Of a stretch of 64,000 nt of DNA, positions 1 to 64,000 are shown piece by piece. Numbering within the stretch: position 1 is the first letter of the stretch; each line of letters opens with the position of its first letter. Source of the stretch: Leptolyngbyaceae cyanobacterium JSC-12. GTDB taxonomy: Bacteria; Cyanobacteriota; Cyanobacteriia; Leptolyngbyales; Leptolyngbyaceae. The notes beneath the pieces are model-generated. The model was not told the origin of the DNA. It did not search any database and saw only the letters and a program-made list of their open reading frames with translations. The position numbers and the translations under genes were made by a program. The stretch spans positions 5,197,174 through 5,261,173 of the forward strand of contig CM001633.1 in NCBI GenBank assembly GCA_000309945.1, written 5' to 3'.

Positions 1-1120
1 GGTTGCCCAATGCTGATCCTTCGCTGCGGCGATCACCAATCTCGCGAGTAATTCCTAGACTCAGTTGGTGATATTCCATTGCTCTTGCCGAGTCTCCCCG
101 CGTGCGATAGGCAACCCCCAGATTAATCAAAGATTCTCCTTCTCCCTGCCGATCACCAATCTCCTGGGCGATCACTAAACTCTTACGATGAGACTCGATT
201 GCCCGATCATATCGCCCCAGTGCTTCGTAGGCTTTACCCAAATTTCGCAAGGCGATCGCTTCTCCCCGGCGATCTCGCAGCTCCCAGGCAATCTGCAAAC
301 TCTGAGTGTAGAGGGAAATTGCCTGGTCTGTGTTGCCTAATGAAAGATAGGCAACTCCCATATCACTGAGTACCCGTCCTTCCTCTAGACGATCCTGAGT
401 TTCCCGTTTAATGGTTAAGCTCTGTTCATGGAAAGAAATCGCTTTCGTGTAATCGCCAAACGCCAGGTAAGCCGTCCCTAAACTGCCTAGTGCTCGTCCT
501 TCAAGCCGACGGTTTTTGAGGAGTCCGCGGGCGATCGCTAGACTTTGTTCGTAATAGCGGATGGCGTTCTCATACTGAGCCAAAGACTCGTACACCGTAC
601 CCAGCCCAAGCAGTGCTTCAGCCACCCCATGCTGATTAGTTAGTTGCTGATAAATTAATCGCGTCTGCTCATAGTAGCGCATGGCTTGTTCATACCGGGC
701 AAGTACCTCATAGCCATGCCCCAGGTTCATCAGTGCCTCTGCTTCCTTATCGCGGGCATTCGTCTGCTGAAAAATCCTGAGGGCTTGTTGGTAGTACGCG
801 ATCGCAGGTTCATACTCAGATAAATTCTGAGACACATTCCCCAGGCGCATAAGTGCAATTGCCCCGCCCTGAAGGTCTTGCAATGCTCGATAAATTTGCA
901 CTGCTTGCTGCAAAGTCTGCTTCGCCGCTTCAAACTGCTGAGCCTGGGCTTGCTGGGTACCCTGTTGTAAAAGCTTGTCGGCATCTGACTTGCGTTGAGG
1001 GATTGTCTGCCCCACAGTCTGCTCTACAGTCTGTGCCATGCCTGACAACTCAGCCATCGGCACCAATCCCACCAGCCCTGCAACAAATCCAGCCAAAACA
1101 ACGAACATTCCGTCGTGCAT
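1..1120 (-). CDS. Secreted TPR-repeat protein, N-terminal part (runs off the left edge)
   Basis: The minus-strand frame is open from the ATG at 1120 to base 1, and a TAG lies directly upstream of that ATG. The first ~28 residues (MHDGMFVVLAGFVAGLVGLV) look like a signal peptide. They are followed by at least seven ~40-residue tetratricopeptide repeats of the cyanobacterial type, with recurring blocks such as ALMNLGHGYEVLARYEQAM and IAREIGDR-like ends. The roughly 120-bp periodicity is obvious in the DNA. In cyanobacteria such arrays often end in a CHAT caspase-like domain, and a decayed relative at 44.2 kb does so, but the C-terminus lies outside the window. The role is probably protein-protein scaffolding in the periplasm. 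An internal ATG at 1108 is an alternative start. Confidence 0.85.
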   Translation of the reverse strand, partial: MHDGMFVVLAGFVAGLVGLVPMAELSGMAQTVEQTVGQTIPQRKSDADKLLQQGTQQAQAQQFEAAKQTLQQAVQIYRALQDLQGGAIALMRLGNVSQNLSEYEPAIAYYQQALRIFQQTNARDKEAEALMNLGHGYEVLARYEQAMRYYEQTRLIYQQLTNQHGVAEALLGLGTVYESLAQYENAIRYYEQSLAIARGLLKNRRLEGRALGSLGTAYLAFGDYTKAISFHEQSLTIKRETQDRLEEGRVLSDMGVAYLSLGNTDQAISLYTQSLQIAWELRDRRGEAIALRNLGKAYEALGRYDRAIESHRKSLVIAQEIGDRQGEGESLINLGVAYRTRGDSARAMEYHQLSLGITREIGDRRSEGSALGN

Positions 1121-1528
1121 CTAGTCTGCCTCTGACGTAAAGCCTCTAGTCGATCTTCTCTCCAGCGCAGCCGAGTTATGCAAGTTTCATGAACTGCCAA
1201 GATTATCACTTTAATTCAGCAGTTCTTGAGCCTATTCATCGAATCTTTTTGTTTTAGCGGACGGGATGGATACCATCCTTCTCCTGGCAGTTTGCAGCGT
1301 GTAAAACTTTCCCGAAGGAGACGATGATGTGATGTAGAGGAACTTTAGGTGTACTGAGCAACGTCGTGGAAAGAGTCTTGAGGTCAATGGGCATGGAGGC
1401 ATTGCGCCAAATCCAATGCCTGTTGATGGTAATGAGTGCATGAGGCCTGATTGTTCAGGCGATGCGGTTTATGTGAAACATCGCAACGCCCCCATTGCAA
1501 ACTTAATGGTTTGAGGTTCATTGTCTTT
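1121..1528. other. Intergenic region between divergent genes
   Basis: This ~408-bp spacer separates the divergent TPR gene and the cysteine-repeat gene, so both promoters should lie here. The only structure I see is a small hairpin, GCCTGA-TTGT-TCAGGC, at 1445-1460, about 70 bp before the downstream start. Short ORFs here have no recognisable content. I could not assign promoter boxes. Confidence 0.4.
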
Positions 1529-3088
1529 ATGAAATGCATTCATTCACTCGCGGCTGTATCAAGCCGTACTGTTGCATCTAAACATGTTCTATTAGGTCTT
1601 GCACTGACTAGTGTTTTATCGGGCAGTGTGATACTAGGAATCAGTTCTACAGCGTCTGCTGCGACTTCGGGAACTGCAACTGCCCAAGCAGTTCAAGATT
1701 TCTTAGATCAACCCGTTCAAAATCGCCGAGTGCCCAATCGGCGATCGCGAGACGCCATTATTCAACTAGTATTGCAAGCTGCATCCCAGCGATCGGGCAT
1801 TCCGGTCAATCAACTGAGTCTCTCTCGGTTAACTGCGACCACCTTTGATAATTCCTGCAGTTTCAACTTTGGCGAAATTTGTAATGACATTTATCAACCC
1901 ATTTCTGGATGGAAAGCGATCGTTAATGTGAAAGGGCAGTCCTGGCTTTATCATGTGAATCGGTCTGGGTCTCGGATTGTGTTGGATCCAAAAGTGCTGA
2001 AAGAAAAGCCTGTTAGCACGATGCCTGGAGCTTACATTGATGCGGTCACCACAGATGCAGCGCGACGGGCTAATATTTCTCCGGCAGACGTGCGGATTTT
2101 GCAAAGCCGACAAAAGACATTTGGTAATCCTTGTGAGTTTAACTTTGGCGAAATTTGCACTAAGGAATACAATCCGATTGATGGCTACGAAGTGTGGGCA
2201 CAGGTAAAAGGGCAAACCTGGAAATATCACGTTGATCGCGCTGGTAGACGGGTTGTCCTCGATCCAAAAGTGGCAGCTTCTACGGCATACATCATGCCTG
2301 TCGCGCTGCAAACTCGAATTTTGTCTGATGCAGCAGCCCGGTCGGGGCTACCAGCCTCTAGTTTGCAAATTAGCCAGGCAACCCCGCGCACCTTTAGTAA
2401 TGCCTGCGTTTTTGGCTTTGGTGAAATGTGCCCTATGATTTATCAACCCATTGAAGGGTGGGAAACTATAGTGCAAGTCCGCGATCAAACCTGGGCGTAT
2501 CACATTGATCGCACAGGTGCCCAACTAGCAGTGGATCCGCGTGTCACCAGCGTAGGACGATTGCCTGTTTCTGTTGAAAATGCAGTGCGACAGAATGCTA
2601 AAACCTGGACCAATTTGCCCACGTTAAAAATTGTTTCTGCTAGATCCCAAACCTGGGGCAACGACTGTGCCTTCAACTTTGGCAAACTGTGTCCAGCAAA
2701 CTACCAACCAGTTGATGGCTGGGAAGTTAAGGTGAACAGTGGAGCACTGGAGTGGACGTACCACACAAATCGGGATGGGAGCCTGGTGGTGATGGATCGA
2801 CGGGGTATCTTGCCCTCAAAAGTGGCAGATGCGATCGCCCGTGATATTGTCAAACGGTCTGGTCCCTTGGTTACTCCAAATTCGCTGCGGTTCCTGGAAG
2901 TCAAGGAACAATCGAAACGAGTCTGTTTTCTCTTTAGTGGTTGTCGGAATGAGCTTGCCTACCTGGCGATCGTGTCCAATGGTCGCCAACAGTGGGGCTA
3001 TCAATCGGATGATCAGGGTAGACAAGTGTTACCTGTTGCCATCACACAGGTGCGCCAAGCCTCCGATAATTCCGTTAGCCAACGATAA
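1529..3088 (+). CDS. Secreted protein with five cysteine-containing repeats
   Basis: I chose the ATG at 1529 over an upstream start at 1451. It is preceded by a GAGG-type ribosome site and begins a clean signal peptide (MKCIHSLAAVSS, a hydrophobic core, then STASAA). After the export signal come four ~90-residue repeats. Each has a helical segment, then a core reading roughly (F/W)xNxCxFxFGxxCxxxYxPxxGWE, a short W-x-YH strand and a (L/M/V)DP/R end. A fifth, divergent copy (CFLFSGC, then WGYQSDDQG) sits at the C-terminus. The paired cysteines about 8 residues apart in each repeat suggest one disulfide per module. I do not recognise the family. An exported, cell-surface or periplasmic location is inferred. 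Confidence 0.8.
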   Translation: MKCIHSLAAVSSRTVASKHVLLGLALTSVLSGSVILGISSTASAATSGTATAQAVQDFLDQPVQNRRVPNRRSRDAIIQLVLQAASQRSGIPVNQLSLSRLTATTFDNSCSFNFGEICNDIYQPISGWKAIVNVKGQSWLYHVNRSGSRIVLDPKVLKEKPVSTMPGAYIDAVTTDAARRANISPADVRILQSRQKTFGNPCEFNFGEICTKEYNPIDGYEVWAQVKGQTWKYHVDRAGRRVVLDPKVAASTAYIMPVALQTRILSDAAARSGLPASSLQISQATPRTFSNACVFGFGEMCPMIYQPIEGWETIVQVRDQTWAYHIDRTGAQLAVDPRVTSVGRLPVSVENAVRQNAKTWTNLPTLKIVSARSQTWGNDCAFNFGKLCPANYQPVDGWEVKVNSGALEWTYHTNRDGSLVVMDRRGILPSKVADAIARDIVKRSGPLVTPNSLRFLEVKEQSKRVCFLFSGCRNELAYLAIVSNGRQQWGYQSDDQGRQVLPVAITQVRQASDNSVSQR

Positions 3089-3253
3089 GTGATCCATCGT
3101 AAGGGTATCCCTTAGTCTGTGCCTGGTGATGCCCTTACACAGTGGGTAGAGTTATCTTTGCATCATTTCATTTGGTTGATTAGTCAAGCACAGATAGGGG
3201 ATAGTGGAACAAAATCATCCACTGTCCATTTGCCATATTTCAGATGTTTTGCA

Positions 3254-3733
3254 ATGTCAGACTCTATGCTGCATAAACCCACTGATGCCACAATCAACTC
3301 TGCGTTTACTGGTCCCGTCTTGCGCCCTTGGGATGTTGAACCAGCCGTAGTTGAATTGCAAGAATTACTTCGGGCACACGGATTTCGGTTAGCTATCACG
3401 GGAGAATTCGATAGCCATACAGAAGACGCGGTACTCATCTTTCAGCGACAAAAGGGGATTCGCGTTGATGCGATCGTGGGACCAAAAACTTGGGCAGCCT
3501 TGAAGCAAGATGTCAAAGCTAGCGCACGAGTTCTGCGAAAAGGACATTCGGGAATGGATGTACATGAATTGCAGGGATTGTTGATGGTGAATGGTTATGA
3601 TGTGACACGGGATGGTTTCTTTACAGAAGAAACAAAAGAAGCCGTTATTGATTTTCAGAAACGACACAAGCTGCGAGAGACAGGGCAGGTCGATCGCGTC
3701 ACGTGGTCGATTTTAGAAAACAAACGTCGTTAG
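3254..3733 (+). CDS. Protein with two peptidoglycan-binding (PG_binding_1) domains
   Basis: Two tandem copies of the three-helix PG_binding_1 fold are readable: VVELQELLRAHGF...DAVLIFQRQKGI...VGPKTWAAL, then VHELQGLLMVNGYDV...AVIDFQKRHKL...VDRVTWSIL. The frame extends up to a GTG at 3119, but that extra stretch looks non-coding, so I take the ATG at 3254 (MSDSMLHKP); the ATG at 3266 is also possible. There is no signal peptide and no catalytic domain, which is common for small cyanobacterial proteins of this type. It probably binds cell-wall glycan. It is convergent with the phosphate-binding protein gene downstream. Confidence 0.78.
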   Translation: MSDSMLHKPTDATINSAFTGPVLRPWDVEPAVVELQELLRAHGFRLAITGEFDSHTEDAVLIFQRQKGIRVDAIVGPKTWAALKQDVKASARVLRKGHSGMDVHELQGLLMVNGYDVTRDGFFTEETKEAVIDFQKRHKLRETGQVDRVTWSILENKRR

Positions 3734-3748
3734 TCGCAAATAAACTGC

Positions 3749-3880
3749 TAATCCCTCTACCCCAACTAAATTTAGTAGATCTCAAGAGGTAATGATGAGC
3801 AGCGTTAGCCGCCATCATGCCAAACTCAAAAATCACAATGATTTGGGCACTATCCTAAATTTAAGAAGCAGAGGGATTAA
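3749..3880. repeat. Structured convergent intergenic element with nested hairpins
   Basis: Between two convergent genes, the outer arms at 3749-3775 (TAATCCCTCT...TAAATTTAG) and 3855-3880 (CTAAATTTAA...GAGGGATTAA) form an imperfect inverted repeat of ~25 bp. Inside it lie a hairpin at 3792-3818 (ATGATG/CATCAT with a GC-rich inner stem) and a smaller one at 3830-3844 (AAATCA-CAA-TGATTT). It could be a bidirectional terminator or a small palindromic repeat element. Confidence 0.5.
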
Positions 3881-3913
3881 CAACCTTGTTCTTTCGTTTA
3901 CTGTCTTTTTCCT

Positions 3914-5002
3914 CTATTTCTTTGAGGTAGGCGCTTGTTCAGATAACTGGAACACAGCTTGTCTTCTCAGTAGTTCTGAGATCGTGACATTCGGTTGTGG
4001 TACACCTTCAAACACCGTACCAATTTCACCTCGAGTAAACTGAATCGTTGCCAAACGGTAAGCTTCAGCAGGAAGCGGAATATACCCAACAGTATTAGTT
4101 ACTCGTGGAACCTGGGCTAAATAATACTCAACAAAAGCTTTTAACACTGGCTTATCTTGAGCCGATTTTGCATTCACATAGATAAAAAGAGGGCGTGAGA
4201 ATGGTTGATACTGAGCTTTCTCTACGGCTGTGCGGGAAGGCGCTACAGGTCCTTTACCATTATCTATCGCAAGTGCTTTTAGTCGTTGTTGGTTAGCTTC
4301 AAAGTATGCAAATGGAATATACCCCAGTGCATTTGGATCACGTTCAATTCCTTGTACGATGACATTATCGTCTTCGCTATCGTTATAGTCAGTGCGACTT
4401 CCTTTTGCGTCTCCAGTAAGTACTTCGTTGAAATAGTCAAAGGTTCCAGAATTACTTCCAGCACCGTATAGATTTAAGGGGCGATTTGGGAAAGAGGCAC
4501 GAATCTGATTCCAGGTCTTGATTTTGCCCTCAGCGTCTGGCTCCCAGGTTTTTCTCAATTCATCAATCGTAATGTCTTTTGCCCAATCATTTTTAGGGTT
4601 CACTGCAATTGTCAAGGCATCAAAGGCAACTGGCAATTCAATAAAGGCAATACCCTTTTCAGCACATTTCTCCATCTCAACTAACAAAATCGGACGGGAT
4701 GCATTGCTGATATCTGTTTCACCATTACAGAATTTGTTAAAACCAGCGCTAGTGCCCGAAAACTTGACATCAATTTTAACGTTCGGCTTCAGTTTGCGAT
4801 ATTCTTTCGCGATCGCTTCCGAAATTGGATAAACCGTGCTTGAACCGTTAATTTTGATTTCTTCCCGTTGAGATACCTGGACATTGTTACCGGTCTGACT
4901 GCCCTGAGGCGCACAGCTAACCGAGCCAATCAGCAAGCTCCCCGAAACCAATAGAACGGCAATCTTACGAGCTGATGATGTTGAGACTGAAAGAAGTTTC
5001 AT
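3914..5002 (-). CDS. pstS: Phosphate ABC transporter substrate-binding protein (PstS/SphX type)
   Basis: This is a periplasmic phosphate-binding protein. The mature part has the PstS hallmarks: INGSSTVYPISEAIAKEY near the N-terminus, KFSGTSAGFNKFCNGETDI, the TIAVNPKNDWA strand and the GAGSNSGTFDYF phosphate-binding loop. The frame extends to 5059, but the ATG at 5002 starts directly before a signal sequence and has an AGGA ribosome site. The signal ends GSVSC, resembling a lipobox with an atypical -3 residue, so lipid anchoring is likely but not certain. No pstC, pstA, pstB or phoU lies nearby, so it is an orphan like SphX of other cyanobacteria. I saw no convincing Pho box upstream. Confidence 0.9.
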   Translation of the reverse strand: MKLLSVSTSSARKIAVLLVSGSLLIGSVSCAPQGSQTGNNVQVSQREEIKINGSSTVYPISEAIAKEYRKLKPNVKIDVKFSGTSAGFNKFCNGETDISNASRPILLVEMEKCAEKGIAFIELPVAFDALTIAVNPKNDWAKDITIDELRKTWEPDAEGKIKTWNQIRASFPNRPLNLYGAGSNSGTFDYFNEVLTGDAKGSRTDYNDSEDDNVIVQGIERDPNALGYIPFAYFEANQQRLKALAIDNGKGPVAPSRTAVEKAQYQPFSRPLFIYVNAKSAQDKPVLKAFVEYYLAQVPRVTNTVGYIPLPAEAYRLATIQFTRGEIGTVFEGVPQPNVTISELLRRQAVFQLSEQAPTSKK

Positions 5003-5269
5003 AGATGGGTTTCCTACTATTTCGCCGAGTGGTTGTATCACTGGGCACATTAAAATCATTTCAAATAAACTTAGTTTGTCAAGTTTGGCAAAACACTTGT
5101 CAGGCTAATTTTTCTAAAGAAACGCAATCAATTGTGAAAGCTTTTGCGAGAGTGAGCAGGGAATCTCTAAACGGAGCGGTGCAGGCAGTAATATCCATCT
5201 CTGGCATCAAGTTTTTTAAGAATAGTGCGTGATACTTTGATTGAGCTTTTACCCACGCAGGTGTCTTAT

Positions 5270-6725
5270 CACAACTTGGCAAGTTACCGAAGTAGAAAAA
5301 ACGATCGCCAATCAACTGGGGAGGAGAGCTTGTAAAATCTGTTCATTTGTATGTCCGTGAGAACATCGCGTCACAATGAATTGCAGCAAATCATCAAAGG
5401 CTTGACGAGTGAGGGTATAGAGCTTCTGTCCCACCGTTTGCTTGCCTTGAGCAAACTCAAATCGTTCAGATTGTGCGCCAGAACAGGCAGTCCGTTGCAG
5501 AATCGACTGCGCCACGCAACTAAGACGGAAGTGACGGTTGACCGCTTCCTCGTTCCGCACCTGAGCCGACTCTAGCCCGGTGTGCTGTTTGCTCACCTCA
5601 TGAAAGACCTCGCAGGACCATCGATAACTCCAAGTCTGCATGACTCGCCCACTTTCCCAATGCAACGCATCGGTGAGCAGGAAGCGAGGTGGGTCTTGTA
5701 AATCTGCTTGCTCGTGGACGATGACCAATCGCTTGCGTCCAAACTTCTTGAGGCGCACGACTTTGGTAAATGCCCAAATCGGTTTCGTTTCGCCGTTGCG
5801 GCAAGTGACTTGAATCGGGCGAAAGCTCTCTGGGTGATGGATTCTGAGTTCTAAACCAATCGCATCTACCCGTTGCCATTGGTCATTCCACAAGATGTTG
5901 CGAGAACTTTCAACTTCACTCACCCAGTGTTTTCCTGCGGACTCAATCATGGTGGTTAACTCAACAGTCAACACCCCATTGTCAAACGCATAATCGGCGG
6001 TGGGAAATTGTCCTTCCGCTTCCACTTGGCGCACAATCTCGACGGCAATCTCGGTGCGTTTGCGATACTCCAATCGATTCTTGTGATAATGCAACATCTC
6101 AATCAGTCGTTCTCGCACTTGGTCTAAATCGTCATAGTGGGATTTTGCCGTCACCTTCAGATACTCCCGTTCTGCCACTGAAAAATCTGGAAACTGCACC
6201 ACCACGTCAATCCCATCAATTAGGTGGCGGTTCGCAATCGTCGCCGTCACCACCGTTTGAAAGCAACTCATCCGATGTTCCACATAATCATAGGATCGCT
6301 TCACCCCAAAGATCTGCTTGCCCCAATCGTGATGGCTGAGCGTCCAATCCAGACTGATGACTTCTCGCCCTCGCCCCTGATGCTCTTTGGCTATCACAGC
6401 ACGATGATGGGACATTAACTCTGAACTCCTCCAGCCCGCCTCAAACACCGCTGCGTGCATCGCTCTTCGTCCGCCGACCTCCCCACCTGCTACCCATTGT
6501 CCGGCAATCCCTTGCAAGGTTTTGTTCTCACTCAACAGCAATCCGGTCACATAGCGACTCACCTGCTCAAAGCCTGCGCCTCGGCAGAACAGGTCTCGAT
6601 ATTTCCCAAACTCTTGAGCAATCGTCGATGGCACAGCGACAAAGGGCAGCATGATACGGCTACGGCTAACGTCTCCTACATTTTCTGCTTATCTTTTTCC
6701 TTTCTGGGTAACTTGCCAAGTCGTG
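5270..6725 (-). mobile_element. Insertion sequence copy 1 (IS4/IS701-like, 1456 bp)
   Basis: The ends are 18-bp inverted repeats, CACAACTTGGCAAGTTAC at 5270 and its near-complement GTAACTTGCCAAGTCGTG ending at 6725, with one mismatch. Immediately outside both ends lies the direct repeat TCTTAT (5264-5269 and 6726-6731), a 6-bp target-site duplication. The element carries a single transposase gene on the minus strand. An inverted copy of exactly the same length lies at 36418-37873, and comparing the two copies fixed the ends. Confidence 0.93.
5312..6652 (-). CDS. Transposase of IS copy 1
   Basis: This 446-residue DDE transposase is intact. The first Asp is in VISLDWTLSHHDWG (about residue 101) and the second in TADYAFDNGVL. 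The catalytic Glu is in WSYRWSCEVFHEVSK, which fits the IS4-superfamily R-x3-E-x6-K pattern, with Trp in place of the usual Tyr. The N-terminal helix region (SRYVTGLLLSENKTLQG) resembles the IS701 family. The product appears identical to that of copy 2, which implies recent transposition. I am sure of transposase, less sure of IS701 over another IS4-superfamily group. Confidence 0.93.
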   Translation of the reverse strand: MLPFVAVPSTIAQEFGKYRDLFCRGAGFEQVSRYVTGLLLSENKTLQGIAGQWVAGGEVGGRRAMHAAVFEAGWRSSELMSHHRAVIAKEHQGRGREVISLDWTLSHHDWGKQIFGVKRSYDYVEHRMSCFQTVVTATIANRHLIDGIDVVVQFPDFSVAEREYLKVTAKSHYDDLDQVRERLIEMLHYHKNRLEYRKRTEIAVEIVRQVEAEGQFPTADYAFDNGVLTVELTTMIESAGKHWVSEVESSRNILWNDQWQRVDAIGLELRIHHPESFRPIQVTCRNGETKPIWAFTKVVRLKKFGRKRLVIVHEQADLQDPPRFLLTDALHWESGRVMQTWSYRWSCEVFHEVSKQHTGLESAQVRNEEAVNRHFRLSCVAQSILQRTACSGAQSERFEFAQGKQTVGQKLYTLTRQAFDDLLQFIVTRCSHGHTNEQILQALLPS

Positions 6726-6879
6726 TCTTATTCTGATCGTAATTTACTGAATAAAGCAGGGAATAGAGCAGGCTTCAATTGCTCTAGAGATGCAAAAGCA
6801 TTTTTATTTAGTTTGAAATAGGGCAAAATGGCTAGAAAGGATTCATTCAGAAGTGGGGAATGACCAGGGGATAGTGCGA

Positions 6880-7374
6880 ATGACACAGGTGTTAATTGGG
6901 GTAATTTGTTTTGCGATCGCCTTTATACTTGCCAGCCTGGTAGAATACTGGGTTCATCGCTTAATGCATCGCCCATTAAAATTGGGTGAACGCCACCGAG
7001 ATCATCATCGCCGCAATGAGGGGCAGGGAGTCCTTTGGGAATTTTTCGATTACGTCAAAGGCTCAAGTGTTGTGATGCTGCCGATGTTTTTCGTGTCAAT
7101 TGCCGCAGGCATTGGATGGATGTTGGGGGCTGTGGTGTATGCGGCCTTTTCGTCTTACGCTCATCAACTGCAACATGAAAATCCCACCAAGTGCTTCTGG
7201 ATGAAGATGCCTGTTCACTATGTGCATCACAAATACAATATGTGGCATCACAACTTTGGCTTAGGGGTTGATTGGTGGGATCGTGTTTTTGGCACCTACA
7301 AACCCGTGGAATGGCTGGATAAAGATGAGTTAAATCAGGACGATCGCAACTTGCTCCAACTCCGTTGGTGGTAA
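6880..7374 (+). CDS. Membrane fatty acid hydroxylase / sterol desaturase family protein
   Basis: A small integral membrane di-iron oxygenase of about 164 residues. The histidine clusters expected of the family are present: HRLMHR, HRDHHR and HHKYNMWHH, with another His in SYAHQLQHE. Two or three hydrophobic segments flank them. The family hydroxylates lipids such as fatty acids, sterols and carotenoids; the substrate cannot be read here. I chose the ATG at 6880, which has a CAGGGGATAG ribosome site, over the GTG at 6853. The next genes are an Mpo1-like protein and an amidohydrolase in the same direction, but a 357-bp gap argues against one tight operon. Confidence 0.82.
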   Translation: MTQVLIGVICFAIAFILASLVEYWVHRLMHRPLKLGERHRDHHRRNEGQGVLWEFFDYVKGSSVVMLPMFFVSIAAGIGWMLGAVVYAAFSSYAHQLQHENPTKCFWMKMPVHYVHHKYNMWHHNFGLGVDWWDRVFGTYKPVEWLDKDELNQDDRNLLQLRWW

Positions 7375-7731
7375 GGGATTTGTCTAGGAAAGGAAACTCC
7401 TGATCTCTATCTGCCCACGTTTTTGGTTAGCAATTACAACTGGAACCTGTTCTGAGGTTTCAATCACCAGTACCACATCTGCCCCACAGGATGGGGCACA
7501 CTCAAACGCCAAACTGGTTCAGTTGATACCACTGAGAGTTCCTCACAATGTTGAATGTCAAAAGGAGTGGAAGCGAACCCAGACAGATCCAGACTTGGGG
7601 AATAGAGGATATCACGAACATACAGCCTATTACAAATCCAAAGATTTTCCCTCACTCTGTAAACACTCCCAAAAGCCCGTGCTATGGTGCCTACAACCAT
7701 TTGCCCATCAGGGCTGCTTGGAGGAAACGTT
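7375..7731. other. Intergenic region
   Basis: There are 357 bp between the hydroxylase and the Mpo1-like gene. A 7-bp hairpin (TGCCCCA/TGGGGCA) spans 7480-7498 and has no T-run. Small ORFs on both strands have no recognisable protein features. The 3' end holds the strong ribosome site of the next gene. Confidence 0.4.
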
Positions 7732-8046
7732 GTGAGCTATTTTCAAGAGGCAAAGGCACACTTCATTGCCAGCCACCAAAACCCGATTAATCAAGCTCTG
7801 CATCATCTCACCAACATGCTAGCGATCGCGGCAGTTGTCTTTTTATTGATTGACTGGCGCATTACGCTGGTTTGTTTAGTGTTCACGCAAGTCTTCGCTC
7901 TTGGTGGACATGCCTTCTTCGAGAAAAACGAGCCTGCTTTCGTTAAGTATCCTGGCATCACGATTCTTGCATCCCTATCTTGGTCACTTGATCACTGGTT
8001 CGGACTGCGACAAATTTTGACCCATTTTAAGGAGGTTAGAGGCTGA
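7732..8046 (+). CDS. Mpo1-like (DUF962) membrane protein
   Basis: I place the start at the GTG at 7732 because TTGGAGGAAACGTT puts a near-perfect ribosome site 8 bases before it; the ATG at 7684 has none. The 104-residue product has the layout of the Mpo1/DUF962 family: AHFIASHQNPINQALHHL, two hydrophobic helices, then GHAFFEKNEPAFVKYP and a final SWSLDHWF segment. Yeast Mpo1 is an Fe2+-dependent dioxygenase that shortens 2-hydroxy fatty acids by alpha-oxidation, and the conserved His and Asn/Glu positions are present here. The bacterial function is not established. The preceding gene is a lipid hydroxylase-type enzyme, so a linked fatty-acid role is possible. Confidence 0.8.
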   Translation: MSYFQEAKAHFIASHQNPINQALHHLTNMLAIAAVVFLLIDWRITLVCLVFTQVFALGGHAFFEKNEPAFVKYPGITILASLSWSLDHWFGLRQILTHFKEVRG

Positions 8047-8238
8047 GGCAGGGGATGGGGTTTGGGGTGTGGGGTATTGGGAGAGAAATCTTTAGATGGT
8101 TGATTTTAGATCGCAAGTCAGGAGTAGTTACCCGTCTACCTCACCTTCCCCACCTGCCTTAATTTTTTTCCCCTCTCCCCATCCCCCCATCCCCCCACTT
8201 CATCCTCCATTCCCTTTTCCCTGATTCAAAGGAGACCT
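8047..8238. other. G-tract / C-tract intergenic region (possible G-quadruplex or long hairpin)
   Basis: Four GGGG tracts occur at 8051-8054, 8057-8060, 8064-8067 and 8071-8074. Four C-tracts (4, 4, 6 and 6 bases) occur at 8170-8196. The first set fits a G-quadruplex pattern on the plus strand and the second one on the minus strand. The two sets are also complementary (GGGGATGGGG against CCCCATCCCC) and could pair into one long stem just upstream of the amidohydrolase gene. No gene is present. Confidence 0.55.
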
Positions 8239-9645
8239 ATGTACGACGGACTGTTAGTTATCGATGCCGATGCTCATAAGTTAGAAAATCCCTTGATTAT
8301 GCGGGATTACCTGGAGCCAGAATTTCGCGATCGCGTTGGGTTAGTGATTGATAATCTGGGCGATCAGCGTGTCAAAATTTTGGATTTTAACCCGAAGACA
8401 GGTGAAAATGATCTGGCACAATTATTTCCCCAGCCCAGCGGTCTGGGCAAAGGTGGATTTCGAACTTTGCATCCTGAAACAACGCTGGGAGCCATGTTCA
8501 ACCGTGCCCGGATTGAGCACATGGATCAAGAAGGAATTGATGTTCATGTGATTTACGGAACGTTAAACCTGATTTTTCCATCTTTGCTTGATAAAGATCT
8601 GGCAGTGGCGCTGTGCAAAGCTTACAACAGCTACATAGCAGAGGATTGCCAACCTTACCGCGATCGCCTTAAACCCATTGGCGTATTGCCTCTCCAGGAT
8701 GTGAACGAAGCCATTCAGGAAATGCATCGTTGTGTTAATGACCTGGGGATGATTGGGGTTGCCGTTCCCCCCAACCTGCCCATTCCCCATCCTCGTGCAC
8801 CTGAAGCTTTCCCCGAAGTCCGCACCTGCAAAGCTATCAGTCATCCCGATTTCCGGTCTGTTCTGCAGGCGGCAGTGGATCTGGATGTTGCGCTGGGAAT
8901 TCACGGCGCGCCAGGTTCTTTCATGATGGGTGGCATTGCCGATCACATGGAGACCTTTGTGCTGACTCACATTTTTGTTCAGCGTAACCAGCAACAACAC
9001 GCCATGACTCGTATGGTATTTGATGGCGCATTTGAACAATTTCCTACTCTGCGCGTTGGCTTTTTAGAAGGCGGTTGCGGCTGGCTGCCCGACCTTGCCC
9101 ATGCTATGCACGAACATTGGGAAAAACGTATCCGCGACTTCGATCCCAAAAACCCCTACAAGCCACCCTTCATGGAGCTTACCAAGCTAATGATGCAGGA
9201 GCGCGGCACCCACAATAGCACGACTGTTTTGAGCCAAATGAAGAGTATGTTTGATTTACTCTGGTCAGCCGATCGCAATACACTCAACGTGGAAGACTCC
9301 AGCCTATACGAACATTACAATCTACGGCATCGTGACCCAATGGAATATTTTGAGCGGGGGCAAATTTTTGTTTCTTTTGAATCGGATGATCCCGCACCTG
9401 CGTATATGCATCTAGCAATGGGCGAGGTGGGCAAACGACTGGCATGTTTTTCTGGAGATTATGGTCACTGGGATGGCGTATTGCAGCACTGTGTCCGTGA
9501 TGCAGCAACTAAAGCTGATTATGATCGTGACCACCTTGCTCGTTTATTGGGTGAAAATGCCCTGACACTTTATGGCGATCGCCTCCGCACTTCCTTACCT
9601 AACTCTTCCAAAGGATTACCCAGCTTGGCAACCTCCACTCGCTAG
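8239..9645 (+). CDS. Amidohydrolase (amidohydro_2 / ACMSD-like family)
   Basis: The 468-residue product is a TIM-barrel metal-dependent amidohydrolase. It starts MYDGLLVIDADAH, where the family's HxH metal site is replaced by a D-x-D-x-H arrangement. The later metal-binding strands are seen as GIHGAPGSF, FLEGGCGWLP and the final SGDYGHWDG. The closest well-known relatives are decarboxylases and hydrolases such as ACMSD and the o-pyrocatechuate decarboxylase group. The substrate is unknown. An AAAGGAG ribosome site precedes the ATG. It follows a GC-tract spacer and is followed by a strong hairpin, so it is probably transcribed alone. Confidence 0.85.
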   Translation: MYDGLLVIDADAHKLENPLIMRDYLEPEFRDRVGLVIDNLGDQRVKILDFNPKTGENDLAQLFPQPSGLGKGGFRTLHPETTLGAMFNRARIEHMDQEGIDVHVIYGTLNLIFPSLLDKDLAVALCKAYNSYIAEDCQPYRDRLKPIGVLPLQDVNEAIQEMHRCVNDLGMIGVAVPPNLPIPHPRAPEAFPEVRTCKAISHPDFRSVLQAAVDLDVALGIHGAPGSFMMGGIADHMETFVLTHIFVQRNQQQHAMTRMVFDGAFEQFPTLRVGFLEGGCGWLPDLAHAMHEHWEKRIRDFDPKNPYKPPFMELTKLMMQERGTHNSTTVLSQMKSMFDLLWSADRNTLNVEDSSLYEHYNLRHRDPMEYFERGQIFVSFESDDPAPAYMHLAMGEVGKRLACFSGDYGHWDGVLQHCVRDAATKADYDRDHLARLLGENALTLYGDRLRTSLPNSSKGLPSLATSTR

Positions 9646-9666
9646 CGTCTCAATTTAATCACAAAA

Positions 9667-9712
9667 AATGGATGACTCCGGCGGACAACCGAAGTCATCC
9701 ATTCCTGTTTTA
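9667..9712 (+). terminator. Terminator after the amidohydrolase
   Basis: A 15-bp stem with one mismatch (AATGGATGACTCCGG against CCGAAGTCATCCATT) spans 9667-9703 with a 7-base loop. GTTTT follows within a few bases. It starts 22 bp after the stop codon of the upstream gene. Confidence 0.75.
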
Positions 9713-10038
9713 AGGGAGATGAATTGCACCTTTGTGCAACCAAATTCCTGCAAAAACCTGGGAAAATCACCTGATAGTATGATGTCCATCTACCCAACCT
9801 GTAAAAAATGCCTGGAACCATGTCTAGCTCAAAAACTGGAAGTTTCTCTAAGGAAAACGACGGATTTGGATATGGACGCAGGTTTAATTTCGGAGAATTC
9901 CAAAAAATGTACGGATTCGTGCTTGAGGAATGAGGAATCAGTTCGTAACTGGTGAGTAAATGAGCACGGGCAATCTTAACGATTGCCCTTTCTGACTCCC
10001 AAATGTATTAACGTCAAAGCATTCCATCTACCAATGTT
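9713..10038. other. Intergenic region before devC-like gene
   Basis: About 326 bp. A second hairpin, GGGCAATC-TTAAC-GATTGCCC, spans 9968-9988 and is followed by TTTCT, so it is terminator-like on the plus strand. A short frame across the region (9668-9955) overlaps the upstream terminator and has no protein-like features. The promoter of the ABC permease gene should lie in the last 50 bp. Confidence 0.45.
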
Positions 10039-11280
10039 ATGGCTTCTATTGCCCGTAAAAACCTGTTTGAAGACATTCCCCGTTTTATTGTGGCGCAAGC
10101 AGGGATTATGTTCGCTGTTAGTCTAGTCACTATTCAGGTCGGTATTTTAGATGGATTTGGGCGTTCTACCACTCGGTTAATTGAGCAATCGGATGCAGAC
10201 ATTTGGGTAGGTGCTAAGGAAATGTTGCATCTGGATGTGACGTTGCCTATTCCTCTAGAGCGTTTGATCCAAGCACGCCAGGTTAATGGTGTAAAACACG
10301 CAGAAGCGTTGATGGCTCGGCAGGCAATTTGGTTAGATTCAAGCGATCGCATCGTCCCTGTCCGGGTTTGGGGATTTAATCCCGATGGACGGTTGTTTCC
10401 AAACTGGAAATCATTGAAAGGATCGCTGGAGACATTAAAAGAACCTTATTCATTCATTACTGACCGCAGTAACTTGGCTACCCTGAACTTAAAGCAGGTT
10501 AGTGACATTGGGAAAATTGTCCCATTTCGGGCAAAACTTGTAGGGCTGAGCGAAGATACTCAGTCTATGGCGTCTAATACGTCCCTATTCGCCTCCTTAG
10601 AAAATGCTAATGCCTTTGGAGGAGGGATTAACTCGTCCTTAAACTGTACGATTGATGGAGGACAAGTGCAATGCCTGAATCCATCCCAAGCTCTGAGCAG
10701 TCAGACTGAGGCTCCCGTTTCTCCCCCAAGACGGTTGAACCTAACCGATCCAATTTCCTATGTCTTAGTTGAAGCTGAACCTGGGCAAGACCTGACAAAG
10801 CTCAAACAAGACTTAGACGCTGCTCTACCAGGAACTCGCGCCCATACGAAAGAGGAGATTGCCGAGATCACCCGCACTTACTGGCGGCAACGTACAGGGG
10901 TAGGGTTCATTCTGGGGCTAGGGGCAACAGTTGGTGTGATCGTGGGGATGGTGGTTGTCAGCCAGATTCTCTACTCCTCAGTATCCGACCATATTAAAGA
11001 GTTTGGAACTCTGAAAGCAATGGGAGCGTCAGATTGGGTTATATACAGTGTGATCACGGAACAGGCTCTTTGGATGGCGATTTTGGGCTACATTCCTAGC
11101 ATAGGATTATGCCTTGCTCTAGGAACCTGGACGGCCGCCGCAAAAGGAATTGTTATTTTAATTACTCCAGCAACAGCGATCGCAGTGTTTGGTGTGACAG
11201 TAGTGATGTGTGTTAGTTCCGCTCTATTTGCAATCCAGAAGGTGACCCATGTAGATCCTGCCATTGTGTTTAAAGCCTGA
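10039..11280 (+). CDS. devC: ABC transporter permease, DevC type
   Basis: The 413-residue FtsX/MacB-like permease has one N-terminal membrane helix (FIVAQAGIMFAVSLVTIQVG), a long periplasmic domain (about 45-290) and three C-terminal helices starting GVGFILGLGATVGVIVGMVV. The text ADIWVGAKEMLHLDVTLPIP and DHIKEFGTLKAMGAS is typical of DevC. In heterocyst formers, DevBCA works with TolC to export glycolipids. Here the membrane-fusion partner DevB is missing next to the gene, although the matching ATPase follows. The cargo is therefore unknown, and DevC homologues also occur in cyanobacteria without heterocysts. Confidence 0.87.
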   Translation: MASIARKNLFEDIPRFIVAQAGIMFAVSLVTIQVGILDGFGRSTTRLIEQSDADIWVGAKEMLHLDVTLPIPLERLIQARQVNGVKHAEALMARQAIWLDSSDRIVPVRVWGFNPDGRLFPNWKSLKGSLETLKEPYSFITDRSNLATLNLKQVSDIGKIVPFRAKLVGLSEDTQSMASNTSLFASLENANAFGGGINSSLNCTIDGGQVQCLNPSQALSSQTEAPVSPPRRLNLTDPISYVLVEAEPGQDLTKLKQDLDAALPGTRAHTKEEIAEITRTYWRQRTGVGFILGLGATVGVIVGMVVVSQILYSSVSDHIKEFGTLKAMGASDWVIYSVITEQALWMAILGYIPSIGLCLALGTWTAAAKGIVILITPATAIAVFGVTVVMCVSSALFAIQKVTHVDPAIVFKA

Positions 11281-11498
11281 CATCTGGGTAACAAATCACT
11301 CAGGAAATAGTCTTACCCTTGTGTTTCGTTACACTATTTAATAAACTCCTGAGAACATTGGTTACAAAATTGAACCATTTGTCCGTTTATCAGCGTCCAA
11401 GACTTGTATCCTTACAGTGCTAACAGGCGAAATTTTCGCTCCCGCTCCTAGCTCTGCACACTTCTGTATTGTTTACATGCATCCCAAGAAATAATCGA

Positions 11499-12281
11499 AT
11501 GACAGCGTCTCAAATTAACATTGCTGAATTTGTCAAAAGTTCAGAGCGTTCTGCGTCTACTGCTAGGGAGTCCTCCCTCAGCCACCTGGGGAGCTTGGAG
11601 CGGGTAGGCAATAAAGCAGTGGTCGCAAGAGGAATAGAGATGACCTTCCAATCTGGGATTGAGGCGTCGTCTGTTCTTCAAGGTGTGGAGTTGGAAATTC
11701 CCTATGGTGAAATTCAACTTCTAATGGGACCTTCTGGCTCTGGTAAAACCACATTATTATCAATTCTGGCAGGGATTTTAACCCCAACGGCTGGAACAGT
11801 TCATCTACTGGGTCAAAATATTACCCAAATGACCAAGGATGAACTATCCAGATTTCGTTTGAAAAATATTGGCTTTATTTTTCAGGGATTCAACCTGTTT
11901 CCGGCTCTGACTGCTGCCGAGAATGTGGAGGTGGCTCTCCGCATGAAAGGGATCAAGGGTGCAGTCGCAAAACGGGAAGCAACAGATCTGCTGTATCAAG
12001 TTGGGTTGGGGAATCGGGTCAACTACTTACCCCGTGATCTGTCGGGTGGACAAAAACAACGAGTGGCGATCGCCCGTGCTTTAGCTGGTAATCCTCGCTT
12101 GATCATGGCAGACGAACCTACTGCTTCTTTAGACTCTCATAGTGGTCATACGGTCATCGAGTTATTACGTGATCTGGCAAAGGAAAGCAATCGGACTGTT
12201 CTGATCGTGACCCATGATCCTCGCCTGGTGGATGTAGCGGATCGCGTCACTCACTTGGAAGATGGCATTCTGAAGAACTGA
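11499..12281 (+). CDS. devA: ABC transporter ATP-binding protein, DevA type
   Basis: A MacB/LolD/DevA-family ATPase. Walker A is GPSGSGKTT, the Q-loop lies in [13 protein letters not shown], the signature is LSGGQKQR, Walker B is [12 protein letters not shown] and the switch His is in VTHD. The N-terminal ~50 residues are an unusual, poorly conserved extension before the core ([16 protein letters not shown]). I start at the ATG at 11499; a TTG at 11469 is in frame, and an internal ATG at 11640 would give a normal-length ATPase. It pairs with the permease 218 bp upstream. Only 4 bp separate it from the nanE gene. Confidence 0.88.
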
Positions 12282-12285
12282 TGAT

Positions 12286-12999
12286 ATGTCTACTCCATCT
12301 GACTGGTTACCCACCCTCAAAGGAGGATTGATTATTTCCTGTCAGGCTCCTGCCGATTCTCCTATGCATGAACCGACTGTGATTGCTGCAATGGCAGCAG
12401 CATCGGTGAATCGAGGAGCCGCAGGGGTGCGGATTGAAAGTCCTGCCCATGTGGAAGCTGTGCGGAAACGAGTGTCAGCGCCAATTATTGGGCTATGGAA
12501 ACAGCAGATCTCCGGCTATGAGGTCTACATTACGCCGCAATTTCATCATGCGGCCGCGATCGCCCAGGCAGGGGCCGATATCATCGCTATTGATGCCACA
12601 ACCCGACCCCGCCCCGAAGGTGAAACCCTGGAAACCTTAATTGCTCGAATTCATGCAGAATTGGGCAAACCCGTCATGGCAGATGTAGATACGCTGGAAA
12701 ATGCGATCGCTGCCCTTAAGGCTGGGGCTGATATAGTTGGCACAACGCTGTACGGCTATACTACTGAGACGAAGCACCTCAAACCTCCAGGCTTTGATCT
12801 CCTAGTACAATTTGTGAAAAAATTAGACACTTTTATTGTGTGTGAAGGCGGAATTGCCTCGGCAGATATGGCGAAACAGGCAATTAATCTGGGAGCCGAT
12901 GCAGTGGTTGTAGGCACTGCTATTACAGGAGTTGACTTACAGGTTGAAGCCTATTGTGAAAAAGTGCGATCAGTGCGTCAGCAATCTGTTGAGTCATGA
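12286..12999 (+). CDS. nanE: N-acylglucosamine-6-phosphate 2-epimerase
   Basis: NanE is a TIM-barrel epimerase that interconverts ManNAc-6-P and GlcNAc-6-P. The 237 residues show the family signatures: GGLIISCQAPADSPMHEP at the N-terminus, AAGVRIESPAHVEAVR, IIGLWKQ, DIIAIDATTRPRP, VMADVDTLENAIAALKAGAD, GTTLYGYT and the phosphate-binding CEGGIASADMAKQAINLGAD ending in VVVGTAIT. No other sialic-acid gene (nanA, nanK, neuB) lies nearby, so amino-sugar salvage or cell-wall recycling is the likely context. The gene lies 4 bp after devA and 30 bp before the flavoprotein gene, which suggests co-transcription. Confidence 0.93.
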   Translation: MSTPSDWLPTLKGGLIISCQAPADSPMHEPTVIAAMAAASVNRGAAGVRIESPAHVEAVRKRVSAPIIGLWKQQISGYEVYITPQFHHAAAIAQAGADIIAIDATTRPRPEGETLETLIARIHAELGKPVMADVDTLENAIAALKAGADIVGTTLYGYTTETKHLKPPGFDLLVQFVKKLDTFIVCEGGIASADMAKQAINLGADAVVVGTAITGVDLQVEAYCEKVRSVRQQSVES

Positions 13000-13029
13000 T
13001 TAAAAGTGAGTGTTGCCTAGGGTGTTGAA

Positions 13030-14253
13030 TTGGCATTAACGATTGTTGTAATTGGAGGAGGAGCAGCAGGTTACTTTGGGGCGATCGCGGCTGCCGAAGC
13101 CTATCCCTGTGCTCATGTCATAGTGTTGGAAGCAGCACGACACCCCCTGGCGAAAGTACGAATTTCTGGAGGGGGACGCTGTAACGTGACCCACGCCTGT
13201 TTTGATCCGGCACTGCTTGTACAAAACTATCCCAGAGGTAGTAAAGCTCTTCGAGGAGCATTTTCCCGATTTCAAGCAAAAGATACAGTGGAATGGTTTG
13301 CAACACGGGGAGTAGAACTCAAAACAGAAGCCGATGGGCGAATCTTCCCAGTTACAGACAGTTCTGCCACGATCATTGAATGTTTACTGCGAGCCGCCTA
13401 CGAAGCCGGAGTTCAGCTTTGCACAGGTGTTCAGGTGCAAAAAGTAACCCGTCAGGAAGCAGGATTTTTAATCCAGAGCCGCTCTGGACAACCCATAGTT
13501 TGCGATCGCTTACTGCTAACAACGGGTAGTAGCCCCCAAGGCTACGCGATCGCTCAATCATTGGGGCATCACCTGCTGGCACCTGTTCCTTCCCTGTTTA
13601 CTTTCAACATCCAGGATGAGCGGTTAGAAGCATTAGCAGGTGTAACGGTCAATCAGGTTTATCTCCGCTTGCAGGTAGGAGAAAAGACAACGTTTGAACA
13701 GGCAGGTCCATTGTTAATTACCCATTGGGGTTTAAGTGGTCCTGCTGTCTTAAAACTTTCAGCCTGGGGAGCTAGGGTTTTGCATGAACGGAATTACCAG
13801 GCAACCCTGCGAGTGAACTGGGTACCGCAATCTAACCCAGAGGGTTTGCGCCAGCAACTTCAAGCCGTGCGATTGCAACTTTCCCGCAAAACCATCGTTG
13901 CTAATTGCCCTGTGATGATTCCACGCCGCCTGTGGGAAAAGCTGACTGCCTATGTAGGTATTCAAATAGGCGATCGCTGGGCAGAGGTTTCTAACAAAAC
14001 CCTGAATTTGCTGATCCAAGAACTAACTCAGGGGGAATATGCCATCACAGGCAAAGGCATCTTTAAAGACGAATTTGTTACCTGCGGTGGTGTCGATCTG
14101 AAAGAAATTGACTTCAAAACCATGCAAAGCCAAGTCTGTCCAGGACTTTACCTGGCTGGCGAAATCCTGGACATTGACGGCATTACAGGCGGGTTCAACT
14201 TTCAAAGTGCATGGACAACTGGATGGCTAGCAGGACAAGCGATCGGTGCTTGA
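13030..14253 (+). CDS. HI0933/YhiN-family NAD(P)/FAD-dependent oxidoreductase
   Basis: The 407-residue flavoprotein has an N-terminal FAD dinucleotide-binding motif (VVIGGGAAGYFGAIAAAE) and the family-typical AKVRISGGGRCNVTH. A GPLLITHWGLSGPAVLKLS segment and the C-terminal FAD-contacting LAGEILDIDGITGGFNFQ with SAWTTG follow. The start is a TTG at 13030 (preceded by AGGGTG); the protein begins right at the Rossmann strand, so no longer start is needed. The biochemical role of the family is poorly known. The gene follows nanE closely and ends just before a convergent gene. Confidence 0.9.
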   Translation: MALTIVVIGGGAAGYFGAIAAAEAYPCAHVIVLEAARHPLAKVRISGGGRCNVTHACFDPALLVQNYPRGSKALRGAFSRFQAKDTVEWFATRGVELKTEADGRIFPVTDSSATIIECLLRAAYEAGVQLCTGVQVQKVTRQEAGFLIQSRSGQPIVCDRLLLTTGSSPQGYAIAQSLGHHLLAPVPSLFTFNIQDERLEALAGVTVNQVYLRLQVGEKTTFEQAGPLLITHWGLSGPAVLKLSAWGARVLHERNYQATLRVNWVPQSNPEGLRQQLQAVRLQLSRKTIVANCPVMIPRRLWEKLTAYVGIQIGDRWAEVSNKTLNLLIQELTQGEYAITGKGIFKDEFVTCGGVDLKEIDFKTMQSQVCPGLYLAGEILDIDGITGGFNFQSAWTTGWLAGQAIGA

Positions 14254-14260
14254 CAATGTA

Positions 14261-15004
14261 TTACCTGCCATAAATTACCCGCGCATCAAACCCGTTTGCT
14301 CGCAGCAGAGCCGTCATCGATTGGGCACCATCATGCGTAGCAAACCCACCCGCATTCACGAAGGAGCCTTCCCGTGCTCTGTCTAATTGGGCACTGGGCA
14401 CGATCCGTCGTACCTGGTTTAAGGTTGCTGCGCCACCTGGAACTGCTGCAATGTAAGGACCGGGAGCAACAGGCGTGCTAATAATAATTGGACGAACGCT
14501 AATCGGGCGGCTCACCACAGTTTCTGAATCACCGCCACAGGCTGAAATAGTTCGTAGACAGTTATTACCAATTGAGATATTCACCATCCCAGTATTACTG
14601 ACAAAATCACTCGCCACCCAACCACCAGTAGATACCCGCTGCCAGCGATAGCCATCTGCAAATACAGGCGAGCCAACCAATCGCAAAAAATTACCATCAT
14701 CAGCACCGCCAATAATTGGAAAGCTCAATCCCGGTCCTGACCGAACGTTTAAGCCGATTCCGCTGTTGGTGGAAACAACACCGGATTCGATAGTGGTACC
14801 GATTGGGCGTTCAAAATAAACAACCTGAGCAGAAGACCGTTCGGCAAAGATACCAAGACTGATCGCTGCCATCACCAAACTGAGAACATACAAACAACCT
14901 TTCCCAGAAACTTTAGATCGCCAGGGTTTGGTGCAAGTTTGCAAGGGAGAAGAGATGGGGGATAGATGTGCAGAAGAAAACTGCACCAAATCGGAGATTG
15001 TCAT
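14261..15004 (-). CDS. Exported SH3-domain protein with SPOR-like C-terminus
   Basis: Residues ~35-60 form a signal or anchor helix (CLYVLSLVMAAISLGIFAERSSAQ). A bacterial SH3 domain follows (GIGLNVRSGPGLSFPIIGG...GYRWQRVSTGGWVASDFV). A Pro/Val-rich linker leads to a C-terminal block, FVNAGGFATHDGAQSMTALL...FDARVIYGR, which has the pattern of a SPOR peptidoglycan-binding repeat. It is probably a periplasmic cell-wall-associated protein. The long N-terminal segment before the helix may mean a later start, but no other start is better supported. It is convergent with the flavoprotein gene 7 bp away. Confidence 0.78.
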   Translation of the reverse strand: MTISDLVQFSSAHLSPISSPLQTCTKPWRSKVSGKGCLYVLSLVMAAISLGIFAERSSAQVVYFERPIGTTIESGVVSTNSGIGLNVRSGPGLSFPIIGGADDGNFLRLVGSPVFADGYRWQRVSTGGWVASDFVSNTGMVNISIGNNCLRTISACGGDSETVVSRPISVRPIIISTPVAPGPYIAAVPGGAATLNQVRRIVPSAQLDRAREGSFVNAGGFATHDGAQSMTALLRANGFDARVIYGR

Positions 15005-15315
15005 ATTTAATGGTTGAGGTAAACAACAGAAGAAGCTGCAACCCCGGTCGGTGAATGATAGGAGAAGAAGCTGATATTTAACTTATCAAAACCTAACATC
15101 ATGTGCCTAGAGTAGAAGTCCAACTCACTTCTGTTAAAAAACTTAATAACCTTTTAAAGAGGTATGTTTTCTCAGTATTTAAGACCCTTTGGGCGTCTTA
15201 GAAAGCTTTTTTTGAGAAGCAAATTTTTGTATAGCTTTGTATGGGTGATTACTTCTGTCTTTATGTGACTGGTTTCACAAATTCTCAAATCTCTGTTGCA
15301 CCCTAAATCCACTGC
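15005..15315. other. Divergent intergenic region
   Basis: This 311-bp AT-rich spacer lies between two divergent genes. At 15181-15215 a hairpin (AAGACCC...GTCTT) is followed by GAAAGC and seven Ts, which reads as a terminator or attenuator on the plus strand upstream of the methyltransferase. I cannot place the promoters. Confidence 0.4.
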
Positions 15316-16194
15316 TTGAATTCTTCAGTTGCGATCGCTCATCAACATCCCAATGGCACTTTATTTTGTGGCGATGCCTTGGCATGGCTACCCACCTTAG
15401 CAGATAGTTCAGTTGATTTGGCGATCGCAGATCCGCCTTATAACCTCAAAAAAGCAGCCTGGGATACATTTGAATCTGAAGAAGTTTATATCAACTGGTC
15501 ACTACAATGGATTGCACAAATTGCACGAGTCTTAAAACCAACTGGCTCTCTTTACCTGATGGGTTTTTCAGAAACCCTGGCAGACCTCAAACGCCCTGCC
15601 AGCAAATATTTCAGAGGATGTCGCTGGCTCATTTGGCACTACAAAAATAAGGCAAATTTAGGGCGAGATTGGGGACGATCGCACGAAAGCATCTTGCTAT
15701 TTCGTAAAACAGAATCTGCTACCATCAACATCGACAATATTCGGATTCCCTACGGAAACCATACCTTGAAGTATCCTAGTCATCCACAGGCGCTGAGCAG
15801 CCAATATGGCAATGCTGAAAAGTGCGATCGCTATCAAACATGGCGACCCAATCCACGTGGTGCTAAACCTAAAGATGTAATTGAAATTCCCACAACCTGC
15901 AACGGAATGCGAGAAAAAACACCCCACCCCACCCAAAAACCAGAAGCATTAATTCGGAAATTTGTGCTGGCTTCTTCGAAGCCTGGAGACCTGGTAATTG
16001 ACCCTTTTTCGGGTTCAGGAACTACCCTGGTTGTAGCAGAACAATTGGGACGGCGCTGGTTGGGTTGCGAACTGAATTGGGAATATAACGAATGGGCAAT
16101 TCGCAGAATTGAGGCAGCAGAACATCTCACAGAGCAAGAATGGTTTTGGCGCGATCGCAAAGATGAAGAACGGCGACGGCGAATTCGATCATGA
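15316..16194 (+). CDS. Orphan site-specific DNA methyltransferase (beta class, DPPY)
   Basis: An amino-methyltransferase with motif IV (IADPPYNLKKAAWD) near the N-terminus and motif I (VIDPFSGSGTTLVVAEQLGRRWLGCE) near the C-terminus, the beta-class order. HPTQKPEALIRKFVLAS (motif X) precedes motif I. DPPY usually means N6-adenine methylation, but beta enzymes can also make N4-methylcytosine, and the target cannot be read from sequence. No restriction endonuclease gene is adjacent, so it is probably a solitary methylase, as is frequent in cyanobacteria. The start is a TTG at 15316; the Arg-rich C-terminus (RRRRIRS) may bind DNA. Confidence 0.88.
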   Translation: MNSSVAIAHQHPNGTLFCGDALAWLPTLADSSVDLAIADPPYNLKKAAWDTFESEEVYINWSLQWIAQIARVLKPTGSLYLMGFSETLADLKRPASKYFRGCRWLIWHYKNKANLGRDWGRSHESILLFRKTESATINIDNIRIPYGNHTLKYPSHPQALSSQYGNAEKCDRYQTWRPNPRGAKPKDVIEIPTTCNGMREKTPHPTQKPEALIRKFVLASSKPGDLVIDPFSGSGTTLVVAEQLGRRWLGCELNWEYNEWAIRRIEAAEHLTEQEWFWRDRKDEERRRRIRS

Positions 16195-16573
16195 TGAGGT
16201 AAAAATGGCAAACAATCCATTTTCAGCCACTGCAAATGTCATAAAAATTGCAACCTTGAAGGGGCACTAGTACAGGAATTTAAACCTCGCAATCCCTCTT
16301 AACCCCTCGGTTTCGCAGCAAGTCTATACCCAGACCTCTAACCCAAAAGGGCGTGTTCATTCTATTTAAGCTGTGAGAGAGTTATGGGAAGGCGCAATTG
16401 TTATGTCTTTCTTCAATTTGGGCATATTTTCTCTCTTTGATTCGGACACTTTATATCAGAAGGGTTGAAATCTGGTCTGAGTGCTTAACCCAAAGAAATT
16501 GCATAAGATAATGGTTGAATTATTCGTTCACTCTTCGCTAAAGTTCCAAACCTTTTTCGACGACCCCTCTGAA

Positions 16574-16984
16574 ATGACTGCAACTTCTAAAATGCATCAG
16601 TCCATTCAATATCCGGAACATTCTATTCTTCGGGCAGAGCGAGCGATGCGGTGCTCTCCTTTCCATCTGGAGCTATTTACTAACATGGTTTCGCAGAGCG
16701 TTGCACTTAACCAGATTGCCCAAACAGCGGGTGTTCAGAATGCTTACACTACCCAGCCTTTGTCAGAACTCCGAGCAGAAAGTGAGCTACTTTGGCTGAT
16801 TCAAGTTGGGTTACTGAGAAGAGAGGTAGACGGACAGGGATTAACTGATAGCTTTCGGCTTACACCACTGGGACGGCAACTTGTCGCTAAGTGGCAAAAT
16901 CAATCAAAATCAGCGCATTATGCACCTACCTGGAGCGATCGCCTCTCCAACATCCTCACCCGATGGCTTAGACTACCCTTCTAA
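16574..16984 (+). CDS. Npun_F0494-type conserved cyanobacterial protein
   Basis: A ~136-residue protein whose core (ILRAERAMRCSPFHLELF, then LRAESELLWLIQVGLLRREV and LTDSFRLTPLGRQLV) resembles the cyanobacterial Npun_F0494 family. The latter half reads like a winged-helix fold, so a DNA-binding role is possible but unproven. The frame is open up to a GTG at 16481. I prefer the ATG at 16574 because the preceding residues look non-conserved and the resulting length suits the family; the ATG at 16511 is another option. No clear ribosome site supports any of them. Confidence 0.72.
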   Translation: MTATSKMHQSIQYPEHSILRAERAMRCSPFHLELFTNMVSQSVALNQIAQTAGVQNAYTTQPLSELRAESELLWLIQVGLLRREVDGQGLTDSFRLTPLGRQLVAKWQNQSKSAHYAPTWSDRLSNILTRWLRLPF

Positions 16985-17096
16985 ATTAGAAAATCCGACC
17001 GTTATCCTGCACCGTAAGACTAGAAAGGGAAATCGGCTGCCAAGTATCTCTCTCCTATTATCTTGCCTTCTTCGCCGTTTTACATGGGGAACCTTA

Positions 17097-18581
17097 ATGA
17101 AAGCCATGATGGTAGTGGGAACGACATCCCACGCAGGTAAATCACTACTGGTAACGGCTATTTGTCGGATTTTGAGCCGACGCGGGTGGCGAGTGTCACC
17201 CTTTAAGGGTCAAAACATGGCACTCAATGCCTATGTCACAAGCAGCGGTGGCGAAATTGGTCATGCTCAAGCAGTGCAAGCCTGGGCAGCAGGGATCATG
17301 CCAACGGTTGAGATGAACCCGATTCTCCTAAAACCTCAAGGCGACATGACTTCTCAGGTGATTTTGAAGGGGAGACCCGTTGGGCGAGTAAATGCAGCGG
17401 AATATTACGAGCAGTACTTTGACCAGGGTTGGCAAACGATTGAGGAATCAATTAAACGGCTATCTGAAGAATATGATCTGCTGGTTTGCGAAGGTGCAGG
17501 CAGCCCTGCCGAGATTAACTTGAAGCATCGAGATTTGACGAATATGCGGGTGGCAAAGCACTTAAATGCTCCCACGTTGCTAGTGGTTGATATTGATCGA
17601 GGTGGGGCGTTTGCCCACGTAGTCGGAACGTTGGAACTCCTGGAACCGGATGAACGCGAGTTGATTAAAGGAATTGTTATTAACAAGTTTCGGGGGCAGC
17701 GATCGCTTCTACAACCGGGGATTGATTGGCTGCAAGAGCGAACCGGAATCCCTGTAGTCGGTGTGATCCCCTGGCTTGATCAGGCTTTTCCTGCAGAAGA
17801 TTCTTTGAGCCTGCTAGAACCTCGCACTCCCAGTTCTGGCAGCAGCGACATCAACATTGCAGTGATTCGGCTGCCGCGCATTTCTAACTTTACTGACTTT
17901 GATCCCCTAGAAGCAGAATCAACGGTTTCTGTAAAATACATCAGCCCTAAACCACCTCTGGGGCATCCAGATGCGTTGATTATTCCAGGGTCTAAAACCA
18001 CGATCGCCGATCTAATCGTGCTGCACCGAACTGGGATGACTGAGGAAATCCAAAACTACGTAGCAGCAGGCGGCACTGTGCTTGGCATTTGTGGTGGTTA
18101 TCAAATGTTGGGCAAAATTCTGGCAGATCCCGAAGGCATTGAAGGTCAGGAAGGGCGCTACAAGGGGATTGGGTTACTTCCCTTAAAAACCGTAATTGCT
18201 GGACAGAAAATTGCTCGCCAGCGCGTAGTAACCTCCAACTATCCCCAGGAAGGACTACCTGTGACGGGCTATGAAATTCACCAGGGGCGATCGCGCCTGA
18301 TGGAAGATGCCACTGGCACCAACCCCCTGTTTGATGATGCTAACCTGGGCATTGTGGATGAGAGCCAGTCAGTTTGGGGCACTTACCTGCACGGCATCTT
18401 TGATAACGGTGCCTGGCGTAGGGCATGGCTCAATCGGTTACGTCAACAGCGGGGGCTAAAATCCCTTCCAACAGGCGTTGCAAACTACCGCGAACAACGG
18501 GAAATGATGTTGGATATCCTGGCAGACATGGTAGAACCACATCTGAATCTGACTCCATTTTTGCCTAGCGAAACAGTTTAG
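17097..18581 (+). CDS. cobQ: Cobyric acid synthase
   Basis: CobQ/CbiP amidates the b, d, e and g side chains of adenosylcobyrinic acid diamide in cobalamin synthesis. The 494 residues start MKAMMVVGTTSHAGKSLLV with the P-loop-like ATP site. FKGQNMALNAYVT, LLVCEGAGSPAEINL and GGAFAHVVGTLELL follow. The C-terminal type-1 glutaminase has the nucleophile Cys in GGTVLGICGGYQMLG and the catalytic His in WGTYLHGIFDN. The frame extends 72 codons upstream but overlaps the previous gene; the ATG at 17097 with a GGGGA ribosome site gives the normal family length. No other cobalamin gene is adjacent, and I saw no cobalamin riboswitch. Confidence 0.95.
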   Translation: MKAMMVVGTTSHAGKSLLVTAICRILSRRGWRVSPFKGQNMALNAYVTSSGGEIGHAQAVQAWAAGIMPTVEMNPILLKPQGDMTSQVILKGRPVGRVNAAEYYEQYFDQGWQTIEESIKRLSEEYDLLVCEGAGSPAEINLKHRDLTNMRVAKHLNAPTLLVVDIDRGGAFAHVVGTLELLEPDERELIKGIVINKFRGQRSLLQPGIDWLQERTGIPVVGVIPWLDQAFPAEDSLSLLEPRTPSSGSSDINIAVIRLPRISNFTDFDPLEAESTVSVKYISPKPPLGHPDALIIPGSKTTIADLIVLHRTGMTEEIQNYVAAGGTVLGICGGYQMLGKILADPEGIEGQEGRYKGIGLLPLKTVIAGQKIARQRVVTSNYPQEGLPVTGYEIHQGRSRLMEDATGTNPLFDDANLGIVDESQSVWGTYLHGIFDNGAWRRAWLNRLRQQRGLKSLPTGVANYREQREMMLDILADMVEPHLNLTPFLPSETV

Positions 18582-18688
18582 GAACCTGGATTCAGTTTTT
18601 AAGGGGTGAGAATTTAAGCCCATCGTGATTTTCAACTCCAAGACGGTTGCTGTAGCATGGTTGAGTCCTGTTATCTCTTCTAGGTGCG

Positions 18689-19801
18689 ATGTCTCTTGGC
18701 TCTCGCGTAAATGCTGCTTTGGCAGCGATGAATGTGCAGTTTGTGCGAAAAACCGGGCTAGAACGGCTGAGAGCGCTGGAACAGGAGTTTCAAGCACTGT
18801 TAAGCGAATACCAGGCTCTAAAGTCACGTCATGATCGCCTTAGCGATCGCCTCCACCTGCCAGAAAAGTTTTTTGAGCAATACCCAAATCCTCGTCCGCT
18901 ATTGCCGGATGGAGCCAATTATTTGCTCATCAACAGCAATACGCGCCTTACAGAACTGACTCAACGCTACCGGACAGTGACTCATCCAGCGATGAATGCT
19001 TCCATGTGGGTTGAGGAATTTGTGCATCAGGAAATTGACCTGCATGGATTTCGAGCTGATGGGGGTTACGTCTGGCAACATCGAGATATCAATACCGATC
19101 TACACTACGCGCTCTGCACCTACTATTTGAAGTCAATTGATACATTGAGGTTATTTGACAAACTCACTGAAGATCAGTTGTTCGGAGCTTACACCGTCAT
19201 GGTTGATGATCGCCCCGTTAGCCGCGATCTGCTGGATTCCATGACCGAGATTTACTTCCTGGAACGGCATCTGAATATCTCTAAACGCCCCAACGTCAAA
19301 ATTCTCGATATTGGGGCAGGGTATGGACGACTGGCTCATCGACTGGTACAGTCCTTGCCTAACTTAGGCACAGTGTTCTGTACCGACGCGATCGCCACAT
19401 CCACCTTTTTGTGCGAATACTACTTACAGTTCCGCGCCGTCAATCAAAAAGCAGTAACTGTCCCATTTGATGAACTGCAACCTACGCTCTCTAACCACGC
19501 GATCGATGTAGCAGTTAACGTGCATAGTTTTTCTGAATGCAGCCTGGAAGCAATTAATGGTTGGCTAGATCTGCTCACAGAGCTTGCCATCCCCAACCTG
19601 ATGATCGTCCCAAACATGTTGGATAACGGCGGCACCAAACTGCTTTCCTGCGAGAAAGATAAAACCCGCATCAACTATCAGCCCCTTCTGGAAGAACGAG
19701 GCTATCAACTTGTTGCCTGCGATCCAAAATTTCTAGATCCAATAGTGCAAGCTAATGGCGTATCTCCCACCCATCACTTCTTTTTCCAAAAATGCGTATG
19801 A
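18689..19801 (+). CDS. Putative sugar O-methyltransferase (NanM-like)
   Basis: The 370-residue product has a SAM-binding motif I, VKILDIGAGYGRLAHRLVQS (about residue 208). Downstream strands read FCTDAIATS, DVAVNVHSFSEC and NLMIVPNM, and the family-typical WVEEFVHQEIDL stands before the catalytic domain. It resembles the putative sugar O-methyltransferases found in polysaccharide loci. A predicted coiled coil occupies residues ~25-55 (LERLRALEQEFQALLSEYQ). No glycosyltransferase cluster surrounds it, so the acceptor is unknown. The start is an ATG with a weak upstream ribosome site. Confidence 0.8.
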   Translation: MSLGSRVNAALAAMNVQFVRKTGLERLRALEQEFQALLSEYQALKSRHDRLSDRLHLPEKFFEQYPNPRPLLPDGANYLLINSNTRLTELTQRYRTVTHPAMNASMWVEEFVHQEIDLHGFRADGGYVWQHRDINTDLHYALCTYYLKSIDTLRLFDKLTEDQLFGAYTVMVDDRPVSRDLLDSMTEIYFLERHLNISKRPNVKILDIGAGYGRLAHRLVQSLPNLGTVFCTDAIATSTFLCEYYLQFRAVNQKAVTVPFDELQPTLSNHAIDVAVNVHSFSECSLEAINGWLDLLTELAIPNLMIVPNMLDNGGTKLLSCEKDKTRINYQPLLEERGYQLVACDPKFLDPIVQANGVSPTHHFFFQKCV

Positions 19802-19846
19802 TGGGAAGGTCATCCTCAGGGATAAAAACTTCTTAAAGCATAAAAA

Positions 19847-19877
19847 TAAGCGCAGTCTAGGAAACCTAGCGCGCTTA
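19847..19877. terminator. Stem-loop downstream of the methyltransferase gene
   Basis: TAAGCGC and CTAGG pair with CCTAG and GCGCTTA around an AAA loop, with small internal mismatches. Read on the minus strand it is followed by TTTTTA, so it is a better terminator in that direction. On the plus strand it lies 46 bp after the stop codon of the methyltransferase gene. Confidence 0.55.
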
Positions 19878-20012
19878 ATATCCCTAACCCTTTCGGTGCA
19901 ACGTACCCGTTTGTCCTTGATTTATACAGTAAGGGGAAAGTCCACAAAACCCCGCCCCGTTTAGATATTCTTTAGAATCCCCTTAACCATTAGTTACGCC
20001 GTCGATCAATCT

Positions 20013-20252
20013 ATGACTGTTCGCATTCAGTTTCTTCCCGATAATGTCACTATCGATGCTGAGCCTGGAGAACCTCTACTTCAGGTTGCTAGCCGGGCTG
20101 GCATTACCATTCCTACTGGATGCTTGATGGGTTCATGCCATGCCTGCGAAGTTGAACTCGACGATGGGCGCAGCATTTGTAGCTGCATCAGTAGTGTTCC
20201 AGTTGGGAAAGAGCGACTGACGATTCACTTGTTTTCTGACCCAAGTTGGTAA
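20013..20252 (+). CDS. 2Fe-2S ferredoxin-like protein
   Basis: A 79-residue plant-type ferredoxin fold. The cluster cysteines follow the C-x4-C-x2-C pattern in PTGCLMGSCHACEVEL (C37, C42, C45). The fourth ligand comes from ICSCIS further on, which offers two candidate Cys. It is shorter than photosynthetic PetF and lacks the long loop before the last Cys, so it probably serves a specific oxidoreductase rather than photosystem I. No partner lies next to it; the neighbours are a methyltransferase and a convergent glutamate dehydrogenase. Confidence 0.85.
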   Translation: MTVRIQFLPDNVTIDAEPGEPLLQVASRAGITIPTGCLMGSCHACEVELDDGRSICSCISSVPVGKERLTIHLFSDPSW

Positions 20253-20398
20253 AGGAGAATCGGGGATGGGAAGTCAGAGGGAAGACGGAAGATGGCTGAT
20301 TTGGGATTGTTGATTAAGCCAACCTGTTGCTCTCCCATTACCTATCACCGGCTGTTAATCCCTAGTTACCTATCTCCTATCCCCTCTATCCCCTCTTC

Positions 20399-21703
20399 TC
20401 AATTCCGGCTTTTTCCATGACCGTTCAAGTAGTAGTCTCGTGTTCCTTTAGCGCTAATGGCTTCCCCTAAGCGGCTAATGGCATGAACGTAGGCAGCGGT
20501 GCGGAGTGAGATGGAATTTTCGCGGGAGATGTCCCATATGCGATCGGCTTCTTCTACCATTCGGCTCTGGAGTTTTTGGTTGACTTCATCTAATGTCCAA
20601 TACAAACCGCTGCGATTTTGTACCCACTCAAAATAGCTGACAGTTACGCCACCAGCATTTACTAAAATATCGGGAAACACATAGATGCCTCTGGCGTCGA
20701 GAATTTTGTCCGCTGCAGAAGTTGTTGGACCATTGGCAACCTCAAAGATTAGTTTGGCTTGGATGTCGTGAGCGTTGGCTTCGGTAATCTGGTTTTCGAG
20801 TGCAGCCGGAACCAGGATATCCACATCTAGCTTGAGTAATTCCTCATTGGCAAGAATTTCCTGGTTGCTGATCTCGCAAACGCTGCTATCGCAATAGGGT
20901 GCACGCACATCCCGCGTGGCTTCTTTAGTTCGCCGCACGCTGGGAATATCTAAACCATTTGGGGAATACACTCCGCCCTGAGAATCGCTGACTGCAACCA
21001 CTTTGTAGCCTGTGTGATATAGCAACTCTGCCAGAATGCCACCTGCATTGCCAAATCCCTGGATGGCAACTGTGGTTGATTTGGGGTCTTGTTCAAATTT
21101 GGGGAGCATTGCCTGAATCACGTAGAAGGCACCCATTGCAGTCGCGGCTTCTCGCCCTACACTGCCACCCATGCTGATGGGTTTACCAGTAACGACAGCA
21201 GGACAAATGTGACGCTTGATGATGCTGTACTGATCCATCATCCAGCCCATAATCATGGAGTTGGTATAAACGTCGGGTGCCAGAATATCAACATCGGGAC
21301 CAATGAAATCGGCGATCGCGTCGATATATCCTCGACTCAACCGCTCCAATTCCATCCGAGATAATGCTTTGGGATTCACAGTAATACCACCTTTTGCCCC
21401 ACCAAAAGGGAGTCCCAGAGCTGCACACTTAAACGTCATCCAAAATGCAAGCGATTGGACCTCATCCATCGTGACCCTAGGATGATAGCGAACACCTCCT
21501 TTGCCAGGACCACGGGTGTCATCGTAGCGCACCCGATATCCCTGAAAGACTTTTAGAGAACCATCATCCATCCGCACTGGAATAGAAACGATAAGGCTAG
21601 TTTGAGGAAACTTGAGAGATTCGATCGCATCCTCGGAAATCGAAGTATATTTCAGTGCCTGTTCTAGCCGTTGGCTAGCGTCGGCAAGCAGTGAGTCGGT
21701 CAT
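20399..21703 (-). CDS. gdhA: Glutamate dehydrogenase (Glu/Leu/Phe/Val family)
   Basis: This enzyme interconverts glutamate and 2-oxoglutarate plus ammonium. The 434 residues carry GPGKGGVRYHP and FKCAALGLPFGGAKGGI (catalytic Lys), APDVYTNSMIMGW, the Rossmann motif VAIQGFGNAGG and the substrate-site PDILVNAGGVTVSYFEW. The frame starts at 21784, but the ATG at 21703 gives the usual N-terminus and has an AAAGGTG ribosome site. A GTA-N8-TAC NtcA-type sequence lies 114 bp upstream. Cofactor preference was not determined. The gene is convergent with the ferredoxin gene across a pyrimidine-rich 146-bp spacer. Confidence 0.93.
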   Translation of the reverse strand: MTDSLLADASQRLEQALKYTSISEDAIESLKFPQTSLIVSIPVRMDDGSLKVFQGYRVRYDDTRGPGKGGVRYHPRVTMDEVQSLAFWMTFKCAALGLPFGGAKGGITVNPKALSRMELERLSRGYIDAIADFIGPDVDILAPDVYTNSMIMGWMMDQYSIIKRHICPAVVTGKPISMGGSVGREAATAMGAFYVIQAMLPKFEQDPKSTTVAIQGFGNAGGILAELLYHTGYKVVAVSDSQGGVYSPNGLDIPSVRRTKEATRDVRAPYCDSSVCEISNQEILANEELLKLDVDILVPAALENQITEANAHDIQAKLIFEVANGPTTSAADKILDARGIYVFPDILVNAGGVTVSYFEWVQNRSGLYWTLDEVNQKLQSRMVEEADRIWDISRENSISLRTAAYVHAISRLGEAISAKGTRDYYLNGHGKSRN

Positions 21704-21816
21704 AATGAGCACACCTTTGTTCTCGGTCAAAATCGTGCGTACGACGACAGGCAAATAGCCTACATCCATGAAGAGGGAACGCACACGTCTGCAAGAAAAA
21801 TCTCTTATGATTTTCA

Positions 21817-21830
21817 GTATCGTAGGCTAC
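21817..21830 (-). promoter_or_regulatory. Possible NtcA binding site upstream of gdhA
   Basis: The sequence GTATCGTAGGCTAC matches the palindromic NtcA consensus GTA-N8-TAC exactly. NtcA is the global nitrogen regulator of cyanobacteria, and glutamate dehydrogenase is a plausible target. I could not place a matching -10 box at the canonical distance, and a chance match is possible. Confidence 0.4.
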
Positions 21831-21987
21831 TATTTTGTATATCTTTACTATGACCGATTTCCAGAGGAGTGAGTACAGCACGATCTCCGAACGACATAAA
21901 ATGCAACATGAGGATTTATGGAGGATTTATAGGGATAGTCTCGTCCTGACTGAGTTGCAATCTTGGACTACATAAGACAATCACACA

Positions 21988-22018
21988 AAAGCCCCCTATG
22001 GATCATAAACGGGGCTTT
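21988..22018 (-). terminator. Terminator of the NDP-sugar synthase gene
   Basis: AAAGCCCC and GGGGCTTT form an 8-bp perfect stem. Read on the minus strand, it sits 75 bp after the synthase stop codon and is followed by a short T-rich tail (TTTTGTGTG). Confidence 0.7.
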
Positions 22019-22092
22019 AAGGAACGAGATTTTAATGCCGTAAGAATTGCCGCCCTGGCTGGTTCACTCAAACAAGCTATAAGCTCAGGAGT

Positions 22093-23277
22093 TTAAGCAC
22101 TTTGAGCGTCGTCGGGCTTGTCAGTTTTGAGCAACTCAGCGATCGCCTTACCTTCAGCAGGTGGTTGGGTCGGTAGTTCCTGACGGCGATCAGTAATTAG
22201 CCAATCTAGCGAAGCGGCTTGAACATCGATCGTCGCCCCCGTTTTGTCTACACAATATCGACCAAATACGAGTTTATCGACCAGACGCACCCCTGGTCCT
22301 AACCGGGAGTAGTCGAAAATCACACTGTTATCAACTACTGCACCGCTACAAATCCAGCAGTTAGGACCAATCATGGTAGGACCAATAATCGTTGCCCCAT
22401 CTTCAATGTGCGTCATCCCGCCAATGTAAACGGGCCCTTGAATATTCACCTTGTCCCAGTTCACTGCCACGTTTAGCCCTGTGTAAATGCCAGGAGCAAC
22501 CTGATGACCCGGTATTTCAACATTCTTGACATCGCCTTGTAAAACAGCACGAATAGCGTGCCAGTAATCGGGGACTTTTCCAATATCCACCCATTCAAAA
22601 TCCATCGGCAGTCCATAAAAGGGTGCACCAATTTCTACCAGTTTTGGAAAGAGCTGACTACCAATGTCGTACTCTACGCCAGAGGGTATGTAATCAAGCA
22701 CTTCTGGCTCAAAAATATAAATCCCAGTGTTGATGCAGTTACTGAGTGCCTCTTCCACCTTGGGTTTTTCCTGGAACGCTTTAATTCTGCCTTCCTCATC
22801 AGTCACAACAACGCCATAGCTGGAAACTTCTTCTTTTGGCACTGTCTTCATGATGACGGTTGCGATCGAGCCTTTTTCCCTATGCCACTTCACTGCTGCT
22901 GTCAAGTCCAGGTCAATCAAAGCATCTCCACACAGGACGACAAAGGTATCGTCAAAGAACGGAGAAAAGTCTTGAATATGGCGCATTCCTCCAGCCGAGC
23001 CTAGCGCTTTGCCAACCAGTTCGCCATCTTTAATATATCCTTCAAAAGAATAGGCAATTTGTACACCAAAGCGTTGTCCATCTCGGAAGTAGCCTTCAAT
23101 CACGTCTGCTAAGTGGCTGACATTGACCATTATCTGGTCAAACCCATGCTGCCGCAGTAATTCAAGCAAAAACTCCATTACAGGCTTTTGCATTATTGGA
23201 ATCATGGGCTTGGGAATTTCATACGTGATGGGACGAACACGCGTTCCCTTCCCTGCTGCCAGAATCATGGCTTTCAT
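22093..23277 (-). CDS. NDP-sugar synthase (sugar-1-phosphate nucleotidyltransferase)
   Basis: The N-terminal ~240 residues form a nucleotidyltransferase domain beginning MKAMILAAGKGTRVRPIT with KPMIPIMQKPVMEFLLELL. FVVLCGDALIDLDL holds the metal-binding Asp, and FEWVDIGKVPDYW closes the domain. The rest is a left-handed beta-helix (YIGGMTHIEDGATIIGP...WICSGAVVDNSVI). Such proteins make GDP-mannose, dTDP-glucose or UDP-sugars; the base and sugar cannot be told. The Pro/Lys-rich tail after residue ~365 is variable. The gene stands alone between gdhA and scpA. Confidence 0.88.
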   Translation of the reverse strand: MKAMILAAGKGTRVRPITYEIPKPMIPIMQKPVMEFLLELLRQHGFDQIMVNVSHLADVIEGYFRDGQRFGVQIAYSFEGYIKDGELVGKALGSAGGMRHIQDFSPFFDDTFVVLCGDALIDLDLTAAVKWHREKGSIATVIMKTVPKEEVSSYGVVVTDEEGRIKAFQEKPKVEEALSNCINTGIYIFEPEVLDYIPSGVEYDIGSQLFPKLVEIGAPFYGLPMDFEWVDIGKVPDYWHAIRAVLQGDVKNVEIPGHQVAPGIYTGLNVAVNWDKVNIQGPVYIGGMTHIEDGATIIGPTMIGPNCWICSGAVVDNSVIFDYSRLGPGVRLVDKLVFGRYCVDKTGATIDVQAASLDWLITDRRQELPTQPPAEGKAIAELLKTDKPDDAQSA

Positions 23278-23543
23278 AGGTATTTTCTCTCAATCCTTCA
23301 GCCGTTAATTTTAACTGTCTGTGTCATCAAACGTCGCGTTCAGCCAGTAACCGGATCAAATGCTATAGGCTACCCAAAAACTTAAAAGTAGTTGCGATTA
23401 CTCTCACCTGAACTTTGCAAAAAGTACAAACACTCTTCATAAAAAATCTACATGAGTGGAGGTTACAAGATAGTTAATTCGCTTTGTCACCGATTCATAA
23501 GTTTGTAGATTTGTGCTTAGTGTATCCTGTTTATCCTCTGAAC

Positions 23544-24368
23544 TCACGCAGATCCATCGATCGCTTTCAGGTCAGGAGTTTCGTACAATGGCCGAACTCG
23601 CAGATCTTGATAAAACTCGTCTTGTTCCAGTTCCACTTTAGATTGTGCAGAGAGTAATAATAGTGCCCAAAAAATTCCCACCCGGTCATGTTGGGGACTA
23701 TGAACCTCAGAGTGAGTGTCAGGCTTGGCTTTTTGAGATTGCGTCCAGAGGTCTAGTAAAAATTCAAAGTCAAGCCAGGTTTGAGAATTATGAACATGAA
23801 CCAAATGTTCCGCAAAGAACCGCTCTAAAGCCTTTGCCATTTCGGAAAGATTTTCCTGGTGTGCAAGCTGGGCAATCGCCCGAACTGTTTGAGACCTTGA
23901 CTGTGCAGGTGGACGCCGCAGCCGCTTCCGGGGGGTTGGATCTTCCAGCGCCACGGCGATCATCCGAAGTTGATCAATCAAATCCTTTAAAGTAACTTTA
24001 CGCCTCTGGGGAGGCTGGGCAACCGCTCGGCGACGAATCTGCTTTTCCAGGTTGGGCGGTAACGAAGTTCCAGGAATGGTATCTTCTAACACTGTTGCTT
24101 CATCAAATTCGGCTTCAGTCTCTTCTATAGTTTCTGGTTGAGCTAAACTATCGGCTTTGAGAAGAACCAGCATGGATGCATACAGAAATGCCTGCCCTGA
24201 TGAAGACAGACTTTTTTCATAAGGTTCTTGCCCAGCTACGGGGGGCGGCAATTCACTAAGAAAACGGTCAATCACTTCGATCACCTTGACATCCCAGGGA
24301 TCAATCTCTCCCTGTTCTGCCATGTCGATGAGGAGAGCGATCGCATCCTCTGCTAGCGAAAGCGCCAT
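23544..24368 (-). CDS. scpA: Segregation and condensation protein A
   Basis: ScpA is the kleisin of the bacterial SMC condensin. The 274 residues show the N-terminal SMC-head-binding helices (AEDAIALLIDMAEQGEIDPW, then VKVIEVIDRFL), the segment FLYASMLVLLKADSL, a charged middle and a C-terminal winged helix (FWALLLLSAQSKVELEQDEF). The GEIDPWDVKV motif is diagnostic. Only 13 bp separate it from a tiny membrane-protein gene upstream. ScpB and SMC are not in the window. Confidence 0.92.
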   Translation of the reverse strand: MALSLAEDAIALLIDMAEQGEIDPWDVKVIEVIDRFLSELPPPVAGQEPYEKSLSSSGQAFLYASMLVLLKADSLAQPETIEETEAEFDEATVLEDTIPGTSLPPNLEKQIRRRAVAQPPQRRKVTLKDLIDQLRMIAVALEDPTPRKRLRRPPAQSRSQTVRAIAQLAHQENLSEMAKALERFFAEHLVHVHNSQTWLDFEFLLDLWTQSQKAKPDTHSEVHSPQHDRVGIFWALLLLSAQSKVELEQDEFYQDLRVRPLYETPDLKAIDGSA

Positions 24369-24381
24369 GAGCTAAAAGCCT

Positions 24382-24498
24382 CTAAGGTCGAGAAAGCCGA
24401 ATAAACCAAACTGCTGCAACTACAACGAATGCCAGGAGCATGAGCGGCACCCAAAGACTCAAGGGATTCAGCGGAGTCACAAACTCAACAGCCGACAT
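24382..24498 (-). CDS. Small single-span membrane protein (38 aa) upstream of scpA
   Basis: The ATG at 24498 is preceded by AGGATT, a reasonable ribosome site. The frame encodes MSAVEFVTPLNPLSLWVPLM, a hydrophobic helix of about 20 residues and a basic end (WFIRLSRP). It stops 13 bp before scpA. I do not recognise it as a photosystem small subunit. The spacing, ribosome site and clean hydrophobic helix argue for a real gene, but at this length chance cannot be excluded. Confidence 0.6.
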   Translation of the reverse strand: MSAVEFVTPLNPLSLWVPLMLLAFVVVAAVWFIRLSRP

Positions 24499-24534
24499 GA
24501 TTGAATCCTAGCTCAAGTTTGGCAGATAGAACGG

Positions 24535-24900
24535 CTACTGCGACACCAGTTCTGCGTCAGTAGGCGTCTCTTCAACAACTGTTTTGGCAGCCGGGAGCAA
24601 CCGTTGTTGTTCGATTTCTGCTTTATAACGCTCTACATCTTCCTCCAACTCCTGGATGCGAATATCGCGGCTACGAACCTCTTTACCCGTTTCTACCATC
24701 CGTTGAACTCGGGTCCATACGCTAAACACCCAAGCAAAAACTGCTCCAATCCCCATCGCCAGAATTAGCTCGATTGAAAGCGGAGCCTGAACTTGAACAC
24801 CTTTAATAACATGGATCGGCACAGGCTCAGTATTTTCAATGCCGAATAATACCAGAGCCAGACAGATTACAAAGATGACTACGAAGTTAACTTGTCGCAT
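24535..24900 (-). CDS. LapA-family (DUF1049) membrane protein
   Basis: Two membrane helices (NFVVIFVICLALVLFGIENT and LILAMGIGAVFAWVFSVWTR) are followed by a predicted coiled coil (IRIQELEEDVERYKAEIEQQ), the usual LapA-domain arrangement. LapA/LapB-type proteins act in envelope assembly in other bacteria; the cyanobacterial role is unknown. I start at the ATG at 24900 (MRQVNFVVIF), not at the TTG 16 codons upstream. The neighbouring genes run in the same direction. Confidence 0.82.
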   Translation of the reverse strand: MRQVNFVVIFVICLALVLFGIENTEPVPIHVIKGVQVQAPLSIELILAMGIGAVFAWVFSVWTRVQRMVETGKEVRSRDIRIQELEEDVERYKAEIEQQRLLPAAKTVVEETPTDAELVSQ

Positions 24901-25081
24901 AGCCTCAAAAGAAATTAAGTAGACGTGGTGCGGAGTAACGCTACTCAAAGTTTTACCAGAGGCAGGTCAGAAATACGCGGGTTTTGAATTAATTCTTTTG
25001 ATCTGGGTCGGGAAGAAAAGAGACCGGAGTGAACAGGTAGGGGAAATGGGAGGTGAGGAAGATGAAGCCCGAACCTGGGAG

Positions 25082-26149
25082 TTAAGGGGGTGGAAAATCC
25101 TGATTGTTGTCGGTTAGTTGGTTTTTGCGAACAGCATCTAGGGTGCCTTTGATGGTACCAGCAATGGGGACTGCAACGATAATGCCCAGAAAACCACCAA
25201 TTTGTAGCCCCATGAGAAGGGCAATGAAGATCCAGATAGGATTTAGCCCGGTAATGTCTCCTAACAGTTTGGGTGCAAGGACGTTATCTCTTACTTGTTG
25301 CAGGATAGTGGCGGAAATCGTCACCTGGATTGCTAACCAGGGATTTTGCAACATCAAGAGGATTGCTACTAAGCCGATGCCCAGTGTGGGTCCGACTAAC
25401 GGAATAACCTCGGCGATCGCAATCAGCACAGCAAATAACAAGGCAAAGGGCACCTGCAGCACCAAAAAAATTGGGATCAGCGCGACGCCCATAAATACGG
25501 CCAGCAAAATTTGGCTGACGACAAAGTTGTGGAAGTTAAGTTCTAAAGAATCTCGAAATGGGAATCCGTATTGAGGGGGAAACAGGTTAATCAACCCATT
25601 CCACAACTGACTGCCATACAACAGCATGTAGAACGCCAAGACGAGAATCAGAGTACTAGCAATCAATCCATTCAGGGTCAGAATTGCTAGATCCAGCGCT
25701 TGTTTAGGCAGGCTTTGAAGCAAGCTTTCAATCTGATTGTTGATGCGATCGCTAAACCCCATCAAATCCAGGGGCAAATTTCGAGCCTTTGCCCAATTGT
25801 CGAGAGTTCTAATGTTGTCGGCACTTGCCTCTAGCCAACCGGGAATTTTACTGAACAGTTGGGCGGTTTGCTCGGTAATGATGGGTATCAGCGTGATGCC
25901 TGCAATCACCATTACCGTTACAGTTATGCACAAAACCAGGATGACTGCCTGCCCACGAGAGAATTTAGCCCGCTGAAACAACCGCACTGGATAATTCAAC
26001 AAAAATGCCAAAATTGCGGCTGTTACTAGAATCGTAATTAATCCTTCAAAAAACTGAAATAATTGGGTGAGCACCCAAACATTCAGCGCTACGATTGGAC
26101 CGCTCAGACCCAAAATTAGTAGGCGTTGGAGATTAGCTGAACGGCGCAT
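25082..26149 (-). CDS. AI-2E/PerM family membrane transporter
   Basis: The 355-residue protein has the eight-helix layout of the AI-2E/PerM family: an N-terminal pair of helices, FLLNYPVRLFQR, a long periplasmic helix region (~75-145), then the diagnostic VIPLVGPTLG and NPIWIFIALLMGLQIGGFLGIIVAVPIAG blocks. The family exports autoinducer 2 or exchanges cations in some bacteria; the substrate here is unknown. The start is the ATG at 26149. Confidence 0.9.
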   Translation of the reverse strand: MRRSANLQRLLILGLSGPIVALNVWVLTQLFQFFEGLITILVTAAILAFLLNYPVRLFQRAKFSRGQAVILVLCITVTVMVIAGITLIPIITEQTAQLFSKIPGWLEASADNIRTLDNWAKARNLPLDLMGFSDRINNQIESLLQSLPKQALDLAILTLNGLIASTLILVLAFYMLLYGSQLWNGLINLFPPQYGFPFRDSLELNFHNFVVSQILLAVFMGVALIPIFLVLQVPFALLFAVLIAIAEVIPLVGPTLGIGLVAILLMLQNPWLAIQVTISATILQQVRDNVLAPKLLGDITGLNPIWIFIALLMGLQIGGFLGIIVAVPIAGTIKGTLDAVRKNQLTDNNQDFPPP

Positions 26150-26219
26150 CGGTAGCTACAAAAACTTCCAAAGAGCAAAAAGAAAAATAGAGGAACACGA
26201 AGCAACTATCAGAGTGAAA

Positions 26220-26972
26220 TCAAGTGGGAGAGCTATTGTTCAGGGTGGACGGACTCGAGGAATTAAGCGATCGCGGATACTTCAGAAACTGCCCGACCAG
26301 AACGAGCGCCAAGATCAAAACGGCTCCAATCCCCAACGGACTTGGCATCCAGAAAACACTTTCGAGAGTATTTTGTTCACCTGGAATCAGTTTCCAAACT
26401 AGTTGCTGTTTCTCGTAGCGTGCCTGCAACTTCGCTACCCCATTCACACTTCGGGCACCCCACGGTGTTTCTAACTTAAACTCTAGCTTGATTAATGATG
26501 CCGGACTCACCAGCAGATCTCCTGTTGAAGAGGCGACTCCCAGCGATCGCAAATCCACTTCGTACCATAGCTTATTCCGTTCTAGCAGCAAAAAATTGCC
26601 ATGCTTCACAGTCAACCGAGAGGCGATTGCGGGTAAACTTACTCCATCCAAAGGTTGCTCCTGGCTAAATACCGAACCAAAGAACTGATTGAATTTCTGC
26701 TCTAACTCAGCACTACTGGTGAAAGGAATTTTGACAAGTAATCCCTCATTGGTTGTGCGCTGAACTTGTCCGCCGACGATCGCCGCCCGCCGTTCAATGG
26801 TTTTTATCCACTGTTCGATACTGCCAACGTTTAGCGCTTTGAAGCGATCGCTAAGTTGGATATGCTGGATAATTTCTCCACGATTGGGGCTTTCAAACCG
26901 GAGATTCACATCCGATTCAACACATCCCATCAGCCCGATCGCCAGTAACCCTACCAGGATCAGCACCCGCAT
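26220..26972 (-). CDS. DUF3153 lipoprotein
   Basis: I start at the ATG at 26972 because MRVLILVGLLAIGLMGC is a textbook lipoprotein signal with an LMGC lipobox; a start at 27053 would put 27 odd residues before it. The mature part (~230 residues) ends in a single membrane helix (IGAVLILALVLVGQFLKYP) and a Ser/Thr-rich tail. This matches the cyanobacterial DUF3153 family, whose function is unknown. It is part of a minus-strand run with AI-2E downstream and a TPR membrane protein upstream. Confidence 0.82.
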   Translation of the reverse strand: MRVLILVGLLAIGLMGCVESDVNLRFESPNRGEIIQHIQLSDRFKALNVGSIEQWIKTIERRAAIVGGQVQRTTNEGLLVKIPFTSSAELEQKFNQFFGSVFSQEQPLDGVSLPAIASRLTVKHGNFLLLERNKLWYEVDLRSLGVASSTGDLLVSPASLIKLEFKLETPWGARSVNGVAKLQARYEKQQLVWKLIPGEQNTLESVFWMPSPLGIGAVLILALVLVGQFLKYPRSLNSSSPSTLNNSSPT

Positions 26973-27138
26973 TCGTAAGGCCGCGTGGGCTAGAAACTCT
27001 ATCCAAGCGCTCAGAAAAGGCTTGAATTGCTGTATCAAAGGGCATGTTGTCATAGTTAAGCAGAATTCACTAGCTGGGAAAACTTTACATTGGCTGTGAT
27101 GTCAGTGTCTCTCAAGTCGGGTATTTCTCCAAAAAATC

Positions 27139-27669
27139 TTATGCAATCCAAAGTAAACTGCCTAGCAGCACCAATACCGCAATCAAGGCTACCCAAACAA
27201 AGCGATTATCTTCCGTATTGACCTGGCTTAAATCGACTGATTCCAATTTGGATTTAGCAGTTTCAGGGATCACACGCCCTTTTGCACTGATGGGTGAGCC
27301 ACCAGCACGATCGCGAGTGTCCCGATCCGCAAGATTACCGAAGTCAGGAATCTGGGTCAGCCATTCCGGGCGAGTTTGTAACTTTGGGGCTTCCAGAATG
27401 TAGAGAATTCGTTTTCCTTCCTTGCGCGTTTTCCAATCGGGGTGAGCCGTTAACTGACGGCACAGGGCGATCGCCTGCTGCTGCTGCCCAGTAGCCTGAT
27501 AGGCTGTTACCAACCAGGTTTGCACTGTTCCTCCCATGACTGAGTTGGGATTCACCAGCGCACTCGCCTTTTCCAGATGCTCTACAGACTCGCGATAGTT
27601 TCCCCGTTCAAATGCTGTTTTTCCTGCCTGGAATTCTGTTTGAAGCACATTGGAATCACTTGAATTCAC
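27139..27669 (-). CDS. TPR-containing protein with C-terminal membrane anchor
   Basis: The 176-residue product has about two TPR units at residues 8-80 (FQAGKTAFERGNYRESVEHL, then LVTAYQATGQQQQAIALCRQL). A variable linker follows, then a C-terminal hydrophobic helix (FVWVALIAVLVLLGSLLWIA), giving a tail-anchored topology with the TPRs in the cytoplasm. It looks like a conserved cyanobacterial protein of unknown role. The ATG at 27669 is the only good start. Confidence 0.82.
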   Translation of the reverse strand: MNSSDSNVLQTEFQAGKTAFERGNYRESVEHLEKASALVNPNSVMGGTVQTWLVTAYQATGQQQQAIALCRQLTAHPDWKTRKEGKRILYILEAPKLQTRPEWLTQIPDFGNLADRDTRDRAGGSPISAKGRVIPETAKSKLESVDLSQVNTEDNRFVWVALIAVLVLLGSLLWIA

Positions 27670-27750
27670 CGTATTCTACCTTTTCCCTTTCACCTGCAAC
27701 CTGTTGTCATTTTAGAGTACTGCCCTGATTGACTGACACAACTCAAACCA

Positions 27751-27787
27751 CCCTCACCCCAACCCCTCTCCCAGAGCGGTCGAGGGG
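27751..27787. repeat. C-rich intergenic repeat-like hairpin
   Basis: CCCTCACCCCAACCCCTCTC leads into a CCCCTC/GAGGGG stem (27763-27768 with 27782-27787) followed by CTTTT. This wording is common in multicopy intergenic repeats of filamentous cyanobacteria. It lies between two minus-strand genes, with its T-run on the plus strand. Confidence 0.4.
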
Positions 27788-27822
27788 CTTTTGATCCACA
27801 ACGTAACTGCCGACTCCGCCCT

Positions 27823-28791
27823 CTAACCCATCATTTGCATCAAGGTTACTTCCCATACCAGACGGGGGGTCACATTGTGGAGCAAATACTCACGGGCTTT
27901 CTGCAAAACTTGCAACTGACGGATCGTTTGCTGGAATGCGTATGGATGCAGGTTGGGTTGCCAGTAGCAGGCTTGCAAAAAATCAATTAGCCACAGTTGT
28001 GATTCAGGTTCGATCTCATGATCAATCTGTCGTGCCAGGTGGAGAGCTTCCTGGTGCGAATGAGGTGGTTGACTCACACGCTGAAGCAGCTCTGGCGAAA
28101 TTTCCTGAAGTTTCTGCCAGTGGGCGATCGCCGCACCGGGACTGCCCTGTGCCAACTGTAAAATCTGGGCTTGCAGCAAAATGTCTGCATGTCCTGTCGA
28201 TTCCAACACATGGGCAAGGGCAGATGACTCAAGCCGAAAAAACGGAACTCGTTGACATCGAGACACTAGTGTAGGCAGTAAAGATTCCACCCCATTCGCA
28301 ATCAGAATCAGCGTTGCCTGCCCCGGTTCTTCTAACGTTTTTAATAATGCATTGGCTGCAGCTTCTGCCATAGTTTCGGCTTGCTCTAGTACCACTATCG
28401 ATCGAGGCGCTTCCATGGCTGACCGAGACAGAAATTGGCTGATTTCCCGGATTTGTTCTAACCGAATAACGGGCGGTGTTTTGCGCTTGATCCCACTTGC
28501 AATCGCTTCCGCAATTGACAGGCGTTTCCCCTGATAGAGATACGTAGGCTCTACCCACAATAAATCGGGATGGTTCCGTTGCTGAATGCGGTTCCGTACC
28601 CCCTCTTTTTTGGAACTTTGAGACTCATGCTGGCTGAATAGAAACTCCACAAAACACCGTGCTGCTAAACTTCGCCCGACCCCATCTGGACCGGCAAACA
28701 AGTAGGCCGGTGCAATCCGCTGTTTGGTCACTGCTTGAGTCAACAATTCCACAGCGCGGGGTTGTCCAATGAGGGGAGCAAAGGCAGCCAT
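27823..28791 (-). CDS. holB: DNA polymerase III, delta-prime subunit
   Basis: A clamp-loader ATPase-like subunit of 322 residues. It begins MAAFAPLIGQPRAVELLTQAV, then the P-loop AYLFAGPDGVGRSLAARCF, with Arg where the usual motif has Lys-Thr. SIVVLEQAETMAEAAANALLKTLEEP is the DnaX/HolB sensor region, and TLVSRCQ the arginine-finger strand. The degenerate P-loop fits delta-prime, which does not hydrolyse ATP. The start at 28791 gives the standard N-terminus; the ATG at 28830 would overlap the tmk stop. Pairing with tmk is a classic arrangement. Confidence 0.92.
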   Translation of the reverse strand: MAAFAPLIGQPRAVELLTQAVTKQRIAPAYLFAGPDGVGRSLAARCFVEFLFSQHESQSSKKEGVRNRIQQRNHPDLLWVEPTYLYQGKRLSIAEAIASGIKRKTPPVIRLEQIREISQFLSRSAMEAPRSIVVLEQAETMAEAAANALLKTLEEPGQATLILIANGVESLLPTLVSRCQRVPFFRLESSALAHVLESTGHADILLQAQILQLAQGSPGAAIAHWQKLQEISPELLQRVSQPPHSHQEALHLARQIDHEIEPESQLWLIDFLQACYWQPNLHPYAFQQTIRQLQVLQKAREYLLHNVTPRLVWEVTLMQMMG

Positions 28792-28820
28792 AGGGGAAGT
28801 GAGAATAGGGAATGGAAAGT

Positions 28821-29486
28821 TCAAAACCAACGGGTAAATGCTTGTATCAAGGCAGCTTGAAGTTGTTGGGCGACGGCATCTTCTGATTGGCTGGCGTCAA
28901 TCCGCACGATGCGTTGAGGATATTGCTGGGCAAGTTGGGCAAACCCTTTATGGACTTTTTGGTGAAACGTTAGATCGGCTTGCTCGATGCGATCTCTCGT
29001 TCCCCGTTGTTGAGTTCTGGCAAGTCCTGCTTGGGCGCTTAAGTCCAGCCAGAGCGTTAGATCGCTCTCTAATCCCCCACTGGCAATCTGGTTTAACTGG
29101 TGAATGAGCGTTAGGTCTAGCCCTCGACCATAGCCCTGGTAAGCAATTGTGGAGTCAGTGTAGCGATCGCAAAGAATCAGCGCTCCAGCTTCGAGGTGTG
29201 GACGCAAAAAGCCTTCCACGTGTTGAGCGCGATCGGCGGCGTATAACAGCAATTCTGCTCGGTCTTGAATAGGTTCTTGACTGATATGATTCAACAACAA
29301 AGTGCGGATCGCTTGCCCAATGTCAGTACCGCCAGGTTCTCGTGTAATCACCAGATCGCGGATATAGTCTTTTGCTTGTAAGTACTCTAACCAACCACTG
29401 GTAATCAGCCACTGCCGCGATCGCTCCAATTGCGTGGTTTTCCCACTTCCCTCTCCCCCCTCAAACACAATAAACCGCCCTCTCAT
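28821..29486 (-). CDS. tmk: Thymidylate kinase
   Basis: Converts dTMP to dTDP. The 221 residues begin MRGRFIVFEGGEGSGKTTQ (P-loop). They contain ITREPGGTDIGQAIR (the dTMP-site DR/PGG motif), LLYAADRAQHVE, ILCDRYTDSTIAYQGYGRG and the LID-region DLSAQAGLARTQQRGTRDRIE. The frame reaches 29501, but the ATG at 29486 has a GAGG ribosome site. The gene directly precedes holB. Confidence 0.95.
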   Translation of the reverse strand: MRGRFIVFEGGEGSGKTTQLERSRQWLITSGWLEYLQAKDYIRDLVITREPGGTDIGQAIRTLLLNHISQEPIQDRAELLLYAADRAQHVEGFLRPHLEAGALILCDRYTDSTIAYQGYGRGLDLTLIHQLNQIASGGLESDLTLWLDLSAQAGLARTQQRGTRDRIEQADLTFHQKVHKGFAQLAQQYPQRIVRIDASQSEDAVAQQLQAALIQAFTRWF

Positions 29487-29672
29487 CTTGTAAAACCTCA
29501 CCCAATTTGATTACAATCCACCGTAAATATATAAATGCAGATTACAAATCGGTGCGAGCTACCTACTCCGTGAGTTTTATTCACTCAGTCTGAGAATCGT
29601 ACAGGTAGAATAAACGCTCTTATAGGATGAGCGTTATCATGACAAAGTCGAGATACACCCCCAGGATTTATC

Positions 29673-30020
29673 ATGGCTCGATATACTGGTTTATTCAAAA
29701 TCGCCGCACCGGTTAGCAGCATTCAGCCATTACTGGGTGAAATTTTAGAATCCTGTAACTTTAATATTGTTTATCAGACCGGAGACTATTTGATGGCTCG
29801 TGAAATCCCCGGTCACGTTGCTTATCACCAATTAGTGACAGTGGAAGTATTAGTAGATAGAACCACTGCAACTGATAGTGAGATTCAGATGCAGATGGTG
29901 ATTAAGAATGAAGAACTACCTTTACAAGTTGAGAACCACTGTCGTCAAACGTATCAACGGGTCAGCCAGGCAATTACTGATACTCACCACTGGGAGCTGA
30001 TTGAAGCAGTTGCAGGATAA
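29673..30020 (+). CDS. Small protein of unknown function (115 aa)
   Basis: A compact alpha/beta protein without signal peptide or membrane helix. The text starts MARYTGLFKIAAPVSSIQPL, then LESCNFNIVYQTGDYLMARE, VTVEVLVD and WELIEAVAG. I do not recognise a named domain, although the style suggests a conserved cyanobacterial protein. It is divergent from tmk and convergent with the FHA genes. A weak hairpin follows at 30022-30059 (AGCATTG/CAATGCT). Confidence 0.72.
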   Translation: MARYTGLFKIAAPVSSIQPLLGEILESCNFNIVYQTGDYLMAREIPGHVAYHQLVTVEVLVDRTTATDSEIQMQMVIKNEELPLQVENHCRQTYQRVSQAITDTHHWELIEAVAG

Positions 30021-30021
30021 G

Positions 30022-30059
30022 AGCATTGCGAATGGTAGCAAATAGCTATCTCCAATGCT
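30022..30059. terminator. Possible bidirectional terminator
   Basis: AGCATTG (30022-30028) pairs with CAATGCT (30053-30059) around a 24-base interior that includes ATAGCTAT. It sits in the 62-bp gap between convergent genes and has no long T-run. Confidence 0.35.
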
Positions 30060-30082
30060 TGCAACATCTGTAACGACAGAGA

Positions 30083-30508
30083 TTAATCATCTTCTGGATC
30101 ACCAATCATGTTAGGGCTAATCAACGTAATATCAAACTCATCGGGTGGAACTGTGACCACAGCATCTCTTCTGAGCAAGTAGTAAATCGCTCGAACTTTA
30201 GGTCCGAATACAACCTCATCTTCGTTCCGCAAATCGTGAGCCTGGAGCTTCCGTCCATTAATCAGAAGACCGTTGGCACTTACCCGACCCTTGGCATTAC
30301 CATCCACAATCCGGTAGTAAAATGTGCCATCGTCATTTGCTGATTGCACTAGCGTTGCATGATGGCGTGAAACGAATTGGGATACCAGTCGAATATCACA
30401 CTTTGGATCTCGTCCAATTGAATAGAGTGGGGCATCGAGCAGGAACTCACGACGACCCTTGTCATCTTCGATGATTAACAGGTGATTTTGTTGCGGTTGT
30501 GATGGCAT
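30083..30508 (-). CDS. FHA-domain protein (copy A)
   Basis: A single forkhead-associated domain fills most of the 141 residues: the phosphothreonine-binding motifs YSIGRDPKCDI, VSRHHATLV and SANGLLINGR are all present. FHA domains bind phosphothreonine peptides, often from Ser/Thr kinases. A short acidic tail (FDITLISPNMIGDPEDD) follows. The neighbouring gene at 30910 encodes a close paralogue, pointing to a tandem duplication. The ATG at 30508 is used. Confidence 0.9.
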   Translation of the reverse strand: MPSQPQQNHLLIIEDDKGRREFLLDAPLYSIGRDPKCDIRLVSQFVSRHHATLVQSANDDGTFYYRIVDGNAKGRVSANGLLINGRKLQAHDLRNEDEVVFGPKVRAIYYLLRRDAVVTVPPDEFDITLISPNMIGDPEDD

Positions 30509-30909
30509 TGAATGCTAGAAGCGTGATGTTAATGCTAAGTAAAGACTCCATCCAGGTTTAGGAAAAAAATGGAAACACTTCCGGCGAATTTTCTTTACCA
30601 GGGTGGGATCAGATATGGGGATAAATATTCACCTCTAAATGGATTGAACTGCTAAACCTCAGAAACCTAACTGAAGGAGGTGACACGAAAGCAACAGGAA
30701 ACGAACACTTGGGAACAGTAAAAACTCTGTTTGAACCCTCTAATCAGTACGTGTATAACGATGTTGGCTCAAACGAGTATGAGATACAGGTGTATCCCAT
30801 TTTTTAGTATATCTAGGCAAGCAAGTAACTAGCGCTTAACCGAGTTCATCTTACAATGACTCATCTGTGATCGCGCATTAATAATTGCAGTATTTCCTTT
30901 AGATGGAAG
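30509..30909. other. Intergenic region between the FHA paralogues
   Basis: 401 bp. A strong ribosome-site-like string, AAGGAGGTG, occurs at about 30675 on the plus strand, and an open frame without ATG or GTG start continues to a TAG near 30807. Its product resembles nothing I know. The promoter of the first FHA gene should lie in the left part. I see no firm feature. Confidence 0.35.
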
Positions 30910-31332
30910 CTATTCCTCTGGCTCGCCGATCATGTTGGGACCAATTAAGGTAATGTCAAATTCATCTAGCGGAGCGGTACTGACTTCGTCTCGCTTCAAC
31001 AAAAGATAGGTCGCACTGACCTTAGGACCAAAAACAACCCGGTCTTCATGCTGCAAATTGTGAGCACGTAGTTTTCGCCCATTGATCAGCAATCCGTTAG
31101 AGCTTGGCTTTCCAGCGGGAATACCATCGACAATTCGGTAAGAGTAAGTGCCATCATCATTTGGCAACTGTACAAGCGTCGCATGGCGGCGAGAGACAAA
31201 CTGGGACACTAGCCGAATTTCACAGCTTGGGTCCCGACCAATCGTGTATTTTGGACCTTCAAGAGAAATCTCATGACGTCCTTTGTCATCTTGAATAATC
31301 AGCAAATGGCTTTGATGAGGTGCAATAGGCAT
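30910..31332 (-). CDS. FHA-domain protein (copy B)
   Basis: A paralogue of the protein at 30083 with the same layout: YTIGRDPSCEI, VSRRHATLV and SSNGLLINGR are the FHA motifs, and the tail FDITLIGPNMIGEPEE is nearly the same as in copy A. The two differ mostly in the central loops. No kinase is adjacent; the nearest Ser/Thr kinase in the window is the giant sensor at 48-54 kb. The ATG at 31332 starts the frame. Confidence 0.9.
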   Translation of the reverse strand: MPIAPHQSHLLIIQDDKGRHEISLEGPKYTIGRDPSCEIRLVSQFVSRRHATLVQLPNDDGTYSYRIVDGIPAGKPSSNGLLINGRKLRAHNLQHEDRVVFGPKVSATYLLLKRDEVSTAPLDEFDITLIGPNMIGEPEE

Positions 31333-31542
31333 TGGAATTTCGAGGATGCGACTAATTCGGGGAGGAATAGAGCTGAACTCAAAGAGCCAGGAGGGGCGTT
31401 AAGTATAGCCTCACCAGTCTTCGTCAAGCTAGATTGTGAAAGATGCCAGCCCCGTGATAAAGGTTCTAATTGTAAAAGTACCCCAATTCATTCAGGTATT
31501 TTACACGGTTCACTTTGCCTCCCAGTACGAAGATGTTTTTCT

Positions 31543-34101
31543 TTAGGGGGTAATATTTGGGTGTTTTTCATGCCGATTGAGGGAAGTATTGATCAATTGA
31601 GGGGGGGATTGATCAAAGGTTACGTACAACAGCAGAGAGTTGATAACTACACTGACTGAGCTAAATGCCATCATGGCACCAGCAGCAGCTGGGCTGAGAA
31701 GGATACCATAGCTAGGTAAAGCTACACCTGCTGCTAGAGGGATTCCTAAGATGTTATAGGCAAAAGCCCAAAATAGGTTTTGTCGAATTTTAGAGAAGGT
31801 GGCACGACTCAGGCGAATTGATTCCACAACATCGCTTAGGCGATCGCGCATCAAAATAATGTCTGCAGTTTCGGTTGCCACATCAGTTCCAGAGTGCAAC
31901 GCAATCCCTACGTCCGCTTGAGCCAGCGCAGGGGCATCATTAATCCCATCACCGACCATCGCCACATGATGCCCTTGGGCTTGAAGTTGAGCAATGACCT
32001 GTGCTTTACCTTCTGGTAAAATCTCTGCCAAAACATTTTCGGGTTTCAGGTTTAACTGATGGGCGATCGCGATTGCTGTGTCTAAGCGATCGCCCGTTAA
32101 TAACTTTACCTCTAGGTTCATGGCTTGCAGTGCTGCAACAGTCTCAACTGCATCCACTCGCAGCCCATCGGCAACTGCCACTAATCCTACCATTCGCCCT
32201 TCAACTGCGATATAAATCATAGTTTTGCCTGCTTTTGCCAGGTCTCCAGATCGACTGAGCAGTTCTAGATCAAGCTGAACACCATTTTGATTAAGCCATG
32301 CTTCAGTACCGAGCATTACTCGTTGGGCAACCTGATCAGCCGCAGTTGAGACAGTAGCAGCAACCCCCATGCCGGGCACCGTCAAGAAATCTTGAGCAGA
32401 TAAGAGGGGTAAATTTCGCTGTTGGGCAGATTGTTGGATTGCGACAGCCAAGGGGTGACGAGTCCCACTTTCAACTGTGGCTGCCAGTTGGAGTAGGTAA
32501 TCTTGGGAATAAAGCGTTGAGTCCTGGGCAGGAATAACATCCGTAATTGTTGGTTTACCCGTGGTGAGGGTGCCTGTTTTGTCCAGAATCAGCGTATCTA
32601 GTTGAGAAACTCGCTCTAGAACTTCACTACCTCGAATAAGCAAGCCATGCTCTGCCCCAATTCCCGATCCCACCAAAATAGCTGTGGGCGTTGCCAATCC
32701 TAAAGCGCAGGGGCAAGCAACTACGAGAACCGCGATCGCCAGTTTCAAGCTGAGAAGTAAGGGGGAGGGAGGAGTAGGATAGTGGGTAAAAAAATGATGC
32801 ACCATTAAATGCTCACTACCCATTGTCATATCAGTGCTACTTAGCACATTGCTCCAGATTCGGGTGCCTATGAAGTACCAGAACAGGAAGGTGAGCGTTG
32901 CAATCGTCATCACTCCATAGGTGAAGTAGCCTGCTACACTATCAGCGAGTTTCTGAATCGGAGCTTTCTGAGTTTGAGCCGCTTCAACCAGAGTAATAAT
33001 TTGAGCAATTGTGGTGTCTCTGCCAGTGCGGGTGGCACGTAGAGCGATCGCCCCTGATTGGTTGAGAGTCCCTGCAGCTACAAAATCTCCCGGTTGCTTC
33101 AGAACGGGCAGCGCTTCACCTGTCAACATTGATTCGTCTACGGTGGTTTGTCCTACGATGACTTCACCATCCACAGGAATACGATCGCCCGGCAATACCT
33201 GAAGCCATTCGCCAACTCGGACAGCTTCTGCTGGAATCTCAATCGCTGGTGATGCAAACTCCGCAGATTCTACGGTTAAAAGTGTCTCCTCTTCTGCCTG
33301 AAAGCTAACTTCCGCCTCTCGACTTCTGGACAAAATCAACCGTGCAGTTTTAGGCTGGAGCGCAATCAACGATTGAAATGCCGTCGCGGCGCGATTTCGT
33401 GCTTGCTGTTCCAGAGTTCGTCCCAGCAGAATAAACCCAACCAGCATCACAGGCTCATCAAAGAAACACTCCCAACCGAGCTGAGGAAACACTAACGCCA
33501 CTAAGCTAGTCAGGTAAGCGGTTAATGTTCCCAAACTGACAAGGCTATTCATGTTTGGGGCATTACGCTGCAGACCCCGCCAGCCATCTAAAATCATGGT
33601 ACGCCCAGGTCCCATCAGTGCAACGGTCGCCAATCCACAGTGAAACCAGATGTTGCTCAAGCCAGGGACGGAGATCCCAGCCAGGAGTTCCAGGTGCCCA
33701 ATGGCAGATAACACCAGCAATAGGGTTGCGATCGCCAGTCGCCACAATTGATTTCGAGTTTCAAGCCGCCGTTGTGTCTGAATATCTAGCAACCCGTCCG
33801 CTTTCGGGGATCTGGCACCTGCTGGAATTCGGGGCTGTGAGGGGAATCCAGCAGTTGTCAACTTTTTTGCCAATTCAACTGGTTCTACAAGATCCGGTCG
33901 GTATTGTACTGTTGCGACTTCGGTTGCCAAATTTACACTTGCTGACACCACACCAGCACATCGCTGTAATTCCTGCTCAACCGCCCGAACACACCCAGCA
34001 CACTTCATCCCAGTGACATCCAGGGCAACGGTTTGGGTCTTGATGCTGGTTGTCGAAAATTCATCTCGAACATCTGAAAAGTTTGAAACTGACTGTGACA
34101 C
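31543..34101 (-). CDS. Copper-transporting P-type ATPase (P1B)
   Basis: An 852-residue heavy-metal ATPase. A single HMA domain at ~25-90 carries GMKCAGC. Membrane helices follow, then the actuator loop with LTGEALPV and the transmembrane metal site VVACPCALGLATPTA (CPC). The phosphorylation motif is LDKTGTLTTGKPT, HPLAVAIQ is the P1B-specific HP motif and GDGINDAPALAQADVG is the hinge. The CPC motif indicates Cu(I)/Ag(I). Cyanobacteria have two such pumps, CtaA (plasma membrane) and PacS (thylakoid); I cannot decide which this is. It is divergent from the antiporter gene across a 271-bp region. Confidence 0.93.
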   Translation of the reverse strand: MSQSVSNFSDVRDEFSTTSIKTQTVALDVTGMKCAGCVRAVEQELQRCAGVVSASVNLATEVATVQYRPDLVEPVELAKKLTTAGFPSQPRIPAGARSPKADGLLDIQTQRRLETRNQLWRLAIATLLLVLSAIGHLELLAGISVPGLSNIWFHCGLATVALMGPGRTMILDGWRGLQRNAPNMNSLVSLGTLTAYLTSLVALVFPQLGWECFFDEPVMLVGFILLGRTLEQQARNRAATAFQSLIALQPKTARLILSRSREAEVSFQAEEETLLTVESAEFASPAIEIPAEAVRVGEWLQVLPGDRIPVDGEVIVGQTTVDESMLTGEALPVLKQPGDFVAAGTLNQSGAIALRATRTGRDTTIAQIITLVEAAQTQKAPIQKLADSVAGYFTYGVMTIATLTFLFWYFIGTRIWSNVLSSTDMTMGSEHLMVHHFFTHYPTPPSPLLLSLKLAIAVLVVACPCALGLATPTAILVGSGIGAEHGLLIRGSEVLERVSQLDTLILDKTGTLTTGKPTITDVIPAQDSTLYSQDYLLQLAATVESGTRHPLAVAIQQSAQQRNLPLLSAQDFLTVPGMGVAATVSTAADQVAQRVMLGTEAWLNQNGVQLDLELLSRSGDLAKAGKTMIYIAVEGRMVGLVAVADGLRVDAVETVAALQAMNLEVKLLTGDRLDTAIAIAHQLNLKPENVLAEILPEGKAQVIAQLQAQGHHVAMVGDGINDAPALAQADVGIALHSGTDVATETADIILMRDRLSDVVESIRLSRATFSKIRQNLFWAFAYNILGIPLAAGVALPSYGILLSPAAAGAMMAFSSVSVVINSLLLYVTFDQSPPQLINTSLNRHEKHPNITP

Positions 34102-34372
34102 GCGACATTTACTACTTGAGGGACACTTCTTTGAGCGTACAAGGAAATTGAAGATTCCTGCCTGAAAGTTCCAAGGTTTTTCTCAAATCCGAGCCAGCCT
34201 CTCTACGATTCCTGTAGGTAGAGTGCTGCCCGGATTCAGCTTTTCATCTATCTGACCTGGTACAGTCCAAAAGGAACCTCAACTGACTGATTTAGTTAGA
34301 TTTGATTAAATGATCAGCGTCGAGTCTAACAATCATCATTATCATCCCTAAATCCTTTCAATTTCGCCATTC

Positions 34373-36397
34373 ATGTCGATTGATACACCACTCGATATTA
34401 CCTTGCAAATCATCTTGACGGTGATTGCAGGGATTGGGGCGCAAGTACTGGCAGAATTCCTCAAAGCACCGGGAATTGTTTTTCTACTGTTGTTTGGGAT
34501 TTTGCTGGGACCCAGTGTACTTGGCTTTCTATACCCTGATCGCCTGGGTGTTGGGTTGGATGTGATGGTGCCGTTGTTAGTGGCAATCATCCTGTTTGAG
34601 GGCGGGTTTAACCTGGAACTGCGCGACTTGGGGCGTGTCTCTGGCAGTTTGCGGAATCTGGTCACAATTGGTACGCTGATTACCCTGCTGGGTGGAGGGA
34701 TGGCAGCCCATTGGTTAAGTGAATTTCCCTGGGCGATCGCCTTCCTTTATGCTTCCCTGGTTGTTGTGACAGGACCGACTGTAATTAATCCCTTACTAAA
34801 GCAGGTCAAGGTTGATCGCCGCGTTGCCACATTACTGGAAGGCGAAGGAGTTCTCATCGATCCAGTTGGTGCCATCCTGGCAGTGGTAGTTCTCAACATT
34901 CTGCTTAACGGCAACACCGAACCTCTAACGGTTGCAGGGAGCTTGGTCATTCGTTTGGGAATTGGGGGTGGCATTGGCGTAGCAGGCGGGTGGCTGATGG
35001 GACAACTGCTCAAACGCGCCCAATTTCTATCTGATGATTTAAAGACATTGATGGTGCTAGCTGGACTATGGGGCTTGTTTGGGGCTGCCCAGATGATTCA
35101 AAGTGAATCTGGATTAATGGCAACTGTTGCGGCTGGTATTGTACTGCGAGCATCTTCTGTGCCAGAAGAACGGTTGCTCAAACGCTTTAAAGGTCAACTG
35201 TCTATCCTGGCAGTATCCGTGCTATTTATTTTACTCGCTGCCGATCTCTCAATTCCGGGGGTATTTGCACTGGGATGGGGTGGGGTGTTCACCGTTTTAG
35301 CGTTGATGTTTATTGTACGTCCGCTGAATATTTGGATCTGCACCTGGAATAGTGGTCTAAACTGGCGACAAAAGCTGTTCCTCTGCTGGATTGCGCCTCG
35401 CGGAATCGTTTCGGCATCCGTAGCATCTTTATTCGCAATTTTGCTGACTCAGCGTGGCATTAATGGTGGCGATTCAATCAAAGCGTTAGTGTTTTTGACT
35501 ATCATTATGACCGTTTTCTTGCAAGCACTAACAGCACAGGGAATGGCAAATTTGTTGCAGGTTAACTCAAAGGCGGCAACTGGAGCCGTGATAGCTGGCT
35601 GCAACCCCCTGAGTGTGCTCATTGCTCGCCTACTTACCGAAAAGGGTGAATCGGTTGTGCTGATTGATACCTCTCCCGATGCACGCGAACAAGCTGAACG
35701 GGAAAAACTGCCTGTTTTTATCAGCAGTGCACTGGATGCTGATGTACTAGAACGAGCAGGGCTGGCATCTAAAGGGACTTTTTTGGCAATCACAACAAAT
35801 GGTGAGGTGAATGTGGTGCTGGCGCAGCGGGTGATTGAGGAGTTTGGACCACCACGAGTGCTGGCGGTGTTTCCTCGTGAGCCACAAGCCAACACACCAA
35901 CAAAAGCGAATACGACGACAAAAGTCACTCAAGCATTTATGACGCAATTTTCAGTGAAGACCTGGAATCAGTACATCATGGATGGCTCGGTAAAGTTGGG
36001 GGAAACCGTCTTTGCAGAAGAAACTCTGGAGGCACAACAAACACAAATTAAGACTCTTATGCAGGAAGGGACAGTAGTGCCGTTGCTGGTTGAGCGTAAT
36101 GGGCAATGTCAGATTGTTGCAGTTGAGGAAACCTGGTTACCAGGCGATCGCCTCTACTATCTGCTGCATGATCCCAAGCCCAAATTGCTGAAAGCATTGT
36201 CTGGTTCTAGCCAAACCCGGCTCGTGCCTGAAAAAATCCCTGAAATTGAAAAGGCAGCAATCCTCGTGTCTTCCAATGTCCCAGATGAGCCAGAAATCCT
36301 AGAGCAGAAAGACACGTCTGATGTAGTTGATCCACTAACGGAACAATTGTTCAAGGAGCGATCGCCTGAGGCGGGAGACCCCCAAGACAATCAGTAA
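34373..36397 (+). CDS. Cation:proton antiporter with TrkA-N domain
   Basis: Residues ~1-390 form a CPA-type Na+/H+ exchanger of about 12 helices; conserved blocks include FLLLFGILLGPSVLGFL, ILFEGGFNLELRDL and VVTGPTVINPLLK. A TrkA-N (RCK) nucleotide-binding domain follows at ~400-520 (ATGAVIAGCNPLSVLIARLL), then a TrkA-C-like part to ~600 and a variable acidic tail. The RCK domain suggests nucleotide-gated activity. The stop lies 20 bp before IS copy 2, so the insertion spared the gene. Confidence 0.9.
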   Translation: MSIDTPLDITLQIILTVIAGIGAQVLAEFLKAPGIVFLLLFGILLGPSVLGFLYPDRLGVGLDVMVPLLVAIILFEGGFNLELRDLGRVSGSLRNLVTIGTLITLLGGGMAAHWLSEFPWAIAFLYASLVVVTGPTVINPLLKQVKVDRRVATLLEGEGVLIDPVGAILAVVVLNILLNGNTEPLTVAGSLVIRLGIGGGIGVAGGWLMGQLLKRAQFLSDDLKTLMVLAGLWGLFGAAQMIQSESGLMATVAAGIVLRASSVPEERLLKRFKGQLSILAVSVLFILLAADLSIPGVFALGWGGVFTVLALMFIVRPLNIWICTWNSGLNWRQKLFLCWIAPRGIVSASVASLFAILLTQRGINGGDSIKALVFLTIIMTVFLQALTAQGMANLLQVNSKAATGAVIAGCNPLSVLIARLLTEKGESVVLIDTSPDAREQAEREKLPVFISSALDADVLERAGLASKGTFLAITTNGEVNVVLAQRVIEEFGPPRVLAVFPREPQANTPTKANTTTKVTQAFMTQFSVKTWNQYIMDGSVKLGETVFAEETLEAQQTQIKTLMQEGTVVPLLVERNGQCQIVAVEETWLPGDRLYYLLHDPKPKLLKALSGSSQTRLVPEKIPEIEKAAILVSSNVPDEPEILEQKDTSDVVDPLTEQLFKERSPEAGDPQDNQ

Positions 36398-36417
36398 ACC
36401 CCAGCAAGGTTCAGGTA

Positions 36418-37873
36418 CACGACTTGGCAAGTTACCCAGAAAGGAAAAAGATAAGCAGAAAATGTAGGAGACGTTAGCCGTAGCCGTATCATGCTGCCCT
36501 TTGTCGCTGTGCCATCGACGATTGCTCAAGAGTTTGGGAAATATCGAGACCTGTTCTGCCGAGGCGCAGGCTTTGAGCAGGTGAGTCGCTATGTGACCGG
36601 ATTGCTGTTGAGTGAGAACAAAACCTTGCAAGGGATTGCCGGACAATGGGTAGCAGGTGGGGAGGTCGGCGGACGAAGAGCGATGCACGCAGCGGTGTTT
36701 GAGGCGGGCTGGAGGAGTTCAGAGTTAATGTCCCATCATCGTGCTGTGATAGCCAAAGAGCATCAGGGGCGAGGGCGAGAAGTCATCAGTCTGGATTGGA
36801 CGCTCAGCCATCACGATTGGGGCAAGCAGATCTTTGGGGTGAAGCGATCCTATGATTATGTGGAACATCGGATGAGTTGCTTTCAAACGGTGGTGACGGC
36901 GACGATTGCGAACCGCCACCTAATTGATGGGATTGACGTGGTGGTGCAGTTTCCAGATTTTTCAGTGGCAGAACGGGAGTATCTGAAGGTGACGGCAAAA
37001 TCCCACTATGACGATTTAGACCAAGTGCGAGAACGACTGATTGAGATGTTGCATTATCACAAGAATCGATTGGAGTATCGCAAACGCACCGAGATTGCCG
37101 TCGAGATTGTGCGCCAAGTGGAAGCGGAAGGACAATTTCCCACCGCCGATTATGCGTTTGACAATGGGGTGTTGACCGTTGAGTTAACCACCATGATTGA
37201 GTCCGCAGGAAAACACTGGGTGAGTGAAGTTGAAAGTTCTCGCAACATCTTGTGGAATGACCAATGGCAACGGGTAGATGCGATTGGTTTAGAACTCAGA
37301 ATCCATCACCCAGAGAGCTTTCGCCCGATTCAAGTCACTTGCCGCAACGGCGAAACGAAACCGATTTGGGCATTTACCAAAGTCGTGCGCCTCAAGAAGT
37401 TTGGACGCAAGCGATTGGTCATCGTCCACGAGCAAGCAGATTTACAAGACCCACCTCGCTTCCTGCTCACCGATGCGTTGCATTGGGAAAGTGGGCGAGT
37501 CATGCAGACTTGGAGTTATCGATGGTCCTGCGAGGTCTTTCATGAGGTGAGCAAACAGCACACCGGGCTAGAGTCGGCTCAGGTGCGGAACGAGGAAGCG
37601 GTCAACCGTCACTTCCGTCTTAGTTGCGTGGCGCAGTCGATTCTGCAACGGACTGCCTGTTCTGGCGCACAATCTGAACGATTTGAGTTTGCTCAAGGCA
37701 AGCAAACGGTGGGACAGAAGCTCTATACCCTCACTCGTCAAGCCTTTGATGATTTGCTGCAATTCATTGTGACGCGATGTTCTCACGGACATACAAATGA
37801 ACAGATTTTACAAGCTCTCCTCCCCAGTTGATTGGCGATCGTTTTTTCTACTTCGGTAACTTGCCAAGTTGTG
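36418..37873 (+). mobile_element. Insertion sequence copy 2 (IS4/IS701-like, 1456 bp)
   Basis: The same element as copy 1 in the opposite orientation. The terminal inverted repeats begin CACGACTTGGCAAGTTAC at 36418 and end GTAACTTGCCAAGTTGTG at 37873. Flanking direct repeats TCAGGTA (36411-36417 and 37874-37880) are a 7-bp target duplication, one base longer than at copy 1. The transposase gene appears intact and identical. Confidence 0.93.
36491..37831 (+). CDS. Transposase of IS copy 2
   Basis: 446 residues, apparently identical to the product at 5312-6652 (same DDE residues in VISLDWTLSHHDWG, TADYAFDNG and the CEVFHEVSK block). The reading frame is complete, so the element may still be active. 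The ATG follows the left inverted repeat by 55 bp. The stop lies 42 bp before the right end. Confidence 0.93.
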   Translation: MLPFVAVPSTIAQEFGKYRDLFCRGAGFEQVSRYVTGLLLSENKTLQGIAGQWVAGGEVGGRRAMHAAVFEAGWRSSELMSHHRAVIAKEHQGRGREVISLDWTLSHHDWGKQIFGVKRSYDYVEHRMSCFQTVVTATIANRHLIDGIDVVVQFPDFSVAEREYLKVTAKSHYDDLDQVRERLIEMLHYHKNRLEYRKRTEIAVEIVRQVEAEGQFPTADYAFDNGVLTVELTTMIESAGKHWVSEVESSRNILWNDQWQRVDAIGLELRIHHPESFRPIQVTCRNGETKPIWAFTKVVRLKKFGRKRLVIVHEQADLQDPPRFLLTDALHWESGRVMQTWSYRWSCEVFHEVSKQHTGLESAQVRNEEAVNRHFRLSCVAQSILQRTACSGAQSERFEFAQGKQTVGQKLYTLTRQAFDDLLQFIVTRCSHGHTNEQILQALLPS

Positions 37874-38012
37874 TCAGGTATTTGAAGAATTCAGAAGTCG
37901 TAACACCCGACAGGGATTACCTGCGACAATCCCGTTGGCAGGGATGCCTTTCACGACGACGCTACCTGCGTCAATCGTGATGTTGGCCCCCATGCGTAAA
38001 GAAATGTTTAAG
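37874..38012 (-). pseudogene. 3' fragment of a hexapeptide-repeat acyltransferase
   Basis: Read on the minus strand, the ~45 codons before the TGA in the target duplication encode MGANITIDAGSVVVKGIPAN, then GIVAGNPCRVLRLL. This is the C-terminal end of left-handed beta-helix acetyltransferases (maltose/galactoside/Ser acetyltransferase type). No upstream part of such a gene follows, so it is a remnant. The stop codon coincides with the IS target site and was present before insertion, so the IS did not cut the gene. Confidence 0.7.
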
Positions 38013-38154
38013 GTTCTTGGACTTTTACACTGCATTTCTTCTCAGGTGAGACCTAGAATCAGCAAGAGTGACTTACCATACAAGAGTTCGAGGTCTAAAG
38101 ATATTAAGGCTAATCAGTAATTAGGCCTCAACCTATCATTATTTGGTTTGAGAA

Positions 38155-39441
38155 ATGTCCTCTACTATTGCTCTGATTGCTCACGACACCCAAAAAGATG
38201 CGATCGTGAACTTTGCTCTCACACACTCGCCTGTGCTTGCCCGCTACCGCTTAATTGCAACTGAGACAACGGGGCAGCGCATTCAAGATGCCACTGGACT
38301 GACAATTCAGCAAAAACGCTCTGGACCCGTTGGAGGAGATACTCAAATCGCAGCAGAAGTATGTGACGGAAATGTAATTGCGGTGATTTTTTTGGTTGAT
38401 CCGCTGTATGCACAACCCCACGAGCCAGATATTCAAGCTTTATTACGAGTTTGCAATGTTCACAATGTTGCTCTTGCTACCAACCTCACCACTGCAGAGT
38501 TCATTATTTCCCAATTAGCTCAGAGATTAGTAGCTCACCTGATTTTCAACCCAGTTGCCGGGCAAGGCAATGCCGAACAAGAGCTAGACCTAATCCGTCA
38601 ACTCTTGCAACCTCACATGAGTCTGCACATTCATGAAACAACTGCTGAAATTAATCCAAAATCGTTAGTCCGAGAAGCACTCTCTCAACAAGCCAATCTC
38701 ATCATTGCTTCTGGTGGAGATGGAACAATCTCGGCGGTTGCTGGAGCCTTGATTGGTACTGGGATTCCGTTAGGCGTGATTCCTAGAGGAACAGCAAATG
38801 CTTTTGCGGCAGCGCTGGGAATTCCCAGAGTGTTACCAGTGCGAACAGCGTGCCAAATTATTTTGGCAGGGCAAACTCGTGCTGTTGATGCTGCCTTCTG
38901 CAATGATTTGCCGATGATTTTGCTGGCAGGAGTAGGATACGAGGCGGAAATCGTTGATTTGGCAACTCGTGAAATGAAGGAGCAGTGGGGTGCGATGGCA
39001 TATTTGATGGCAGGTTGGCAACGATTGGATGAACAAGATCGATTTCACGCGGAAATTGAAGCAGAAGGGGAAGTCTATAGTATTCAGGCGAATGCCATTA
39101 CGGTTGCAAATGCGGCTCCTCCAACTTCTGTGTTGGCGCAGGGGGGTGGACAGGTGATTTATGATGACGGCTTGCTGGATGTGACGATCGCTGCAGCGGA
39201 AACTAAACTTCAAGCTGTCACTACAATGCTGAGAATGTTAGGAGCTGCATTGGTGAAAATGGGCACGCAACAGCAGAATGTAGTCCATGGACGTGCTAGA
39301 AAACTCAAAATTACAACGGACCCGCCGCAGAAAGTGGTGGTAGATGGGGAAGTAATTGGGATGACTCCGATTACAGTGGAATGTGTCCCAAAAGGATTAA
39401 TTGTTTTGGCTCCCAACCTAAATCATTCAACCACTAGCTAG
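38155..39441 (+). CDS. Methylglyoxal synthase / diacylglycerol-kinase-like fusion
   Basis: Residues 1-~125 match methylglyoxal synthase: LIAHDTQK, RIQDATGL, SGPVGGDTQIA, VIFLVDPLYAQPHEPDIQALL and VALATNLTTAEFII keep the catalytic His/Asp residues. This is followed without a break by a YegS/BmrU-type lipid kinase: HLIFNPVAGQGNAEQELDLI, IIASGGDGTISAVAGALIGT, LGVIPRGTANAFAAALGIP and a C-terminal VVVDGEVIG. The first part makes methylglyoxal from dihydroxyacetone phosphate; the second phosphorylates diacylglycerol-like lipids. The domains are co-linear in one 428-residue chain, as in other cyanobacteria. Confidence 0.93.
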   Translation: MSSTIALIAHDTQKDAIVNFALTHSPVLARYRLIATETTGQRIQDATGLTIQQKRSGPVGGDTQIAAEVCDGNVIAVIFLVDPLYAQPHEPDIQALLRVCNVHNVALATNLTTAEFIISQLAQRLVAHLIFNPVAGQGNAEQELDLIRQLLQPHMSLHIHETTAEINPKSLVREALSQQANLIIASGGDGTISAVAGALIGTGIPLGVIPRGTANAFAAALGIPRVLPVRTACQIILAGQTRAVDAAFCNDLPMILLAGVGYEAEIVDLATREMKEQWGAMAYLMAGWQRLDEQDRFHAEIEAEGEVYSIQANAITVANAAPPTSVLAQGGGQVIYDDGLLDVTIAAAETKLQAVTTMLRMLGAALVKMGTQQQNVVHGRARKLKITTDPPQKVVVDGEVIGMTPITVECVPKGLIVLAPNLNHSTTS

Positions 39442-39726
39442 CAATTACCCTGTTAACAGTTGATCTGGCTGTAGGGATGTTGCAAGCCCCCTTACAGGAA
39501 ATTGATTCAACTATGCATGAAACAGAACAGGATTATTGCTTGGAATTTCGGCGGAGTTCCTTGTTGATCCGTTTCCAGCGTTCCCTTTCTGCCAGTTCTG
39601 CTGATCTTGCTTGTGTGCCAGATAGCCAAATTCTCATTGTAATTTCTGGTAATGTTCTAGACATGGGGCTAAGGATCAGGGTAAATAGAATTACCAAATC
39701 AGTTAGGGTAGTTCAAAACGACTACG

Positions 39727-40005
39727 ATGGTACTCGAACCTGTACACTGTCCCACTTGCAACAGCACTAACATCGTCAAACATGGCAAGACGGCTGAAGG
39801 CAAACAACGATATAAATGTCGGAATTCCGAATGCACTCGCCATAGCTTTGTTCTGGAGTATTCCTACCGAGGTTACTTACCTGATGTGAAACAACAGATT
39901 TGTGAGATGGCACTCAATGGCAGCGGAATTCGCGATACTGCACGAGTACTCAGAATTAGTCCGACTACTGTCATTGAAGAATTAAAAAAAAGATCGTCAT
40001 CTTGA
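39727..40005 (+). CDS. IS1-family InsA-like protein
   Basis: The 92-residue product has the InsA zinc finger (CPTCNSTNIVKHGKT, then RYKCRNSEC) and a helix-turn-helix (GSGIRDTARVLRISPTTVIEEL). It ends shortly after an 8-A run at 39984-39991. The following InsB frame continues from the same run (DRHLEQINRSLLEQL), so the two are normally joined. In IS1 elements InsA binds the ends and the fused product is the transposase. Confidence 0.85.
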   Translation: MVLEPVHCPTCNSTNIVKHGKTAEGKQRYKCRNSECTRHSFVLEYSYRGYLPDVKQQICEMALNGSGIRDTARVLRISPTTVIEELKKRSSS

Positions 40006-40468
40006 ACAGATCAATCGATCATTGTTGGAACAACTGGAGCCAACAGCTGTGACTATTGCCAAACACATCGAAGAAGCCGAAGCAGACGAGATGTGGAGCT
40101 TTGTCCGGTGTAAAAAACAGGAACGTTGGCTGTGGCATGCCATTGACCATCAGACGGGGCAGGTATTGGCGTATGTGCTGGCAGACCATCAAGACCAAGC
40201 GTTGGTCGAGTTAAAAGCATTGTTAGCACCGTTTGGGGTTCAAACCTTTTATACCGATGGATGGGGAGCCTATGCTCGCTTGTTCGATGAAGACCAGCAT
40301 GTGGTTGGTAAACAGAATACACAGAAAATTGAGCGCAAGCATTTGACGTTACGAACCCGAATTAAGCGATTAGCTCGCAAGACGATCTGCTTCTCCAAGT
40401 CCGAACGGCTACATGACATTGTGATTGGGTTGTTCATCAATCGCTATGAATTTGGACGGGTAGTTTGA
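39992..40468 (+). CDS. IS1-family InsB-like catalytic part (frameshifted)
   Basis: Following GATCGTCATCTTGAACAG after the A-run, the frame encodes the IS1 catalytic domain: EADEMWSFVRCKKQERWLW holds the first Asp, FYTDGWGAYARLF the second, and NTQKIERKHLTLRTRIKRL the last acidic/His region. As an independent ORF it would start at a TTG at 40022. It lies in the +1 frame relative to InsA, so production of the full transposase needs slippage at the eight As, or the run has lost a base and the element is dead. Confidence 0.8.
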   Translation, partial: DRHLEQINRSLLEQLEPTAVTIAKHIEEAEADEMWSFVRCKKQERWLWHAIDHQTGQVLAYVLADHQDQALVELKALLAPFGVQTFYTDGWGAYARLFDEDQHVVGKQNTQKIERKHLTLRTRIKRLARKTICFSKSERLHDIVIGLFINRYEFGRVV

Positions 40469-40557
40469 CCTTATCGATCCCCATGTCTAGCACACTACCT
40501 AATTTCTAGTAATTTTGTAAGTGACTGTAATTTTGTAGGTGAGCGTTGTCAAGCTTT

Positions 40558-40573
40558 CCGGTTTCTAAACCGG
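40558..40573 (-). terminator. Short stem-loop after the GH1 gene
   Basis: CCGGTTT-CT-AAACCGG forms a near-perfect palindrome 17 bp after the GH1 stop codon on the minus strand. The T-run is poor, so termination is only plausible. Confidence 0.4.
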
Positions 40574-40589
40574 ATCAACACTCTTGCAA

Positions 40590-42179
40590 TCACTGCAAGT
40601 TTACATCAGCAGTTTCTATCCCAATTCTTGAAAGCTCGGTGAATTCATTTCTAAATTCGCGAATTAACTGAGTATAAGTTTCCGAAGGGCGATCGCCTAA
40701 GTGATCTTCTACCAGGCGATTGCTCCCTTGAGCAAAATCAATAGAGAATAGACCAAAGCGAGGAGTATAAGACCCCCATTCATAATTATCCGTCATCGAC
40801 CAATGCAAATAGCCCAGCATGGGAATCCCCTCCTGCACAAGCCGTTTGACTTGATAGACATGAGCTTTGAGATATTCACTCCGCAGCATTTGATCTGAGC
40901 GACGGGTAGCAATGCTGTTATCGGGTTTGCGGCGAATTGCCATGCCATTTTCAGCGATCAGCACAGGACAATGGACTTGCCCAACGGCGCTGCCAAATTC
41001 CCGTGAATAAAACTGACAGAAGAAATGCAAGCCCTCAGGGAGCGATCGCCAGTCCCACCATTTGCTGGTAATCCCGCTCATTAACCAACCCCGAAAGTCT
41101 TTAGTTTTGAACTCAAAGTCAGAAAATAGTGGTAAGCGGAAAATGTGCGCCAGGAAGGGATCGTAATAATCAAGCGCGAGATAATCAAACACCTGCAAAC
41201 GGGGAGAAGCTTCTAATACTTGCAGACAATAACTTAAATGACTCACATCAAAATTGCGCCGTCCCAGCCAATTACTAACGTGGCGTGCCAGTTGCCCAAA
41301 GCGATAGGGCAAATTATGCCGAAATGGAAGATTCGCTTTGCTAATTTCGACCTCAAATTGTTTCGCGTTAGCACAGGCATAATCCTGCAACTCGGTAAAC
41401 TTGACTGCCTGTTGCCGCAAACTCAACACATCCCAAATCATCTTTTCTGACCAATACAGGTCGCTACAGTAGGTGTTGAGCGAAACCTGGGGAAACTCCC
41501 AACCTGCCTCTTCATAAATGTCATGAATCAGATTATAGGCATGAATATGAGCTGCCAATAACAGGTTATAAGCACGGATGAACGGAGTGAGACCGCGAGT
41601 AGTGCCGGCTGGAAACATGCCACTCAGGTAGGTATTGGGCACCAGGATGTTTGGCTCATTGGTGGTGATATACCACCGAATCGGGGGAAGCTGATGATAA
41701 TCGGTCAAGCGTCGATTAATGTGAGTGACAGAAACTTGAACGTATTCGACAAAGCAGGCAACGGTTTCTTCGTGTAACCAGGCGTCAATTCCCAGCCATG
41801 CCGGATGGGTGAAGTGGTGCAGGGTGACAATTGGTTCTAAACCAGCCCGACGACAAGCCGCAATGCGATCGCTATAGGCATCTAACGCCGCAACGTCAAA
41901 CGGTGGAGCCGAAACTGGTTCAGCCGAGGTTGAGGGTTGAATCCGCGCCCATTCCAAACTCATCCGAAATGCATTCAAGCCCATCTGTTGACAGGTGTGA
42001 AAGTCTTCCTCATAGCGGCTCCAAAATTCGGCAGCCTTTCCGGTTGGCATCACATTGCCGTGGGTTTCACTATGAAACCAGTTATTTTTAGGTTCATCAG
42101 GACCGTTGTAGCCACCTTCGCTCTGATAGCCAGAGGTAGCAACGCCCCAGAGGAAAGCATTATTCGACCAGGCTGGCAT
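40590..42179 (-). CDS. Glycoside hydrolase family 1 (beta-glucosidase-like)
   Basis: A GH1 TIM-barrel enzyme of 529 residues. FLWGVATSGYQSEGG is the N-terminal family signature. The acid/base Glu is in RWYITTNEPN (about residue 175) and the nucleophile in VLIAENGMAI. LGYLHWSMTDNYEWGSYTPRFGLFSIDF closes the active site. I start at the ATG at 42179, which has GAGAGTG in front, rather than 42194. The gene overlaps the end of the glycosyltransferase gene by 20 bp, so the two are probably co-transcribed. No signal peptide: an intracellular glycosidase, substrate unknown. Confidence 0.93.
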   Translation of the reverse strand: MPAWSNNAFLWGVATSGYQSEGGYNGPDEPKNNWFHSETHGNVMPTGKAAEFWSRYEEDFHTCQQMGLNAFRMSLEWARIQPSTSAEPVSAPPFDVAALDAYSDRIAACRRAGLEPIVTLHHFTHPAWLGIDAWLHEETVACFVEYVQVSVTHINRRLTDYHQLPPIRWYITTNEPNILVPNTYLSGMFPAGTTRGLTPFIRAYNLLLAAHIHAYNLIHDIYEEAGWEFPQVSLNTYCSDLYWSEKMIWDVLSLRQQAVKFTELQDYACANAKQFEVEISKANLPFRHNLPYRFGQLARHVSNWLGRRNFDVSHLSYCLQVLEASPRLQVFDYLALDYYDPFLAHIFRLPLFSDFEFKTKDFRGWLMSGITSKWWDWRSLPEGLHFFCQFYSREFGSAVGQVHCPVLIAENGMAIRRKPDNSIATRRSDQMLRSEYLKAHVYQVKRLVQEGIPMLGYLHWSMTDNYEWGSYTPRFGLFSIDFAQGSNRLVEDHLGDRPSETYTQLIREFRNEFTELSRIGIETADVNLQ

Positions 42180-43371
42180 TGGACACACTCTCATAAATAT
42201 GGGCAGGGATGGATGTTTCAGCTTGGGTAGGCTGTTGTAAGTTGCTTAAGATTGTTTCTGCAATATTGATAGCAGCACGGGGTTGCCCCAGTTCTAAGGC
42301 AGATTGGCGCATTTGCATCAAGCGATCTGGGTGTTTCAAAAGATACTGCACGGCTGGAGCTACCATTTCCATCAGGCGAATTTGCACCCCAGCTCCTGCA
42401 GCCGCAATTACATCAGCATTTTGCTCTTCTTGCCCAGGAATGGGGTCAACCAGCACCATTGGGGTTCCTCGTGCCAGAATTTCACTGGTAATTAATCCAC
42501 CTGCTTTCGTAATTACTAAATCACTGGCAACAACTAAATCATCAACGTAATCAATTAACTCCAACTTCCGCAATTGAACTGTGGCATTTGCTACCAGTTC
42601 ATCCCATGCCTCAACTAGTTTTTCATTGCGTCCCGCAACTAATACCACCATCAGCGGCATGGAACTTTGCAATAAGTCAGCAACGATCGTTCGTACCCGT
42701 TTAGGGTTTAATCCACCTGCAAATATAGTGACTACTGGCAACTCGGCTGGTAGCCTGTGGCGCGATCGCATGTCTTCTTTTGTTTTCGGAGTCATAATTT
42801 CCAGCTTTACTGGAATACCTGTGACATGCAGACAGTCAGGATTTACACCACGCTGAGTTAGCAAATTAGCACTCAAGGCATTTGGTAAAAAGTACCCATT
42901 TACTCCATAGTTAATCCAGGTGCTATGAGCAATGACATCAGTAACCACAACATACTGAGGTTTGGAGGGCTGGTCTTCTTTCTCCAATAATTGCAACAAA
43001 CGACTGGGAATTTGCTGCACACACACAATCACATCGGGATCAACGCCACGAACGAGTTGCCCTAACTCCTTGAAAAAAGGACGCTCAAGCCGTGCCCAAA
43101 CTAAATTACTGTCAAGTGAGCGATCCAGATCGCTTATGTCGCTGCCTTCATAGAATGCTTTGTAGAGTTGAGGTAGCTTTTCGCTCAGCTGCTTGTATGC
43201 CTGGGTTACCGTATTGCGATAGAGCGAGTTGGCATAATCTAATGCATCTTCGCAAAACACTTCAACCCCAGAAAATTGACTAAATGCTTCACACAACGCA
43301 TTGGCAGCCGTCAGGTGCCCGGCACCTAACGAGGCATGAAGTATCAGAATTCGTTTCATGGATGGTTGCAT
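42160..43371 (-). CDS. MGDG-synthase-like glycosyltransferase (GT28)
   Basis: A two-domain GT-B protein. The N-terminal part (MKRILILHASLGAGHLTAANAL, then YKAFYEGSD and VVTDVIAHSTWI) matches the monogalactosyldiacylglycerol synthase/UgtP N-domain. The C-terminal part (VVTIFAGGLNPKRV, DLVITKAGGLITSEILARGTPMVL and PGQEEQNADVI) is the nucleotide-sugar-binding GT28_C domain. It probably transfers a sugar to a lipid. Cyanobacteria usually use MgdA plus an epimerase, so this may act on another acceptor. I start at 43371; the frame reaches 43428. It overlaps the GH1 gene downstream. Confidence 0.85.
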   Translation of the reverse strand: MQPSMKRILILHASLGAGHLTAANALCEAFSQFSGVEVFCEDALDYANSLYRNTVTQAYKQLSEKLPQLYKAFYEGSDISDLDRSLDSNLVWARLERPFFKELGQLVRGVDPDVIVCVQQIPSRLLQLLEKEDQPSKPQYVVVTDVIAHSTWINYGVNGYFLPNALSANLLTQRGVNPDCLHVTGIPVKLEIMTPKTKEDMRSRHRLPAELPVVTIFAGGLNPKRVRTIVADLLQSSMPLMVVLVAGRNEKLVEAWDELVANATVQLRKLELIDYVDDLVVASDLVITKAGGLITSEILARGTPMVLVDPIPGQEEQNADVIAAAGAGVQIRLMEMVAPAVQYLLKHPDRLMQMRQSALELGQPRAAINIAETILSNLQQPTQAETSIPAHIYESVSNASLVE

Positions 43372-43464
43372 TGAACTGGGGCATTGTCGCTCTAGAAAGG
43401 TATCTATCCTGCTTTCAAGTATTTGCATACAATTGTAAAAGGAATGTTACAAGAAGGACTGGGT

Positions 43465-43878
43465 ATGGCGAAGTTAGAGAAACAATTTGACGTTTCAAAA
43501 ACAGAAGAAGAATGGCGACAAACGCTTACTCCTGAGCAGTTTCGGGTTTTGCGTCAGCATGGCACCGAACGGGCAGGCACAAGCCCATTGGATAAGAATT
43601 ATTCTCGTGGTACTTATGTTTGTGCGGGGTGTGGTCAACCTCTATTTACATCAGATACTAAATTCAACAGTGGTACAGGTTGGCCCAGCTTCTATGCGCC
43701 TATTGAGGGAGCGATTGATACCTCAATCGATAGATCTTTGTTTATGACGCGGGTAGAAGTCCATTGCAGCCGTTGTGGCGGACATTTAGGGCACGTCTTT
43801 AATGACGGTCCAAAACCCACTGGTTTACGCTACTGCATGAATGGCGTGGCGATGAATTTTCAGCCCGATGAGAAGTAG
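43465..43878 (+). CDS. msrB: Peptide-methionine (R)-S-oxide reductase
   Basis: Reduces Met-R-sulfoxide in proteins. The 137 residues carry both zinc CxxC pairs (CAGCGQ and [10 protein letters not shown]), [12 protein letters not shown] and the catalytic Cys in [13 protein letters not shown]. The ATG at 43465 (MAKLEKQ) is preceded by AAGGA; the frame extends upstream to 43423. Divergent from the glycosyltransferase gene. A strong terminator follows. Confidence 0.95.
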
Positions 43879-43984
43879 ACTGTAGCGTGGGAACTTTAGG
43901 ATTGGGGCGTTGCTGAAAAGCAGGCAATTAGATGCCTTTAGTTGTTGACCAGTTTAACAATTTGGGCAAACTGAGCTAAGACTG

Positions 43985-44016
43985 AAGGACATGAATTTGG
44001 TTTATGTCCTTTTTTG
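43985..44016 (+). terminator. Terminator downstream of msrB
   Basis: AAGGACAT and ATGTCCTT form an 8-bp perfect stem with an 11-base loop, followed by TTTTTTG. It lies 107 bp after the msrB stop. Confidence 0.85.
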
Positions 44017-44149
44017 TTTTCGTTGTTGTGTTGCTGATAGTGGCGCATATTGAGCTTTTTCCTGAGTTAGTTTAGATGGTGTGCTGCAAGAAAGGCGATC
44101 GCGCTGTTGCAGCTAGGACTGCTGTAGGCTCAGGTTGGCAACTCCTCTC

Positions 44150-44946
44150 GTACCATAAAGCTATACAACCAAAGTTTATCGCTAGCACGAGAGATTGGCG
44201 ATCGCGCTGCAGAGGGGGTATCGCTTGGCTCTCTAGCAATTTTGGCAAGGTACACACGGCAACCGGAACAGGCAATTGCGTCATATCAAGAAGCGATTGC
44301 AATATTACGAAAAATCGGCGATCGTCCTAGCGAGGGAACAGCCCTATCCAATTCGGGGATGGCATTGTTTGAAACAGGCAGGGCTGAAGAAGCTGAGACA
44401 GTGTTGCTAGACGCGATCGCCACTTGGGAATCTCTGCGTTCTGGACTGAGCGACAGTGATCAGATTTCGTTATTTGAGACTCAAGCCGATACATACCAGG
44501 CTTTACAACGAGTCCAAATTTATCTCAAACGTTTTAATCAAGTGCTGGAAACCTCAGAACGAGGGCGGGCACGGGCTTTTCTCGAAATAGTAGCGCGATG
44601 ATTCTCAGTGCAAGCAGCACGACAATTGCAAATTTCACCACCCAAACTGAGCGACATTCAGCAAATTGCTCGTCAACAGAAAGCGCCCCTTGTTCAATAC
44701 TCTATTCTCAGCAAAACGCAGATTAGGATTTGGGTCATTCAACCTGATGATACTGTTCAGTTTCGGCAAACGGCTCTACCCGAAAATAGCCCATCCATTG
44801 TGGAATTGGCAGAACAAACCCAGGTTGCAGCCGTGTTAGGAAAGGACAGCCAACAGGCTAATGTATCAGTTGTAGCACTCGTGCAAGACACTCGTATGAT
44901 AAATGTGGGCATCCTCATCCATCTGGTAAAGTTATCTATCTTCTAA
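44150..44946 (+). pseudogene. Decayed TPR-CHAT protein gene
   Basis: The frame LAREIGDRAAEGVSLGSLAI, then QAIASYQEAIAILRKIGDRP and ETSERGRARAFLEIVAR, is the end of a TPR array leading into a CHAT caspase-like domain. An in-frame TGA (44599-44601) interrupts it, after which the same frame continues VQAARQLQISPPKLSDIQQI and VQYSILSKTQIRIWVIQPDD, the start of CHAT. It then loses similarity and stops at 44946, before the catalytic His/Cys. A further frameshift is visible near 44160, where YHKAIQ is in another frame. It is a relative of the TPR gene at the left edge. Confidence 0.75.
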
Positions 44947-45045
44947 GCAGGTGTTAGGGCACAACTCAGGGAAAACTCATCCTTTTCAAACAGATGCGGC
45001 TAGAGTGAAAGATATGGATCATCGATGATTCCAGGAGCCGCAGAT

Positions 45046-45720
45046 ATGACCGCACACATTCTGTTAGTTGAAGATGAAGTCAAATTAGCTCGGTTTGTAG
45101 AACTGGAACTGAGCAGTGAGGGCTACCAGGTGAGTGTTGCGCATGATGGAATGTCCGGATTGTCCCTAGCACGAGAATCGGAGCCAGACTTAGCTATTTT
45201 AGATTGGATGTTGCCAGGACTGACAGGTGTTGAGTTGTGCCGCCGGTTGCGAGCGACTGGTAGTAAGGTTCCCGTAATTTTGTTAACTGCACGAGATGAA
45301 GTGGGCGATCGTGTGACTGGGCTAGATGCTGGAGCTGATGATTACGTAGTCAAGCCATTTAGTATTGAAGAATTATTAGCACGAATCCGCGCTCATTTAC
45401 GACGCACTCAAGAACCAGACGAAGATGTTTTGCAATTTGAAGATTTGACTTTAAACCGCCGTACTCGTGAAGTCTATCGAGGGCAACGATTGATCGAACT
45501 CACAGCAAAAGAGTTCGATTTATTAGAATACCTGTTAAACCATCCTCGCCAAGTATATACCCGTGACCAAATTCTGGAAAAAGTGTGGGGATACGATTTT
45601 ATGGGCGATTCAAATATCATTGAGGTCTATATTCGCTATCTACGGCTGAAATTAGAGGAAAAGGGTGAAAAACGATTAATTCATACAGTACGCGGTGTGG
45701 GTTACGCCCTAAGAGAATAA
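45046..45720 (+). CDS. OmpR/PhoB-family response regulator
   Basis: A receiver domain (LLVEDE, phosphoacceptor Asp53 in AILDWMLPG, Thr in LLTARD, Lys in VVKPF) is followed by a winged-helix DNA-binding domain ([15 protein letters not shown]-like, then [13 protein letters not shown] and [12 protein letters not shown]). The ATG at 45046 has a CAGGAG ribosome site; 45025 is an in-frame alternative. A matching histidine kinase would normally follow directly, but here the next gene is convergent. The most similar partner type, a HAMP sensor kinase, lies on the same strand at 59.6 kb. Confidence 0.92.
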
Positions 45721-45813
45721 GCAGACTGCAGAATGTGATTTGCCAATTCAGAACAATAGAATCATTCAACTAATTCTTATTCTTCAGCATTTACCAAACT
45801 TGCCCAAAAGTTG

Positions 45814-47088
45814 CTATACCTCACTTTTGGCACCTCGAATTGGAAATCGAACCTGCACAACAGTACCGAATTGGGCGCTAGACTGAATAGATAATTCACC
45901 ATTGTGAGCCAACACAATTCGTTTCACGATTGCTAAACCTAATCCAGTTCCGCTTGGTTTTGTTGAGTAGAATGGTTCTGTTAGTCGTGGCAAAATCTCC
46001 GCTGGAATTGGCTCACCCCTATTCTGAATCGTAACGCAAACTTGATTTTGACTCACTAAATGAGTTAGTTCACACTGAATAGTATCACCTTCAGCGATAG
46101 CTTCGCAGGCATTGCGAAATAAATTAATAAATACCTGCTTCAGCTTATCTCGATCTCCTAAAAGCTCTACATCAGTAGTAGTAGTGGTAAACTGAATCTC
46201 TCGCTGTGTAGCTTCTGGCATCTCACGAATTTGCTCTAGCAATTGCTGCAGAAAGTAACCGATATTAATGTTGAAAAGCTGCAAAAGTTGAGGTTTAGCA
46301 TAAAGCAAAATTTCATTGAGTAAATGCTGAAGCCGTTCTGCCTCACTGAGTGAAAGAAAGAGACGATCTGCATCTGAGGCTGTTTCTAGTTGTTTCCTGG
46401 CATACTTTAAACCCATTACTATCGTTGTGAGGGGATTCCGCACTTCATGCACAATCGTAGTAGCAAATTCCCCAATGGCAGCTAAACGCTCCTGTTCAAC
46501 TAATCGAGTCTGAGCAACTCGTAATTCTTCTGTGCGATTTGCCACTTCTTGTTCTAAAATTTCATTGAATTTCTGTTGCCGATGATACAGATGGTAATTA
46601 TCAATAGCAGTGGCGGCTCGTTCCGCAAATAATTCTACTGAGCGAATTTCAGCTTCCGTAAACTGGCGTGGTTGCCGAAAAAAAGAACAAATTGTTCCTC
46701 TTATTTCACCGTGAACCGTGCGCAGCGGCACTCCTAAGTAGCTAAGATAATCTTCGGATAGATTACACCGCTGGATTTCTTGACGGATATCTTCAATCAC
46801 GAGCGATCGCCCAGTTTCAGTCACCTCGCTAGCCAACGTGCCATGCACTGCAAAACTGTGGTCACCTTCGCCTAACCCCAAACTATTTGCCACAACCTGC
46901 CCCAGTTCTCCCTGGCAGATGGTAACAATTGACCAATCTGAACCCAGCAAGCAACTAACACCGCAAGCAATTTCATGTAAGTATTGGCTGAGATCCCCGG
47001 AACGATAGCTAGGTGCTGTCAAAAGTTCCAATGCGCAACGGTCTTGTTGATAATGTTGTGGCTGCGGATGAATGTTGTGCCAATCCAT
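45814..47088 (-). CDS. GAF-domain sensor histidine kinase
   Basis: Residues ~15-165 form a GAF domain (SVELFAERAATAIDNYHLYH ends it). A coiled-coil linker (FNEILEQEVANRTEELRVAQ) leads to the phosphoacceptor His in IVHEVRNPLTTIVMGL and an ATPase domain with the N-box INLFRNACEAI and G-box GTGLGLAIVKRIV. No membrane helix, so cytoplasmic. The kinase core closely resembles that of the giant kinase upstream. It is the last gene of a minus-strand run after the Crp/Fnr gene (31-bp gap). Confidence 0.92.
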   Translation of the reverse strand: MDWHNIHPQPQHYQQDRCALELLTAPSYRSGDLSQYLHEIACGVSCLLGSDWSIVTICQGELGQVVANSLGLGEGDHSFAVHGTLASEVTETGRSLVIEDIRQEIQRCNLSEDYLSYLGVPLRTVHGEIRGTICSFFRQPRQFTEAEIRSVELFAERAATAIDNYHLYHRQQKFNEILEQEVANRTEELRVAQTRLVEQERLAAIGEFATTIVHEVRNPLTTIVMGLKYARKQLETASDADRLFLSLSEAERLQHLLNEILLYAKPQLLQLFNINIGYFLQQLLEQIREMPEATQREIQFTTTTTDVELLGDRDKLKQVFINLFRNACEAIAEGDTIQCELTHLVSQNQVCVTIQNRGEPIPAEILPRLTEPFYSTKPSGTGLGLAIVKRIVLAHNGELSIQSSAQFGTVVQVRFPIRGAKSEV

Positions 47089-47119
47089 ACTTCACGCTTT
47101 TGGAATGAAAAACAAGGTG

Positions 47120-47785
47120 TCAGGTTGTTTTGAAGTCTATGGGATTGGTCGTTGAACTTCCATGATTAGAATCAAGTTTGGTGAATTCTTTACGCAATGT
47201 TACTTTTCGTTTCCTTCGATTAATCTTGCCTTCCTTATGAAGCTGTTTCAATGCACGAGAAAGTGCTTCTGGGGTTAATCCTAAACTATCTGCGATCGCT
47301 TTCAGGGAACCATTTAAATTAACAGTGAACCCATCTGTTTGCACATTCAGTTGCAAATAGTGCAATACTCGTTTCGGGGCAGAACGAATACTACGTAACT
47401 CCAACAAAATTTTGTTCTCATGTAAGCGTTGGGCTAATTGCGCTATGAATGTTTCTGTGAATTCAGGATGGTTTCTCAAAGCATTGAGAAAAGGTTGTTT
47501 TGGCAAAATTAAAACAGATGAAGAGGTCTGGGCTATCGCTGTGCAAGCATAGGTCTCATTAAAAAGTGCAATTTCAGCAAAACTTTCACCTGGTCTTACT
47601 CTGTAATAGTTTGTTTGCTGCCCATCTTCTGTATAGTTAAGGAGTTGGATATCTCCTGTTTCAAGGATAAACACTGCATCTGCAGCTTCATTTTGAACAA
47701 ATAGAATTTGTCCAGCTAACAAACTCTTAACTGAGACAACAGCTCGTAATTCGGCTGGAAGTTGATTAAGTTGTGGAAGCTTCAT
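47120..47785 (-). CDS. Crp/Fnr-family transcriptional regulator
   Basis: The N-terminal cyclic-nucleotide-binding-type beta-barrel (ILFVQNEAADAVFILETGDI, then VRPGESFAEIALFNETY) is followed by a long dimer helix and an HTH (GSLKAIADSLGLTPEALSRALKQLHKEGKI). The Arg-Ser of the classical cAMP pocket is not evident and there is no Fnr Cys cluster, so the effector is unknown. The start codon overlaps the stop of the thioredoxin-like gene (ATGA, 47782-47785), indicating translational coupling. Confidence 0.9.
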   Translation of the reverse strand: MKLPQLNQLPAELRAVVSVKSLLAGQILFVQNEAADAVFILETGDIQLLNYTEDGQQTNYYRVRPGESFAEIALFNETYACTAIAQTSSSVLILPKQPFLNALRNHPEFTETFIAQLAQRLHENKILLELRSIRSAPKRVLHYLQLNVQTDGFTVNLNGSLKAIADSLGLTPEALSRALKQLHKEGKINRRKRKVTLRKEFTKLDSNHGSSTTNPIDFKTT

Positions 47786-48153
47786 AAACAGGCAAGCAGT
47801 CTCCCGCTAGAATAACTTCCCGCGAGGAAGGGAGCCAGTTTATAAATCAGTTCTGATTGAGAGATCTCTCTCACAGTACACAATACAACTTGCCCCCGAT
47901 AAAAACAAAGCAACGTTGGTACAGTTCGAATCCCATAATAAGCTGCGATCGAAGGAGCTGTCGCAATATTCAATCGACCAATCTTAATGCATCTAGCTAA
48001 TGCGATCGCAAGATCTTGAATCACCAGATTGATTTTTTGAAAAGACATGCACCAACTTGCCCAACCATCGGCTAGCACAAGCATCTGAGCTTCCAACACT
48101 TCAGACTGAAAAGTATCCTGTGTTAAGATAAGCGATTCAGTGTCACATAACAT
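47782..48153 (-). CDS. Thioredoxin-like protein lacking the second active-site Cys
   Basis: The fold is recognisable: VLADGWASWCMSFQKI in the active-site position, ARCIKIGRLNIATAPSIAAY and the cis-Pro strand GIRTVPTLLCFYRGQVV. The CxxC motif is degenerate: WCMSF has only the first Cys, so disulfide reduction of the normal kind is unlikely. Extra cysteines occur elsewhere (C in ARCIK and LLCFY). I start at the ATG at 48153; a TTG start at 48165 is possible. It is the first gene of a coupled pair with the Crp/Fnr regulator. Confidence 0.85.
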   Translation of the reverse strand: MLCDTESLILTQDTFQSEVLEAQMLVLADGWASWCMSFQKINLVIQDLAIALARCIKIGRLNIATAPSIAAYYGIRTVPTLLCFYRGQVVLCTVREISQSELIYKLAPFLAGSYSSGRLLACL

Positions 48154-48314
48154 ATTGATACACAACTCATGAAATCGGTATATTCTCTATTTTGAAAAAC
48201 TTAATCAGTACAGTGATGTGAAGTAATTAAGAAAAAACTGAGAAAATTTTCATATAGAACTTTTTTATTGAGAATTCTTTTTGGATGGAGATATGAATTA
48301 CACAGGCTTAGAGC

Positions 48315-51300
48315 CTAGCTACCTGAAATCGCTGGTAGTTTCACTTTTGCAATAGTTCCAGTTACAGTAGACGACTCAATACTGAATTCGCCATCATGAG
48401 CTTCTACGATTCGTTTAACAATCGCTAATCCCAAACCAGTTCCATTCACCTTTGTCGTGAAGAAGGGCTTGGTTAGCTTGGGCAAAACCTCTGCTGAAAT
48501 AGGTTCTCCACCATTGCAAACTTGAATCCAGACTTGATTATTGGTCGGTTTTTCTAGAGAGACAGTAATAGTCTCATTTTCAGAGATCGCTTCATAAGCA
48601 TTGGTGACCAGATTAATCAAGACCTGCTTCAGCTTATCTGGATCGGCTAATACTTTGATAACACAATCTGGCGCCACAAATGTGAAATGCTTGCCTGAAG
48701 CTGTTGGAATGGTTTGCAGGGTACTTAAAGTATCACGAACAAAGGGTTGGAGTTCTAATGGCGATCGCCGTAGTGTCTGAGGTCTAGAGTAGAGCAGGAT
48801 TTGATTCAACAAACGCTGCAAGCGATCGGCTTCATCTAATGCCAGAGCCAAGTATTCCTGAAATCGTTCAGACAGTTGCAGTTTCTTAAAAGAGTTTAAG
48901 CCCATCTTAATAGTTGTCAAAGGATTTCGCACCTCATGGACAATCATTGCAGCCAGTTCTCCAACCTCGGCTAATCGTTCCAGGGCTTTTTCTGCTTGCT
49001 TGAGCATCGTAATATCTGCTGCAACAGATAACAAACAAGGTTCACCTTCTAAGTCAATAATTTCGGCTGAAAATAACGCTGGGAAAACGTCGCCTGTTTT
49101 CTTACGAAATTGTATCTCCTGGTTAGAAATCGCCCCATGCGCTTGTAGAGCTTGCTTAATGGCATCTCTTTCTTCTGGCCTTGCCCAAATCCCTAAATCC
49201 AAAGCAGTTTGTCCGATCATTTCTTCACGAGAATACCCCAACATTCGCAGGCAGCTATCATTCACCTCGATGTAACATCCATCTTGAAGAGTACTAATCG
49301 TAATTGCATCCGGGGAAGAACGAAAGGCCGTTGAAAATTTTGCCTCAGAAATCTGTAAGGCTTCTTCTGCCTGTTTTCGCTCAATTTCAACAGCAGCACG
49401 AGCAGCAAAAATCTCCAATATTGTTTGATTTCGGGGTTCATCTTCCATGGGTTTATCATCCAGAACGGCAAGATGCCCTAAAACTTTTCCAGCCGAATCT
49501 CGCAAAGCCACACCCAAGTAACTCTCTGCCTGCCAGGTGGCTAATATTTCATCATGGGGAAATTGGGACTGAAGATTTGCTCGGTAAAACTGACAACTTC
49601 TGCCATTAATGACTCGTTCACATGGGGTATCTACCAAGTCGTACTCAAGATTTTCACCCAACTGATTGTTTTGCCAAAAAGCAAAGGTACGAACACGAGT
49701 TGCAGCATGATCAACACATTCGCTCACTAAGGCATACCGAACTTGCAGCGCTTGTGCCAGCGAACGAACTAGTGAACGGAAAAAGTCTTCTCCGGTAACT
49801 GATGCTGTTCCTTCGACAATGAGTCGCAAGGTTTGTTCAGAGCGTTGGCGTTCAATAATTTCAGTTTGAAGACGCTGATTGGTTTGTGTTAGCTCTGTTG
49901 TTCGTTCCTGCACGTGCAACTCTAACTGGTTATAAAGTTGGGCATTGTCGATAGAAATAGCAGCCTGGGTGGATAGAAACTGTAACACTTCCACACGATC
50001 GCGGGTAAATGCATCAATAGTAAGATTATTTTCCAAATATAAGATTCCAGACCGTTTACCTTGATAAATTAAAGGTGCACACAGAATTGACTTAGGCTGC
50101 TTGGCAACAATGTATGGGTCTTGAGAAAACCGATAGTCTTGAATAACTTGATTGAGCACCACACTTTCTTGAGTCCGGGCAACATAATGAACCACAGCCA
50201 ACGATAAGCGATCGCTAGCGACTTCACTATCCATTGGAATTCCTTGCAGGACTGAAGTTGTGAGTGGATCAACTCTGCCTTCTGCTTCAATTTGCCATCT
50301 TCCAGCAGTTTCTAAAATCAAACAACCATGCTCTGCTCCTGCACTTTCAATCAAAATCATCATTAGTTTTTCGAGCAGTTTATTCAGGACAATTTCACCA
50401 GAAAGTGCCTGGGAAACCTTCATTAAGGTGGCAAGATCGAGTCGTTCTGTGCTAGCACTGCTACTAGCAGTTGGAGAGGTGGATAGTGAGTGTGTAATGA
50501 TTAAGGTGCTCTGTTCTGAGAGACGATCAAAAAATTGAGGATACTGCTGATCAAGGTCATGAACTTTTGCCATTGCTCCCCAACGCACATAGCAGTAACG
50601 AGCATCTAGAAGATAAGCTTTGGCAATTTTAAGCTTACCCTTTGCCAAGTAAAACCTACCCGTCAATTCATTTGCCAGTGCTTCTTCATTGAGGTATTCA
50701 TGTATATGTGCTAGGTCGATCGCGCGATCATAGGCATCTGCAGCTTCAACATCCCGTCCTAACACTCGATAGCGTTCTGCTTCGACCAGGTAAAACTTAT
50801 GCAAGTAATTCATTGGTGCATGGTCTGCCCAATGCTTCATCCGCATCTGATTTGCATCAACTGTTTCTAAAATGCGAACTTGCTGCTCAGGTAATGCTGC
50901 TGAAAAAACAGCTAACTTCGCTAATGAATCATAAAAGTAGAAAACAGGAACAACTAATAATCCTACTGCTCCTTCCGACAATAAGTGATCAGTAGTAATT
51001 GCATACTTGGCTGCTTGAGTAAAATCTTGAAAGAGATAGCAAAGAATGAGTTTGTTTAAAGCCAAATGAAATTGGATATAAAGGTCATTAGTAGTAAGAA
51101 GAATTGGTGACTGTTCATTTTCGTTATAGCTCGTTCCCACTAGGTGGCTGGGACTGGCTGAAGGTTGAATCAAATTCAGCACAACCTGCCGATAGAGACC
51201 TGCAAGCTTGAGTGGTAAAACTTGTTTAAATCGAGCGATCTCATCAATATAATTGCTAATTTCCTGCTCAAGCTGAGCTAGTTCCTGACCTACCAAATAG

Positions 51301-54300
51301 GAATGATAGAAGCGAAATGCGATCGCAAAAGTAGCATATTCTAAATCACCTGTTTCCAACCCGCACTCATAAGCTTCCAGTAAAGGATTCAATGTTTCCT
51401 TCAAATGCTCTCGCCAGTGCTTGAGATACATATTCACAAGCAAAGACGTTTTGGGAATAAATTCTTTGGCATGGAGTTGAAGCTGTAGTGTTGTTGCAAG
51501 TTGGGCAAACTGGTATGCTGCGGTAATGTTGTTTTCAACTCCACATTGAATCATGCCATAGTCTGCATAACCAAATGCTGATCCTGGTGCATTACCATAA
51601 TTCACAGAAAGCTGGATCTTTTGAAAAACCATTAATTCCCAAAGCTCAGGAATCAGGAAATAAGTTGGTGTGCAAACGCTAGCAATCATTTGCATGGCTG
51701 CCAGTTTGCACGGGTCAGTCATTGGTGGAAGAGATCCTAAGTTTTCAATTGGAATTTTAGTAAGAATACGTTTAGTTTCAGCAAGTCCTTGATGAATATC
51801 CTGCTGACAAGGCTGTTCAGGCAACTGAATGCCTAATTGTTTGAGTACTTGCAGAGCCGTTTGAATCGCTTCCATCAACCGGTTTTGTGCAATATAAGCC
51901 CGGACTTTCACTAAGTAAACATTTGTTTGTTCAAGGATTGTATTTGTATGATGCAAAACTTCTGTAATGTGTTCTTCCATTTCCTCAAAATTACCAGCGA
52001 GGTAGGCGGCTTCAGCATTGGCTTCACACAATTTTAGAGTCAGTTCATAGGCTGTTTGCCAGCTATCACCAGGTAATAATGTTCTGCCGATATTTAAATA
52101 GTTCAATGCTGGTTCATAGGCGATCGCAGCCTTGGCTTTCTGTCCTGCAATGAAGTTAAGTTGAGCGAACTCTATTTTTTGGTCTGGCTCGGTTATCAAC
52201 TCTAAACCCATATTCAGATGTTCAATAATCTGAAAAATTGAATCTTCTAACAAATCCGGCCTGATAAACGTGAGCCAGAGTTGCCCAATCTTTAAATGCA
52301 GCCAGGGCTTATCCTTATCAGGAATGAATGAGTAGGCAACCTGCTGAATGCGATCATGGAGAAACTGATAGGTGATAGAACTGGCTAAAGAGCACCAATC
52401 ATTCATTAATTGTGGAGTTTGATTTAGGTGCAATATTAAGTATTTATAATCCTCTCCAATTGGTGCGATCATACTATGCTGAATTGCAAATTGTAAATCC
52501 GCTACAAGTTTAAGCGGCGATCGCTCACTTATAACAGCAAGCGTATATAAGTCAAATTGACTACCAATACAAGCTGCTATGGATAGAATTTGTTGGGTTT
52601 GGGCTGGAAGTGTTTGAATCCGATTGGCTACCAATTCTGCAATTGTATCGGGCAGTTGAGTTGATTGAATACGTGAAAGATTCCACTGCCACTGTCTACT
52701 TTCAGGGTTAAAATCAATCAGGTGTGTTTCATTCAAAACTCTCAAGAACTCACGAATGAAGAAGGGGTTACCTTCCGTTTTTTGTAGGATTAGGTCTGCT
52801 AACGGCAACGATTGCTCAGGCTCACATTGCAAGATGTCTTGCAACATGGCATCTACATCTGCCTTCTTCAGAGGAGACAGGGCAATTTGATGAACCGTTC
52901 CTCTAAGGCGAATGTCATCCAATTGTTGCAGCAATGGATGCACAGCAGTAACCTCATTGTCTCGATAAGCACCAATCAATAATAAATATCGGCAGTTGGA
53001 GGCAGTTATCCATTGCTGAATCAGGTGCACCGACGCACAGTCTACCCATTGCAAATCATCTAGAAATATCACCAGTGGATGGAAGTCTTGGGTGAAAGCG
53101 TGGATGAAGCGCTCAAACACCCAAAGAAAGCGATGTTGTGATTCAGTAGGGGGTAGTTCAAGGCTGCTGCTGGGCTGTTGACCGATAATGAATTCAACTT
53201 CTGGAATCACATCAATCATGACTTGACCATTATCACCCAAAGCTGCTAGCAGTCTTTGTTGCCAAGCCTGAATTTGGCTTTCTGATTCAGTGAGTAGTTG
53301 TTGAATGAGTGTTTGAAATGCCTGAATTAGACCAGAATAGGGAACATTTCGCTGTAACTGGTCGTATTTGCCAGTGATGAAATATCCCCGATGGTGAGTC
53401 ATTTGCTGATATAGTTCTTGGACTAAGCTTGTTTTGCCAATGCCAGGATAGCCAGACAACAACAGCATTTCACTCGTCCCTGATGTTGCAACTCGCTCAA
53501 AAGTTGCCAGCAATGTGGAAATCTCGGCTTTCCGTCCGTAGAGTTTTTGTGGTAAATAGAATTGCTCAGAAACATCGTGTCTACCAGGAGGAAAGTAGGC
53601 AATCGCGCTAGTAGTGCGTAGCTGATTCAAACACTCTTCCAAATCTGCTTTAATTCCCCAGGCACTCTGATACCGTTCTTCAGCATTTTTTGCCAGGAGT
53701 TTCATCACAATGTTGGAGACGGTCTTATTCGCTCCTATAAGATCATAAGGTGATATGGGTTGACGTGCAATGTGGCAATGAATGAGTTCCAGTGCTTTGT
53801 CGGTTTCAAACGGGAGGCGATCGCAAAGTAGATAATATAACGTTGCTCCCAGTGAGTAAAAATCTGTTCGATAATCCATTGCCCGGTTCATCCGTCCGGT
53901 TTGCTCTGGAGACATATACGCAAGAGTACCTTCCAGTAGATTGGAGCTACGAAAGGTTGGAGTTTCCTGAGATAAAATAGTGGCAATACCAAAGTCAATA
54001 ATTTTGACTTTTTGAGTGATAGGATTTAGAACAATATTTGACGGATTCAAGTCTTTATGGATGATATGGTGACGATGAACCTCATCCAAAATTGTAACAA
54101 TCTGAATAGCAAGAACTAAAAAATCTTCTAGATTGATCGTATGATGACTTAACCAAGATTGCAAAGACTCCGCACCAAAATCTTCTAAAACAATCGCAAG
54201 ATTTTGTGGATACGATTCTAACCCATAGGTTTTAATGACACCTTCTATCTTCAAATTAGAAAGAATGTCATATTCCATTTGAAATCTAGCAATTTCAGCA

Positions 54301-54434
54301 GGAGATGGATACTCCTGGCGCAACACTTTTAAAATGACGGGTACCTGATCCAAACTGCGTTGTGCTCGGTAGATAAGGGATCTAGAGCTTTCGTAAAGTT
54401 TTTCAAGTATGTGATACCCAGGAAGTATAACCAT
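48315..54434 (-). CDS. Giant Ser/Thr kinase - AAA ATPase - GAF - PAS - histidine kinase
   Basis: 2039 residues. A Ser/Thr kinase domain at ~6-270 has Lys36, HKDLNPSN (126-133) and DFG (147-149), so it looks active. An AAA_16-type NTPase has Walker A GYPGIGKTS (~328) and Walker B VIFLDDLQWVD. A long helical TPR-like region runs from ~600 to ~1350. One or two GAF domains follow (GAEHGCLILE, then FLSTQAAISIDNAQLYNQLE), then a PAS domain (FRSSPDAITISTLQDGCYIEV...). The histidine kinase at ~1820-2039 has His1833 in IVHEVRNPLTTIKMGL and GTGLGLAIVKRIV. This layout is known in filamentous cyanobacteria. It probably integrates several signals; the partner regulator is unknown. Confidence 0.95.
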   Translation of the reverse strand: MVILPGYHILEKLYESSRSLIYRAQRSLDQVPVILKVLRQEYPSPAEIARFQMEYDILSNLKIEGVIKTYGLESYPQNLAIVLEDFGAESLQSWLSHHTINLEDFLVLAIQIVTILDEVHRHHIIHKDLNPSNIVLNPITQKVKIIDFGIATILSQETPTFRSSNLLEGTLAYMSPEQTGRMNRAMDYRTDFYSLGATLYYLLCDRLPFETDKALELIHCHIARQPISPYDLIGANKTVSNIVMKLLAKNAEERYQSAWGIKADLEECLNQLRTTSAIAYFPPGRHDVSEQFYLPQKLYGRKAEISTLLATFERVATSGTSEMLLLSGYPGIGKTSLVQELYQQMTHHRGYFITGKYDQLQRNVPYSGLIQAFQTLIQQLLTESESQIQAWQQRLLAALGDNGQVMIDVIPEVEFIIGQQPSSSLELPPTESQHRFLWVFERFIHAFTQDFHPLVIFLDDLQWVDCASVHLIQQWITASNCRYLLLIGAYRDNEVTAVHPLLQQLDDIRLRGTVHQIALSPLKKADVDAMLQDILQCEPEQSLPLADLILQKTEGNPFFIREFLRVLNETHLIDFNPESRQWQWNLSRIQSTQLPDTIAELVANRIQTLPAQTQQILSIAACIGSQFDLYTLAVISERSPLKLVADLQFAIQHSMIAPIGEDYKYLILHLNQTPQLMNDWCSLASSITYQFLHDRIQQVAYSFIPDKDKPWLHLKIGQLWLTFIRPDLLEDSIFQIIEHLNMGLELITEPDQKIEFAQLNFIAGQKAKAAIAYEPALNYLNIGRTLLPGDSWQTAYELTLKLCEANAEAAYLAGNFEEMEEHITEVLHHTNTILEQTNVYLVKVRAYIAQNRLMEAIQTALQVLKQLGIQLPEQPCQQDIHQGLAETKRILTKIPIENLGSLPPMTDPCKLAAMQMIASVCTPTYFLIPELWELMVFQKIQLSVNYGNAPGSAFGYADYGMIQCGVENNITAAYQFAQLATTLQLQLHAKEFIPKTSLLVNMYLKHWREHLKETLNPLLEAYECGLETGDLEYATFAIAFRFYHSYLVGQELAQLEQEISNYIDEIARFKQVLPLKLAGLYRQVVLNLIQPSASPSHLVGTSYNENEQSPILLTTNDLYIQFHLALNKLILCYLFQDFTQAAKYAITTDHLLSEGAVGLLVVPVFYFYDSLAKLAVFSAALPEQQVRILETVDANQMRMKHWADHAPMNYLHKFYLVEAERYRVLGRDVEAADAYDRAIDLAHIHEYLNEEALANELTGRFYLAKGKLKIAKAYLLDARYCYVRWGAMAKVHDLDQQYPQFFDRLSEQSTLIITHSLSTSPTASSSASTERLDLATLMKVSQALSGEIVLNKLLEKLMMILIESAGAEHGCLILETAGRWQIEAEGRVDPLTTSVLQGIPMDSEVASDRLSLAVVHYVARTQESVVLNQVIQDYRFSQDPYIVAKQPKSILCAPLIYQGKRSGILYLENNLTIDAFTRDRVEVLQFLSTQAAISIDNAQLYNQLELHVQERTTELTQTNQRLQTEIIERQRSEQTLRLIVEGTASVTGEDFFRSLVRSLAQALQVRYALVSECVDHAATRVRTFAFWQNNQLGENLEYDLVDTPCERVINGRSCQFYRANLQSQFPHDEILATWQAESYLGVALRDSAGKVLGHLAVLDDKPMEDEPRNQTILEIFAARAAVEIERKQAEEALQISEAKFSTAFRSSPDAITISTLQDGCYIEVNDSCLRMLGYSREEMIGQTALDLGIWARPEERDAIKQALQAHGAISNQEIQFRKKTGDVFPALFSAEIIDLEGEPCLLSVAADITMLKQAEKALERLAEVGELAAMIVHEVRNPLTTIKMGLNSFKKLQLSERFQEYLALALDEADRLQRLLNQILLYSRPQTLRRSPLELQPFVRDTLSTLQTIPTASGKHFTFVAPDCVIKVLADPDKLKQVLINLVTNAYEAISENETITVSLEKPTNNQVWIQVCNGGEPISAEVLPKLTKPFFTTKVNGTGLGLAIVKRIVEAHDGEFSIESSTVTGTIAKVKLPAISGS

Positions 54435-54606
54435 CGTATCTACAGGTAAAAATCCCTATTCAAATTTTCACCCCTGGCTGCTGGAAGATAAAGCTTTTGA
54501 ATCATCTTTTTATGATTGCAAGGGTGTGTTCCTCAACGATTGGACAGGGTCTTGTAGTCAGGAATGCTTGATAATAACTCTTTCAGACGAGTAGCCACAC
54601 TTCTCG

Positions 54607-55674
54607 TTAGATGCCTCTAAATCCCATTTTGGATTGAAGTGCTTGTTCAGTTGCGATCGGTTCTAGTCGAGGTATGGTATTCTGATTGGTACGATGCTGA
54701 ATACCAATTTGGCTAAAGAGTAAGCCCAGTAAAATAATGCCACCACCAATGTATTGGGCTTGGGTAGGAACTTCACCCAGAATTAAGTAAGCAGCTAGAA
54801 TACCGGAAATAGGTGCAAAAGAACCAATAATCGACGCTGTTGAAACAGAAGTTGTCCGCAATCCAGTAATCCAAAAAGATTGCCCAACAACTACGATAAT
54901 GACGCCATATAACAACATCCATTTCCAGAGGAACGGTGAGAGTACATCCATAAAGTGATCATTGCCGTAGAGCACTAGCGCGATGACAAAAAAGACACCT
55001 GTTCCGATTCCAGTTCGTGCAATGCTGTAGATTCCCAGGGGCACTTTGGAGAGACGCTGTTTGCCAATGATTGTGGAGATTGCTAACGCGATCGCTCCCA
55101 AAGCTGCCAGTAAGTTACCTCCGATCGGCAGCCTGCCCATGTGCATTAGAGGTTCCTGGGCAGGCTGAAGAACAAGCGTTAAGGCAATGCCCGCAAAGGC
55201 CGCGATCGCTCCTGTCACTTCCCACCGATTGACTCGATCATGCAATAGCCAAATCGACAATGCCATAGTTAATGGCGGTTCTAATCGACCAATCAGCACA
55301 ACATTCGTCACCGGGGTTAAAGCCAGAGCCTGAAAAATCAAACCTGGTGCGATCGCTCCCGATAACACTGCTACAATCCCTAAATTTCGCCAATCCCGCT
55401 GAGAAAGTTGCTTTAAGTTCTGTCGATTCCACTGGTTCCCATAAATCATCCCTAACACCACCAAGGCGCAGAGATTTCCTACAAATAAAACATTGCATAA
55501 AGAAATTGGATTTTGACCATCTACGAAATGGTGAGCACCAATTTCTGTAAGCTTACGTGTAACTGCACTCGACGCTCCAAAAATCAACACCGCTAACCAC
55601 AAGTAGACCTGTCCCGGAATTCGACGCACCAATCTGATTGATCTTGGCATTTGCTGGGATAAAGGAAGCATCAT
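54607..55674 (-). CDS. EamA/DMT-superfamily transporter
   Basis: A ten-helix drug/metabolite-type transporter. The two EamA repeats are visible: VYLWLAVLIFGASSAVTRKL...FQALALTPVTNVVLIGRLEP, and LLAALGAIALAISTIIGKQRL...TTSVSTASIIGSFAPISGILAAYLILGE. I start at the ATG at 55674 (MMLPLSQQM); an upstream GTG at 55779 would add an atypical 35-residue leader. The substrate is unknown. It is divergent from the NDH-2 gene. Confidence 0.88.
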   Translation of the reverse strand: MMLPLSQQMPRSIRLVRRIPGQVYLWLAVLIFGASSAVTRKLTEIGAHHFVDGQNPISLCNVLFVGNLCALVVLGMIYGNQWNRQNLKQLSQRDWRNLGIVAVLSGAIAPGLIFQALALTPVTNVVLIGRLEPPLTMALSIWLLHDRVNRWEVTGAIAAFAGIALTLVLQPAQEPLMHMGRLPIGGNLLAALGAIALAISTIIGKQRLSKVPLGIYSIARTGIGTGVFFVIALVLYGNDHFMDVLSPFLWKWMLLYGVIIVVVGQSFWITGLRTTSVSTASIIGSFAPISGILAAYLILGEVPTQAQYIGGGIILLGLLFSQIGIQHRTNQNTIPRLEPIATEQALQSKMGFRGI

Positions 55675-55880
55675 AAACAACTTTATGGCTGACGTAAAGA
55701 GCGCAATATTAAATTTAATCGTATGGAGATAATCTGAGTTTTTGCTAAGAAACAGCTTAAGGATTTGTGGCGCAATCACTCAAACTTCTCAGCAAATGCT
55801 TAACACTCAATCATCTATTAGCCCAGTCTGGGCATGATACTGATGGCAGGTTTGCATGTTCTATTACAGTTGCTTGACCT

Positions 55881-57308
55881 ATGCACCAGACATCCAATCC
55901 AACTGTCATTGTAGGTGGTGGTTTCGTGGGGTTATTTACCGCTCTACATCTCAGTCGCCAGAATTACCAGCGTCCTGTAATTTTAATTGAGCCACACGAT
56001 CGCTTCAGTTTCAAACCACTCTTGTATGAATTGCTCAGTGGTGAGTTGCATGTTCAGCAAGTCCATCCACGCTATATTGACCTGCTATCCAACAGTCATG
56101 TCACACTTGTGCAAGACAAAGTTCAGTCCATTAATCTTCCGCAACGGCAAGTCGTTCTTGCGTCCGGGAAGCATTATGAGTATGGCAATTTAGTACTGGC
56201 ATTGGGTAGCAAAACTGCTTACTTGAATACGCCCGGAGCTGTCGAGTATACCATGCCACTAACATCTGGAACTGAAGCGATCGCTCTTCGAGATCATTTG
56301 AAATATTGTTTGCACTCAGCTGCTCAAACTCTAGATGCTGAACGGCGGCGCCTCTTATTGACGGTCGCCATTATTGGGGCGGGACCTGCTGGCATTGAAC
56401 TTGCTTGTACACTGGGTGACTTGTTGCCGCTCTGGTACGAGGATCTGGGTGGAGATGGAGATGAGGTGCGAGTCGTGCTGTTTAATCGCAGTCGTGAACT
56501 ACTGAAAGGAGATATTAATAGCCGATTACGTTGTCGGGTACAGCGATCTCTACGGCAGCGGGCAGTTCCAGTCGAACTCGTGTTTGATGCAACCGTAAAA
56601 GCAATACAGCCAGATGCCGTTGAATACGAACAGCATGAAGTGCTCCATTCTTTGAAAGCTGGCACCATCGCCTGGACAGCAGGAACCGCTCCACATCCAT
56701 TGTTGATGAATTTACCCGTTGCCCCAGAACACCGCGATCGCCGGGGTCGGCTCCTGGTAACCCCAACCCTGCAATTGCCAGACTTTCCAGACGTTTTTGC
56801 TGCTGGCGATTGCGCCACTCCAGATGCGAATCCTCAACCCCCAACTGCCCAAGTTGCCTATCAGCAGGGCAAAGCAATCGCCCATAACTTGCAAGCGATC
56901 GCAACCAACAACCCCCCCCTCCCCGTGATCATTCACTTACGCGGCACCTTAATGAAATTAGGACTCAACGAAGGTGTTGCCAATCTATTCAATAAGGTTG
57001 AAATCAAAGGGCAACCAGGACATTTGATTCGAGAAGCCACCTATCTGGAACTGCTCCCTTCTCCCATTCACAACGCCAAAATCACTGCTGACTGGCTAAC
57101 TGATGAACTCTTCCAGCGGCATCGCCCCTTCAGCTATCAACGCCTCGGACAAACCCCGTGGTTGTCAGGTATTGCCACCATTGCTGCCGGACTTGTACTA
57201 GCGACTCCTCTAGCGTGGCGTGCTGCTCAACCCACCCAATTTCACCAAACCCTCAGTTGGACAGGCGTTCCCACTTTACTCGATCGCATCACGCCTCCAT
57301 CTAAGTAG
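55881..57308 (+). CDS. Type II NADH dehydrogenase-like FAD oxidoreductase
   Basis: A two-dinucleotide-domain flavoprotein of 475 residues. The FAD motif is VIVGGGFVGLFTALHLSRQN, the NAD motif VAIIGAGPAGIELACTLGDL and the second FAD motif DVFAAGDCATPD. C-terminal to this is an amphipathic/hydrophobic segment (WLSGIATIAAGLVLATPLAW) that probably docks the protein to the membrane, as in NDH-2. It transfers electrons from NAD(P)H to quinone. It is followed by a DoxX-like protein and a GMC oxidoreductase on the same strand. Confidence 0.9.
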   Translation: MHQTSNPTVIVGGGFVGLFTALHLSRQNYQRPVILIEPHDRFSFKPLLYELLSGELHVQQVHPRYIDLLSNSHVTLVQDKVQSINLPQRQVVLASGKHYEYGNLVLALGSKTAYLNTPGAVEYTMPLTSGTEAIALRDHLKYCLHSAAQTLDAERRRLLLTVAIIGAGPAGIELACTLGDLLPLWYEDLGGDGDEVRVVLFNRSRELLKGDINSRLRCRVQRSLRQRAVPVELVFDATVKAIQPDAVEYEQHEVLHSLKAGTIAWTAGTAPHPLLMNLPVAPEHRDRRGRLLVTPTLQLPDFPDVFAAGDCATPDANPQPPTAQVAYQQGKAIAHNLQAIATNNPPLPVIIHLRGTLMKLGLNEGVANLFNKVEIKGQPGHLIREATYLELLPSPIHNAKITADWLTDELFQRHRPFSYQRLGQTPWLSGIATIAAGLVLATPLAWRAAQPTQFHQTLSWTGVPTLLDRITPPSK

Positions 57309-57434
57309 ATGCTACGAAAGAACTGAGTCATTGATCATTGATTCCAGCAGGAGTCAGAACTACCTCTTTTCTATTCCTCATTCTCTATTTCCCATTCTCC
57401 ATTCTTCACTGATTCAACAAAGGACTATGCGACA

Positions 57435-57944
57435 ATGAAATACTTTCTCAACCTCAGAAACGCTATTACAGTTAACCGCATCACAATGGGACTGTTCTTC
57501 TTTTTGTCAGGGATTGCGAATTATCTCAACTTTGCAATTCCAAATGGATTTTATCAAACAGTGCTGACTCAAAAACTGCAACTCTGGGGACCATTTCCCG
57601 CCGGATGGGAAGGGGTTGGACCACTACCAGCATTAATCGCAGTTCCTTATGCCTGGCTTTTGCCCCTAGCAGAAATTGTATTAGGAGCCTTATTTACCCT
57701 CAACTATTGGGTTCGGTGGACAGGGTTATTATTAATTTTGATGACTTTTAGCATTATTTTGGCATTCGGCATTGTTCCTGCTGGGAGCCTTTTTCCTAAT
57801 GCAGCTGAAAGCTTCAACAAAAATATTATGTTTATGACATTGATTTGGGTTTGTATTGCTTACGAAGCCCATGAAAAGAAAATGAGTCGCCGTAAATCTA
57901 CAGCTATGGAGTATTCATTAACTACATCCAGTAATGATCAATAA
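57435..57944 (+). CDS. DoxX-like integral membrane protein
   Basis: The 169-residue protein has about four membrane helices (TMGLFFFLSGIANYLNF, YAWLLPLAEIVLGALF, GLLLILMTFSIILAFGI, NIMFMTLIWVCIAYEAH). The layout resembles the DoxX/DoxD quinone-linked family. It stands between NDH-2 and a GMC dehydrogenase, with only 18 bp to the latter, so a quinone-linked role is likely. Family placement is tentative. Confidence 0.72.
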   Translation: MKYFLNLRNAITVNRITMGLFFFLSGIANYLNFAIPNGFYQTVLTQKLQLWGPFPAGWEGVGPLPALIAVPYAWLLPLAEIVLGALFTLNYWVRWTGLLLILMTFSIILAFGIVPAGSLFPNAAESFNKNIMFMTLIWVCIAYEAHEKKMSRRKSTAMEYSLTTSSNDQ

Positions 57945-57962
57945 AAATGAAAGGTAAAAACC

Positions 57963-59519
57963 ATGCAAACAAGTTACTATGATTTGATCATCATTGGAAC
58001 AGGTGCTGGCGGTGGCACGTTAGCATACCACTTGGCACCAACTGGAAAAAAAATTTTGATTCTTGAGCGAGGGTCTTTCTTACCGAAAGAAAAAGCTAAT
58101 TGGGATACAGTCGAAGTTGTGCAAAAAGACCGCTATCATACTACTGAAACCTGGTATGCCAGTGATGGGCGGACAATTCATCCAGGCATCAGCTATTTTG
58201 TTGGTGGGAATACTAAAGTTTATGGCGGAGCCTTATTTCGCTGGCGTGAACAAGACTTTGAGCGTGTGATTCATAAAGGCGGAATTTCACCAGAATGGCA
58301 ACTCAAGTATCAGGATTTTGAACCGTATTACACCCAAGCCGAAAAGCTTTATGAAGTGCATGGTAAGCGAGCAATGGATCCAACAGAGCCGCTTGCCAGT
58401 GAAGAATATTCCTATCCTCCAATTACGCACGAACCTCGTATTCAAGAAATTCATGATGCTCTCAAGCATCAGGGTTTGCATCCATTTTATTTACCGCTAG
58501 CAATTAAGCTAAATGAGGTGAACCGACGGTTGAGTACCTGTATTCGGTGTGATACTTGTGATGGATTTCCGTGCTTAGTTGATGCAAAGGCAGATGCCGA
58601 TGTAAATTGTGTACGTCCAGTAGAGCAATTTAACAATGTTACTCTGATTACAGACGCAAGAGTACAACGACTACTCACCAGTGCATCAGGTCGGGAGGTG
58701 ACAGCGGTTGAAGCTGAGATTCATGGAAGTTTGCGTCAGTTTTCTGGTGATATTGTGGTGGTTGCATGTGGGGCAATTAATTCAGCCGCGTTGTTATTAC
58801 GTTCTGCAAATGATCAACACCCAACTGGTTTGGCAAACCGTTCTGATCAGGTGGGTCGTAATTTGATGAAGCATCAGAATGGAGCCATCATTGGCATAAG
58901 TTTAAAGCCAAATCCGACGATATTTCAAAAAACGATGGCGATTAATGATTTTTATTGGGGAGAAGAGGGCTTTAATTACCCTATGGGGCATGTGCAACTT
59001 CTGGGTAAAGTGAATGCTGACATGATTGCTGCTGAATCTCCTGCAATCGCAGGTATTTCATTTCAAGATCAAGAAGTATTCACTTCAATGGCAAACCACT
59101 CGGTAGATTGGTGGCTTACCGCTGAAGATCTGCCTGATCCCAATAATCGAGTAACCTTGAAAAATGGCTCGGTTCAACTCACCTATACCGAAAACAACAC
59201 AGAAGCGTACAATCGACTTTTACATCGCTGGACTGGTATTTTGAAAACAATTCACTGCGGAGAACGAATCATTCCCTGCTCATTTTATTTTAAGAAAAAG
59301 CTGCCCTTGCAAGGGGTTGCTCATCAGTGTGGTACATGCCGATTTGGTGATGATCCTGCCGCATCCGTCTTAGATCTAAACTGTCGCACCCATGATGTTG
59401 ACAATCTTTATGTAGTTGATGGTAGTTTTTTCCGCTCCAGCGCGGCGGTGAATCCCACATTGACAATCATTGCGAATGCGCTGCGAGTTGGGGACCACTT
59501 AATCGAACGGATGAAGTAA
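57963..59519 (+). CDS. GMC-family oxidoreductase
   Basis: A flavin alcohol/sugar dehydrogenase of the glucose-methanol-choline family with 518 residues. The FAD motif is LIIIGTGAGGGTLAYHLAP, YFVGGNTKVYGGALFRW is the flavin-loop motif and VVACGAINSAALLLRS the middle signature. The catalytic HQCGTCRFGDDPAASV and VVDGSFFRSSAAVNPTLTI close the active site. The cluster CIRCDTCDGFPC (~182) holds four Cys and is unusual for simple GMC oxidases. It follows NDH-2 and DoxX-like genes, which suggests it feeds electrons into the quinone pool. Confidence 0.9.
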   Translation: MQTSYYDLIIIGTGAGGGTLAYHLAPTGKKILILERGSFLPKEKANWDTVEVVQKDRYHTTETWYASDGRTIHPGISYFVGGNTKVYGGALFRWREQDFERVIHKGGISPEWQLKYQDFEPYYTQAEKLYEVHGKRAMDPTEPLASEEYSYPPITHEPRIQEIHDALKHQGLHPFYLPLAIKLNEVNRRLSTCIRCDTCDGFPCLVDAKADADVNCVRPVEQFNNVTLITDARVQRLLTSASGREVTAVEAEIHGSLRQFSGDIVVVACGAINSAALLLRSANDQHPTGLANRSDQVGRNLMKHQNGAIIGISLKPNPTIFQKTMAINDFYWGEEGFNYPMGHVQLLGKVNADMIAAESPAIAGISFQDQEVFTSMANHSVDWWLTAEDLPDPNNRVTLKNGSVQLTYTENNTEAYNRLLHRWTGILKTIHCGERIIPCSFYFKKKLPLQGVAHQCGTCRFGDDPAASVLDLNCRTHDVDNLYVVDGSFFRSSAAVNPTLTIIANALRVGDHLIERMK

Positions 59520-59616
59520 ACACCTATGAAAGATAAAAACGATTGGACCGGAGTAAGGAAAGTTAAACTAGACTGGACTCCCTCTGCTGGCATAAACAAA
59601 ACCAGCCGCCCTTGCA

Positions 59617-61077
59617 ATGCGACTGATTGACCCTCTGCGGCATACCCTTACTTCCCTTAGATGGTTCCGGCTTGATCCCGGATCTTTGCAATTTCGGCTG
59701 ACAGTCGAGATTGCTATTCTTTCGGTGTTGGGGTTGAGCAGCGTTGCCATCTGGACAAGCTGGAAAATGCAGCAACTCTTGATTACAACCCATACACAAA
59801 GCGTGGAATATATCGCCTCACGGTTTCCACGTGATGTGGAGCTTTACAGCGAGATGGTACCTCTACAGACTGGTTTGCAAAAAGCAATTGATAATGTCAA
59901 TGTGCCAGGTTTGGTGATTTGGGTGAAAAGTCCTGATGGCAAACAGGTGCTAGCACAATCGAGCCAGGCAACAGCATCGTTTACTGCAACGGATGAGTTG
60001 ATGTCATTGGCAGAGATGCCATTGAAGCCACAGGTTTATCAGGTGGGAACACGTTACTTGATTTTGTACCAGGGTAGTTTAACTATTCAAGGGAAAGTGC
60101 TTGGTACAGTCTATATGGCACAAGATGTGACAGAGGATCAACATCAGCTTACAGCAGCAATTCGGGGGCTGGCTGTGGTTTGCTTTCTGGTCACCTTGTT
60201 AACAATGGGGGCGATCGCATTCCGTATCCGTCGCTCTTTGCAGCCATTGGAAGACATGAGTCAGATGGCGGGAGCTATTTCTGCAGAGGATTTGAGTCAA
60301 GCTAAGTTGCAACTTAGCCATGCTCCGAGCGAAGTCAAAGCCTTAGCCCAAACGTTTAATCACATGCTGTTGCGGCTATCAGAGGCATGGGAACAGCAGC
60401 GTCAGTTTGTGAGTAATGTTTCCCACGAACTCCGCACACCGCTAACTGTGGTGTTGGGCTATTTGCATAGTGTGTTACGGCGTAGCAATCAGTTAAATGA
60501 TTATCAGAAAGAGGCACTGGAAACAGCAGCGGCTGAGGCAGAACGGACTGTTCACCTGCTTCAAGATTTGTTAGACCTGGCACGGGCGGATAGTGGCTAT
60601 ATGCACTATCATGTGGAGCCTGTGATGCTGAATGGACTCGTGGCAGAAGTTGCCAGTATGGCAGAAAAATTCAGTAATCGCTTTATTCAAGTTGAAGCTT
60701 CTAAACCTGTTGAAGCTCTTGCTGATCGCGATCGCTTGAAGCAGGTTTTGATCAATGTCGTTGATAATGCAGTGAAGTATTCAGAGCTTGACCAGGCAAT
60801 TGAGTTGAGGGTAGAGCGGCTTGAGCAACAGGCAATGATTCAGATTCGCGATCGTGGGGTTGGGATTCCCCTCCAGGATCAAAGCCGAATTTTTGAACGG
60901 TTTTACCGGGTAGATGAAGCGCGTGCTCGCTCAACTGGGGGACATGGCTTGGGATTGGCGATCGTAAAGACACTGGTGGAAGGCATGGGGGGAAGTGTTA
61001 CCGTGCGCTCTAAGCCTGGTGAGGGCAGTGTGTTCACAATTACACTACCCCTTGCACCAAACTCGATGATTTTCTAA
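59617..61077 (+). CDS. HAMP-containing sensor histidine kinase
   Basis: A membrane sensor of 486 residues. A first helix at ~33-55 precedes a periplasmic sensor domain (56-180). A second helix (~182-203) runs into a HAMP domain (RIRRSLQPLEDM). HisKA has His270 in NVSHELRTPLTVVLGYLHSV, and the ATPase has the N-box NVVDNAVKYSE and GGHGLGLAIVKTLVEGMGG. Its phosphotransfer partner is not adjacent; the same-strand OmpR-type regulator at 45.0 kb is the best candidate in the window. It lies 97 bp after the GMC gene. Confidence 0.92.
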   Translation: MRLIDPLRHTLTSLRWFRLDPGSLQFRLTVEIAILSVLGLSSVAIWTSWKMQQLLITTHTQSVEYIASRFPRDVELYSEMVPLQTGLQKAIDNVNVPGLVIWVKSPDGKQVLAQSSQATASFTATDELMSLAEMPLKPQVYQVGTRYLILYQGSLTIQGKVLGTVYMAQDVTEDQHQLTAAIRGLAVVCFLVTLLTMGAIAFRIRRSLQPLEDMSQMAGAISAEDLSQAKLQLSHAPSEVKALAQTFNHMLLRLSEAWEQQRQFVSNVSHELRTPLTVVLGYLHSVLRRSNQLNDYQKEALETAAAEAERTVHLLQDLLDLARADSGYMHYHVEPVMLNGLVAEVASMAEKFSNRFIQVEASKPVEALADRDRLKQVLINVVDNAVKYSELDQAIELRVERLEQQAMIQIRDRGVGIPLQDQSRIFERFYRVDEARARSTGGHGLGLAIVKTLVEGMGGSVTVRSKPGEGSVFTITLPLAPNSMIF

Positions 61078-61409
61078 GAGCATAAATTCTAGTGTTGGAC
61101 AGAAAGCTCAAGGTCAAGTCTTTTTTGCAAATGCCGATTCCAGGCAGGCTTTCTTGAGCCTCTGCTACATTTCACATAAAGAATGAGTTCTTTGAAGAAG
61201 TTTCAAGCTAAAAGATTTTCTCCGGAGCAAACGGTTTTATTTGTGAGTGTAGTAGGCAAAGTTTGAGGGAAGACTAAGTCAGGGGTTCGGCGAATTCCCT
61301 AATGAAGCTTTAGCAAAACTGCGTGAAAAAACTTCGAGTTCCTGGAAGTCGGAAGTTTTTTTGCAGGGTTGCCTCTCTATGATGATGGCTAAATTAGTTC
61401 CAAGAGTTC
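61078..61409. other. Intergenic region upstream of the CRISPR-Cas operon
   Basis: 332 bp between the histidine kinase and the WYL regulator. A hairpin with AAAAAACTTC (61326-61335) paired to GAAGTTTTTT (61352-61361) ends in seven Ts and reads as a terminator, only 48 bp before the WYL start. No gene or CRISPR repeat is visible here. Confidence 0.5.
61326..61362 (+). terminator. Terminator/attenuator upstream of the WYL gene
   Basis: A 10-bp perfect stem with a 16-base loop, itself able to fold (TTCC/GGAA), then TTTTTTT. It could end the histidine kinase transcript or attenuate the cas operon. Confidence 0.6.
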
Positions 61410-62381
61410 ATGTCCCGACGCTTAGAACGACTGCTGCAAATTGATGCATTGATTCGCTCAAATCAGCGCCATACGGCTGATAGCTTGGCTTCAGAACTGG
61501 AAGTTAGCGAACGAACCATTCGGACTGATCTAGATTTTTTGCGCGATCGCTACCATGCTCCCTTGGAATTTACTCGGCAAAAGGGCTATCACTATACCGA
61601 CTTGGACTGGCGATTACCAACTATCTCTCTGAGCAAAGGAGAACTGTTTGCCCTGACCCTGGGAGCCAGGATGCTGGAAGCCTACGCGGGGTCACCCTAT
61701 GCATCTGATTTGCGCTCTGCGATCGCTCGATTAGCAGAAAGGTTGCCGGAACAAAGTTGGGTGGATTTACAACAGTTGGCAGACGATCGCATTCTGTTTC
61801 GAGGCGGAGCCGAAATTAATCTGAACCCGGACATCTGGCACAAGCTGGAGGATGCCTGCCAGATGCATAAAACGGTGCAGATGACTTATTACACCGCCAG
61901 CCGGGATGCCGTTTCAGATCGGGGACTCGACCCCTATGTACTGCATATTTACCGGGGTACAAATCCTTATGTCATCGGCTACTGCCATCAGCGTCAGGAG
62001 ATCCGCTGGTTCCGGGTAGATCGAATTAAACAGTTAGAGATTTTAGATCAAACCTTTGTACCCGACCCCACCTTTGATGCTAGGGATCACCTGGAGATGA
62101 TTTTTCAACATGAGGCGGGTGGAGTGCCCCAGCCTGTTGCCATCTGGTTTGATGTACCCACAGCCCCCTATATCCGGGAGCGGCGCTGGCATCCCACCCA
62201 GGAGATTCAGGAACACTCGGATGGCTCGCTGACGCTGCGGATGGTGGTGCGGGGGTTAAATGACCTGAAACGATGGGTGTTGGGCTATGGCAAGGGGGCG
62301 ATCGTGCGGGAGCCGCCGGAGCTGGTGCAATTGGTCAGAGATGAAGTGGAAGGAATGGGTCGGAATTATCAAGAGGATTAG
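61410..62381 (+). CDS. WYL-domain transcriptional regulator
   Basis: An N-terminal HTH (SLASELEVSERTIRTDLDFL) precedes a WYL-type ligand-binding domain at ~140-215 (VQMTYYTASRDAVSDRG, then PYVIGYCHQRQEIRWFRVDRI) and a C-terminal WCX extension. WYL regulators frequently control CRISPR-Cas and other defence operons. The gene stands 3 bp before cas6, so it is probably co-transcribed and a likely autoregulator of the cas genes. The ATG at 61410 starts the HTH directly. Confidence 0.9.
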   Translation: MSRRLERLLQIDALIRSNQRHTADSLASELEVSERTIRTDLDFLRDRYHAPLEFTRQKGYHYTDLDWRLPTISLSKGELFALTLGARMLEAYAGSPYASDLRSAIARLAERLPEQSWVDLQQLADDRILFRGGAEINLNPDIWHKLEDACQMHKTVQMTYYTASRDAVSDRGLDPYVLHIYRGTNPYVIGYCHQRQEIRWFRVDRIKQLEILDQTFVPDPTFDARDHLEMIFQHEAGGVPQPVAIWFDVPTAPYIRERRWHPTQEIQEHSDGSLTLRMVVRGLNDLKRWVLGYGKGAIVREPPELVQLVRDEVEGMGRNYQED

Positions 62382-62384
62382 TTT

Positions 62385-63041
62385 ATGGACTTTCTGGAAA
62401 TTCAATTTGCATTGCAGGGTAAAACATTGCCTGCGGATCATGGCTATGCACTTTACTCTGCCGTGAAAAAGCGGCTTCAAAAACAAGAAAATGAATCACT
62501 TCCTAATGACTTACCTACCGAGGTTCACCTCTGCACTATTTCGGGTGTTCCAGATCGAGCGGGGATGATTTATCTGAATCGAGGCTCTCGCTTTAGGTTG
62601 CGATGCCCATCAGACCAAATGCAGCTTTGGTACCGTTTTTTTCAAAATCAGGTTTTGGATATTCGAGGGCATCTGATTCGCTTGGTTCAACCGAGAATCA
62701 CATTGCCCGAAGCCAGTGATACGTTGGCTTCCAGGCTGGTGACATTTAAGTTAGAAGCCATCGATCATGCGGACGTACCGCGATATTTTCTAGAGTCATG
62801 CCAGAAGGGATTGGAACGCCTAGACATCAAAGGCAAGGCGTTTATTCCCAGCGATCATGATGGAGACTTGGCACGACGCACCTTACAGATAAGAAATAAG
62901 AAGGTTGTGGGTTATAGCGTGGTCGTCGAAGGGTTGAGTCAAGAGGATTCTCTAAAGCTGCAATGGTATGGATTAGGCGGTCGCCAACATTTTGGCTGTG
63001 GCTGGTTTTATCCAGCAAAGGAGGAAGCAAATGTCAGCTAA
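62385..63041 (+). CDS. cas6: Type I-MYXAN CRISPR-associated Cas6/Cmx6
   Basis: A 218-residue RAMP-family pre-crRNA endonuclease. The C-terminal glycine-rich motif GLGGRQHFGCGWF is diagnostic for the Cmx6 type, and the N-terminal MDFLEIQFALQG begins the first ferredoxin-like fold. It cleaves the repeat RNA to make crRNAs. It is preceded by a GAGGA ribosome site and overlaps the cas3 start by 11 bp, so the two are translationally linked. Confidence 0.9.
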   Translation: MDFLEIQFALQGKTLPADHGYALYSAVKKRLQKQENESLPNDLPTEVHLCTISGVPDRAGMIYLNRGSRFRLRCPSDQMQLWYRFFQNQVLDIRGHLIRLVQPRITLPEASDTLASRLVTFKLEAIDHADVPRYFLESCQKGLERLDIKGKAFIPSDHDGDLARRTLQIRNKKVVGYSVVVEGLSQEDSLKLQWYGLGGRQHFGCGWFYPAKEEANVS

Positions 63042-64000
63042 AAACCAGCCTTTACGCCCCAAACTGCTATTGGCTAAATCAAAGGAAACGCCGTGGAAAG
63101 GTGCCTATACCCTGACTGGACATACGGCGGCTGTTGTGGAAGCGGTGACTACGCTACTTGATGAATTAGGCGATGGATTAATCAAGCAGTTTGGGCTATC
63201 TCAGGATTTTGCAACCTTGCGGGCTACGGCTCGGCTGGCGGCGTTTCTTCATGATTTGGGTAAGGCCAATGACCATTTTCAAGCGGTGGTTCGCGGGTTC
63301 AAGAAACCAATGGACAATCCACAACTGATGCGACATGAGGCGCTATCGGTCTTGTTGTCCTGGGAATTGAGAGATTGGTTATCGACAGGGGAGGGGGATC
63401 TGATGGTGGCGATCGCCGCTGCGGGTGGTCATCATCTCAAGTTGGGTGGTACAGCAGGCAAGCAAACCGATGAAGTCGGGGAAATTCGCGACCCTGGTGT
63501 AGATGAGTGGACACGGGGCGATCGCCTGTTGCTTTACACCAACCATCAACACTTTACGGGTTTGCTGCGGTATGGGCAAAAGGTTTGTGGACTTGCCTCA
63601 GACCTTCCTCAAGGTTTACCAACTACTTGGACAAGTGCTGATCTCAAACAGCGGCAACGAGCGCTGCTACAGGAATTTGCCAACTGGAATGCCGATCCCG
63701 TTTTCACGGCTGTGGTGAAAGCATTGCTTGTAGCAGGAGATACTAGCGGTTCAGCCCTCCCTGCAAACGATTTAGACATCCGATCGTGGATTCAGACCCA
63801 AATTCGTTACACGCTGACGGAGCCTGAACTCCAGCATGTTGTCAATGAACGCCTAGAAGGCAAACCGTTGCGCCCCTTCCAAGAACAGTTGGGCAATGCC
63901 ACCTCACGGGTTACGTTAGCTAGGGCGGGTTGTGGCACAGGTAAAACCTTAGGAGCCTACAACTGGGCAAAACGCCATGCCGTAGGGCGCAAGCTGTTTT
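63031..64000 (+). CDS. cas3: Cas3 nuclease-helicase, N-terminal part (runs off right edge)
   Basis: A perfect AAAGGAGG ribosome site precedes the ATG at 63031. The HD nuclease domain is read as LTGHTAAVVEAVTTLL, FLHDLGKANDHF (catalytic HD) and AIAAAGGHHLK. A helicase domain begins with Walker A ARAGCGTGKT (~299). Cas3 unwinds and degrades target DNA after Cascade recruitment. The remaining Cascade genes (cas8, cas7, cas5), cas1/cas2 and the CRISPR array must lie beyond the right edge. Confidence 0.92.
   Translation, partial: MSAKNQPLRPKLLLAKSKETPWKGAYTLTGHTAAVVEAVTTLLDELGDGLIKQFGLSQDFATLRATARLAAFLHDLGKANDHFQAVVRGFKKPMDNPQLMRHEALSVLLSWELRDWLSTGEGDLMVAIAAAGGHHLKLGGTAGKQTDEVGEIRDPGVDEWTRGDRLLLYTNHQHFTGLLRYGQKVCGLASDLPQGLPTTWTSADLKQRQRALLQEFANWNADPVFTAVVKALLVAGDTSGSALPANDLDIRSWIQTQIRYTLTEPELQHVVNERLEGKPLRPFQEQLGNATSRVTLARAGCGTGKTLGAYNWAKRHAVGRKLF

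Follow-up and report, generated by a model that had tools for sequence, protein, structure and literature searches.

The tandem genes for an NDH-2-like flavoprotein, a MauE/DoxX-like membrane protein and a GMC dehydrogenase in the Leptolyngbyaceae cyanobacterium JSC-12 are probably a local version of a quinone-linked sugar-respiration module. They lie in a window of 64 000 nucleotides, the whole stretch of DNA that was analysed. The three open reading frames (475, 169 and 518 residues, respectively) are all on the forward strand, separated by intergenic gaps of 126 and 18 bp, and the three-gene tandem described in the sequence-only reading of this DNA is therefore borne out. No forward-strand sigma-70-like site was found between 55.5 and 60 kb by a consensus scan in which promoter-like sites were at chance level overall (10 against 11.7 ± 4.2 in shuffled sequences); terminator-like sites were also at chance level (nine against 7.3 ± 2.6). 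A profile scan of the genes around the trio identified EamA, a histidine kinase, a WYL regulator and Cas6. The features of the locus are as follows.

54607–55779, reverse strand: EamA-family (DMT) transporter, divergent (Pfam EamA); a recurrent neighbour of the NDH-2/DoxX pair.
55881–57308, forward strand: NDH-2-like FAD/NAD(P)H:quinone oxidoreductase (open reading frame, Pyr_redox_2, PDB sequence matches).
57150–57305, forward strand: hydrophobic C-terminal tail of NDH-2, with a motif like WRAxxPxQF-x7-TGxPxLLD (fixed-pattern search).
57435–57944, forward strand: small membrane protein of the MauE/DoxX clan (Pfam MauE, E = 3.7e-7).
57963–59519, forward strand: GMC-fold FAD dehydrogenase (open reading frame, Pfam, AlphaFold2/Foldseek).
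58539–58574, forward strand: Cys loop C193-x2-C196-x2-C199-x4-C204, a putative Fe–S site (conservation, BcGDH alignment).
59322–59324, forward strand: His454, the putative GMC catalytic His (alignment rows).
59451–59453, forward strand: Asn497, the partner of the catalytic His (alignment rows).
59617–61077, forward strand: sensor histidine kinase downstream of GMC (open reading frame, Pfam).

The first gene encodes a two-dinucleotide-binding flavoprotein (Pfam Pyr_redox_2, E = 1e-33, 117 bits), the closest solved chains of which are NADH dehydrogenases of the NDH-2 type. Its top PDB sequence matches are 4nwz/5kmq (NDH-2), YjlD, non-electrogenic NADH:ubiquinone reductase and SAOUHSC_00878, and a Fischerella relative at 51% identity carries an ndbC annotation. 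The protein belongs to the same flavoprotein family as the cyanobacterial type-2 NAD(P)H dehydrogenases NdbA, NdbB and NdbC, but differs from them in its MauE/DoxX partner and, in most cases, in a conserved C-terminal tail. The tail motif was detected by the fixed pattern in 13 of 18 full-length DoxX-linked NDH-2s, with a 14th case (L146) one letter off the pattern, and in two of 21 NDH-2s without DoxX, both in a single genome (G127). Among the Ndb proteins of Synechocystis, NdbA is reported in an excerpt of PMC9175036 to go up and NdbC to go down with glucose. Twenty of the NDH-2 stretches were chosen by hand and not at random, and the NDH-2 tree excludes the split gene of L036.

The small membrane protein belongs to the MauE/DoxX clan, scoring 30.9 bits with Pfam MauE (cut-off 27); the DoxX profile ranks behind MauE at 20.7 bits, under its cut-off of 23.6. 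A sequence search of the PDB gave no matches up to an E value of 1, and the predicted structure is poor (pLDDT 56). No His or Cys is invariant among 13 sequences, in which C140 is a near-invariant Cys, and a haem-ligand role of the protein was rejected on this ground. DoxX/MauE proteins are found elsewhere in the thiosulfate:quinone oxidoreductase DoxDA and in the mycobacterial SodA–DoxX–SseA complex. The window protein resembles these in clan, size and the possession of a redox-enzyme partner, but represents another subfamily and is tied to NDH-2. The likeness between the window-type DoxX and the DoxX of other cassettes is so weak (hhalign probability 8%, E = 0.004) that only the clan is held in common, and a single DoxX family across all cassettes was rejected.

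The third protein is a member of the GMC superfamily, with scores of 56.0 bits for GMC_oxred_N (cut-off 23) and 73.6 bits for GMC_oxred_C (cut-off 24.6). A catalytic His/Asn pair close to the C terminus is a feature of this superfamily, and judging from the alignment the pair is intact here as His454 and Asn497. Both residues are kept in 117 of 133 rows of a GMC set in which two identical entries (L038 and L145) make one double count; one or both are changed in 15 rows and one row has a gap. The first Rossmann strand comprises residues 4–11, leaving no room for an N-terminal signal. The closest solved structures to the AlphaFold2 model (pLDDT 83) are fructose dehydrogenase (FDH) and the Burkholderia FAD-glucose dehydrogenase (BcGDH), both by Foldseek (TM of about 0.8, followed by choline oxidase at 0.65) and by VIA Z (34–42, next 32). 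Identification as the mycofactocin dehydrogenase MftG was rejected (NCBIfam TIGR03970, 70.4 bits against a cut-off of 387.45), as was identification as a choline dehydrogenase, for which the score is far under the cut-off.

The sequence-only reading had singled out four cysteines in the GMC protein as lying outside the basic fold and as a possible Fe–S or disulfide site. These residues, in the loop CIRCDTCDGFPC (residues 193–204, nucleotides 58539–58574), are indeed additions to the minimal GMC fold, though not unprecedented ones, because their position coincides with the 3Fe–4S loop of BcGDH. FDH also carries a 3Fe–4S cluster. In sequence, C193, C199 and C204 align with BcGDH Cys212, Cys218 and Cys222, with the spacing off by one residue. 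Like the catalytic subunits of BcGDH and FDH, the GMC protein thus has a Cys loop in which three ligand positions line up; the three BcGDH residues are given as the 3Fe–4S ligands in an excerpt of PMC6719666. In a conservation survey, each of 108 distinct sequences including that of the window (lowest identity of about 56%) has all four cysteines, where CDTCDGFP was among the six seed patterns behind the 80 named GMC loci and the class-survey GMC loci were selected independently of this pattern. Alignment A1 covers 48 of the 80 named loci, and 20 cyanobacterial GMC loci were picked by hand, not at random, from the class-survey list. In the wider family the loop is not universal: eight relatives have three cysteines, with C199 replaced by Phe or Val (six of the eight sit with a DoxX), a Roseomonas GMC has one Cys left inside the same cassette, and a cyanobacterial clade without the loop is found mostly beside coxBAC, with one or both catalytic residues also changed. 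The Cys loop was therefore rejected as a family-wide feature beyond close relatives. In the predicted structure the loop is modelled with low confidence, with a pLDDT below 50 for residues 200–209.

It is somewhat doubtful, but conceivable, that the loop instead holds Zn or a redox disulfide and that the GMC protein transfers electrons straight from FAD, a proposal that covers the loop only and is compatible with the rest of the sugar-respiration reading. While the additional Cys and the one-residue insertion relative to BcGDH would suit such a site, as would the three-Cys forms (which retain C193, C196 and C204 and miss the residue aligned with the ligand Cys218) and the loss of the loop in some relatives, the coincidence with the 3Fe–4S loop of BcGDH (with FDH the nearest solved structure) and the invariance among the 108 sequences argue for a cluster, as does the CxxCxxC spacing that is typical of Fe–S sites.

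The window GMC protein has the same full-length fold as BcGDH (Burkholderia cepacia, 6a2u/8grj) and FDH (Gluconobacter japonicus, 7w2j, 8jej), although at only about 23% identity, and it may likewise pass electrons to the respiratory chain, as has been shown for BcGDH. It differs from BcGDH in the loop, where C196 is an additional Cys and C-x4-C replaces C-x3-C, and in having Val in place of His105, the covalent FAD site of BcGDH (excerpt of PMC6719666). No match to the hitchhiker (gamma) subunit (PF13618) was found in the JSC-12 genome (one contig, 100% complete), in a search that gave matches in two of 14 control genomes, and no multihaem cytochrome c (beta) subunit is present among the scanned neighbour genes of the trio. 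With no hitchhiker subunit found in the genome, the trio is not a BcGDH/FDH-type complex.

The trio is conserved in relatives, and the lack of conservation that would have spoken against the sequence-only reading is not seen: the same order occurs in eight loci (the window, L036, L101, L146, L147, L148, L149 and L151), three of which have one gene split (NDH-2 in L036, GMC in L101 and, near a contig end, GMC in L147). The core of the trio is the NDH-2/DoxX pair, DoxX going first with NDH-2 and not with GMC. In a survey of 242 genomes of the class, 17 of the 19 DoxX-bearing genomes have NDH-2 at most about 1.1 kb away from DoxX (14 tandem, three divergent). At the 80 named GMC loci, a window-type DoxX was found in four and NDH-2 in three within the stretches examined, some of which are short owing to contig ends. 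More of these loci carry an SDR instead (of the glucose-1-dehydrogenase type in 17 of 80 and of a second type in 41 of 80), ruling out the trio as a universal unit. The histidine kinase probably lies outside the module, because besides the window it directly follows GMC only in the nearest relative, L036.

The neighbours within 6.5 kb of NDH-2 were compared between 18 DoxX-linked loci (window excluded) and 21 loci without DoxX. EamA is enriched at the former (nine of 18 against none of 21; Fisher p = 2e-4). The corresponding counts are seven against two for GMC (p = 0.055), eight against four for sugar genes excluding GMC (p = 0.16), and six against three for GH63/MIP/VOC/GDE (p = 0.26); a clear difference is seen only when GMC or sugar genes are counted (12 against four, p = 0.004), some of the counted families having been picked from DoxX loci. 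The remaining 11 of the 18 DoxX-linked loci have no GMC within this distance, and NDH-2/DoxX is absent at most GMC loci, as would be expected if the pair were a self-contained quinone reductase and GMC were merely co-regulated, with ferredoxin, a soluble cytochrome or oxygen as its acceptor. An FNR-type 2Fe–2S reductase encoded two genes upstream of GMC in L042, with a homologue further upstream of GMC in L041, fits the same picture. We nevertheless consider this explanation unlikely, given that eight loci keep the trio order and that members of these GMC and NDH-2 families are found together, alongside coxBAC and ctaB, in the oxidase loci L115 and L175 as well.

The recurrence of the trio, often near sugar-breakdown genes, suggests that it probably feeds sugar electrons into respiration. 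Relatives of GMC and NDH-2 are often near genes for glucosidases, glucose-1-dehydrogenase-like SDRs, gluconolactonase, aquaporin or terminal oxidases; those near GMC include a glucose-1-dehydrogenase-type SDR, GH63/MGH1-like proteins, a debranching enzyme, MIP and VOC. Genes for G6PDH and glucokinase adjoin NDH-2/DoxX in four genomes, all of family f14. Plasmid records (19 hand-picked from 105 with a match, not random) show the order SDR–aquaporin–GMC–VOC–FAD oxidoreductase–debranching enzyme–glucosidase, cassettes of DoxX–cupin–SMP-30–VOC, and gluconokinase. The arrangements coxBAC–GMC–cydAB and ctaB–NDH-2–cox also occur. Against the sugar reading, GMC in the JSC-12 genome is separated by about 85 and 105 kb from the GH63 homologues and by about 260 kb from the best SDR. 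GMC homologues at 56–69% identity are also present in metagenome-assembled Chloroflexi, Bacteroidetes and others. The proposal of a sugar- or alcohol-driven electron input to the quinone pool thus gains from the sugar-gene context and from the terminal-oxidase linkage of the same families, but the module is larger and variable, and the trio is the form that it takes locally. A redox-stress unit, in which quinones are held in the reduced state by DoxX and NDH-2, in the manner of FSP1, while GMC renders harmless a metabolite related to an alcohol or aldehyde, is very unlikely: NDH-2 resembles FSP1 weakly by sequence (E = 1e-7), mycobacterial DoxX proteins have a connection with oxidative stress and VOC and cupin genes are among the neighbours, but the nearby genes for glucosidase, gluconolactonase, glucokinase, G6PDH and oxidases point to carbohydrate respiration, as does published induction alongside glycogen breakdown.

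This induction was reported for Synechococcus elongatus PCC 7942, in which MIP (1571), GMC (1572, log2FC 3.5), glucose 1-dehydrogenase (1573), the debranching enzyme (1574) and malQ (1575) are up in the subjective night and a role of Synpcc7942_1571–1575 in glycogen catabolism or night metabolism is proposed (excerpt of PMC11889915). Together with the gene contexts above, the night-induced cluster supports a sugar-driven electron input. In gene families and order, it matches a module in two 2.7 Mb genomes of one genus, MIP–GMC–SDR–GH63–debranching enzyme, the GMC of which has the four-Cys loop and is 59% identical to that of the window. From gene order, Synpcc7942_1572 would be the same protein as the window-type GMC. 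The two 2.7 Mb genomes differ from the window in having no NDH-2 or DoxX nearby, and the window trio has no adjacent MIP, SDR or glucosidase. No title among the matches listed from the open-licence PMC literature concerned NDH-2/DoxX/GMC or GMC in cox operons.

In the sugar-respiration mechanism that we favour, GMC would act in the cytoplasm as an FAD dehydrogenase on an aldose or aldonate, most likely on glucose or gluconate that is released, perhaps at night, from glycogen or glucosides. From its FAD, electrons would exit via an Fe–S cluster in the C193/C196/C199/C204 loop. NDH-2 would oxidize NAD(P)H from companion sugar dehydrogenases (the SDR of the glucose-1-dehydrogenase type and G6PDH) and pass the electrons to plastoquinone. 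MauE/DoxX would be the membrane partner of NDH-2, possibly in a physical complex, and perhaps a docking or quinone site that is used by GMC too.

More tentatively, the trio may belong to a modular sugar-respiration system in Cyanobacteria, Alpha- and Betaproteobacteria and Actinomycetota, in which an Fe–S GMC sugar dehydrogenase is combined with exchangeable partners: NDH-2 and DoxX; NDH-2, a DUF2231 pair and coxBAC; or DoxX and gluconolactonase. In the literature covered, such a system would so far be in print only as the night-induced S. elongatus glycogen cluster. In one cyanobacterial branch a GMC protein captured by coxBAC, without the loop and with one or both catalytic residues changed, might now be a non-catalytic oxidase-associated protein; the His is retained in four of 14 oxidase-adjacent GMC proteins with an altered catalytic pair. 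On the GMC tree (quick method, midpoint root) the loop was lost in one large event and in Roseomonas. An independent-pairs test of loop loss against oxidase linkage had too few pairs (median p = 1), and oxidase linkage as the cause of the loss is suggestive only.

If the sugar-respiration reading is correct, many cyanobacteria and soil bacteria would have quinone-linked sugar oxidation beside glycolysis and complex I, and the cyanobacterial route would perhaps burn glycogen at night. The poorly understood MauE/DoxX and DUF2231 membrane families would gain a testable function as NDH-2 partners. The GMC protein would be an FDH/GDH-type catalytic subunit that dispenses with haem and hitchhiker subunits and could be useful for glucose electrodes, and the coxBAC-linked GMC proteins with altered catalytic residues would represent an enzyme turned possible oxidase partner.

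The sequence-only reading placed a quinone-reducing flavoprotein, a DoxX-like membrane protein and a GMC dehydrogenase consecutively on one strand, and this arrangement is borne out: all three are tandem plus-strand ORFs, separated by 126 bp (NDH-2 to DoxX) and 18 bp (DoxX to GMC).

54607-55779, divergent from the trio, EamA transporter
55881-57308, + strand, NDH-2-like ORF, 475 aa
57435-57944, + strand, MauE/DoxX-like ORF, 169 aa
57963-59519, + strand, GMC ORF, 518 aa
from 59617, histidine kinase, downstream of GMC

Promoter-like and terminator-like sites occur at chance level and thereby neither prove nor refute an operon. The source genome is a single 5.53 Mb contig, and the closest named GMC relative (86%) is from a Leptolyngbyaceae cyanobacterium. 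Elsewhere in the window, a minus-strand ORF of 2039 aa (48315-54434) has apparent kinase, ATPase, GAF, PAS and histidine-kinase segments when read by eye, and a WYL/WCX regulator followed by Cas6 (61410-63041) may mark the start of a CRISPR-Cas locus at the window's end.

The refuting condition set in the sequence-only reading, that relatives would not conserve the trio, does not hold: NDH-2, DoxX and GMC keep their order and strand in eight loci (the window and the relatives' loci L036, L101, L146, L147, L148, L149 and L151). Three of these contain frame or contig breaks that may reflect sequencing error, a frameshift or an insert: NDH-2 is split in L036 (5908-7316), GMC is split in L101 (8001-9541), and the L147 GMC frame (from 10276) ends after ~226 residues near a contig end, the remainder opening another contig, L164. 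DoxX and GMC also adjoin in L038 (= L145), at a contig end, and in L037, where NDH-2 is absent from the stretch examined and SDR, VOC, debranching-enzyme and GH63 genes lie nearby.

Across 242 genomes of the class, DoxX was detected in 19 (E <= 1e-10), NDH-2 in 64 and GMC in 138 (both E <= 1e-60). The same NDH-2 family lies within ~1.1 kb of DoxX in 17 of the 19 DoxX genomes (14 tandem, three divergent); the exceptions are G105, in which the contig ends at DoxX, and G047, in which DoxX sits beside EamA without NDH-2. NDH-2 and DoxX are thus the core pair. The DoxX label clusters strongly on a tree built from 39 NDH-2s (none of 500 shuffles was as low), with at least three label changes forced by supported branches. 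A conserved motif in a hydrophobic C-terminal tail is detected by a fixed pattern in 13 of 18 full-length DoxX-linked NDH-2s versus two of 21 without DoxX; the L146 protein misses it by one letter. Neither a His nor a Cys is invariant in the DoxX alignment, which makes haem binding unlikely; the protein may instead act at the quinone or in docking. DM13 (electron-transfer domain) proteins occur beside NDH-2/DoxX in five loci (L153, L154, L155, L158 and L159), four of which also carry a cellulose-synthase-like GT2 gene.

Genes within 6.5 kb of NDH-2 were compared between 18 DoxX-linked loci (window excluded) and 21 without DoxX, with p values that are optimistic because some families were picked from DoxX loci: EamA, 9/18 versus 0/21 (p 2e-4); GMC, 7/18 versus 2/21 (p 0.055); sugar genes other than GMC, 8/18 versus 4/21 (p 0.16); GH63/MIP/VOC/GDE, 6/18 versus 3/21 (p 0.26); and GMC or any sugar gene, 12/18 versus 4/21 (p 0.004).

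The top solved sequence relatives of the window GMC are the Burkholderia cepacia FAD-glucose dehydrogenase (BcGDH; E 4.6e-32) and Gluconobacter fructose dehydrogenase (FDH). An AlphaFold2 model built from 49 family sequences (pLDDT 83) is likewise nearest to BcGDH/FDH (Foldseek TM ~0.8 versus 0.65 for the next-ranked chain; VIA Z 34-42 versus 32). The putative catalytic pair, His454/Asn497, is intact. All 108 distinct GMC sequences compared share Cys193, Cys196, Cys199 and Cys204, and Cys193, Cys199 and Cys204 align opposite BcGDH Cys212, Cys218 and Cys222, the ligands of its 3Fe-4S cluster (PMC6719666). Cys196 has no counterpart in BcGDH, whereas BcGDH Cys213, which forms an inter-subunit disulfide, has none in the window GMC; Val86 replaces BcGDH His105, to which FAD is covalently attached (PMC6719666). 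The loop could hold a 4Fe-4S or 3Fe-4S cluster. Remote GMCs of the phylum have C-x5-C-x3-C, the same spacing as BcGDH, and the L206 GMC has C-x2-C-x2-C-x3-C.

Over 133 GMC rows (82 named loci, 8 + 23 genome stretches, 19 plasmids and the window, with one identical pair), four Cys are present in 106, three in eight and fewer in 19. The eight with three retain Cys193, Cys196 and Cys204 and have Phe or Val for Cys199; six are from Alpha-/Betaproteobacteria and Streptomyces (L221, L224, L225, L231, L232, L233) and two are cyanobacterial (L226, L229). A single Cys is left in the Roseomonas GMC (L234), and the set is missing from all three plasmid relatives at ~40% (L237-L239). Among 20 cyanobacterial loci at ~50-57% identity, eight have a four-Cys GMC and 12 have only GMCs without the set.

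Cox genes lie within 9 kb of GMC in 12 of 20 cyanobacterial loci. In Trichormus variabilis and Nostoc edaphicum GMC is flanked by coxBAC and cydAB; elsewhere it follows cox genes in Lichenicola, adjoins cydAB (opposite strand, gluconokinase present) in Streptomyces and immediately precedes cox genes in Roseomonas, where a DoxX-cupin-SMP-30-VOC cassette is divergent. L248 combines coxBAC, two GMCs, GH63, DoxX, VOC, SMP-30, cupin and SDR. Eighteen GMC rows lie close to an oxidase gene (within 1.5 kb): His454 and/or Asn497 is changed in 14 of them (four of these retain His) and both residues are intact in the other four, versus one changed and one gapped among the remaining 115 rows. The coxBAC-adjacent cyanobacterial paralogues lack the loop and have one or both catalytic residues changed in 12 of 12 cases (L240-L244, L246, L248, L254-L258). 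In a tree of 71 GMC rows with loop columns removed, a loop-less clade is nested among the oxidase-linked L115, L227 and L230, which retain four Cys. The pattern suggests that loop loss was mainly a single event; clade members are probably no longer sugar dehydrogenases, and the coxBAC-adjacent protein is a probable non-catalytic oxidase companion. The window GMC, unlike this clade, is of the intact kind.

Of 42 loci of this NDH-2 family, oxidase genes lie within 6.5 kb of NDH-2 in none of the 19 with window-type DoxX versus seven of the 23 without (L115, L169, L172, L175, L176, L180, L260). DUF2231-like genes accompany all seven, as though either DoxX or DUF2231 could serve as the small membrane partner of NDH-2. 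Also among the 23, L222 has a different DoxX type close by, and L115 combines NDH-2, MIP, a DUF2231 pair, coxBAC, ctaB, GMC, SDR, a weak DoxX match and GH63.

Of the 80 named GMC relatives, 17 have an SDR of glucose-1-dehydrogenase type nearby and 41 one of a second type; MIP (19), GH63/MGH1-like (14), VOC (12) and debranching-enzyme (4) genes are also found there. G6PDH and glucokinase lie near NDH-2/DoxX in four loci whose genomes all belong to one family, f14 (L152, L160, L161, L162), joined by GH63 in the last three; L160 and L161 also carry a gene for a Zn glucose dehydrogenase. Plasmid GMC neighbours include SMP-30/gluconolactonase, GH15, gluconokinase and sorbosone dehydrogenase. Priestia (MFS transporters and alpha-galactosidase), Nostoc HK-01 (SDR only) and relatives of ~39-45%, which lie beside sugar ABC transporters, Gfo/Idh/MocA oxidoreductases or AGE epimerase, fit less well. 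In the window's own genome, the GH63 homologues are separated from GMC by ~85 and ~105 kb, and the best SDR by ~260 kb. A DoxX, cupin, SMP-30/gluconolactonase and VOC cassette repeatedly adjoins GMC (L224, L225, L231, L234, L247, L248) in Alpha-/Betaproteobacteria and two cyanobacteria.

The GMC-MIP-glucose dehydrogenase portion already has a published night-induced counterpart. In Synechococcus elongatus PCC 7942 the adjacent genes 1571-1575 (in turn a MIP channel, a GMC flavoprotein, glucose 1-dehydrogenase, a debranching enzyme and malQ) go up in subjective night, with log2FC 3.5 for the GMC gene, 1572; the authors propose a glycogen-to-gluconate route, leaving the GMC role open (PMC11889915). 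L261 and L262, from two 2.7 Mb genomes of one genus, carry a collinear MIP-GMC-SDR-GH63-debranching enzyme cluster which, by order and size, would correspond to 1571-1575. Their GMC bears the four-Cys loop, and NDH-2/DoxX was not found in the 17 kb examined around it. Literature searches listed no publication on NDH-2/DoxX/GMC among their matches.

The trio would work similarly to the FDH/BcGDH complexes, yet it is not one of them, because the hitchhiker subunit (the small gamma subunit, PF13618) was not found in the source genome, nor a cytochrome among the scanned neighbour genes. Order, conservation, fold, residues and context are observed; the chemistry throughout is inferred. A sugar or aldonate would be oxidized at the GMC FAD, using His454/Asn497, and the electrons would pass to the membrane through the putative Fe-S cluster of the loop. 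Companion sugar dehydrogenases would supply NAD(P)H for oxidation by NDH-2, and plastoquinone would be reduced by the GMC route and NDH-2 alike, with MauE/DoxX as the membrane partner.
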